From IMG/VR virus record IMGVR_UViG_3300005548_000375, positions 1-26,325 of that record: a DNA stretch of 26,325 nucleotides. One strand, 5' to 3'. The notes below the pieces were generated by a model. That model saw nothing but the letters and a program-made list of their open reading frames with translations. It did not search any database and was not told the origin of the DNA. This stretch comes from a virus. Shown in pieces: positions 1 through 26,325 of the stretch (positions within the stretch are counted from its first letter, which is position 1; every line of letters starts with the position of its first letter). The translations under genes and the position numbers were made by a program.

Positions 1-264
1 TTCCGGATGCTCATGTTCGGCGAGGGGGAACACGAGCGCCGGGACGTAAAAGCCCTGGAAGCCGGCCGTTTGCGCCATCCGAATTTCGGTCGGTCTCGGC
101 GCATTCGGCGCGGTGTACGCCGAGGGACCAGGATTCCTAATCCGTGGTCCGTCACCTCGGTCAAGGGTGGCTACTTCGAACGCGGAACAGACCAGGCGGC
201 CGACGCCGTGGAACGTGAAATGATCAAGGTGCTGGACGATTTTGCCGATCGTCTGCTGAAGTGA
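1..264 (+). CDS. HK97 gp10-like tail-completion protein, C-terminal part
   Basis: The reading frame is open to the left edge, so the gene starts upstream and only the last 87 codons are seen. The fragment has a basic 'LRHPNFGR' segment, then 'NPWSVTSVKGGYFERG' and a helical tail ending in 'DDFADRLLK'. This resembles the C-terminal end of HK97 gp10-type head-tail or tail-completion proteins, where an 'LRHPvFG...pgfF' segment precedes a final amphipathic helix. The place just before the tail chaperone fits that family. The stop (262-264) lies 14 nt before the chosen start of the next gene. The family call is from a partial sequence and is moderate. Confidence 0.6.
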   Translation, partial: FRMLMFGEGEHERRDVKALEAGRLRHPNFGRSRRIRRGVRRGTRIPNPWSVTSVKGGYFERGTDQAADAVEREMIKVLDDFADRLLK

Positions 265-278
265 TGGGAGACCCTGCC

Positions 279-782
279 ATGGCCAGTCTGCTGAAGCCCC
301 TCCGGTTCCGGTTCACCGATGCCCAGGACATCGCGGACTACGGCGAGCGTTGGTACATCTACGATGAGTCGGCCATCACGAGCATGCGCGCGCGCGATCT
401 CATGCCCCTGGAACAGGAGCTGGGATTGCCCCTGGCCGACGTGATGAACGGCGTCCGGCAGAGTTCGATCATGGGTGACATGGCCGGGGCCTGGCTGGCG
501 CTCAAACTCGATCCGGAGTTCGGGGACAAGGCTCCCGCGTTCGCTGACTTCAACCCCGTGGTGATGCTGCTCAAGTGGTCCGCTGTTCCGGCCGAGGAGA
601 TGGAGGCGGGAAAAGAGGAGACCTCCTCTGGGGGCCAGGCGGAGCTGGAGCCAGGGGGATCACCGGACATGCCTCCCTCGGCACCGGTGATGCTGCCGGT
701 CGAATCGGCTACGGACGACACCTTTCAGACGGCTACGGTCTCTTTGGTAAGTATGCCGGTTTCGGGGTCGCCAACTTCCTGA
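279..782 (+). CDS. tail assembly chaperone, unshifted product (G-like)
   Basis: This 167-aa acidic protein is the zero-frame product of the chaperone gene between the gp10-like gene and the tape measure. Such chaperones bind the tape measure and help tail tube polymerisation. I chose ATG 279 because GGGAG (266-270) lies 8 nt upstream; GTG 261 overlaps the previous gene and has no useful SD. Residues 1 to about 110 look folded; the rest is rich in Pro, Ser, Gly and Glu. The slip site at 608-614 is in the correct frame (G GGA AAA), so a fraction of ribosomes should make the longer product in the next entry. The function comes from position and the frameshift, not from a distinctive domain. Confidence 0.8.
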   Translation: MASLLKPLRFRFTDAQDIADYGERWYIYDESAITSMRARDLMPLEQELGLPLADVMNGVRQSSIMGDMAGAWLALKLDPEFGDKAPAFADFNPVVMLLKWSAVPAEEMEAGKEETSSGGQAELEPGGSPDMPPSAPVMLPVESATDDTFQTATVSLVSMPVSGSPTS

Positions 783-901
783 TAGCCATCGGGCCAGTGA
801 TGGCCCAACATTGCAACATCAACCCTGCCTCGCTGGAGAACCTCTCGGTCCTCCAGATTGTTGATCATTATGAGTACATGATCTACAGCCAGGGAGGGTG
901 A
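279..901 (+). CDS. tail assembly chaperone, -1 frameshift fusion (G-T-like)
   Basis: Residues 1-112 are shared with the short product. After AAA at 612-614 the ribosome slips back one base and reads 95 codons in the next frame to the TGA at 899-901, giving about 207 aa. The shifted frame has no stop between the slip site and 899. Its last 60 or so residues look like a real protein (a Gly/Tyr-rich turn segment, a hydrophobic stretch, then a helical 'NLSVLQIVDHYEYM' end). Without the shift this 3' segment would have no start with a good RBS. Paired G and G-T chaperones just before the tape measure are a conserved feature of siphoviruses. The tape measure ATG is 3 nt after the stop. Confidence 0.8.
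608..614 (+). other. -1 programmed frameshift slip site GGGAAAA
   Basis: The heptamer is G GGA AAA relative to the zero frame (codons GGA 609-611, AAA 612-614), the canonical X XXY YYZ pattern. A 6-bp hairpin directly follows: AGAGGA (614-619), loop GACC, TCCTCT (624-629). It begins closer to the slip site than most stimulatory structures. Confidence 0.85.
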
Positions 902-904
902 GGC

Positions 905-2959
905 ATGGCTGTCAGTGACAAGCGTGAACTGATCCTTGACTTCCTGGCTCGGGACAAGACAGGGGACGCCAGCAAGAAGGCTGCCAAGAACATCGGCGAC
1001 GTTGGGGACGCGGCCGACAAGGCGGACCGGAAGCTGGACGGCTTCTCCACCTCCAGCAAGAAGGCCGAGGATGCGGCCGATGATCTGGGTGACGAGGCTA
1101 AGGAAACGGCCCGCTCGCTCGAAAAGCTGGACGCTCAGATCAAGCTGGCCGAGCACGAACTCAAGGGTTTGGCGAAGGCGTTTGCCGATACCGACGATGC
1201 GGCCGAGCGGCTGGACATCGCGAAGGTTCAGCGCAAGCTCCAGTCAGACATCCGGAACCTGAGCAAGAACAAGGCTCTCCTCACCCCGGAGGACATCCTT
1301 CCCCCGCCCGACGACAAGACGGTAAAGCCATACTCGGACCGCTTGATCCGGCGGCTGGGGGCAGGCCTGAAGGATGCCGCCCCCAGCCTCAAGGGCGCGG
1401 GCATCGCCTCGGTCGGTGCCTTCCTGGCCCCCGAGGTGGCCGGGCTGATGGCCGCCGCCGTAGTTGGCGGAGTGGGCCTCGGTGGCCTGCTCGGTGGTGT
1501 GGCCCTGGCCGCCCAGGATCCCGCGATTGAGGGCTGGGCCAGCCGCATCGGCAAGCGCTTCATGACCTCGATCACGGCCGAGGCCAAGGGCGCGTTCACC
1601 ACTCCGATCATGAACTCGCTCGGTCTGCTGGAGGCCGAGGCCGGTAAGGCTGCACCGAAGATCGGGAAGATCTTTGACAACCTCGCGCCCAGCCTGGAGC
1701 CGCTGACCAAGGACATCCTCGGCGCAGCTGATGCACTGCTGGACTCGTTCGTCTACGCCAGCGAGCGAGCGGCCCCCGTACTCAAGGCCCTGGGCCGCCT
1801 GGCCAAGGGCGTGGGTGAGGATCTGGGATCGCTGATCGAGGAGATGGCCGATCACTCGGACGTGTCGGCCGACGCCATCGACCACCTGACCGACTCCATT
1901 CACATGATCACCGAGACGCTCGGGCCCACCATCGGCCTGCTCTCGGAGACATACAAGTGGTTGGACAAGATCAAGGGCGCGATCGACGGTATCCCCGTGC
2001 TGGGTGAGGCGCTCCACGCGTTCACCGTCTTCATGGCTGGTCCGATCGGGATCTTCGCTGACTTCGCTGAGCAGACCGGCCTGTTCAAGGACAAGGCCAA
2101 GGACGCGGCATCAGCTACCGAGGAACTCACCGACGATCAGCGCAAGCTCAAGGACGAGATGGACCAGGCCACCAAGGCGGCCCGGGGCCAGCAGGATGCC
2201 TTGGATGACCTGGCCAAGCAAATGAAGGCGCAAACGGATCCCGTGTTCGGCCTGCTGGATGCCCAGGACAAGCTGAAGTCCAGCCAGAAGAACCTCAACG
2301 ATGTGATCAAGGAGCACGGTCGCACCTCGGACGAGGCCAAGGACGCGGAACGTCGGCTGGCCGAGGCGGCCATCAATCTGGAGGACAAGGCCGGGGCTCT
2401 CGGGCAGACCTTTGATGGCAAGATGACCCCCGCACTAAGATCAACTCTGAAGGCTGCCGGCCTGACCGACAAGCAAATTGGTGATCTTGAAAAGCAGTTC
2501 GTGGACGCCAAGAAGACTGGTCAGGACTTCGCTCGCCGGTACGCTGCCACGGCGTCAGTGAACGGTGTGCCCGGTGCGATCAAGCAAATCAAGACGCTTC
2601 AGGCCGAGCTGAAGTCCATGAAGACCAATTGGACCGTGACCATCCGGCAGAACTTCTTGACCTTTGGCAAGCCGTACTCCCCGGCCGGTATCGCCTCGGG
2701 CAACGTAGGAGGTCTGGCTACCGGCGGCTCGGTCCGAGAGGGAACCCCAACCTGGGTCGGTGAGCACGGTCCCGAGTTGCTGATGATGGATCGTCCCGCG
2801 CGCGTACTCTCGGCCGCCGCCAGCCGAGGCCTGATTCAGGGCGGTGGAACTCAGGCGGGCAGCTTCCAGCCCCAGGCTCTGCGACTGGAATTGGTCGGTC
2901 AACAAGAGGTGGTCTCCCTGCTCCGGTATCTGATCCGTACCGCCAACCTGATTCAGTGA
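905..2959 (+). CDS. tape measure protein
   Basis: This 684-aa protein sits directly after the tail chaperone. It should set tail length and travel inside the tail tube. Residues 1-115 are charged, Ala/Lys/Asp-rich coiled-coil-like helix. Residues about 160-205 are Gly/Ala-rich and hydrophobic, as in the membrane-interacting segments of tape measures. Residues about 395-560 are again long charged helix. The C-terminal region has 'GLATGGSVREGTPTWVGEHG', a Gly-rich motif very common near the end of actinophage tape measures. GGAGGG at 893-898 is a good SD for ATG 905. At about 1.5 angstrom per residue the tail would be near 100 nm, which is an estimate. It is rather short for an actinophage tape measure. 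Confidence 0.93.
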   Translation: MAVSDKRELILDFLARDKTGDASKKAAKNIGDVGDAADKADRKLDGFSTSSKKAEDAADDLGDEAKETARSLEKLDAQIKLAEHELKGLAKAFADTDDAAERLDIAKVQRKLQSDIRNLSKNKALLTPEDILPPPDDKTVKPYSDRLIRRLGAGLKDAAPSLKGAGIASVGAFLAPEVAGLMAAAVVGGVGLGGLLGGVALAAQDPAIEGWASRIGKRFMTSITAEAKGAFTTPIMNSLGLLEAEAGKAAPKIGKIFDNLAPSLEPLTKDILGAADALLDSFVYASERAAPVLKALGRLAKGVGEDLGSLIEEMADHSDVSADAIDHLTDSIHMITETLGPTIGLLSETYKWLDKIKGAIDGIPVLGEALHAFTVFMAGPIGIFADFAEQTGLFKDKAKDAASATEELTDDQRKLKDEMDQATKAARGQQDALDDLAKQMKAQTDPVFGLLDAQDKLKSSQKNLNDVIKEHGRTSDEAKDAERRLAEAAINLEDKAGALGQTFDGKMTPALRSTLKAAGLTDKQIGDLEKQFVDAKKTGQDFARRYAATASVNGVPGAIKQIKTLQAELKSMKTNWTVTIRQNFLTFGKPYSPAGIASGNVGGLATGGSVREGTPTWVGEHGPELLMMDRPARVLSAAASRGLIQGGGTQAGSFQPQALRLELVGQQEVVSLLRYLIRTANLIQ

Positions 2960-2966
2960 GACACAG

Positions 2967-5678
2967 ATGACACTGAACGCGCCCCCGTACGACATCCGTT
3001 TGTGGATCTACCCCGGCATCGATCCGGTCGGAGTGTGGCCGCCCACCTACACAGACATCTCGAACTACGTCCGCTATCCAGGCAACGATGGCGGCCAGCC
3101 CATCACCTACTCGGCGGGCCGCCAGAACGAGGCGGACCAGGTGGACGCGGGAACGCTGAACCTCACCCTGGACAACAGGGATGGCCGGTTCAGCACTCAC
3201 AACCCGTTGAGCCCCTACTACCCCTCGCTCGATCGAGGGTGCCCTATCCGGCTGGCCATGACCTCTTGCCGAGACAGCTTCAACCGGACCACCTCGGGGA
3301 ACCTGGGCACCTCGGACACGGAGAACACCTGGACCTCATCCGCCGCCTGGAGCACCAATGGCAGCGTGGCCACCTGGTCCGGGGTGAGCACCAACGTGAT
3401 CAGCTTTCCGATCAACAACGGTGGCTCAGCCATTGACGTTGACCAACAGATCACCGTCATCCTGCCGAATGCGGCAACCGGTGACGTTCTCCAGGGAGGC
3501 GTGGTCTGCCGATGGACGGACACCAGCAACCACTGGCGGATCTTCCTGGAGTTCACCACCGGCGGCCGAGTCAACCTCCGGATCGTCAAGATCCTGGCCG
3601 GGGCAACCACCAACGTCTTCACCCAGGATGTGGGTGCCTACACCGCCAACAACGGCTGGCGACTGCACGCGCAGGCCTCGGGCGACACGGTGTATGCCAC
3701 CGCCTGGCCGCTCTCCGGATCGTCCCCCACCACCTGGACGGGAAGCGCCAGTGAGGCCGCTCTGACCGGGCGCAGCACGGGCATGATGACCTTCCGGGGT
3801 GGGACCAACACCAACACCGGCACCTTCGTCACGATGGACGACTACCTGTCCACGGCCCTGGAATGGGCGGGCACGGTCAGCCAGTGGCCGGTGGATTGGG
3901 ACATGTCCGGCAACAATTGCTGGGCATCGATCACCGCGAACGGGATTCTCCGTCGTCTCCAGCAGGGGCGCGGAGAGATCAAATCGGCTCTGACCAGGCA
4001 ATTGCCGGCCTACGGGCCCATGGCCTACTGGCCCCTGGAGGATGATTCCGGGTCCACCAAGTTGGCCAATCTGGTGTCCTCCGGGCCCTCCGCCATCTAC
4101 GCGGGCGCGGTCGCGGTGGCCGGGGACGATGGTCCGGCTGGCGGTGGTCCGTCGATCAAGTTGACTGATGCCACGGGCCAGGTGTGGGGGAAGTTCCGGA
4201 CCGGGGTCCTGCCGTCCGGCGTGCACGGCGGAAGCGCCCTGGTGTTCACCAAGTTCGATTCCCTTCCTGCCTCGGACGTAGTGGTGATCAACTGGGACTC
4301 CACCGGGGCGGCCACTTCCTGGCGGTGGATCGTCGGGGCCACCGGCGTGACCATCCAAGCCGTGGCCTCGGACGGGACGATCCTGTCCACGAACTCGGGC
4401 CTGTTCGCCATAGACCCCACCGAATGGGTGGCATGGCAACTTGAGACCGACGTGGTGGGAGCCAACACGGAGTGGGCCTTCATCTGGCACCAGGTGGGCG
4501 CAGTCGACTACCTGGCCATCACAGGATCCCACGTGAGCACCACGGACACCCGGTTCACCGGCATGTCCATCAACCCCTCCAAGGCAACCCCGGCTGGCCT
4601 GTCCGTCGCTCACGTTTGGATCGGGCCGAACACGCTGCCCTTTGTGGCCGACAGCTTCAGCTTGGTCAGCTCGGGATACGCCACCGAGTTGGCCTCGGAC
4701 CGGGCCGCCCGGATGGCGGGGGAGGAGGGGATCCCGCTCATCGTGGAGCCAGGAGACTCGGTCCCCATGGGCTCCCAGCCCCTGGCCGGAATCGTGCCTG
4801 CGCTTCAGCAGTGCCAGGATGCAGACCAGGGGATCTTGTACGAGCGGGACAACGGGCTCGGCTTCCGGCCGCACGAGGCCCGCTTCAACCAGCCCGTGAC
4901 GCTCTCCCTCACCGTCTCGGCCGGACACCTGTCCGGCCCGCCGAGGGCCATCAATGATGATCAGCGGTTGCGCAACAAGTGGACCGTGACGCGGATCGGT
5001 GGCTCCAGCGCGGTGGCGCAGGACGATGGATCGATCGTCATGAACGGCACCTACGATGACACGGCCTCGGTCAACCTCTACTCGGATGATCAGCTCGGGG
5101 ACCATGCTGGCTGGCGTCTGTTCCTCGGCACCTATCCAGCCCTGAGGTGGCCACAGATCACCCTGGACATCTCCCGCATCCCCGGCGCGGCTCAGATCTG
5201 GCGGGGGCGTCGATACGGTTTCCGGATGACGGTGGACACGGGACGAATCCAGGTCATCGGCAACGATCCGGATGTGATCGTGGAGGGCTACCAGGGCACC
5301 CTGTGGCCGCATCGCTGGTACGTGCAGATGAATTGCTCCAGCGCCACGGCATGGGATCAGAGCCTGTTGGACGACTCAGGCCTACGCCTGGACTGCGACG
5401 GCTCCACCGTGGCCGTGGCGGCCGACGACAATGATGTGACGATCACCGTCACCAACGGTGGGGACCCCTATTCGACCTGGGTCCCCACCTCCACCTATCC
5501 GTCCGAGGTGCCCTTTGACCTCAACATCAACGGTGAGATCATGACGGTCATCAACGTGGGGGACCTCAGTGGCAACCAACAGGTGTTGACCGTGACGCGC
5601 GGGGTGAACGGCGCGGCCAAGGCTCACGTGGTGGGTGAACAGGTTCACCTGGCAATTACCACTGAAGTAACGTTCTGA
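2967..5678 (+). CDS. large minor tail protein with lectin-like domains
   Basis: This 903-aa protein follows the tape measure by 7 nt. The N-terminus (about residues 1-95) has the typical actinophage minor-tail pattern, including 'LTLDNRDGRFSTHNPLSPYY' and a 'GCPIRL' segment. Two all-beta segments resemble concanavalin A/LamG-type folds: about 98-300 and about 350-540, the latter opening with 'YGPMAYWPLEDDSGSTKLAN'. The C-terminal part (about 560-903) looks like a baseplate/hub domain. It probably forms or decorates the tail tip and may bind cell-surface sugar; binding is inferred from the lectin-like segments. No peptidase motif was seen. The start is ATG 2967; the SD is weak, so translation may be coupled to the tape measure stop. 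Confidence 0.88.
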   Translation: MTLNAPPYDIRLWIYPGIDPVGVWPPTYTDISNYVRYPGNDGGQPITYSAGRQNEADQVDAGTLNLTLDNRDGRFSTHNPLSPYYPSLDRGCPIRLAMTSCRDSFNRTTSGNLGTSDTENTWTSSAAWSTNGSVATWSGVSTNVISFPINNGGSAIDVDQQITVILPNAATGDVLQGGVVCRWTDTSNHWRIFLEFTTGGRVNLRIVKILAGATTNVFTQDVGAYTANNGWRLHAQASGDTVYATAWPLSGSSPTTWTGSASEAALTGRSTGMMTFRGGTNTNTGTFVTMDDYLSTALEWAGTVSQWPVDWDMSGNNCWASITANGILRRLQQGRGEIKSALTRQLPAYGPMAYWPLEDDSGSTKLANLVSSGPSAIYAGAVAVAGDDGPAGGGPSIKLTDATGQVWGKFRTGVLPSGVHGGSALVFTKFDSLPASDVVVINWDSTGAATSWRWIVGATGVTIQAVASDGTILSTNSGLFAIDPTEWVAWQLETDVVGANTEWAFIWHQVGAVDYLAITGSHVSTTDTRFTGMSINPSKATPAGLSVAHVWIGPNTLPFVADSFSLVSSGYATELASDRAARMAGEEGIPLIVEPGDSVPMGSQPLAGIVPALQQCQDADQGILYERDNGLGFRPHEARFNQPVTLSLTVSAGHLSGPPRAINDDQRLRNKWTVTRIGGSSAVAQDDGSIVMNGTYDDTASVNLYSDDQLGDHAGWRLFLGTYPALRWPQITLDISRIPGAAQIWRGRRYGFRMTVDTGRIQVIGNDPDVIVEGYQGTLWPHRWYVQMNCSSATAWDQSLLDDSGLRLDCDGSTVAVAADDNDVTITVTNGGDPYSTWVPTSTYPSEVPFDLNINGEIMTVINVGDLSGNQQVLTVTRGVNGAAKAHVVGEQVHLAITTEVTF

Positions 5679-5688
5679 CGGAGGAACC

Positions 5689-6201
5689 ATGACGGCCACC
5701 CAGTTCCCCGTTTACTTGGCGGGGATGCGGCTGACAGCCGCTCTACTCAGCTCGGGCATCCCCAACGTTGCTCGCAAAAACTCCAGCGAGACGGCCCCCG
5801 CCTCGGCCGCGTCCGTTCAGGATGACAACGAGTTGTTCGTCTCGGTGGCCGCAAACGCCTCCTACCTGGTTGACGGGTGGATCATCTACACCGCCACCAC
5901 GAACGTTCCGGATCTTCGGACCAACTGGAGCTACCCGTCCGGGGCATCGTTCAGCCGGACCGAGTGGGGCGCGCCCACCGGCTCCACCACCGGGGCCGAC
6001 ACGATCGATACGACCATCGCCACTACCGGCGATGTCTCGCGCGGCGCGGACGCCAACCCTCGCTCCCTGTATGTGAAGGGTGATCTCATCGTCGGGGCCA
6101 ACGCGGGTACGTTCACGTTCCGATTCGGCCAGGTGACAAGCTCGGCCGCCACTGTCACGGTGGTAGCCGGAAGCCGCATCGTCCTGACCCGATACGCGTA
6201 A
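5689..6201 (+). CDS. probable tail-tip or fibre accessory protein, 170 aa
   Basis: This 170-aa Thr/Ala/Gly-rich, mostly beta protein follows the minor tail protein, with the SD GGAGGAA just before ATG 5689. The N-terminus has an 'AGMRLTAALL' segment, then 'NELFVSVAANASYLVDGWIIY' (beta), and the end has alternating hydrophobics ('TFTFRFGQV', 'TVVAGSRIVLTRYA') typical of a beta-sandwich. Proteins of this shape are common between minor tail proteins and endolysins in actinophages, where they are annotated as structural or hypothetical. No enzymatic motif is visible. Role as a virion protein is inferred from position and composition. Confidence 0.65.
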   Translation: MTATQFPVYLAGMRLTAALLSSGIPNVARKNSSETAPASAASVQDDNELFVSVAANASYLVDGWIIYTATTNVPDLRTNWSYPSGASFSRTEWGAPTGSTTGADTIDTTIATTGDVSRGADANPRSLYVKGDLIVGANAGTFTFRFGQVTSSAATVTVVAGSRIVLTRYA

Positions 6202-6211
6202 GGTGATCATC

Positions 6212-7102
6212 ATGGCCGACTGGGTTATCATCCCCTGCCTGAAGACGCTGTTTGCTGAGTTCGATCACATCGCCCCGAATCGTGATCACGCTTCGGACGG
6301 CTCGATCGGGGATGCTGCGCACCAGCAGGAGGTCTCGGACCACAACCCGGACGAGACCGGTTCGGTGCCGACTCGGGACTCAGACCATGTGAACGAGGTC
6401 CACGCCATCGACGTGGATGATGATCTCCGCCGCGCCGATCTGACGATGGAAGATTGCGTTCAGTATCTTCTGTCCGAATGCCGCAAAGATGTCGGAAATG
6501 ACCGTGGCCGGCTGAAGTACATCATTTACAACCGGCGGATTTGGTCGGCCTCGTCCGGGTGGGTGCAGAAGACATACACCGGCTCCTCGCCGCACACCGA
6601 ACACGCCCACTTCAGCGCCGAATACATCTCGGAAATGGAAGCCGATACCCGAACCTGGGGATTGATCGAAAGGTTTGGAGACACCGTGAGCGTCGAAGAG
6701 GTAGTCGACGGAAACACCCAGTACGACAAGGCGACCGCGCCGGATCCGAAGAATCCGACCTGGGTCGGCAACAACACCGGCCGGGCCGTGTGGGACAACC
6801 AGTTCATCCCCAACCCGATCAGCGGCGGCAAGACCAACGCCTATTCGCTGCTCCGTGACCTGGCCACCCAGATCATGTTGGTGAAGCAGGACTTGGCCGC
6901 CCTGGCGGGCAAGGACTTCACGGATGAGGCCGCGATCATTCAGGGGGTGCTGGCCGGGCTGGCTGGAGCCGACGGAGCGGCCGAGGTCATCGCGGACGCC
7001 GTGGTGGCCGCCCTTCCGCCGGACATCGCCGAGGAGGTGGCCAACCAGGTTCTTCTGAAGGGCGGCCAGGCCTTGGTGGATGCAGCAACTCCCGAGTCCT
7101 GA
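6212..7102 (+). CDS. endolysin, M15-like peptidase
   Basis: This 296-aa protein has an N-terminal zinc peptidase-like domain (residues 1 to about 160). Candidate metal ligands follow the M15/VanY layout: His44 in 'SDHNPD', Asp67 or Asp69 in 'HAIDVD', and His131/His133 in 'EHAHFS'. M15-type enzymes cut peptide bonds in peptidoglycan stems or cross-links. The rest (about 165-296) is an acidic, Ala-rich helical tail that may bind the wall or assist assembly; I see no known wall-binding motif. I chose ATG 6212, which has AGGTGA (6201-6206) upstream; the in-frame GTG 6203 is too close to that SD. The gene opens the lysis cassette. Confidence 0.82.
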   Translation: MADWVIIPCLKTLFAEFDHIAPNRDHASDGSIGDAAHQQEVSDHNPDETGSVPTRDSDHVNEVHAIDVDDDLRRADLTMEDCVQYLLSECRKDVGNDRGRLKYIIYNRRIWSASSGWVQKTYTGSSPHTEHAHFSAEYISEMEADTRTWGLIERFGDTVSVEEVVDGNTQYDKATAPDPKNPTWVGNNTGRAVWDNQFIPNPISGGKTNAYSLLRDLATQIMLVKQDLAALAGKDFTDEAAIIQGVLAGLAGADGAAEVIADAVVAALPPDIAEEVANQVLLKGGQALVDAATPES

Positions 7103-7137
7103 TCCATCCCTGCCCTGACCGATATGGCGGACCATGA

Positions 7138-7416
7138 GTGAGCGCGCGGCTTCCTGGGCCCAGACCCCGAGTCGTACTACGCGACGCAGGATCGTGGATC
7201 CTCGGGTGGATAGTGATCTTCAAGCAAGCGGGCATCGTGTTCCCACCACCGAGCCAGGTCAACGAGACCCTGGTGTGGGTGGCCGCCGTGATCATCGGCG
7301 GGCCAGGAATCGCACAACTCTGGCAGGCGAGGTCTGGCGCGGGCACCCCTACGGACGGTTCGCTCTCGCCTTCTCCGCCGCAGGCGTCATCATCATCTTC
7401 ATCTGGCGCGCCCTAG
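7138..7416 (+). CDS. small membrane protein of the lysis region, 92 aa
   Basis: The frame starting at GTG 7138 encodes hydrophobic segments at about residues 18-36 and 44-63, with a 'GWIVIFKQAGIVFPPP' motif that recurs in short membrane proteins next to actinophage endolysins. The tail is Ser/Pro-rich. TGA at 7135 blocks an upstream start. The SD is weak (GGCGG 8 nt upstream). An ATG at 7134 in another frame gives an Arg-rich, less protein-like N-terminus, so I prefer this frame, but the same other frame ends in a convincing TM segment (see findings). It may be a second holin or membrane chaperone for lysis; function unknown. Confidence 0.65.
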   Translation: MSARLPGPRPRVVLRDAGSWILGWIVIFKQAGIVFPPPSQVNETLVWVAAVIIGGPGIAQLWQARSGAGTPTDGSLSPSPPQASSSSSSGAP

Positions 7417-7427
7417 GAGCCTGACTC

Positions 7428-7712
7428 ATGCCAAGGTACGCATGGCTTGTGCTGGTCCTGTCCGTGGTGGCCTGCGTGGGGATCAGCACGCACAGCCTCA
7501 ACTCGGCCCAGAACGCTGTCCGGTCTGAGCGGCAGGCCAGGCTGGACGCGGACGAGGCGCGGCGCGCCCAGGGCCAAGCTCTGCTGGCTGTCCTGTGCAG
7601 TCTTGTCGTCAAGCAAGAGGCTGTGTTCCGAGATGCCAAGACCACCGTTGGTCAAAATGCCGCCGATGCATGGCATGATTTCGGCGTAACCTACCACTGC
7701 TATACCAAGTAG
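7428..7712 (+). CDS. membrane-anchored coiled-coil protein, 94 aa
   Basis: It has an N-terminal signal-anchor (about residues 4-22), then an Arg/Glu/Ala-rich helix (about 28-60, coiled-coil-like), and a C-terminus with 'WHDFGVTYHCYTK'. One TM plus an external helix resembles the small lysis accessory proteins found with actinophage holins; a spanin-like or holin-regulating role is possible but not shown. It has two cysteines besides the one in the anchor. The SD before ATG 7428 is weak. It lies between the 92-aa membrane protein and the probable holin. Confidence 0.65.
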   Translation: MPRYAWLVLVLSVVACVGISTHSLNSAQNAVRSERQARLDADEARRAQGQALLAVLCSLVVKQEAVFRDAKTTVGQNAADAWHDFGVTYHCYTK

Positions 7713-7721
7713 GAGCAACGG

Positions 7722-7958
7722 ATGACTAACCCCGCCAACACCTCCGGTCCGGCCGGGGACGGGTCCAAGAGCCTGGCCAAGGAGAGCAAGGTGGGCGTGG
7801 TGCTCACCGTGGTTCTGAGCATCATCGGCTCGGGCCTGGTCACCTGGCTCAGCAACCTGGACACCACTCAGTGGACCGGGTGGTGGGTATCGGGCGTGGT
7901 GACCATCATCGGTGGCATCGTCGGCCTGATCTCGGCCTGGCTCAAGTCCAACCGGTGA
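7722..7958 (+). CDS. probable holin, two TM segments
   Basis: This 78-aa protein has a polar Gly/Ser/Lys N-terminus, two hydrophobic segments (about residues 24-44 and 53-73) joined by a short 'NLDTTQWTG' turn, and a short 'LKSNR' basic tail. Size and topology match class II holins, which permeabilise the inner membrane so that the endolysin reaches the wall. AGGAGCAACGG lies just before ATG 7722. The neighbours (endolysin 620 nt upstream and two other membrane proteins) support the call. Holins diverge too fast for a family name. Confidence 0.72.
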   Translation: MTNPANTSGPAGDGSKSLAKESKVGVVLTVVLSIIGSGLVTWLSNLDTTQWTGWWVSGVVTIIGGIVGLISAWLKSNR

Positions 7959-7990
7959 TCACTCAGCAGTTGACCCAGGATGAGGTCAAC

Positions 7991-8140
7991 ATGTCTGGCA
8001 AGTTGATCATCACAGCACCGGCCGGCTACCTGGCAGAACTACTCTCCGTGTACACGGAATTGGCCCAACGGGACAACGTGAACACGGACGGGGAGGTCAA
8101 CATCCTGCCTCCCCTGCCCCCACCCGTGATCGACGAATGA
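7991..8140 (+). CDS. hypothetical protein, 49 aa
   Basis: This small acidic protein is last in the rightward late operon. It has a helical middle ('YLAELLSVYTELAQRDN') and a Pro-rich end ('NILPPLPPPVIDE'). GGATGAGG lies upstream of ATG 7991. The frame extends further 5' but overlaps the holin without a better start. The stop immediately precedes the terminator hairpin. No TM segment or known motif is seen. Confidence 0.6.
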   Translation: MSGKLIITAPAGYLAELLSVYTELAQRDNVNTDGEVNILPPLPPPVIDE

Positions 8141-8171
8141 CAGAAGGCCCGGCCATTGGCCGGGCCTTCTG
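8141..8171. terminator. bidirectional hairpin terminator between converging genes
   Basis: A perfect 14-bp stem (CAGAAGGCCCGGCC at 8141-8154 with its complement at 8158-8171) encloses a 3-nt loop. It sits exactly between the end of the rightward late operon (8140) and the end of the leftward gene (8183). There is no long T run, as is common in high-GC actinobacterial phages. Confidence 0.85.
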
Positions 8172-8182
8172 CATCTCCATCT

Positions 8183-8689
8183 TCAGCGCGAGCGCACGCG
8201 CACCTGCACGTCCACGTCCACCGCGCCGCGTCCGCCCCGGGGCTTACTGAGGGCCCGGAACAGCCAGATCAGCAGCAGCGTGGTCCCCATCATCAGGAGC
8301 CAGGCCCCAGCCAGGGAGCCGGTGAGATGCACGGCCCACAACCCGATGCCAGTCACGGTGGCCAGGAGGAGGAGCGCCCCACCGCCGATCAGGGCGGGCA
8401 TCACCCAACGGGGGCGGGGGTCACGCAACCGGCGGACGATCACCTCGTATCGCCCGGTCTCGGCGTTCAGAACCGGCTGGCGGCGGATGAACTGGATCTC
8501 TCCCCGCTCGGCCGCGCGCTGGGCCGCGCCAACCACCGCCCAGCGGTCAGCGCTGGACATGATCTCCTTGCGGCCCCGGGTGACTCGCTTGCTGGCCACG
8601 ACGGTGGAGGCCGGACGCTTGCGCGCCAGATCTGCCGGGGGGCGATACAGCTCCAGACGGTGAGTGTCGGCAGGGCTCATCTCGTCCAC
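8183..8689 (-). CDS. two-TM membrane protein, unknown function
   Basis: This 168-aa protein has a polar, Arg-rich N-terminal domain (about residues 1-95, with Ser/Ala helices) and two TM segments (about 96-120 and 123-145), followed by a basic tail. GTG 8689 is favoured because GGAGG lies 6 nt upstream; ATG 8680 overlaps the previous stop as ATGA but has no SD at proper distance. It overlaps the GIY-YIG gene by 13 nt, so the two are likely co-translated. I do not recognise a family. It lies in a non-structural block read against the late genes, so a role at the host membrane, such as exclusion, is possible but only inferred. Confidence 0.7.
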   Translation of the reverse strand: MDEMSPADTHRLELYRPPADLARKRPASTVVASKRVTRGRKEIMSSADRWAVVGAAQRAAERGEIQFIRRQPVLNAETGRYEVIVRRLRDPRPRWVMPALIGGGALLLLATVTGIGLWAVHLTGSLAGAWLLMMGTTLLLIWLFRALSKPRGGRGAVDVDVQVRVRSR

Positions 8690-9159
8690 AGATATCCTCC
8701 AATTCCTACTAAAATGATTCCTATGCCGGCAAGCCTGTAGATCCAGTTCACGACCCGGCCGAGCTTCAACATGACTCGGTAGCCAGGGTCAGCAACGTCT
8801 CGGGCGTGCCGCTGGTTGATCTGCTCTTGCCTGGTGAGGTGCGGCCAAGGGTTCTTGGCGATGTTGTAGCGGGGGCGGGCCAGGAAGATCAGAGCGGTCT
8901 CCAGGCTCAAGGTGACCCAGTCCCACCCGAGCCACCACGGGAGCTGGATGGTGTAGCGCCGGACTTTCAGGTCCCACCACGGCTTCTCCACGCACGTCGG
9001 GTGGCGGCCACACTTTCCGGCATGGCACCGATCTCTGGCGTCCAGGTTGCGGCTCTTGCCGATGTAGCCCCACTCCGTCCGGAAGGGCCGGAAGTGCTTG
9101 CGCGTGCGGTAGGCGTAGACCCCGGGCTGGCGTCGCTTCGCTCTGGCCAGCCACCCCAT
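8677..9159 (-). CDS. GIY-YIG nuclease-like protein with C-terminal TM segment
   Basis: This 160-aa protein shows GIY-YIG motifs in order: 'GVYAY' (13-17) for GIY, 'GYIGKS' (31-36) for YIG, an Arg at 42-44, the catalytic-type Glu87 in 'SLETAL', and Asn99 in 'PRYNIAKNP'. An insert between about 45 and 65 carries 'CHAGKCGRHPTC', a possible metal-binding cluster. GIY-YIG enzymes cut DNA as homing, repair or restriction nucleases. Unusually, the C-terminus (143-157) is a Gly/Ile/Leu-rich TM-like segment, so the protein may be membrane-bound. Its ATG overlaps the XRE gene stop by one base (TGATG). Family call is by motif spacing; activity is not shown. Confidence 0.7.
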   Translation of the reverse strand: MGWLARAKRRQPGVYAYRTRKHFRPFRTEWGYIGKSRNLDARDRCHAGKCGRHPTCVEKPWWDLKVRRYTIQLPWWLGWDWVTLSLETALIFLARPRYNIAKNPWPHLTRQEQINQRHARDVADPGYRVMLKLGRVVNWIYRLAGIGIILVGIGGYLWTR

Positions 9160-9449
9160 CAGTCGTCCACCTCGCGCACCCCGGCCCCGGTCACCGGGAT
9201 GATCAACTTCTCACCCGTGTGGCCATCGTGGATCGTGATCATGACCTCCAACTCAAGGCCCTCCGCCCACCTGGCGATGGTCGAGAACTGAGGATCTGGG
9301 CGGCGGCCCGTTTCGAGTTGGGCCACCGTCCCCTGGCTCACCCCGAGTCGGGAGGCCAGCTCCATCTGAGTCCATCCTCGGGCCTCACGAATGGTCTTCA
9401 GAGCGGCCACGATCCACCGAGTCGCCTGGACGTGGTGGACGCCTCTCAT
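9159..9449 (-). CDS. XRE-family HTH transcriptional regulator
   Basis: This 96-aa protein has a clear helix-turn-helix: 'ARGWTQMELASRLGVSQGTVAQLETGRR' spans about residues 23-50 and is given here only as the family signature split by its key residues Thr26, Gln27, Gly36, Val37 and Ser38. The C-terminal 40 residues form a small beta region ending 'GAGVREVDD'. It could be a repressor of the phage or of the local group. ATG 9449 overlaps the previous stop as ATGA and has AGAGGGG upstream. It is the only canonical HTH regulator I see in the window, hence one candidate for the factor that binds the 22-bp palindromes, though no direct link is visible. Confidence 0.85.
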   Translation of the reverse strand: MRGVHHVQATRWIVAALKTIREARGWTQMELASRLGVSQGTVAQLETGRRPDPQFSTIARWAEGLELEVMITIHDGHTGEKLIIPVTGAGVREVDD

Positions 9450-9682
9450 CTGTTCCCCTCTGACGAGACGGACAGGATCAGGCCTCGTTCAAAGGACACC
9501 TCCTCGGTCACCTGGTAGGACACGAAAGGCTCTTCGGCAAGATCCTCATCCGGCAGGCTCTCGAACGTCTCGGCCAGCACGGCCAGGGCATCCTCCGGGC
9601 TCCTGGCATAGACCACGCAGATGTGGATCCGATTGCGTCGGGTCATCCGGACGCGGTAGAGCTTCAGCAACTCAGTTGTCAT
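9446..9682 (-). CDS. hypothetical protein, 78 aa
   Basis: A small acidic protein with an N-terminal beta-like segment ('LLKLYRVRMTRRNRIHICVVYA'), a helix ('SPEDALAVLAETFESLPDEDL') and a C-terminal beta hairpin-like part ('SYQVTEEVSFERGLILSVS'). This alpha/beta order recalls small phage proteins with a ferredoxin-like fold, but no family is recognised. It overlaps the XRE gene by 4 nt, and the stop of the 137-aa gene is 7 nt upstream, so it is in the same leftward operon. Confidence 0.7.
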   Translation of the reverse strand: MTTELLKLYRVRMTRRNRIHICVVYARSPEDALAVLAETFESLPDEDLAEEPFVSYQVTEEVSFERGLILSVSSEGNR

Positions 9683-9689
9683 GATCGAC

Positions 9690-10103
9690 TCACTTCTTCG
9701 CGTCCGCCACCAGGTACCGGGCGAGCGTGACGAACAGGACTTCCAGCATCAGGCTGGCCAGGACTTCGTCTGTGTTGATCATCCCGTTCAGGTCCTCCGA
9801 GAGCTTCTCGGAAACGAATTGGACCTGGACCAGGGTGGGCTTATCGGAGTGAGCATCGATCAGCTTGTTGACCTCCACCAGCAACTCCCGGCGGACAATC
9901 TCTGCCTTGTCGTTCCACTCGCGCTGGAAGGCCTCGGGGATGAACCCCATCGTGGCCTGTAGCGCCTCAGCCGCCCTGGCCCGTGACACCATCGCTTCCG
10001 GAGTGTCCCCAGGGATCTGCTCACGCAGAGCCTTGATCACGCGCAGGAACCACCCCGGGTTCTCCTGGATCATCTTCAAGAGACGATCCGAGAATCTCTC
10101 CAC
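9690..10103 (-). CDS. hypothetical helical protein, 137 aa
   Basis: An almost wholly alpha-helical, charged protein, first gene of the leftward group. It starts at GTG 10103 with GGGAG 7 nt upstream. Residues about 39-60 are Ala-rich ('VSRARAAEALQATMGF'), and the C-terminus ('LASLMLEVLFVTLARYLVADAKK') is an amphipathic or weakly membrane-associated helix. No motif is recognised. Being first in an operon with an XRE regulator and a nuclease, it may be an early or lysogenic gene; that is inference. Confidence 0.7.
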   Translation of the reverse strand: MERFSDRLLKMIQENPGWFLRVIKALREQIPGDTPEAMVSRARAAEALQATMGFIPEAFQREWNDKAEIVRRELLVEVNKLIDAHSDKPTLVQVQFVSEKLSEDLNGMINTDEVLASLMLEVLFVTLARYLVADAKK

Positions 10104-10215
10104 ATCTCGCTCCCTCTAGTCGGTTGTCACCCCCGCCGGACAAGGGGGATCGGTGCCACGTCTTGCCCGGTAGGGGACTTTAGCCAGCTTATCGTCATCT
10201 GCCACTACCGTCCAG

Positions 10216-10227
10216 TATGCTGGAAGA
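10216..10227 (+). promoter_or_regulatory. possible leaderless promoter of the translocase gene
   Basis: The 124-nt divergent gap 10104-10227 contains TATGCT (10216-10221) six bases before ATG 10228. This is the same -10-to-start geometry as the two leaderless promoters at 16478-16499 and 22235-22256. No clear -35 is seen, and the GGAAGA just before the ATG is too close to be a normal SD. The rest of the gap shows CCCCC/GGGGG tracts (10130-10150) and nothing else clear. Confidence 0.4.
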
Positions 10228-12069
10228 ATGCCTCCTTACAACCCTGCTGTTCGCGAGGTGGCCCACCGGTGGCACGCACCGTTGCTGCTGGCGATCCCCT
10301 GGCGGTTCCTCATCACCGGCGAATACATCGGCCGCGTCAAGGACAATGCCTCGTTCCTGCATGATGCGACGCTGGACTATCGGGACAAGCCGGTGGTCCG
10401 GCTCTCGCGCGCGCGCTGGCGTCGCGTGGTCCGGCGCAACCTTCTGATCACCGTGCCCCTGGCTGCCCTCTGTGCGGCCCCCTGGCTCACCCTCTGGGTG
10501 TTCGTGGCGTATGAGGTAGGGGCGGCGGCGTACGGCCTCTGGCGCGGCCTACGGGGCGCGCGGGACGTTCTCTTCCGCCGCCGCCACAATCGCGAGTGGG
10601 TGTACCCGGCGGCCCAGGTGGCCGCTCGCGTTCTCGGCATCCGCTACACCAAGGCCTGGGCGCGCGGGAGCCTGGACCTCCCGCGCGGTTGGGGGACCGG
10701 GGACACGAGCGGACCGGCGGAACGTCAGGCGGCCAGGCTGTCCATCCCACCGGGTACTCCGCTCCCCAAGGGCACCAAGGATCAACTTACCTCCCAGGTG
10801 GGTGCTCGGCTGGGCATCATCAACCCGCGCGGCGAGTGGTCCGAGGTAGGCGAGCACGTGTGGGTGACGATTGAAGCCACCCCGGTCCCGCCGGCCGCCG
10901 TGACCTGGGAAAACTTGCTCCCGGCCATCAAGGCGGCCGAGGCCGATGAGATGGTTCTCGGGCGCGGCCCGGGTGGCCGCCTGGCCACGGTCAGCCTGCT
11001 GGAGGACTCGCCTCACATGGCTCTGTCCGGGGCCAGTGGGACCGGCAAGAGCGTGCTGGTCCGAGTGGCCATGGTGCCCCGGATCGTCTTCCACGGCGAC
11101 GGGGTTCTGATCATGGACCCCAAGCGGTTCAGTCACTGGCGCTGGGCCGGGGACGGAAAGGTGGACCGCAACCGCGTCCGCTACGCCTGGCGCACGGAGG
11201 ATCTCCACGCGGCCTGGCTGGAGGTGGCCGAGGAGATGGCCAGGCGGATGGAGTTGGACGAAGAGGAGTTGGCCAGCGAGCGCCGGGTGTTCGTGGTGGT
11301 GGAGGAGATCAACGTCCAGACCAAGCGGCTCACCCGGCACTGGAAGGCCGAGCGGAAACGGATCATCGCTGAGGCCAAGCTGGCCCTGGCCGACGATCCG
11401 ACGGCGGACATCGACCTGGGTGACCTGGATCCCCCGCTCCAGTCCCCGGCCATCGTGGCCATGCAGGAGTTGGTGGGCATGGGCCGGGAGTTGCGGATGC
11501 ATGCGGTGGTGGCCGCCCAGCGGCTGTCCGCCTCGGTGTTCGGCGGCAACGGCGGGGACATCCGGGAGAGCTTTCAGGGTGGTCGGCTCATCGCGCGGTG
11601 GGACCGGAAGCTCTGGAAGATGTTGGTGGACACGATCGCCTACGTGGCCTGCCCTACTGGCCCGCGTGGGATCTGGGGGTTGGCCAAGGGGGAAGACTTC
11701 TTGATCTTCCGGGTGCCTTTCCTGTCCGAGGCCGTGGCCACTCAGATGATCAATGGCCAATCGGTGGCCGTGGCCGGGCCGGTCCTTGGCCGCCAGGATG
11801 GCCACCGGGTGGTGGATGGCCAGAGCGACCAGATGGCCATTGGCCACGGCGTGACTCTGGCCGACGCGTTGGCCAACCTTCCTGGCCAATCCGGTCCGAT
11901 GGCCATCACGTTGGCCACGCTGCGCCAGGCGGCCCATCGGGACGCGACGTTCCCCGAGCCGTTGGCCAAAGCGGATGGCCAGTCGTATGGCCAGACCGAG
12001 GCCAAGCTCTACGACATGGGGGCGCTTGTCCACTGGCGTGAGGGTGTGCTGGCCAATCGGCAGAGGTAG
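10228..12069 (+). CDS. FtsK/TraB-like DNA translocase
   Basis: This 613-aa protein has a TM region at about residues 71-103 and a P-loop ATPase domain: Walker A 'GASGTGKS' at 268-275, Walker B-like 'GVLIMDPKR' near 297 and a second acidic strand 'VFVVVEEIN' near 355. 'GMGRELRMHAVVAAQRL' (about 415-430) is the FtsK/TraB region before the last strand. Members move double-stranded DNA across septa or between mycelial cells (TraB of Streptomyces plasmids). The C-terminal 110 residues differ from the ATPase and are encoded by DNA full of TGGCCA; they occupy the place where TraB/FtsK carry a DNA-reading domain. It stands alone, facing a terminator. A role in moving phage or plasmid-like DNA is inference. 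Confidence 0.88.
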   Translation: MPPYNPAVREVAHRWHAPLLLAIPWRFLITGEYIGRVKDNASFLHDATLDYRDKPVVRLSRARWRRVVRRNLLITVPLAALCAAPWLTLWVFVAYEVGAAAYGLWRGLRGARDVLFRRRHNREWVYPAAQVAARVLGIRYTKAWARGSLDLPRGWGTGDTSGPAERQAARLSIPPGTPLPKGTKDQLTSQVGARLGIINPRGEWSEVGEHVWVTIEATPVPPAAVTWENLLPAIKAAEADEMVLGRGPGGRLATVSLLEDSPHMALSGASGTGKSVLVRVAMVPRIVFHGDGVLIMDPKRFSHWRWAGDGKVDRNRVRYAWRTEDLHAAWLEVAEEMARRMELDEEELASERRVFVVVEEINVQTKRLTRHWKAERKRIIAEAKLALADDPTADIDLGDLDPPLQSPAIVAMQELVGMGRELRMHAVVAAQRLSASVFGGNGGDIRESFQGGRLIARWDRKLWKMLVDTIAYVACPTGPRGIWGLAKGEDFLIFRVPFLSEAVATQMINGQSVAVAGPVLGRQDGHRVVDGQSDQMAIGHGVTLADALANLPGQSGPMAITLATLRQAAHRDATFPEPLAKADGQSYGQTEAKLYDMGALVHWREGVLANRQR

Positions 12070-12077
12070 GATGGCCA
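11735..12077. repeat. TGGCCA cluster in the 3' end of the translocase gene
   Basis: I count 15 copies of the palindrome TGGCCA in 343 bp, often as GATGGCCA or TTGGCCA. They fall in two reading phases (xTG GCC Axx, coding Leu/Met-Ala; and xxT GGC CAx, coding Gly-Gln/His). By contrast I see two copies in the whole 2-kb tape measure gene. Conservation of the hexamer in two frames suggests a DNA-level role. Confidence 0.75.
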
Positions 12078-12112
12078 GCGAACCTACTCGCTGGCCGCGA
12101 TGGGTCCCACAT

Positions 12113-12142
12113 GAAAGGCCCCGGATCACTCCGGGGCCTTTC
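12113..12142. terminator. bidirectional hairpin terminator
   Basis: A perfect 13-bp stem (GAAAGGCCCCGGA 12113-12125, complement 12130-12142) with a 4-nt loop lies between the converging translocase and phosphoribosyltransferase genes. Both outer ends carry A/T triplets. Confidence 0.88.
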
Positions 12143-12155
12143 GCCTGTCTGGGGT

Positions 12156-12536
12156 TCACCAGGTGGTGAAGATGCCCTTCTCGTACTCGAACGTTCCGAC
12201 GTACGTAGTGGGCTCGCCGTACATCTGGGAGATCTGCCGGACGGCCCGCTCCACGCGCCGCTTGGTCGCACCGGAGGCCATGAAGTCGTCCATGAACACC
12301 CAGCGGGAGCCGATCTCTCCCTCGAACAGGGCGTTGGTGTGGCTACCGTCGTTGTCCTTGCGGATGATGGCCCACTTTTTGCCCAGGGCGCGGGCCAGGA
12401 TCGGCACCACCAGCGCGCCGGACAGGCCGGTCCCGATCATCGTGTCGTACTTGATCGATCGCATCTCCGCCTTGGCGTCTTGGACGATCGTCTCGGGGTC
12501 CTTGAACGCGGAGTTGGAGTAGCTGTGGTTGATCAT
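12156..12536 (-). CDS. type I phosphoribosyltransferase-like protein
   Basis: This 126-aa protein carries the PRPP-binding loop of type I phosphoribosyltransferases: 'WVFMDDFMASGATKRR' (79-94), with two Asp (83, 84) and the Ser-Gly-Ala-Thr turn. Upstream 'GTGLSGALVVPILARALGK' (35-53) matches the 'sGG...a..la..l' PPi-loop region. Such enzymes join a base to PRPP in nucleotide salvage; the substrate cannot be told from sequence. At 126 aa it is short for the family (150-200), with a reduced hood. ATG 12536 has GGGAG upstream and a leader similar to that at 16242-16270. It is last in the cassette that also contains the tRNA-like genes. Nucleotide scavenging is the simplest role. Confidence 0.82.
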   Translation of the reverse strand: MINHSYSNSAFKDPETIVQDAKAEMRSIKYDTMIGTGLSGALVVPILARALGKKWAIIRKDNDGSHTNALFEGEIGSRWVFMDDFMASGATKRRVERAVRQISQMYGEPTTYVGTFEYEKGIFTTW

Positions 12537-12574
12537 CGGTCTGTTCTCCCTGCTAGCTGGCCGCTTGCGTTACG

Positions 12575-12635
12575 TGGACCTGGCGGGAGTTGAACCCACT
12601 CTTCTCAGTTGAGATGCTTCCAGCAGCTCAGGCCC
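12575..12635 (-). tRNA. miniature tRNA-like gene 2 (61 nt, degenerate)
   Basis: On the minus strand, GGGCCTG pairs with CAGGTCC (7 bp, one G-U) as acceptor stem. A T arm follows the consensus: stem GTGGG/CCCGC with loop TTCAACT, inside GGTTCAACTCC. The middle is only 27 nt. It folds as a 3-bp D-like hairpin (TGC/GCA) and a short TCTC-AACT-GAGA hairpin instead of a normal 5-bp, 7-nt anticodon arm, so no anticodon can be assigned. CCA is not encoded. It lies 4 nt after tRNA-like gene 1. It may be a decayed tRNA or a tRNA-like RNA with another role. Confidence 0.5.
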
Positions 12636-12639
12636 TCGG

Positions 12640-12704
12640 TGCCCCGTGCCGGATTCGAACCGGCCCGCCAGCCTGAGCACGGCTGACACAGATCCACTCG
12701 GGGC
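12640..12704 (-). tRNA. miniature tRNA-like gene 1 (65 nt, anticodon loop GTGCTCA)
   Basis: On the minus strand the acceptor GCCCCG pairs with CGGGGC (six pairs, then an A-A mismatch), followed by discriminator A. The T arm is perfect: GCCGG/CCGGC with loop TTCGAAT. The anticodon arm is a perfect 5-bp CAGCC/GGCTG with a 7-nt loop GTGCTCA, which would place GCT (Ser, AGC/AGU codons) at 34-36. Only 12 nt separate acceptor and anticodon stems, so a normal D arm cannot form, and the variable loop is 4 nt rather than the long arm of bacterial tRNA-Ser. G32 and C37 are also unusual. A shorter 3-bp D stem is possible only by cutting into the anticodon stem. Confidence 0.55.
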
Positions 12705-12710
12705 TGGGAT

Positions 12711-12732
12711 GGCCGCCCCCGGAGGGGCGGCC
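12711..12732 (-). terminator. hairpin after the 91-aa gene
   Basis: A 9-bp stem GGCCGCCCC/GGGGCGGCC with loop CGGA. The same stem-loop recurs at 15010-15033 after another small gene. No T run, so it could instead be a processing or mRNA-stability structure upstream of the tRNA-like genes. Confidence 0.6.
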
Positions 12733-12739
12733 GGATGGA

Positions 12740-13015
12740 TCAGGCCCAGGCCGGGCCGAGGTCGAATGCCTGCCGAGAGGTGACGGCGGGGGCGTTGGTA
12801 GCAGAGCGGGCCGCGCGGTAGCCGTCCAGCCAGATCTTGGCGTCCAGGAGGCTGGTGAAGTGCTCGTGCACGACGGTGGCGTTGCTGAACTGGAAGCCCC
12901 CGTTGCGTTCCTGGAGCGAGAGGCCGACCTGCTGGCCCTTGGCAACCAGGTCATTCCAGGTGTTCGCGAAGACGATCGGGTCCATCTGGGTGGTGTCTAC
13001 GGTCTGGGTGTTCAT
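12740..13015 (-). CDS. hypothetical protein, 91 aa
   Basis: First gene of the P1 cassette. ATG 13015 has AGGAGG 7 nt upstream, and the leader runs from the promoter at 13038-13059. The protein has 'IVFANTWNDLVAKGQQVGLSLQERNGGFQFSNATVVHEHFTSLLDAKIWLDGYRAAR' across residues about 14-70 (key residues Trp20, Gly28, His50, Trp62): an alpha/beta arrangement common in small actinophage proteins that process or bind an RNA or peptide, but no family is recognised. The tail is Ala/Thr-rich and ends 'DLGPAWA'. Cytoplasmic, no TM. Confidence 0.75.
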   Translation of the reverse strand: MNTQTVDTTQMDPIVFANTWNDLVAKGQQVGLSLQERNGGFQFSNATVVHEHFTSLLDAKIWLDGYRAARSATNAPAVTSRQAFDLGPAWA

Positions 13016-13037
13016 CTCGGGCCCTCCTGGTTGGTGT

Positions 13038-13059
13038 TACGTCTACTATAACAGACGTA
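13038..13059 (-). promoter_or_regulatory. promoter-operator P1
   Basis: On the minus strand the -10 is TATAGT (13045-13050) and -35 TTGACG (13067-13072), spaced 16 bp. A 22-bp palindrome (TACGTCTGTTA/TAGTAGACGTA) covers the -10. It should drive the 91-aa gene and probably the tRNA-like genes and phosphoribosyltransferase. Confidence 0.85.
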
Positions 13060-13110
13060 TGCCGATCGTCAATCCCGATTCACCAAGATTCTTCTGACCA
13101 GGGAAAACAA

Positions 13111-13138
13111 GGGGTGCCTGTCTTATGACAGGCACCCC
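13111..13138 (-). terminator. intrinsic terminator of the P2 operon
   Basis: A 12-bp perfect stem (GGGGTGCCTGTC/GACAGGCACCCC), 4-nt loop, followed on the minus strand by TTGTTTTCCC. It ends the operon that begins at P2 and insulates P1. Confidence 0.9.
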
Positions 13139-13154
13139 CAAATTGGGCCGGCAG

Positions 13155-13289
13155 TCAGATGGTGGGAATGGTGATCTTGCCGTTGTTACACCCGGCGGGG
13201 CACTTCACCCACTCCCACTTGCCAGGCTTGACCTCCTTGTAGATCTCGCCTCGGCCGTGACAGGTCTGGCAGGGCACCACCTTGGCCAT
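13155..13289 (-). CDS. zinc-ribbon microprotein, 44 aa
   Basis: ATG 13289 overlaps the preceding stop by one base (TGATG). The 44-aa protein opens with 'CQTCHGRGEIYKE' (Cys7, Cys10, then His-Gly-Arg-Gly) and has a second pair 'CPAGCNNGK' (Cys30, Cys34). The CxxCxGxG pattern is that of DnaJ-type zinc-ribbon repeats, here reduced to one unit. Such proteins bind nucleic acid or protein partners. It is the last gene of the P2 operon, just before its terminator. Too short for routine gene finders, but frame, overlap and motif support it. Confidence 0.78.
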   Translation of the reverse strand: MAKVVPCQTCHGRGEIYKEVKPGKWEWVKCPAGCNNGKITIPTI

Positions 13290-13471
13290 CAGCCCCTCCC
13301 CCGGCGGAGCAGGGTGGTCAGGAACGGCTTGCCGGGCTGGTTGCCGACGCCGTTGCGCTGGCGGAGGTCCGAGACCCGGACGGGGTTGCCGCCCTTGGAC
13401 TTGATGTCCCGAGCCCGAGCCTGGGCCTGCGCGTTCTTCAGCTCGGCTCGGGTGGGGTACTTGGCGCTCAT
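13289..13471 (-). CDS. hypothetical basic protein, 60 aa
   Basis: A Lys/Arg-rich 60-aa protein ('AELKNAQAQARARDIKSKGG', 'VRVSDLRQRNGVGNQ', ending 'FLTTLLRRGRG'). It is helical at the start and probably binds nucleic acid by charge. ATG 13471 overlaps the DUF2637 gene stop by 4 nt and has GAGGAGAG upstream. No known family. Confidence 0.7.
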   Translation of the reverse strand: MSAKYPTRAELKNAQAQARARDIKSKGGNPVRVSDLRQRNGVGNQPGKPFLTTLLRRGRG

Positions 13472-14301
13472 TCGCTCTCCTCTTCGGTCTGTTCCGGTGG
13501 TGCCGATACCGGCCGATCCGGTCCGGTCACCGATACCCGCCAGCGCCGTGCCTGGCGGGGGCTTACGTCATGGACACTGGCCACACGCCTATCCAGCTCC
13601 CCCTTGGCCACCCCGTTGGGATTGGCCAACCACTCCTGGATGGCCACGATGGCCGTGGCCGGTATGACCATCTCACCGGTGGCCCTGGCCACTCGCCGAG
13701 ATCTGGCCACTGGGCCACCCGGGTTGATCGGGACAGAGTGGCCAGGATGGCCGGTGGCCAAGAACCGCTCCGCCTCGCTGGCCAACTCCCGGCCAGCCTG
13801 GCCGATGGCCATGTCCACGCCTCTGTCCATCTCGTCCAACTCGTTGGCCAATTGGCCATCCGCCTCCTGGCCATCGGCACTTGACGCGTGACTAGCCGGC
13901 CGTTCCTGGCCAGCTTTGCGGACGCGGTCCAGGGCCAGTGTGGCCAGCACCATGCCGATGTCCACGGCCAGTGGCCCCGTGTGGCTGGCCACCTTGTCGT
14001 AGCCGTAGGCGTCCATCACGTGCGCCAGGTGCCAGTAGGAGATCCAGGCGGCCACGAACGCCACCAGGATCAGCGAGGCTCCCTTGGTGAGGCGGTCGCG
14101 CCAGGAGGCCAACCACGGGGTGTGGAGCATGACCTCGATGACGCCGAACAGGAAGCTGGGCCAGATGAAGGCGGAGACGTAGGCCCCGATGCCGGGGCGG
14201 GCAGACCCCAGGTTGATTGCCTGGAAGTTGCCCGCCAACGACATGGCCAGTCCGCCGATGATCATTCCCATGGCCCAGATGTGGGCCCGGCGGTACGTCA
14301 C
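13468..14301 (-). CDS. DUF2637/SpdB-like membrane protein
   Basis: This 277-aa protein has four hydrophobic segments in its first half (about 8-23, 41-59, 74-92, 110-124), with 'WPSFLFGVIEVM' and 'SYWHLAHVM' as in DUF2637 proteins, the family that includes spread proteins (SpdB2) of Streptomyces conjugative plasmids. These act with TraB in intramycelial plasmid spread. The second half (about 130-277) is a polar linker and then a small HTH-like region near 'IPATAIVAIQEWLANPNGVAKGELDRR' (Ala/Ile-rich helix, Leu-Ala-Asn turn, Gly-Glu-Leu helix) seen in many such proteins. GTG 14301 overlaps the previous stop as GTGA and has GGGGAGGG upstream. It pairs functionally with the translocase at 10228. 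Confidence 0.85.
   Translation of the reverse strand: MTYRRAHIWAMGMIIGGLAMSLAGNFQAINLGSARPGIGAYVSAFIWPSFLFGVIEVMLHTPWLASWRDRLTKGASLILVAFVAAWISYWHLAHVMDAYGYDKVASHTGPLAVDIGMVLATLALDRVRKAGQERPASHASSADGQEADGQLANELDEMDRGVDMAIGQAGRELASEAERFLATGHPGHSVPINPGGPVARSRRVARATGEMVIPATAIVAIQEWLANPNGVAKGELDRRVASVHDVSPRQARRWRVSVTGPDRPVSAPPEQTEEESE
13578..13991. repeat. TGGCCA cluster in the DUF2637 gene
   Basis: I count 16 copies of TGGCCA in 414 bp, with five more up to 14649. As in the translocase gene, they occur in two coding phases (Leu/Val/Met-Ala and Gly-Gln/His). The two densest clusters of this hexamer lie in the two transfer-type genes. Confidence 0.75.
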
Positions 14302-14489
14302 CAAACCCTCCCCTCATCCGCGTGGTCCGTGGCGTACTCAGCCGCGTCGTTCCAGGTGTCGTACGTCTGGACCCAGGGGCATGGGTGGCCATCGGAATCG
14401 TGCGTCACGCACGTGGCCACCACCTGGCCCTCCTCGTCGGCCTTCAGCTCTACGGTGGCCACCTTGCCCGCCATGAAGATCTGAGCCAT
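14298..14489 (-). CDS. hypothetical protein, 63 aa
   Basis: An acidic protein with a beta-rich start ('IFMAGKVATVELKADEEGQVVATC') followed by 'HDSDGHPCPWVQTYDTWNDAAEYATDHAD', which has Cys29, Cys39, His and Trp residues typical of small actinophage proteins with a short helix after the Trp. GGAGGTGAGC precedes ATG 14489 and overlaps the end of the upstream gene, whose TAG is adjacent. Function unknown. Confidence 0.75.
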   Translation of the reverse strand: MAQIFMAGKVATVELKADEEGQVVATCVTHDSDGHPCPWVQTYDTWNDAAEYATDHADEGRVW

Positions 14490-14690
14490 CTAGCTCACCT
14501 CCACCCACGCCGTGACGGTCCTCAGGAGGTGGTCATAGTCCCCGGCCATGGCCTCGTTCATGAAGGTGTTGACCTGGGCTCCATAGCCCGCGCGTCGCAT
14601 CGCCACGGCCACGCGACCGAGGATGGCGAACGCATTGCCGTCCTGGCCAGTGAGCTGAACGTGGACATCGGGCAGCTTGGGGGTGTTCAT
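14490..14690 (-). CDS. hypothetical protein, 66 aa
   Basis: A compact alpha/beta protein: 'DVHVQLTGQDGNAFAILGRVAVAMRRAG' then 'NTFMNEAMAGDYDHLLRTVTAWVEVS'. The 'VqLtGqdGNaFailg.v...lr.aG...e...f..ea...dYd.lL......v.v' pattern is a widespread small phage/plasmid protein of unknown function. ATG 14690 overlaps the stop of the 36-aa gene (ATGA). Second gene of the P2 operon. Confidence 0.82.
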   Translation of the reverse strand: MNTPKLPDVHVQLTGQDGNAFAILGRVAVAMRRAGYGAQVNTFMNEAMAGDYDHLLRTVTAWVEVS

Positions 14691-14797
14691 CGCTGCGCCT
14701 CCTCGATCACTCCGCCGCCGAAACGACCACCGGCGATGAACACACGGCCCGCTGAGAGGTCCACAGAGACGTTGTAGTCCCGAGACTTGACGATCAT
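14687..14797 (-). CDS. hypothetical micropeptide, 36 aa
   Basis: First gene after promoter P2. ATG 14797 is followed by a 36-codon frame whose TGA overlaps the ATG of the next gene by 4 nt, the same coupling as the rest of the operon. The peptide is beta-like ('YNVSVDLSAGRVFIAGGRFGGG') with an acidic helical end. GAAGGGAAGCCCTGCC upstream gives a weak SD (GGGAAG). No family is recognised. Confidence 0.65.
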   Translation of the reverse strand: MIVKSRDYNVSVDLSAGRVFIAGGRFGGGVIEEAQR

Positions 14798-14835
14798 GGC
14801 AGGGCTTCCCTTCTGAGGGGAGACATCTCTCCCAC

Positions 14836-14857
14836 TATATCTACTATAGCAGACGTA
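14836..14857 (-). promoter_or_regulatory. promoter-operator P2
   Basis: Minus strand: -35 TTGACA (14865-14870), 16-bp spacer, -10 TATAGT (14843-14848) with TGC before it. The 22-bp palindrome is intact on the upstream half and altered (TAGATATA) downstream. The -35 lies in the loop of a 7-bp ACCGGGG/CCCCGGT hairpin and overlaps the stop codon of the 40-aa gene upstream. Confidence 0.88.
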
Positions 14858-14866
14858 CCGGGGCTG

Positions 14867-14989
14867 TCAACCCCGGTGTGTCCGGCGATGCTCCTTGATG
14901 CCGTCCAGGACCCCACGGCCGATGTGCCAGGCCCCCAACACCATGGGGATGGCCAGGGCCGTGAGACCAGTGATCATCAGCAGTTGCAT
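14867..14989 (-). CDS. membrane micropeptide, 40 aa
   Basis: ATG 14989 has AGGAGG about 9 nt upstream. The peptide has one TM segment (about residues 3-21, 'LLMITGLTALAIPMVLGAW') and a basic tail ('GIKEHRRTHRG'). Its TGA overlaps the P2 -35 box. It follows the 90-aa gene in the P3 cassette. One of five one-TM micropeptides in this arm. Function unknown; small single-TM phage peptides can act on host membrane complexes. Confidence 0.7.
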   Translation of the reverse strand: MQLLMITGLTALAIPMVLGAWHIGRGVLDGIKEHRRTHRG

Positions 14990-15009
14990 GGGGTTTCCTC
15001 CTGGATCTT

Positions 15010-15033
15010 GGGCCGCCCCCGGAGGGGCGGCCC
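15010..15033 (-). terminator. hairpin after the 90-aa gene
   Basis: A 10-bp stem GGGCCGCCCC/GGGGCGGCCC with loop CGGA, nearly identical to the hairpin at 12711-12732. No T run. The 40-aa gene lies downstream, so it may attenuate rather than end transcription. Confidence 0.6.
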
Positions 15034-15040
15034 ATCTGGA

Positions 15041-15313
15041 TCAGTACCTGTGGATCGAGGCGTTGCGGTGAAGCCGACGGGCGGCGGGGGTGGTCTCTCT
15101 GATGGTCTCGGTCTGAATGATCGAGGTCCGGTCACCTTGCCGGACTGCGCGAGTGATGACGGTGACGGTGACTCGCTTGGCCGCTTCCCGCGTCCGACGC
15201 CACAGGTGGGCATCGGCGGCGGTGGTGATCGAGAGGAACAGAGTCAGGATGCTCAGCAGGTTGGTGCTGGCCAGCTCGGGGGTCTCGAACGCGGTGGCGA
15301 TCATCTCGAACAT
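15041..15313 (-). CDS. hypothetical protein, 90 aa
   Basis: First gene of the P3 cassette. ATG 15313 fits AAAGG 8 nt upstream; GTG 15322 lies on top of that SD. The N-terminal 35 residues are hydrophobic ('LASTNLLSILTLFLSITTAADAH', a possible TM segment), and the rest is Arg/Thr-rich ('RRTREAAKRVTVTVITRAVRQGD', 'TPAARRLHRNASIHRY'). A one-TM protein with a basic cytoplasmic tail is likely. No family is recognised. Confidence 0.7.
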   Translation of the reverse strand: MFEMIATAFETPELASTNLLSILTLFLSITTAADAHLWRRTREAAKRVTVTVITRAVRQGDRTSIIQTETIRETTPAARRLHRNASIHRY

Positions 15314-15363
15314 CTGGTTCACCTTTCACTGTGGAGTTTGGCTCGGGGGGCCTCCCCCGCTTA

Positions 15364-15385
15364 TAGGTCTACTATAGCAGAGGTA
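15364..15385 (-). promoter_or_regulatory. promoter-operator P3
   Basis: Minus strand -10 TATAGT (15371-15376) with TGC extension. The palindrome has CCTCT/AGACCTA arms. TTGACA at 15396-15401 gives a 19-bp spacer, so promoter strength may depend on the extended -10. The stretch 15386-15470 between P3 and the next terminator holds no gene that I can see. Confidence 0.78.
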
Positions 15386-15470
15386 GGCTCATATATGTCA
15401 AGCTCTAATGATTTTGTGGCGCACGTCACACTGGCCGGCCGGATCTTGGTTCCTGTCGCGCGGACACGAA

Positions 15471-15492
15471 AAAGGCCCCTTACGGGGCCTTT
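15471..15492 (-). terminator. intrinsic terminator of the P4 cassette
   Basis: A 9-bp stem AAAGGCCCC/GGGGCCTTT, 4-nt loop, followed on the minus strand by TTTTTCGTG. It is 14 nt after the 24-aa gene. Confidence 0.9.
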
Positions 15493-15506
15493 CTTCGGGT
15501 GGTCCT

Positions 15507-15581
15507 TCAGCTCAGGAGGGCCAGGAGCGCGCCCGCCGCGACGGCGATGATCGGGAGGTACCACGCGAGGCGGTTGATCAT
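15507..15581 (-). CDS. membrane micropeptide, 24 aa
   Basis: ATG 15581 is 2 nt after the stop of the previous gene, with GGGAG about 10 nt upstream. The whole peptide is a single TM helix (residues about 5-23, 'LAWYLPIIAVAAGALLALL') with a basic N-terminus 'MINR'. Last gene of the P4 cassette, right before a strong terminator. Its length is at the limit of what sequence can support, but start, SD, coupling and TM pattern agree. Confidence 0.6.
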   Translation of the reverse strand: MINRLAWYLPIIAVAAGALLALLS

Positions 15582-15583
15582 GA

Positions 15584-15763
15584 TCAGTCATCTCCCTTGA
15601 TGGCGTAGACGATGGAGTCCTTGATCTCTTCCCACGCCCACTTCAGGGTCCCCAACAGGCTGTCATCGTCGTCCTGCGCCAGCTCGAACAGTGCGTTCTC
15701 GACGGTCTGGGCCTGGTTGCGGTACTCGGCCGAGATGCTCTGGGTGATCTTGTTGGTGTTCAC
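15584..15763 (-). CDS. hypothetical acidic protein, 59 aa
   Basis: GTG 15763 overlaps the stop of the 36-aa gene as GTGA, with GGAG 8 nt upstream; the longer 5' frame is not protein-like. The peptide is helical and acidic ('ISAEYRNQAQTVENALFELAQDDDDSLLGTL', then 'WAWEEIKDSIVYAIKGDD'). The Asp run and Trp-rich amphipathic helix suggest a small protein-binding factor, possibly an anti-host protein. No family is recognised. Confidence 0.7.
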   Translation of the reverse strand: MNTNKITQSISAEYRNQAQTVENALFELAQDDDDSLLGTLKWAWEEIKDSIVYAIKGDD

Positions 15764-15870
15764 AGGTGGTTCTCCATCCAGACGATCGCTCCGAGGATCA
15801 GGGCGAATGCGGCTCCTCCGCCAACGGCGGCGGCAATAACTTGAAGAGTCCATACGGTGTCGGGGCTCAT
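15760..15870 (-). CDS. membrane micropeptide, 36 aa
   Basis: First gene of the P4 cassette. ATG 15870 has GAGGAGG upstream in the leader. The peptide has one TM segment (about residues 9-31, rich in Ala/Gly/Ile) and ends 'WMENHL'. Stop and the next GTG overlap by 4 nt. Unknown function. Confidence 0.68.
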   Translation of the reverse strand: MSPDTVWTLQVIAAAVGGGAAFALILGAIVWMENHL

Positions 15871-15891
15871 GATGTCCTCCTCGCTTGCTGA

Positions 15892-15913
15892 TACGTCTAC
15901 TATAGCAGAGGTA
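15892..15913 (-). promoter_or_regulatory. promoter-operator P4
   Basis: Minus strand TGCTATAGT extended -10 within the 22-bp palindrome (TACCTCTGCTA/TAGTAGACGTA). No -35 match is seen, because the terminator hairpin at 15918-15939 occupies that place. Confidence 0.8.
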
Positions 15914-15917
15914 AGGT

Positions 15918-15939
15918 GGCCCGGGGAAGACCCCGGGCC
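15918..15939. terminator. hairpin abutting P4
   Basis: A 9-bp GGCCCGGGG/CCCCGGGCC stem, loop AAGA. It follows the 26-aa gene and directly precedes P4. On the plus strand it is followed by ATTTTTT. The block 15892-15950 is nearly repeated at 16274-16330. Confidence 0.8.
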
Positions 15940-15951
15940 AAGATTTTTTAC

Positions 15952-16032
15952 CTAGCCATCAACCACAACGGAGATGACGGCGGCCAAGATCAGTGATGCG
16001 AACAAGGCTCCGATGACGATGACGGCGGCCAT
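15952..16032 (-). CDS. membrane micropeptide, 26 aa
   Basis: ATG 16032 has AAGGAGAAGG directly upstream at a good distance. The peptide is almost wholly hydrophobic (Ala/Ile/Val/Leu; one TM helix) and ends 'VVVDG'. It follows the 65-aa gene by 11 nt in the P5 cassette and is followed by a hairpin. Like the 24-aa peptide, it would be missed by normal size cut-offs. Confidence 0.6.
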   Translation of the reverse strand: MAAVIVIGALFASLILAAVISVVVDG

Positions 16033-16043
16033 GATCCTTCTCC

Positions 16044-16241
16044 TTAGAAGTTCGCGAGTTCGTTCAGGTAGATGGTCTGAGCTGCATCCAAATTGCCGTT
16101 GGCGATCATGCGGAGGGAGAGGAAGTCCAGCTCACAGTCGCAGAGCTGGAGGCTCTCGGCGGTGGCGATGAAGGCCAGGGCCTCGGGGGACTTCTGGGCG
16201 GGGTACCGGATGGCGTCCGGAGTGCTGAAGAGGATCTCCAC
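16044..16241 (-). CDS. hypothetical protein, 65 aa
   Basis: First gene of the P5 cassette. GTG 16241 has AAGGAG 8 nt upstream. The protein is helical ('SPEALAFIATAESLQLCDCELDFLSLRMIANGNLDAAQTIYLNEL' over about 18-62; key Cys34 and Cys36, Asp35). The repeated helix-turn pattern resembles half of a small helical bundle. A Cys-Asp-Cys motif is notable. No family is recognised. Confidence 0.72.
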   Translation of the reverse strand: MEILFSTPDAIRYPAQKSPEALAFIATAESLQLCDCELDFLSLRMIANGNLDAAQTIYLNELANF

Positions 16242-16270
16242 TTGGTTCTCCTTGCTCGCTGGCCGCTTGC
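16242..16270 (-). repeat. leader element shared with the phosphoribosyltransferase gene
   Basis: The minus-strand leader reads GCAAGCGGCCAGCGAGCA then AGGAGAAC before the GTG. A close copy (GCAAGCGGCCAGCTAGCA, GGGAGAAC) lies at 12539-12568 before the phosphoribosyltransferase, and a shorter one (AGCAAGCGAGGAGGAC) before the 36-aa gene at 15870. It resembles the start-associated sequences known from some mycobacteriophages. Confidence 0.6.
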
Positions 16271-16273
16271 TTA

Positions 16274-16295
16274 TAGGTCTACTATAGCAGACGTA
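16274..16295 (-). promoter_or_regulatory. promoter-operator P5
   Basis: Minus strand TGCTATAGT extended -10 within the palindrome (TACGTCTGCTA/TAGTAGACCTA). A terminator hairpin replaces the -35 region, as at P4. Confidence 0.8.
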
Positions 16296-16299
16296 AGAA

Positions 16300-16321
16300 G
16301 GCCCGGGGAAGACCCCGGGCC
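16300..16321 (-). terminator. terminator of the P6 cassette
   Basis: The same 9-bp GGCCCGGGG/CCCCGGGCC stem as at 15918, followed on the minus strand by TTCTT and 4 nt before P5. Confidence 0.82.
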
Positions 16322-16328
16322 AAGATTC

Positions 16329-16478
16329 TTACCAGCGGATTTCATCCAGTTGGATCACTGCCTGCCGCTCGGCTTCCAAGCGGTCCTTGGCCTCGTTGGC
16401 GCGCCGGGTGGCGATCAAGGTCAGGTTGATCAGTGAGAAGAGGATGGTGAGCGGAACGACGATCAGTAGGATCTCCAT
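16329..16478 (-). CDS. membrane micropeptide, 49 aa, leaderless
   Basis: ATG 16478 lies six bases after the -10 TATAGT of P6, so the transcript should start at the ATG and have no leader or SD. The peptide has one TM segment (about residues 2-24, 'EILLIVVPLTILFSLINLTL') and a charged helix ('RRANEAKDRLEAERQAVIQLDEIRW'). It looks like a small membrane-anchored coiled-coil. It is the only gene of its cassette. Function unknown. Confidence 0.72.
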   Translation of the reverse strand: MEILLIVVPLTILFSLINLTLIATRRANEAKDRLEAERQAVIQLDEIRW

Positions 16479-16499
16479 ACGTCTACTATAGCAGACGTA
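16478..16499 (-). promoter_or_regulatory. promoter-operator P6 (perfect arms)
   Basis: The best copy of the palindrome: TACGTCTGCTA/TAGTAGACGTA on the minus strand, -10 TATAGT (16485-16490). The A of the ATG is the last base of the palindrome, so a bound regulator would cover -10, transcription start and start codon at once. No good -35. Confidence 0.88.
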
Positions 16500-16506
16500 G
16501 AGTCGA

Positions 16507-16818
16507 TCAGTCAGCCCGCTTGTTCAGATACTGCGCGAGGTCTCGGCGCTGGTCCCAGAGATTGATCGTCTTCTCTTCCTGGTCATCTGTCCGATGCCGT
16601 CCGGCGTACGGCGCGGATGATCTTGATGGGATCTGGCCGGCCGCCCAACCAGGCCTTTTGTCCGGCAGAGGGACCGGACGGCGGGCAAGGTTCACGCGCG
16701 TCGGGTTGCCCCATGCGGCGGCGGCAAAGGTCACCAGCAGCAGGGCCGCCACCACCCCGCCCAGCAACAGCCACTCGACCCAGGACAAGCCGTTCCAGAA
16801 CTGCACGTAGGCATCCAC
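16507..16818 (-). CDS. membrane protein, about 103 aa
   Basis: The frame is open up to GTG 16863, but I favour GTG 16818, which has GGAGG 5 nt upstream; ATG 16845 and ATG 16830 have no SD. The protein has an N-terminal TM (about residues 16-35, 'WLLLGGVVAALLLVTFAAAAW') and a basic, Pro-rich cytoplasmic part ending 'LWDQRRDLAQYLNKRAD'. It lies just before P6. A weak TTGAAA at about 16855 could be its -35, since a terminator is directly upstream. No family is recognised. Confidence 0.62.
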   Translation of the reverse strand: MDAYVQFWNGLSWVEWLLLGGVVAALLLVTFAAAAWGNPTRVNLARRPVPLPDKRPGWAAGQIPSRSSAPYAGRHRTDDQEEKTINLWDQRRDLAQYLNKRAD

Positions 16819-16873
16819 CGCTTCCTCCATGATCGTTATTGTCATCTGACACGTTTCAATCACTCCGAAAAGG

Positions 16874-16910
16874 CCGAGGCCCGGTCCCCCGTGGTAGGGC
16901 CGGGCCTCGG
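16874..16910 (-). terminator. terminator of the replication operon
   Basis: An 11-bp perfect stem CCGAGGCCCGG/CCGGGCCTCGG with a 15-nt loop, followed on the minus strand by CCTTTTC. It is 17 nt after the stop of the 172-aa gene. Confidence 0.85.
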
Positions 16911-16927
16911 TATTCAGTTGTGGTGGA

Positions 16928-17446
16928 TCAGTCGAAAGCCTGGTTCTCGTCCGAGTCGTCGGCCGCCGTACGAAGCTCTCGGACCTCGGCCGTGATCTCC
17001 TTGATCAGCTCGGCGAACTCCGAATCGATCATGGCCTTGTCATCCTCGTTCGGGGCCGCGATGGACCACGAATCGGACCGGCCCTTGATCTTGTTCTTGC
17101 GGCTGTTGATGCGCCCGATCATCGGACGGAAGATCAGGTTGCCGTCCCCGTCCTTCTTGCTGATCCGGGGCTCCAGCCGGGAGACGAGGCCACCCTGGGA
17201 GTACTGGAACTTGTCCAGCCGCTCGGGGGCCGGGCCAACCAGCGGGGTGGAGAACGTCCCGTCCGGGCCGTCATCCATCACCAGCGTGATCGTCTCCACC
17301 CAGGGGTAGGTGCCGCCGTCCGCGTTGCGCCGGGTGCCCTTCTTGCCGGTGACCCAGATGGCCACCAGACGGTCCTTGAGGTCTTCCTTGCCGGGGAACT
17401 CCTCATTGGCATCGTCGTAATACTCCTGGACCTGTTCGTCTGCCAC
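16928..17446 (-). CDS. possible ssDNA-binding protein, 172 aa
   Basis: I chose GTG 17446 because AGGAG lies 5 nt upstream; the longer 5' frame is low-complexity. The protein has an acidic start, a beta-rich middle ('RLVAIWVTGKKGTRRNADG', 'ETITLVMDDGPDG', 'PRISKKDGDGNLIFRPMIGRI') and an acidic C-terminus ending 'DDSDENQAFD'. An OB-like core with an acidic tail next to a Cas4-like nuclease and helicase fits a single-strand DNA-binding protein. There is no decisive motif, so the call is contextual. It is the last gene of the leftward replication operon. Confidence 0.5.
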   Translation of the reverse strand: MADEQVQEYYDDANEEFPGKEDLKDRLVAIWVTGKKGTRRNADGGTYPWVETITLVMDDGPDGTFSTPLVGPAPERLDKFQYSQGGLVSRLEPRISKKDGDGNLIFRPMIGRINSRKNKIKGRSDSWSIAAPNEDDKAMIDSEFAELIKEITAEVRELRTAADDSDENQAFD

Positions 17447-17580
17447 TTCTGCTCCTGTGTCTTCTTGATCTTCTTCTTCAGCCCCCCGGGGGCAACAGAC
17501 CATCCAAGGTCAGATCCCCCGGGGGTTGGATCAGTCTTCCGCAGTACTGACCCGGCATACAGTTCCGAGCACTGCCAATC
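17447..17580. other. intergenic region with CCCCCGGGGG palindromes
   Basis: Two CCCCCGGGGG palindromes lie about 30 bp apart (near 17486 and 17516). They may form hairpins that separate the nuclease from the 172-aa gene. A 26-codon frame on the minus strand (ending 17478) has no SD and is not called. Confidence 0.4.
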
Positions 17581-18534
17581 TTACCCCTGCAATTGTTCAG
17601 GTACAACGGAGGGGGGACGCACCCTGCCGACCGCGCGGCCCTTGGCCACGGACTTGCCCCGGGACCGCAGCTCTCGGATACCGGCGGCCATGGCCACCAC
17701 CTCCCGGCCGTACTCCAGATCCACCTCATGGATCTGGACGGGGAGCTGGACGGCCGGGTCCAGCGACTGCGGCATGTGCGCCAGCAGGGCCACGCGCTTG
17801 CCCGCCAGCCAGCCGTCCGGGTGACCCATCAGGTTGTTGGGGGCGTTGGCCACCCATCGGCCACTGTCATCCGGCGGACCTTCCCAGACCCAGGGGGCCG
17901 AGTCGTACAGCTCCTGCTGGCCGCAGATCTCCTGATAGGTCCAGAACCGAGCCTGCGTCTTCAGGTCCATGATGCCCACCTGGCCTGTCTTGCGGCACAT
18001 GACCCTTGTGTCCATTGTGCCCATTGTGCCCTGGCCGGCGGGGTGCCAAATCCGACGCTCGGACCACCCGGGGAGGAAGTCCAACTCGTTGTCCTCCATG
18101 GCTTCCAGGAGGCTCTCCATCTGGAGCTTCATCCGCCGGTGGCCGTTGACCCGGCCGGTGTAGAGATAGCCCTCCAGCATGGTGTGGCGAGCCGTTCCGC
18201 GCCGGGAGCCAGAGTCGGCCCCCACGGCGTTGCGAGCCTTCTCGGCCATGAAGCTCAGGACCGACTCACTGAGGTCATCCTCGGCCATGGCAGCCAACTC
18301 ATCGAAGATGGTGCCCTCGTTCTCCAGCAGGCCGAGCAGGGTCATGCGTTCCATCCAGAGCTGGAGCTTGCGCTGATCACTGAAGGCCCCCACCAGGTTG
18401 GTGGCGCGCGTCCAGCCGCGCCAGCCTTTGGGCACCTCAACACCGGGCGGCGGCGGAAAGCGGTAGTACTGCTCATCCGGCGTCAGGCCGTACTTGGGCT
18501 CGGCCGGGGCCTCGTCATACAGCAACTCGGTCAC
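17581..18534 (-). CDS. Cas4/RecB-like PD-(D/E)XK exonuclease
   Basis: This 317-aa protein shows the RecB-type nuclease motifs in order: 'RRGTARHTMLEGYL' (111-124, with the motif His117), Glu159 in 'WSERRIW', 'GTMDTRV' (Asp175), 'GIMDLKTQ' (catalytic Asp190 and Lys192), and 'CGQQELY' (Gln206-207). Such enzymes degrade or process DNA ends in recombination and replication. I do not see the four-Cys iron-sulfur set of true Cas4, so this is the phage 'Cas4-family' type. GTG 18534 has AGAGG upstream and overlaps the helicase by 20 nt, suggesting a coupled helicase-nuclease pair. Confidence 0.85.
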   Translation of the reverse strand: MTELLYDEAPAEPKYGLTPDEQYYRFPPPPGVEVPKGWRGWTRATNLVGAFSDQRKLQLWMERMTLLGLLENEGTIFDELAAMAEDDLSESVLSFMAEKARNAVGADSGSRRGTARHTMLEGYLYTGRVNGHRRMKLQMESLLEAMEDNELDFLPGWSERRIWHPAGQGTMGTMDTRVMCRKTGQVGIMDLKTQARFWTYQEICGQQELYDSAPWVWEGPPDDSGRWVANAPNNLMGHPDGWLAGKRVALLAHMPQSLDPAVQLPVQIHEVDLEYGREVVAMAAGIRELRSRGKSVAKGRAVGRVRPPSVVPEQLQG

Positions 18535-20260
18535 TCGTGATCCTCTCCACGATCGGCTCCAGCGTTCGCGTGGCCACCACCTTAGAGATCAGGTCTGACA
18601 CTTTTCCGGCCTTGTTCCCGGCCCTGGCCGACATGATCTTGTCCACCTTCGCCTGGAGCCCGAGCTGAGCCGCGCGGTCCAACATGGCCTCGCGAGGCTT
18701 GCCCCTACGCCATGCCCTGGTTCGGTCAGCAAGGAGGCGGCCGAGGTCCCCGCCCCGGTCCTCCGCCTCCACCTCGGCCGCCGTCATGGCCAGCTCCAGG
18801 TCCGGCAACTCGGCAGTCTTGAAGGTGTGCCGCCGAGAGCTGGTGGGTTCGATCACGGACACCCACACCTGGCCGCCGACGATGAAGACGTACCCGCGCT
18901 CACCGATCGGCAGGAACGGGGTCCCGTGATCGGTGGCCCGCCACACCTTGCTGGACCGCTTCACCAGAGGATCGAACTCCGTGGCGTCAACCTGACCGGT
19001 CCAGACGTGCTCGGGATCCTCCAGGCCTGCGCCCAGATCCCACTGATCCTCCATGACCGTCAGTGCGCCCTGGACCTTCCGGTCTATCGGGCGATCCGAC
19101 AGGTCGGCCACCGTACACATGTCCGTGGTGGAGTCGGCCACCACCAGCAGGAGACAGCTCTGGTCCTCCACGGGGATGCCCGGCTCGGGGCGCAGGCCTC
19201 GTCCCGCCATCTGAACGAACAGCGGCCGGGACTTCGTGGGGCGGCCGACGATCACGCACTTGGTGCGGGGAGAGTCCCAGCCCTCGGTGAGCACCATGGC
19301 GTTGACCAACACCTGGATGTCGCCACGCTCGTAGGCGGCCAGGCGCTCACGCCGGACGTGTCGCGCCATGCCCCCGTGAATGACCTCGGCCCTGATCCCC
19401 GCGTCCACGAATGCTTCGGAGAGTGCGTAAGCCGAGCGGACCAGCGGCATGAAGGCGACGGTGGGCCGCCCCTCGGCGAGCCGCTTCCACTCGGCCACGA
19501 TGCGTTCATGGGCCAGGGATTGAACCAGGGCCGCGTCAAGGGTCTCGGCTCGGTAGTCCGCCCCCCTGGCCGGGAGGCGCATGTCGGGTATCTCCAGCCG
19601 GTAGCCGACGGGCTGAACCAGCCAGCCCTTCCGGACCGCCCAGGAGGTCCCTCGCGTGAAGGCCACGTCCTGCCAGACACCACCAAGGGACTGGCCGTCT
19701 CCGCGCTCCAGCGTGGCGGTGAAGCCGACTGCCGGGGTGGGCCTGACGATGGGGTCCATCGGGAGCGAGGCTCGCCAGCTCCAGCCCTGGCCTACGTAGT
19801 TGCCGAGGCCATAGCACCCGAAGTACCGCATGATGGCCTGATAGCTGCTGGCCGTGGCGTGATGGCACTCGTCCACGATCACCAGGGACACGTCATGAAG
19901 CTGGCGCATGCGGTAGGGATTGACCAAGGTCTGTACCGAGCCGATCACGATGTCCGCTTCGGTCTCGTTCCGCTCGGCCTTCACCACGCCCACCGAGAGC
20001 CGGGAGCCCTCGGCCACCAGGCGCACCTTCTCCTCTGCCTGCTGAGCCAACTCGTCCGTGTGGACCAAGATCAACACGCGGTCCTTGGTATTGATCTCCG
20101 GGAAGAACAGGAGGTGCCGGACGGCCCGCTCAGCCATCATGATCGTCTTGCCGAGGCCGGTGGCCATGACGATGGCCAGCCGCGTCTCCTGGAGGTTCTC
20201 AGCCCGATGGGCCAGCTCGGAAGCCAGCCCATCGCGTTGGTAGTCACGTAGTTGGATCAC
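18515..20260 (-). CDS. SF2 DEAD/DEAH-type helicase
   Basis: This 581-aa helicase has motif Q/N-terminal 'RDYQRDG' (5-11), motif I 'MATGLGKT' (32-39), motif II 'VDECHH' (129-134), motif III 'FTAT' (180-183), 'TEGWDSPRTK' (325-334, motif V) and motif VI 'QMAGRGLRP' (350-358). This is the UvsW/ResIII-like set seen in phage recombination and branch-migration helicases. After residue 360 there is a C-terminal region with 'VADLSDRPID' and a Lys/Arg-rich helical end. GTG 20260 overlaps the previous stop as GTGA. It acts on double-stranded DNA at forks or joints. Confidence 0.92.
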   Translation of the reverse strand: MIQLRDYQRDGLASELAHRAENLQETRLAIVMATGLGKTIMMAERAVRHLLFFPEINTKDRVLILVHTDELAQQAEEKVRLVAEGSRLSVGVVKAERNETEADIVIGSVQTLVNPYRMRQLHDVSLVIVDECHHATASSYQAIMRYFGCYGLGNYVGQGWSWRASLPMDPIVRPTPAVGFTATLERGDGQSLGGVWQDVAFTRGTSWAVRKGWLVQPVGYRLEIPDMRLPARGADYRAETLDAALVQSLAHERIVAEWKRLAEGRPTVAFMPLVRSAYALSEAFVDAGIRAEVIHGGMARHVRRERLAAYERGDIQVLVNAMVLTEGWDSPRTKCVIVGRPTKSRPLFVQMAGRGLRPEPGIPVEDQSCLLLVVADSTTDMCTVADLSDRPIDRKVQGALTVMEDQWDLGAGLEDPEHVWTGQVDATEFDPLVKRSSKVWRATDHGTPFLPIGERGYVFIVGGQVWVSVIEPTSSRRHTFKTAELPDLELAMTAAEVEAEDRGGDLGRLLADRTRAWRRGKPREAMLDRAAQLGLQAKVDKIMSARAGNKAGKVSDLISKVVATRTLEPIVERITSDRVAV

Positions 20261-20580
20261 TTGCGCACCCTCGGGAGCAGCAGACAGGACTCCATCGGGG
20301 CCGCCATGTACGGCGGAAGGTAGAAGGCGGGAGAGATCACCTGGCCGTCCTTGTTGATCAGCGACTCATGCACCCACATCGGGATGGCCACGCGCCAGCC
20401 GCCGCCCTTGAATGCCCGGTAGTAGTAGGACGTGTTGCCGGTCGGCCCAGTGGCCACCACCAGCCTTCGATGCCACGGCACCGGAGCTTCGATCATCCGC
20501 CGCTTCAGCGGTCCGCCCAGGGCGTACGCCCGGACGAGTTTTCCCTGCTCAGGGGTGGCCGGCGGGTCTGTCTCGGTCAC
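20257..20580 (-). CDS. hypothetical protein, 107 aa
   Basis: I chose GTG 20580, which overlaps the previous stop as GTGA and has GGGAGG 8 nt upstream; ATG 20586 is only 2 nt from that SD. The protein is beta-rich, with 'RRLVVATGPTGNTSYYYRAF' and a C-terminus 'AFYLPPYMAAPMESCLLLPRVRK'. It lies directly before the helicase. No family is recognised. Confidence 0.72.
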   Translation of the reverse strand: MTETDPPATPEQGKLVRAYALGGPLKRRMIEAPVPWHRRLVVATGPTGNTSYYYRAFKGGGWRVAIPMWVHESLINKDGQVISPAFYLPPYMAAPMESCLLLPRVRK

Positions 20581-20798
20581 TTCCATCGCCTCCCTTTCCT
20601 GTCCTTGCCCAGCTTGTGCTTGATGTGGAACTTGCCGCAGCCCTTATATCGGCACTCGACCACTTCAAGGCCTGGCCGGTAGTAGCCGTATCGCTCGGCC
20701 ATCCGGTCGGCCACCTTCTCGGCAAACTGCCGAGAGGCGTAAGCCCCCTTGGTGGTGCATGCGCCCCGGCGGCCAAACCCACCACCGGTGAAACTCAT
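20577..20798 (-). CDS. small zinc-binding-like protein, 73 aa
   Basis: ATG 20798 overlaps the stop of the 63-aa gene as ATGA. It has Cys14, a helix ('ASRQFAEKVADRMAERYG', residues 21-38), and 'CRYKGCGKFHIKH' (Cys49, Cys54, His58, His61). The C-terminal Cys/His cluster resembles the 'C..CggwHl' ribbon of small phage proteins. Basic tail 'LGKDRKGRRWK' suggests nucleic acid contact. Function unknown. Confidence 0.75.
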   Translation of the reverse strand: MSFTGGGFGRRGACTTKGAYASRQFAEKVADRMAERYGYYRPGLEVVECRYKGCGKFHIKHKLGKDRKGRRWK

Positions 20799-20986
20799 GG
20801 CCGCCCCCGTTCCGGATGTGGCTTGATCATGGAACGGATGACATACATCCGCTCGCCCCTGGCTACTTTCCAGAGGACGCACTTGTGTCCTGGATCTGCG
20901 TCACAGATAGGGCAGCGGTAGCGGAGCTTGCCACTCGAACTGGCGTAGGCGCGATTGCCCTTCTGGGCTCTGCTTGGAGGGTTCAT
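20795..20986 (-). CDS. zinc-finger protein, 63 aa
   Basis: A basic protein with 'RCPICDADPGHKCVLWK' (Cys25, Cys28, Cys36) and a His near 57. CPxC-x7-C with a Pro-Gly turn is a common short zinc-finger of actinophages, often near replication genes. ATG 20986 overlaps the previous stop by 4 nt. It may bind DNA or a partner of the replication operon. Confidence 0.78.
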   Translation of the reverse strand: MNPPSRAQKGNRAYASSSGKLRYRCPICDADPGHKCVLWKVARGERMYVIRSMIKPHPERGRP

Positions 20987-21354
20987 CGGTCGCCCCCTGA
21001 GCTGAAGACGTGGACGAGAGTGTCAACGGCCTGTCCTGCCTGGCCGCGCTTGACGATCGCCGATGGCTCTTCCTTGGTCGGTCGCATGATCCTTCTCTCC
21101 AGCCCGGCCAGCGTGATCTCATAGCCCTTGGTGACCTTGAGAACGTGAGTGACGGGGTAGAACCGGCCGTTCTTGCGGGACTTCAACTGGTCCCCCTCGG
21201 CCAACTCGTGCCAGCCGATCTCCTGCTCTCCGGGGGTCAGGCTGGCCTCGTATCGCTTAACGGCCTGGATCAACTCCTGGCCGTGGCCACTGGACGGAAT
21301 GCCGTTGGCCCAGCGGCGGGCCGCCGTGATGACGGCCCGCTCCAGGTTGTTCAT
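20983..21354 (-). CDS. hypothetical protein, 123 aa
   Basis: Helical N-terminus ('MNNLERAVITAARRWANG'), then a beta-rich domain ('WHELAEGDQLKSRKNGRFYPVTHVLKV', 'GYEITLAGLERRIMRPT') that resembles a small SH3/OB-like barrel. ATG 21354 overlaps the ParB-like gene stop as ATGA. No family is recognised; its place in the operon suggests DNA metabolism. Confidence 0.75.
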   Translation of the reverse strand: MNNLERAVITAARRWANGIPSSGHGQELIQAVKRYEASLTPGEQEIGWHELAEGDQLKSRKNGRFYPVTHVLKVTKGYEITLAGLERRIMRPTKEEPSAIVKRGQAGQAVDTLVHVFSSGGDR

Positions 21355-22166
21355 CGGGGCTTCGGGAAGTTCTCGTTGGTGAGCGTGCCGTCACGCGAGA
21401 CAACAACGTTGCCGAGCGTGCGGCCCTCACGCCACGCGTTCCAGCCTCGGATGATCAGCGCCAACTGGTCCTGGCGACTGTCCCGTTCCCGGCCGTGCCT
21501 GCCTCGGATGAGGCGGTTACGTAGCGCCAGGATGGGGTTGGTGCGGTCCATGTCCGAGCCGGACACGAGGCGGTCGAAGAACAGCTCGGCCGCCTCCTTG
21601 TCCAGGTGCGTGAACAGGAAGTGGGCCGTACCGGCGGCGGCGGCATTGCAGATCCCCTGCCGGGACACGTCCAGGCCACGTGACGTGGACGCCTCGAACT
21701 GGAGGGGTTCCTCCTGACGACGCAGCTCCATCTCACCGTGGGTGGGCTGGACCGAGCCACCGCTGATACGCGGCATGCCCATTTCCCACGCGATGATCCA
21801 GCGGACCACCGCACCCACGTTGTTGCGGTTCTTGAGGCCCTGGAAGGCCAGCGCGTCCGCGTACGATCGGCCAGCTCCGGAGTCCAGCACGTACTTGGCC
21901 TTGGAGGGCACGTCGTACGCCACATCGAACTGGACGGAGGTCTCGGCCTTGATGACTGCCAACATCCGGTTCTGGCCATCGACCATGAGGCCCTCCTCAT
22001 CGAACTTGATCAGTTCGCCGGTGGGGTAGATCCAGAGGCCTTCGGCCATGTCCCGGGAGTACGACTCGACCTTCCGGGGCTTTGGGTTGCGGTTGTTGGG
22101 GTGGTTCTTGTCCAGCCACGAACGGGCCATGGACGGGCCGACGGTGACGGCCTCTTTGATGTACAT
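21351..22166 (-). CDS. ParB/sulfiredoxin-fold-like protein
   Basis: This 271-aa protein has 'EGLMVDGQNRMLAV' (about 57-70), the ParB-type 'DGqhRl' motif, preceded by 'YSRDMAEGLWIYPTGELIKFD'. The N-terminus 'VGPSMARSWLDKNHPNNRNPKPRKVESY' also fits the ParB N-terminal fold used in phages, where members are linked to nuclease or DNA-binding activity. The C-terminal 150 residues are helical. ATG 22166 has GAGGAGAG upstream; the extra 23 codons 5' lie within promoter P7. It is the first gene of the leftward replication operon and one candidate for the 22-bp palindrome binder. Confidence 0.78.
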   Translation of the reverse strand: MYIKEAVTVGPSMARSWLDKNHPNNRNPKPRKVESYSRDMAEGLWIYPTGELIKFDEEGLMVDGQNRMLAVIKAETSVQFDVAYDVPSKAKYVLDSGAGRSYADALAFQGLKNRNNVGAVVRWIIAWEMGMPRISGGSVQPTHGEMELRRQEEPLQFEASTSRGLDVSRQGICNAAAAGTAHFLFTHLDKEAAELFFDRLVSGSDMDRTNPILALRNRLIRGRHGRERDSRQDQLALIIRGWNAWREGRTLGNVVVSRDGTLTNENFPKPR

Positions 22167-22189
22167 GCGCTCTCCTCTGTTGGTTGCGC

Positions 22190-22211
22190 TCACTCTACTA
22201 TAGCAGACCTT
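22190..22211 (-). promoter_or_regulatory. promoter-operator P7
   Basis: Minus strand -10 TATAGT (22197-22202) with TGC extension and a diverged palindrome (arms AAGGTCT and AGAGTGA). TTGACA at 22223-22228 gives a 20-bp spacer. It should drive the replication operon. Confidence 0.78.
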
Positions 22212-22234
22212 GAGCCCACCTCTGTCAAGGTCCA

Positions 22235-22256
22235 ACTGTCTGCTATTGTAGACGCA
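22235..22256 (+). promoter_or_regulatory. promoter-operator P8, leaderless
   Basis: The only copy facing right: GTCTGCTA/TTGTAGAC core, -10 TATTGT (22244-22249), six bases, then ATG 22256. Same geometry as P6. Together with P7 it forms a divergent control point 24 bp apart. Confidence 0.82.
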
Positions 22257-23530
22257 TGACCCATATTCTCAATGGCCAGCAGAGCGAAGCGCTGGCCAAG
22301 ATCCAGAAGTGGTACGAGGAGCAACAGGACTGGGCCAGCGAGCCCTTTCGCCTGTTCGGCTATGCCGGAACCGGCAAGACCACCCTGGCCGCCAGAGTGA
22401 GCGATGCCCTCGGCGTGACTCCCGTTTTCGGGGCCTACACGGGCAAGGCGGCCAAGGTGCTACGGACCAAGGGGGTGGACGCCTCCACCATTCACTCCGC
22501 CATCTACCGGCCGATGGGTACGGCGGAGACCAAGCGCAAGCTGGAGCAGGCTCGCCAAGATCTTTATGACGTGACGCATGACGAGATGCTGTCGGAAAGC
22601 ACCCAGAATCAGATGGTGGCCGAGCTGGAGACCGAGGTGGCCAACCTGGAGCGCGAGGTACGTACGGTCGGCTTCCAGCTCAATCTTGAGTCCGAGTGGG
22701 GCCGGGCTGACCTGATCATCCTGGACGAGGTCTCCATGGTGAACGCCAAGGTGGGCCAGGACATCGAGACCTTCGGGCGGCCCGTGCTCGTACTCGGCGA
22801 CCCGGCCCAGCTCCCCCCGATCGAGGGGGGCGGCTACTACACCAACGCCGAGCCGGACGCCATGCTGACCGAGGTGCAGCGCCAGAAGGCCGACTCGCCC
22901 GTACTGGACCTGGCCACCCGAATCAGGACCGGCGGGCGCGACTTCGGTCTGACCGAGGCCGACCTCAGCAAGGTGAGCCTGGACGAGGCCATGGAAGCGG
23001 ACCAGATCCTGGTCTGGAAGAACTCCACCAGATGGTCGCTCACGCGGTCCATCCGAGAGCGTTTGGGCAGGCCAGGCGGCCGGCCGGTCCCTGGCGACCG
23101 GATCATGTGCCTGACCAACAATGCCTCCCTGGGCATCCTGAACGGCACCCAATACGACGTGTTGGAGGTGGAGCCCGGACAGATCGGCCCGCGTCTGCTG
23201 GTGGTCGAGGTGGACGCGCCCGAGAGTTCGGCCCGCTGGATCAAGGCCTACAACGAGGGCTTCCTGAGCCAGACGGCCGAGCTGAACATGAAGCGCTCGT
23301 TCGGTGCTCACAAGGGAGACCGGGGAGCCTTCACCTTCGCCAACGCCATCACCGTGCACAAGGCCCAGGGCTCGGAGTGGCCCTCGGTCTACGTGGTCGA
23401 TCAGAGCGCCGGGGTGGTGGCCATGGCGGCCCGGGAATCGGGCCCGCGCGCGTCTCTGGAACAGGGCCGACGGTGGCTCTACACTGCGGTAACCCGCGCG
23501 GTTGATCACGTGACCGTGGCGCGCCGGTAA
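22256..23530 (+). CDS. RecD-like SF1 helicase, leaderless start
   Basis: This 424-aa protein has motif I 'GYAGTGKTT' (35-43), motif II 'IILDEVSMV' (154-162), motif III 'LVLGDPAQLPPI' (178-189), and C-terminal 'TVHKAQGSEW' and 'RRWLYTAVTRA' (motifs V and VI). This is the RecD/Dda set. A charged helical insert (about 92-137) lies between motifs Ia and II. It likely unwinds DNA 5'-3' during phage replication. Promoter P8 ends at the ATG. The gene faces away from the replication operon but shares its control region. Confidence 0.93.
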   Translation: MTHILNGQQSEALAKIQKWYEEQQDWASEPFRLFGYAGTGKTTLAARVSDALGVTPVFGAYTGKAAKVLRTKGVDASTIHSAIYRPMGTAETKRKLEQARQDLYDVTHDEMLSESTQNQMVAELETEVANLEREVRTVGFQLNLESEWGRADLIILDEVSMVNAKVGQDIETFGRPVLVLGDPAQLPPIEGGGYYTNAEPDAMLTEVQRQKADSPVLDLATRIRTGGRDFGLTEADLSKVSLDEAMEADQILVWKNSTRWSLTRSIRERLGRPGGRPVPGDRIMCLTNNASLGILNGTQYDVLEVEPGQIGPRLLVVEVDAPESSARWIKAYNEGFLSQTAELNMKRSFGAHKGDRGAFTFANAITVHKAQGSEWPSVYVVDQSAGVVAMAARESGPRASLEQGRRWLYTAVTRAVDHVTVARR

Positions 23531-23546
23531 CTCTGCCCCGAGACAG

Positions 23547-23585
23547 ACAGAAGGCCCCGGGACCACCAACACCGGGGCCTTCTGT
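23547..23585 (+). terminator. hairpin between helicase and primase genes
   Basis: A 14-bp perfect stem (ACAGAAGGCCCCGG/CCGGGGCCTTCTGT) with an 11-nt loop. No T run. No palindromic promoter lies between it and the primase gene, so it may allow some read-through. Confidence 0.75.
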
Positions 23586-23626
23586 TGTCGGCACAACCAG
23601 ACAGACCAACCAGGAGGTTAGCACCA

Positions 23627-26173
23627 ATGACGGACCTCTCGCACGACCAGCAAGAGGCACTGCGCATCGCACATGATCTTGTTGACCTGGGTGTTCCCGT
23701 CTTCCCGGCGGCACCGAACAACGGACCGGGCCCCGAGTTCCACTTCCCCAACGCCTGGCCCCAGTGGCGGCCCAACCACTCGGCCGTGGACCGCTGGCGG
23801 CCGGGCTGGGCACTGTGCGCCGTCACCGGCGTGGTCTTCGATGTGATCGACGTGGACCCCCGCAACGGGGGCAACAACGGATGGGGGGAGCTGTCCAAGG
23901 CAGGAGCCGTGCCCGACATCTACGGGGAGGCGTTCACCCCGTCCGAGGGACGGCACCTGTTCATCGCTCGCACCCACCTGGCCAAGGGCAAGCCTGCCGA
24001 GGGGATCGATCTCCAGGCCGGGGAGGACAACGGCAACGGCCGAGGGTTCGTCTACATCGCCCCCACGGTCCGGGTGGCCAAGTTCGGCGCGTGGATGGGC
24101 AAGGCCGTGCCGTACGAGTGGGATCGGGTGCCCAAGTTCGTCCCGGGCACGCACCTGGACGAGGGCCTGGAACGGCTGCACGAGATCCTGACTGCCAGTC
24201 GGCCGGTTGCCCGCCTGACCTCACCCCGGCCCGCCAGCACGTCGCACAGCGACGACTGGGACCTGGTGGGGGACTGGACCACCCCGGCGGCCCAGAAGGC
24301 CGTAGAGGGGCAACTGGAGGCCGTCCGGGCGGCACGCCCGGGTGAGGTCAACTCCGCGCTTGGCGGGGCAGCCAGGGTGCTCGGCCGGTTCGTGGCCGGG
24401 GGCTGGCTGGCCGAGGAGGAGGCGGTGGCCAGTCTGATGGCCGCGCTGGAGGCCGGGGGCGTGCACTCGGACGACTGGAACATGGCCAACCGGAAGGACT
24501 GGACGGCGGCCAGCGTGATCCAGCGGGGGCTGGACGCGGGCCGCGCCGAGCCGTGGACGGTGGACGAGGTGACCGCGCCCGCGCTGGAGGTGGACACCTC
24601 GGTCCGGGTGGACGCGGGCTATCCGCGCTTGCTGGTGGAGTCCCCGGCCACCATGGCCTACTGGCTGGCCCAGGAGGCGGGGCGGGAGCGGCTGTCCGGG
24701 TTCTTCCTCCAGGGCGGCCAGGTGGTGCACACGCCGCGCGTGACCGAGCTGGGCTACGTGCCCGCGCCGGATGGGGACAACGGGCCGGTGGAGATCCGGC
24801 CGGTCTCGGGCCGGATGATGGCCAGCAAGATCCAGTTTCTGTACTCGTGCTACAAGATCCAGAAGGTCAAGGGCCAGGACGACATGGAGGTCCCGGCCAT
24901 GTTCCCGATCTCGGCGGCCGAGGCTGTGGTGAACGCGCCCGAGGCGGCCACCGGCCTGCGCCCGCTGAAGGGCATCACGCTCACCCCGATGGTCCGCGCG
25001 GACGGCACGATCCTGGCTGAGCCAGGGTACGACAAGGCATCCGGCTTCCTGTTCGTTCCGGGGCCGGGGGTGGATGTGCCGACGGTGCCCGAGCATCCGA
25101 CCTTGGCCGAGGTGCGCGCGGCCCGGGACCTGTTGTTGGAGATGGTGGAGGGCTTCCCGTTCGCCAGTCAGGATGACCGGGCCAACTACCTGGGTCTGTT
25201 GCTGACCCCGTTGCTGCGGCTGGTCACGCCGCCGAGCTACAAGCTGTTCGGGATCGGGGCGCACCAGCCTGGCTCGGGCAAGAGCCTGCTGGCGCACATC
25301 GCGGCCACCATCCATGGCGCGGTCACCCGATCGGAGGTGCCGGTGGAGGAGGCCGAGTGGTCCAAGCTGACCATGAGCCTGCTGGCCACCACCTCGGCCC
25401 CGGTGGTGGTGATGGACAACCTGACGGGGATCCTGCGCTCCAGCGTGCTGGCCGGTCTGCTCACCTCGTCCGGCGAGATCCAGGATCGGGAGCTGGGTAG
25501 CTCCCGCATGATCACCACCACCAACGATCGGGTGTGGGTGGTGACGGGCAACAACCTGTCCTTGGGCGGGGACATGGTCCGACGGACCATCACCATCCTG
25601 ATCGACCCGGACATGGCCAACCCCGAGACCCGGACGAATTTCAAGATCAAGGATCTGCCGGCCTGGGTCAAGATCAACCGCAATCGCCTGATTCATGCCC
25701 TTCTGGTGCTCGTGCGGTACTGGGTGGCCCAGGGCATGGTGATGGAGGCGCGCGCCCAGTCCGACGGCTTCGCCACATGGGAGAGCGCGGTGGGCGGCAT
25801 CCTGGCGGCGGCGGGGATCGGTGGGCGCTTCGACGCCGAGAGCGGGAAGCGCGCGTCCGCCGGTGGGGACGATGACGGGTTGGCGAGCGTGCTGGAGCGC
25901 ATGTACGAGCGCCGGGGTGACGCGCCGTGGACCGTGGCTCAGGCCTTGGAGCCGGACGGGGACGAGTGGATGGAAGCGGACCGGGACTGGCTGCCTGGTC
26001 CCGTGCTGGACAAGCTCTCGCGCAACGGGGAGGCCCGGGGCAAGCAAGCGTTCGGGAAGTGGCTCAGGTTCCGGATCGGGCGCTGGGTCACGGGCTCGGA
26101 CGGGCAGGCCTACGTGCTTCGTGCGGACGCCTTGGTGCATCGGATCCAGACCTGGCGGGTGGAGACGCGCTGA
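23627..26173 (+). CDS. primase-polymerase with C-terminal ATPase domain
   Basis: ATG 23627 has AGGAGG 9 nt upstream. The 848-aa protein starts with a bifunctional primase/polymerase (AEP) domain: 'FDVIDVDPRNGG' (71-82, catalytic Asp75/Asp77), 'EGRHLFIA' (107-114, His110) and 'GIDLQAGE...FVYIAPT' (126-147, Asp128). The middle is a helical linker. The C-terminal half has a P-loop 'GAHQPGSGKSLL' (about 544-555), 'VVVMDNLTGI' (about 595) and 'RMITTTNDRVWVVTGNN' (about 630), an ATPase used as replicative helicase in phage and plasmid primase fusions. It should start and drive DNA replication. The candidate origin follows its stop directly. Confidence 0.9.
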   Translation: MTDLSHDQQEALRIAHDLVDLGVPVFPAAPNNGPGPEFHFPNAWPQWRPNHSAVDRWRPGWALCAVTGVVFDVIDVDPRNGGNNGWGELSKAGAVPDIYGEAFTPSEGRHLFIARTHLAKGKPAEGIDLQAGEDNGNGRGFVYIAPTVRVAKFGAWMGKAVPYEWDRVPKFVPGTHLDEGLERLHEILTASRPVARLTSPRPASTSHSDDWDLVGDWTTPAAQKAVEGQLEAVRAARPGEVNSALGGAARVLGRFVAGGWLAEEEAVASLMAALEAGGVHSDDWNMANRKDWTAASVIQRGLDAGRAEPWTVDEVTAPALEVDTSVRVDAGYPRLLVESPATMAYWLAQEAGRERLSGFFLQGGQVVHTPRVTELGYVPAPDGDNGPVEIRPVSGRMMASKIQFLYSCYKIQKVKGQDDMEVPAMFPISAAEAVVNAPEAATGLRPLKGITLTPMVRADGTILAEPGYDKASGFLFVPGPGVDVPTVPEHPTLAEVRAARDLLLEMVEGFPFASQDDRANYLGLLLTPLLRLVTPPSYKLFGIGAHQPGSGKSLLAHIAATIHGAVTRSEVPVEEAEWSKLTMSLLATTSAPVVVMDNLTGILRSSVLAGLLTSSGEIQDRELGSSRMITTTNDRVWVVTGNNLSLGGDMVRRTITILIDPDMANPETRTNFKIKDLPAWVKINRNRLIHALLVLVRYWVAQGMVMEARAQSDGFATWESAVGGILAAAGIGGRFDAESGKRASAGGDDDGLASVLERMYERRGDAPWTVAQALEPDGDEWMEADRDWLPGPVLDKLSRNGEARGKQAFGKWLRFRIGRWVTGSDGQAYVLRADALVHRIQTWRVETR

Positions 26174-26176
26174 GTC

Positions 26177-26311
26177 GGGGGGAGTGACGGGAGTGGGGGG
26201 AGTTGTAGCCACCCATACGTAGATGAATTATATATCCTACTAGTAGACTAGTATTAAAAAGTGACTCGCGTAGGGTACTCCCCCACTCCCCCTACTCCCC
26301 CCACTCCCCCC
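26177..26311. other. candidate replication origin: inverted iterons around an AT-rich core
   Basis: Left: three contiguous 9-mers GGGGGGAGT, GACGGGAGT, GGGGGGAGT (26177-26203). Right: ACTCCCCC (26277), ACTCCCCCT (26285), ACTCCCCCC (26294), ACTCCCCCC (26303-26311), the reverse complement of the left unit. Between them about 70 bp is AT-rich (TATATA, TATTAAAAA) with a palindrome TACTAGT-AG-ACTAGTA (26238-26253). Such AT-rich DNA is very rare in this window. It lies 4 bp after the primase stop. The structure fits iteron-type origins; the G tracts could also form quadruplexes. Confidence 0.65.
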
Positions 26312-26325
26312 TAGGGCATACCGGG

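Follow-up and report, generated by a model that had tools for sequence, protein, structure and literature searches.

Clusters of a six-base word in the translocase and DUF2637-type genes of a tailed phage as predicted sites of a membrane-anchored helix-turn-helix protein

The locus and its two genes

The stretch of DNA analyzed, here called the window, is a 26,325-bp (26.3-kb) IMG/VR virus fragment, and its relatives are phage, plasmid and chromosomal records labelled L0xx to L1xx. The source of the window is a tailed phage. It carries genes for a tape measure protein, helicases, an exonuclease and a polymerase/primase, while portal and terminase are present in a 43.6-kb relative of this phage. 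No tRNA genes were found in the 26,325 bp. Features of the translocase gene and of the DUF2637-type gene convergent with it are collected in Table 1. Palindromic promoter- or operator-like elements (TACGTCTACTATAACAGACGTA, ATCTACTATAGCAGACGTA) were observed upstream of small genes at 13035-13057 and 14838-14858 of the window, and also in L008 and L017.

Table 1. Features of the translocase and DUF2637-type genes in the window
Feature	Position	Strand	Basis
FtsK/TcpA-like DNA translocase gene, 613 aa	10228..12069	+	Profile matches, Foldseek, AlphaFold2 model
Folded C-terminal domain of the translocase, residues 541-613	11848..12066	+	pLDDT 77-88, after disordered linker 524-539
TGGCCA cluster 1, 15 copies in 343 bp, 3' end of translocase gene	11735..12077		Exact count
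DUF2637-type gene, 278 aa: four transmembrane helices, disordered linker, C-terminal helix-turn-helix	13468..14304	-	Model; relatives match PF10935
Four-helix membrane part, residues 2-132; 5' end nearly without the motif	13909..14301	-	Model; motif by gene quarter
C-terminal helix-turn-helix, residues 216-260, which would read the motif	13525..13659	-	pLDDT 91-96, HTH_23
TGGCCA cluster 2, 16 copies in 414 bp, chiefly over linker-coding DNA	13578..13991		Exact count

According to the AlphaFold2 model (mean pLDDT 70) the translocase consists of long N-terminal transmembrane helices, a motor domain, a disordered linker and a separate folded C-terminal domain. Its profile matches were TrwB and TcpA, with FtsK_SpoIIIE of Pfam matching below the cut-off only, and Foldseek aligned the model with TcpA of pCW3 (6o1w, E 9e-12) and the FtsK motors 6t8g and 6t8b, the E values ranging from 1e-11 to 1e-10. 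As modelled, the protein has an FtsK-type motor fold with membrane helices, which puts it with FtsK, TraB and TcpA, and this motor homology places the gene pair in a setting of DNA transfer. Its kin include the distant (about 27%) pRL2-11-type proteins of Streptomyces linear plasmids. The C-terminal domain is kept among the phages and, judging from the model, could bind DNA; a Pfam search of this tail matched no family, and its likeness to an excisionase-like winged helix is an unproven impression.

For the second protein HTH_23, which relatives match as well, was the sole Pfam match at E<1. The label DUF2637, given to it in an earlier sequence-only reading of the window, is weak for the protein itself, which does not match PF10935, but 10 of 11 phage relatives match PF10935 at E<=0.001, and four matches are above the gathering cut-off. 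With the helix-turn-helix, Foldseek gave weak matches (E ~1) to homeodomain-like trihelical structures, and a search by sequence found no relative of solved structure. Of the 296 actinobacterial genomes sampled, 113 contain DUF2637, and its membrane part has matches in 268 plasmids. A search of actinobacterial genomes for the phage-type helix-turn-helix yielded six weak matches, three of them membrane proteins with a helix-turn-helix, and a TGGCCA cluster was present at none of the five inspected.

Clustering of the word in the window and in related phages

TGGCCA occurs 85 times in the window. Recounting gave for both clusters exactly the numbers of the sequence-only reading, with starts spanning 11735-12072 and 13578-13986; the last copy of cluster 1 lies 3 bp past the stop codon of the translocase gene. 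The contrast drawn there with the tape measure gene of about 2 kb (905-2959) is also correct, since that gene has two copies. Beyond the clusters the word is near its Markov expectation (53 observed, 45 expected). It had also been argued that protein sequence does not explain the clusters, and this is in accordance with our results. The word is kept in two coding phases in each gene (13+7 copies in the translocase gene, 13+4 in the DUF2637-type gene), and synonymous codon shuffles (n=1000) were far poorer in it, with 6.2 +/- 1.9 copies (maximum 13) against 20 observed in the translocase gene and 6.3 +/- 1.6 (maximum 12) against 17 in the DUF2637-type gene, none of the shuffles reaching the observed count. 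Shuffles with the codon usage of other genes gave means of 5.7 and 4.2, respectively, and with two codon sources an artefact of coding or codon usage is excluded. Under the same codon-shuffle null TGGCCA ranks first of 2080 hexamers in the window (z 6.8). The clustering of the word far exceeds chance or coding effects.

In the DUF2637-type gene, counted by quarter, the word is absent to rare in the first quarter and concentrated over the linker-coding DNA. The linker peptides mirror the word of the element, being GQ, VA and LA for TGGCCA, VQ and LD for TGGACA, and ET and VS for GAGACC. The TGGCCA sites showed irregular spacing, and no flanking-base preference, extended motif or helical phasing was found among them. 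The clusters of the window contain no tandem array, which excludes tandem duplication as their origin.

One or both genes are present in about 14 further phage contigs, most of which have both TGGCCA clusters, with at most 30 copies per 500 bp, at a translocase identity of 50-91%. Throughout whole phage records close pairs of TGGCCA are nearly confined to the translocase and DUF2637-type genes. Phages without strong TGGCCA clusters have other words in the same place: TGGACA in L012 and L017, CGGACA/TGGACA in L007 and mixed words in L008 and L013. Codon-shuffle nulls for 14 DUF2637-type genes of phages and plasmids and for 11 phage translocase genes indicate that selection acts at the DNA level. 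When phages with TGGCCA are compared, 77% of third bases within sites in the translocase gene are unchanged, versus 60% expected from the same codons outside sites, while in comparison with phages using another word the values are 57% and 54%. An excess seen only between phages of the same word indicates that the constraint belongs to the word and not to the codons. The word is thus enriched in homologous phages. Of the two outcomes that the sequence-only reading had named as refuting it, an equal density in codon-shuffled controls and a lack of enrichment in homologous phages, neither was observed.

That claim had spoken of palindromic repeats, which is true of TGGCCA itself; TGGACA, as well as the CGGAAC of plasmids described below, is not palindromic and is found in both orientations, so palindromy is not essential. 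The same observations exclude a KOPS-like polar guidance sequence. Phages with differing words (TGGCCA, TGGACA) have similar recognition helices, and therefore no recognition code is visible within phages.

It could be argued that the hexamer is a by-product of low-complexity linker peptides (GQ, VA, LA) or of tandem duplication, as the arrays coincide with disordered linkers and short tandem peptide repeats are found in L012 and L014. Such a cause at the protein level is very improbable in view of the codon-shuffle nulls, the use of several frames, the arrays continuing beyond stop codons, the lack of a tandem array in the window and the word-specific conservation of third bases. We give no more credit to a restriction-modification target or methylation mark, an option of the sequence-only reading, for which TGGCCA (the MscI/BalI site) would qualify as a six-base palindrome without flanking preference. 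Avoidance or even spread would then be expected, whereas the word is near expectation outside and clustered in two genes; moreover, related elements use non-palindromic words, and the word changes with the helix-turn-helix domain (see below).

Other repeats were also observed in the phage records. The DUF2637-type gene of L012 contains, at about 12343-12530, a 42-bp tandem array with several TGGACA per unit, possibly a route of array growth. In L017 hairpins resembling intrinsic terminators between small genes (5272-5301, 5528-5557, 6541-6556 and 6822-6850) are made of its own word (CCCTGGACA...TGTCCAGGG). CTATAGC is present 19 times in L008, and Streptomyces phage Dagobah (L025, 8638-8746) has an array of ACCGGTTCA with eight copies over about 110 bp, close to the 3' part of the sequence retrieved.

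Array words and the helix-turn-helix in plasmids

In the plasmid pRL2 the DUF2637 gene adjoins the translocase gene and carries repeats of GGCGGACA, and in the S. goshikiensis plasmid L019 CGGAAC repeats are situated in the upstream gene and run on into non-coding DNA. In pRL2 and S. goshikiensis plasmids, records L019 and L022 being among those analyzed, it is the DUF2637-type gene that holds the array, and codon shuffles revealed no excess in the translocase gene. Two 93-kb Streptomyces plasmids, L077 with 32 copies of CGCTCA in the DUF2637-type gene (6 in shuffles) and L122 with 28 copies of GAGACC (16 in shuffles), encode proteins that are 71% identical over residues 15-251 and unrelated in linker and helix-turn-helix, and their words differ. 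All eight records retrieved by similarity to the C-terminal part of L077 (L123-L128, L130, L131) have CGCTCA arrays, although L123-L128 are close relatives and the independent cases are therefore fewer than eight. The two retrieved by the helix-turn-helix of L122 alone (L129 and L132, 76% and 62.5% over about 60 aa) have GAGACC arrays, with 31 and 18 copies per 500 bp, and this domain is the sole protein stretch common to the local regions of L122, L129 and L132. No GAGACC array is present in L022, L133 and L134, plasmids which share just the membrane part with L122. Arrays overrun stop codons in L019, L122, L124, L129 and L130. Since the word also occurs a few times in the DNA coding for the helix-turn-helix itself, similarity of this domain and the motif are not fully independent. 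As far as these sequences go, the array word goes with the C-terminal helix-turn-helix and not with the membrane part across plasmids, which is the main ground for proposing the DUF2637-type protein as reader.

The sequence-only reading had suggested the translocase for this role. In such a view its C-terminal domain would read TGGCCA, in the way known for TraB with TRS/clt and for FtsK with KOPS, and the DUF2637-type gene would merely host extra sites. This is in accordance with cluster 1 of the phages overlying the DNA for that domain, and with pWTY27, where TraA binds clt repeats starting within traA (PMC3583192). We nevertheless consider it unlikely. The arrays of pRL2 and of the S. goshikiensis plasmids are not in the translocase gene, the word tracks the helix-turn-helix of DUF2637, the only protein stretch that the GAGACC plasmids share locally, and non-palindromic words in both orientations leave no KOPS-like polarity. 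The idea of a cis-acting DNA-level signal, element-specific repeats at transfer genes similar to clt/TRS, was thus right in kind, while the translocase as main reader is not supported. Because plasmid translocase genes lack a cluster, the one in the phage translocase gene needs a second reason.

Some other phage factor, e.g. a repressor, a partition or replication initiator or a nucleoid protein, might bind the arrays as a centromere or origin for which the transfer genes are just the seat. Partition and origin loci typically contain dense short repeats, and no result here points to such a factor. The motif and the helix-turn-helix of DUF2637 co-vary over otherwise unrelated plasmids, and a partial sampling of genes in the window and in the 43.6-kb relative revealed no partition protein. 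These observations make a different factor distinctly improbable.

Of about 70 chromosomal DUF2637 genes sampled, most lack an array, as do those of plasmids L133, L134 and L141-L144, which excludes the array as a property of every DUF2637 gene and counts against the DUF2637-type protein as reader. A moderate excess of AGCAGC, CGAGAC and CGAAAC/GCCGAA over codon shuffles in the chromosomal or large-contig DUF2637 genes of L061, L065, L118 and L106 could represent weaker or decaying arrays. In one actinobacterial genome (L111, G284:C14:311700-317100) about 30 copies of GGGGAAGAC lie beside the DUF2637 gene. An unannotated small ORF in L129 (3001-3174) encodes a free-standing L077-like helix-turn-helix directly after the gene with the other type, possibly a remnant of an exchange of this domain; despite it, L129 has no CGCTCA array. 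Mostly intergenic word clusters were also observed near pRL2-11-type translocase genes of linear plasmids, namely CGCACC in L024 (3279-3858), GCGTTCCA/GTTGGAA in L075 (from 3682, words to about 3900) and CGATGC in L023 (from 2167). They are possibly clt sites or iterons.

Proposed role and comparison with known systems

The computations show that the DNA word is under selection, that it is conserved and that it co-varies with the helix-turn-helix domain. It is likely, in our opinion, that the clusters are arrays of cis-acting sites, the predicted targets of the phage's own membrane-anchored DUF2637-type protein. From these data we infer physical binding of the word by the helix-turn-helix and, with less support, that the DNA is tethered to the membrane and that the arrays take part in its transfer. 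The C-terminal helix-turn-helix would recognize the 6-bp word, repeated chiefly in the stretch of its own gene that codes for the flexible linker between membrane helices and helix-turn-helix, where nearly any protein sequence would be tolerated, and in phages also at the 3' end of the convergent translocase gene. With many tethered domains on many sites, this DNA would be kept at the membrane and handed over to the FtsK/TcpA-like translocase, and handling (transfer, spreading or partition) would be limited to the element carrying the cognate word. As in this group of actinobacterial phages and plasmids the word differs by element but follows the type of the protein's tail, it probably marks the element's own DNA, and marking it for the DUF2637-type protein to hold is the most likely role suggested by the sequences. 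More tentatively, and with somewhat more doubt than confidence, we propose a modular self-address, in which the linker-coding stretch of the gene for a membrane-anchored helix-turn-helix protein is a multi-copy address, inherited and exchanged with its reader as one DNA block, which phages adopted and extended into the translocase gene.

These results offer a specific, testable function for DUF2637, a large unnamed family, and present a case in which protein linkers are shaped extensively by a DNA word. Cis-acting sites and their matching helix-turn-helix domains might be readable from sequence alone, and the gene pair suggests that tailed phages have a module of conjugation-like or spreading type. 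In the openly accessible literature searched, no published description of such arrays was found, and DUF2637 was named only in a single paper on an unrelated subject.

KOPS and SRS, like the words described here, are short words tied to an FtsK-type motor (FtsK and SpoIIIE); KOPS have a polarity and occur throughout the chromosome, whereas the arrays are clustered and without polarity. The clt/TRS repeats of the Streptomyces conjugative plasmids pSVH1, pIJ101, pJV1 and pWTY27 are read by TraB or TraA (PMC3583192, PMC4170104), for example TGACACC in four copies in pWTY27 and nine 9-bp repeats in pJV1 (PMC3583192). Both clt and the arrays are element-specific short repeats (5-9 bp in clt) at a transfer gene with an FtsK-like translocase; the clt of pWTY27 even begins inside traA, and recognition by the element's own protein, shown for clt, is proposed for the arrays. 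However, clt regions have 3-9 repeats in about 50-175 bp and the translocase as reader, while the present arrays reach 33 copies per 500 bp within coding DNA and the word tracks the helix-turn-helix of a separate DUF2637-type membrane protein. In pIJ101 the sps palindromes lie inside spdA2 and are bound by SpdA2, and their removal affects plasmid stability (PMC4170104). This too is a short word within the coding sequence of the protein that binds it, as we propose here, but sps comprises 2-3 copies of a 12-bp palindrome instead of tens of 6-bp words, and SpdA2 is not described in PMC4170104 as a membrane protein, in contrast to the four transmembrane helices and helix-turn-helix here. SpdB2 of pSVH1, as summarized in PMC4170104 citing Tiffert 2007, is an integral membrane spread protein which binds DNA and TraB. 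It resembles the predicted DNA-binding membrane protein in accompanying an FtsK-like translocase, although its binding is reported there as non-specific and that summary describes no such array for it. By analogy, the arrays resemble clt or sps sites most, yet they are far denser, situated in the gene of a membrane helix-turn-helix protein and changing with its helix-turn-helix. Among element-specific cis sites they form a new type, and their reader is probably a membrane protein of the DUF2637 type.

Follow-up and report, generated by a model that had tools for sequence, protein, structure and literature searches.

The stretch of DNA analysed here (the window) covers an entire viral record, which has 26,325 bases and is classed as linear, and it closes with a replication module. 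An SF1 (Dda/RecD-like) helicase gene (22256-23530, plus strand) is the neighbour of the last gene of the contig (23627-26173, plus strand), which encodes a putative initiator with a PrimPol domain, a D5/SF3-type AAA+ helicase and a C-terminal winged-helix-like domain. Three nucleotides past the TGA stop codon of this gene (26171-26173) begins a 135-nt element (26177-26311), and the contig ends 14 nt beyond it. The left arm of the element (26177-26203, plus strand) reads GGGGGGAGT / GACGGGAGT / GGGGGGAGT with a 9-bp period, that is, two exact 9-mers and a degenerate middle unit. The right arm (26277-26311, minus strand) is composed of four reverse-complement units with 8- and 9-bp spacing, which on their own strand read GGGGGGAGT / GGGGGGAGT / AGGGGGAGT / GGGGGAGT: two exact 9-mers, one with a change in its first base and one 8-mer. 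The count of three plus four 9-mer copies given in a preliminary description is therefore correct if degenerate units are included, and falls to two plus two for exact 9-mers.

Several measures set this element apart from the rest of the window. The GGGGGAGT octamer occurs six times, always inside the 135-nt element, with about 2.5 occurrences expected across the whole 26 kb, and it is the clustering that is striking, not the number. The two arms pair across 27 nt at 89%, and the best inverted-repeat score is 18; 20 shuffles scored no higher than 9, and 44 further 300-nt segments from the window no higher than 11. As a single strand, the element folds at -31 kcal/mol (z = -4.5), which none of 200 shuffles equalled. 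Between the arms lies a 73-nt core (26204-26276), a putative unwinding region that is 62% AT in a contig that is 65% GC. As had been claimed, it is the most AT-rich part of the window, since the maxima for 40-, 60- and 80-nt stretches all fall there. The core contains the previously noted palindrome, a TACTAGT-AG-ACTAGTA dyad (26238-26253), as well as the word CGCGTAG (26267-26273, plus strand), which is the core word most widely common to the relatives, on either strand.

The predicted initiator protein

Translation from the ATG at 23627 (MTDLS), a start that agrees with the relatives, yields a protein of 848 residues; a TTG at 23585 is also open and would give 862. PrimPol occupies approximately residues 8-193, the D5/SF3-type AAA+ helicase 332-747 and the winged-helix-like domain 752-848. 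Pfam returned no match for the window's own protein, PF09250 (Prim-Pol) was found in three of five close relatives, and the protein matches PHROG 19930 (DNA polymerase/primase). A search of solved structures by sequence gave chance matches only. In the predicted structure (mean pLDDT 73), residues 8-193 fold like the PrimPol of pRN1 ORF904 (3m1m, Z 12.1), while the best match for residues 332-747 is the SaPI5 primase-helicase (7ola, Z 9.1), with vaccinia D5 at Z 8.8. As for the C-terminal 113 residues, which we modelled alone (pLDDT 82), they form helices followed by a β wing. The structural matches to this C-terminal model, many of them winged helices, have Z scores no higher than 6.1, which is low, and a Foldseek search with it found no significant match. 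The models thus indicate a primase-polymerase and an SF3-type helicase joined in one chain to what is probably a DNA-binding winged helix. The wing is the least conserved stretch that we measured, with a mean identity of 51% versus 71% for the ATPase. From this variability alone we make no claim that it determines specificity, as the PrimPol domain and the linker are also variable.

Geometry and repeat sequence across relatives

We searched viral and genome contigs with the initiator or its alignment and obtained 27 viral relatives, with a few more added later; their loci are numbered L002 onward. At 22 loci (window included), we took the 300 nt that follow the gene (for the window, 152 nt) and asked for an inverted-repeat pair stronger than any found in 20 shuffles or in the control segments from its own locus. 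Such a pair was found at 16 of them, namely in the window, L002, L003, L004, L005, L008, L009, L010, L011, L013, L015, L017, L018, L019, L020 and L026. All ten tested relatives whose protein is at least 47% identical have the pair around a core just 3' of the gene. The preliminary description would have abandoned its reading had the element been absent from relatives with the same primase; instead, 15 of the 21 tested relatives have an inverted-repeat pair after the gene. The 300 nt after the gene hold no such pair in L014, L022, L023, L028, L029 and L031, so more distant homologues appear to place or build their origin differently. In L029, GGGGAGT units are present but spread across a longer region, and the origins of the other five may lie elsewhere. 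In L014, GTGGGGCACCG repeats are seen near the end of the gene.

The group includes relatives of 42-45 kb. Because initiator homologues are found in Nocardioides and Streptomyces, the host is likely to be an actinobacterium. In L002, a 202-aa gene comes next after the element and is preceded by a promoter-like TGCTATAGT; GTGCTATAGT precedes the gene beyond the putative origin in L002, L005 and L010. We also followed up the suggested GC-skew analysis. In five of the six long relatives, the cumulative curve reaches its lowest point 3-6 kb upstream of the element, close to where the G-rich primase gene begins; the sixth departs from this pattern. This signal is weak and not decisive: its amplitude is small, and the skew is shaped by the G-rich primase gene. 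It is no more than compatible with an origin at the element.

The sequence of the arm unit changes from relative to relative. It is GGGGGGAGT in L002, CGGGGGTTT in L005, GTGACAA in L003, CCTGACAAC in L013, GGTGGACC in L004, GGGGAAGT in L017, TGCAGGAGA in L019 and TGCTGAGTC in L026. The weight that had been placed on the G-tracts is not supported: they are common to the nearest relative, not to the family. Judged by sequence comparison, the G-tract is not conserved, and what is kept is the position, the 9-bp repeat period, the opposed arms, a core of 40-100 nt and, often, CGCGTAG. The same comparison bears on the idea that G-quadruplexes formed by the G-tracts are the functional element. The left arm does have G runs of 6, 3 and 6, and L002 has three runs of six G, but G-tracts are missing in L003, L004, L010, L011, L013, L019 and L026, all of which keep the layout. 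With so many relatives lacking G-tracts, we rejected the G-quadruplex as a common feature, and as an explanation of the element we consider that it has next to no chance of being correct.

The constancy of the geometry can be quantified. Over 15 elements, the mean self-match of the arms is 0.68 at lag 9, and no other lag from 5 to 13 exceeds 0.41 (the value at lag 8). The best lag is 7 or 8 in L003, L013 and L018, and no clear lag is seen in L008 and L009. Element lengths are about 95-175 nt, mostly 105-155. Of 17 cores, 7 contain CGCGTAG as an exact word on one strand or the other, whereas no 7-mer occurred in more than five cores in 500 shuffles, which preserve base composition only, some of the loci being moreover related. 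A looser dyad, TCCTA...TAGGA, is found in the cores of L002, L011 and L013.

The relationship between the two arms is also informative. In L003, L005, L010 and L013, mirror symmetry extends past the repeat units or also holds for the order of unlike units, a pattern suggesting pairing of the arms or copying of one from the other. The arms are imperfect mirrors in the window, L026 and the Streptomyces plasmid pWTY27 (described below), and strict pairing is thus not universal. Between L011 and L013, the gene ends are 91% identical and the downstream stretches 90%, with only 76% for the 200 nt that include the element, which would mean that in this pair the element changes more quickly than the sequence on either side. 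For the window and L002, the difference is small (80% and 76%). When we inspected the C-terminal alignment by eye, we saw no link between repeat sequence and the residues of the recognition helix; L005 and L015 have nearly the same repeats and distant proteins.

A tentative and somewhat doubtful proposal is that these elements form a class of origins, of phages and plasmids alike, in which mainly geometry is selected, that is, a 9-bp step, mirrored arms and a limited core with CGCGTAG. The recognition sequence might then be freely replaced in the two arms at once, one arm being copied onto the other while they form a hairpin or cruciform, with the C-terminal domain of the initiator following. 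Turnover of the repeat sequence under a fixed geometry is the less expected, and the interesting, part of our results. We did not find the 9-bp step, this turnover or the core word across relatives described in the literature on pWTY27, pRN1 and PICI origins.

Known origins and the probable function of the element

A plasmid search identified RepA of Streptomyces pWTY27 (NC_013667), which is 37% identical over residues 461-834 and aligns as far as the C-terminal end of the initiator. Both proteins match the same PHROGs (19930, 10537 and 29234). When viral contigs were searched with pWTY27 RepA as the only query, nothing matched. Replication of pWTY27 needs repA, repB and a 300-bp non-coding region directly after repA; RepA footprints an inverted repeat of about 105 bp made of 7-8 bp direct repeats, leaving the loop free; and the replicon propagates in linear form when telomeres are added, which was read as bidirectional replication (PMC3583192). 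The region 3' of repA has the same place and the same build as the element in the window, and this is also true of the Streptomyces plasmid NZ_CP108626. The two systems have in common a homologous ATPase with the same C-terminal domain, a PrimPol partner, a non-coding origin (putative in the phage) right after the ATPase gene and direct repeats that form a long inverted repeat around a core. They differ in that PrimPol (RepB) and ATPase (RepA) are two genes in pWTY27 and fused in the window. They also differ in that pWTY27 is conjugative and a plasmid, in its repeats (GTGGGAAC, with further repeats outside IR2) and in its core, which is less AT-rich. The earlier claim of an origin recognised by the adjacent primase-ATPase is supported by this comparison, because the region bound and required by a homologous initiator matches the element in layout and location (PMC3583192).

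A few further observations concern the surroundings of these elements. Extra or nested inverted repeats of the main-pair unit are seen beyond the main pair in L020 (7407-7760) and L008 (8708-8902), and L008 has an inverted CAGGTCAG pair outside its inner arms. In pWTY27 and NZ_CP108626, CTGACCTG/CAGGTCAG flank the elements in the orientation opposite to that in L008. A gene annotated as a phage major capsid protein lies beside the PrimPol replicon of pWTY27 (L034, 10642-12102), a possible trace of exchange between phage and plasmid.

Two other systems share the layout. In Sulfolobus pRN1, the origin is a 100-nt stem-loop that directly follows the PrimPol-helicase gene and is both necessary and sufficient for this function; one stem mutation was tolerated only once symmetry had been restored, and a stem-loop origin has also been proposed for phage BIP-1 (PMC4234260). 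As in the window, PrimPol and an SF3-type helicase are parts of a single protein, and the roughly 100-nt stem-loop lies just downstream, with the layout kept and the sequence varying. The pRN1 protein also has a C-terminal winged helix, whose probable counterpart in the window is modelled with matches of low Z score. In contrast to the window, pRN1 has been described with a stem-loop and no tandem iterons, its host is archaeal and the relationship of the proteins is by fold only. In PICIs, the origin lies just 3' of rep and consists of two iteron sets around an AT-rich region (PMC6092414), an arrangement that the window shares. The proteins are also alike, with a D5/SF3-type helicase carrying a C-terminal origin-binding domain (SaPI Rep and SCCmec Cch2; PMC7581432), putative in the window. 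However, PICIs are satellites, whereas the window carries tape-measure-like and other tail-type genes and has relatives of 42-45 kb. PMC6092414 and PMC7581432 do not describe long mirrored arms for PICIs. The preliminary description, which knew of no actinophage origin with such a layout, is thus answered in part: the layout itself is known from pWTY27, pRN1 and PICIs.

One alternative is that the inverted repeat does no more than terminate transcription of the primase operon or form the 3'-end structure of its mRNA. The element starts 3 nt past the stop codon and folds well, and no second hairpin resembling a terminator is present there in the window. Nor does the terminator that in pRN1 sits between gene and stem-loop have a counterpart in the window, L002 or L004. 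Nevertheless, a separate short hairpin lies between the stop codon and the left arm in L008, L009, L010, L011, L013 and L017, as well as beside the stop in pWTY27, which makes a terminator function for the element itself very unlikely. Tandem units in both arms, together with a loop of about 70 nt, are also foreign to terminators, and in pRN1 the terminator is dispensable, unlike the long stem-loop (PMC4234260).

Instead of starting replication, the arms might serve as an operator or as a partition (parS-like) site to which the primase or a different phage protein binds. Iterons often act in copy control and autoregulation. Tandem repeats occur at phage parS sites too (PMC7157519). Against this, the element lies downstream of the gene, away from its promoter, the window proteins that we scanned (a subset of its genes) include no ParA or ParB, and the homologous pWTY27 region is needed for replication itself (PMC3583192). 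We therefore regard this explanation as improbable; an operator or partition function is possible as a second role of the element.

A long hairpin could also be a rolling-circle double-strand origin nicked by another protein, and rolling-circle replication was proposed for pRN1 by Joshua et al. in 2013 (as reported in PMC4234260). Our protein-family scans, covering a subset of the window genes, revealed no nicking-type Rep; the protein at hand is a PrimPol with an SF3-type helicase; and pWTY27 can be propagated as a linear replicon with telomeres, which was interpreted as bidirectional replication (PMC3583192). A rolling-circle origin is hence extremely unlikely.

We conclude that the element is very probably a phage replication origin, recognised by the protein encoded immediately upstream, which joins PrimPol, SF3 helicase and a probable winged helix, with bidirectional theta-type replication from opposed iterons. 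The strongest support for this reading comes from pWTY27, where the region of the same layout directly 3' of the homologous initiator is the replication locus. The kind of origin is already known, having been mapped experimentally in that Streptomyces plasmid with a related initiator. As for mechanism, we infer that the probable winged helix at the C-terminus would bind the 9-bp units of both opposed arms and so load helicase assemblies that flank the AT-rich core and face opposite ways, a step that a hairpin or cruciform formed by the arms may assist. Once the core had melted, the fused PrimPol domain would lay the first primers for bidirectional theta-type replication, with CGCGTAG perhaps having a role in, for example, priming or melting. 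Hairpin pairing is favoured by the perfect mirrors of some relatives, double-stranded iterons by the window, whose arms match imperfectly and differ in their number of units.

These findings would place an origin in the style of pWTY27, pRN1 and PICIs in tailed phages of about 42-45 kb that are probably actinobacterial. They also supply a naturally occurring set of initiator-origin pairs that differ in repeat sequence and agree in geometry. What gives a PrimPol-SF3 initiator its specificity, and whether it recognises iterons or a folded hairpin, could be tested by swapping arms and C-terminal domains, and small replicons for actinobacterial vectors are a possible yield.

Other features of the window

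Elsewhere in the window, CTGCTATAGT occurs six times on the minus strand (14843, 15371, 15899, 16281, 16485 and 22197), with 0.23 occurrences expected. At all six sites it sits within the near-palindrome TCTGCTATAGTAGA, and at three of them TTGACA is found 16-20 nt upstream of TATAGT. Going by these motifs, the six sites look like a promoter family overlapped by an operator. Finally, a gene at 2967-5678, after the tape-measure-like gene, encodes a 903-aa protein that matches phrog_5313, a family of unknown function (E 6e-136).
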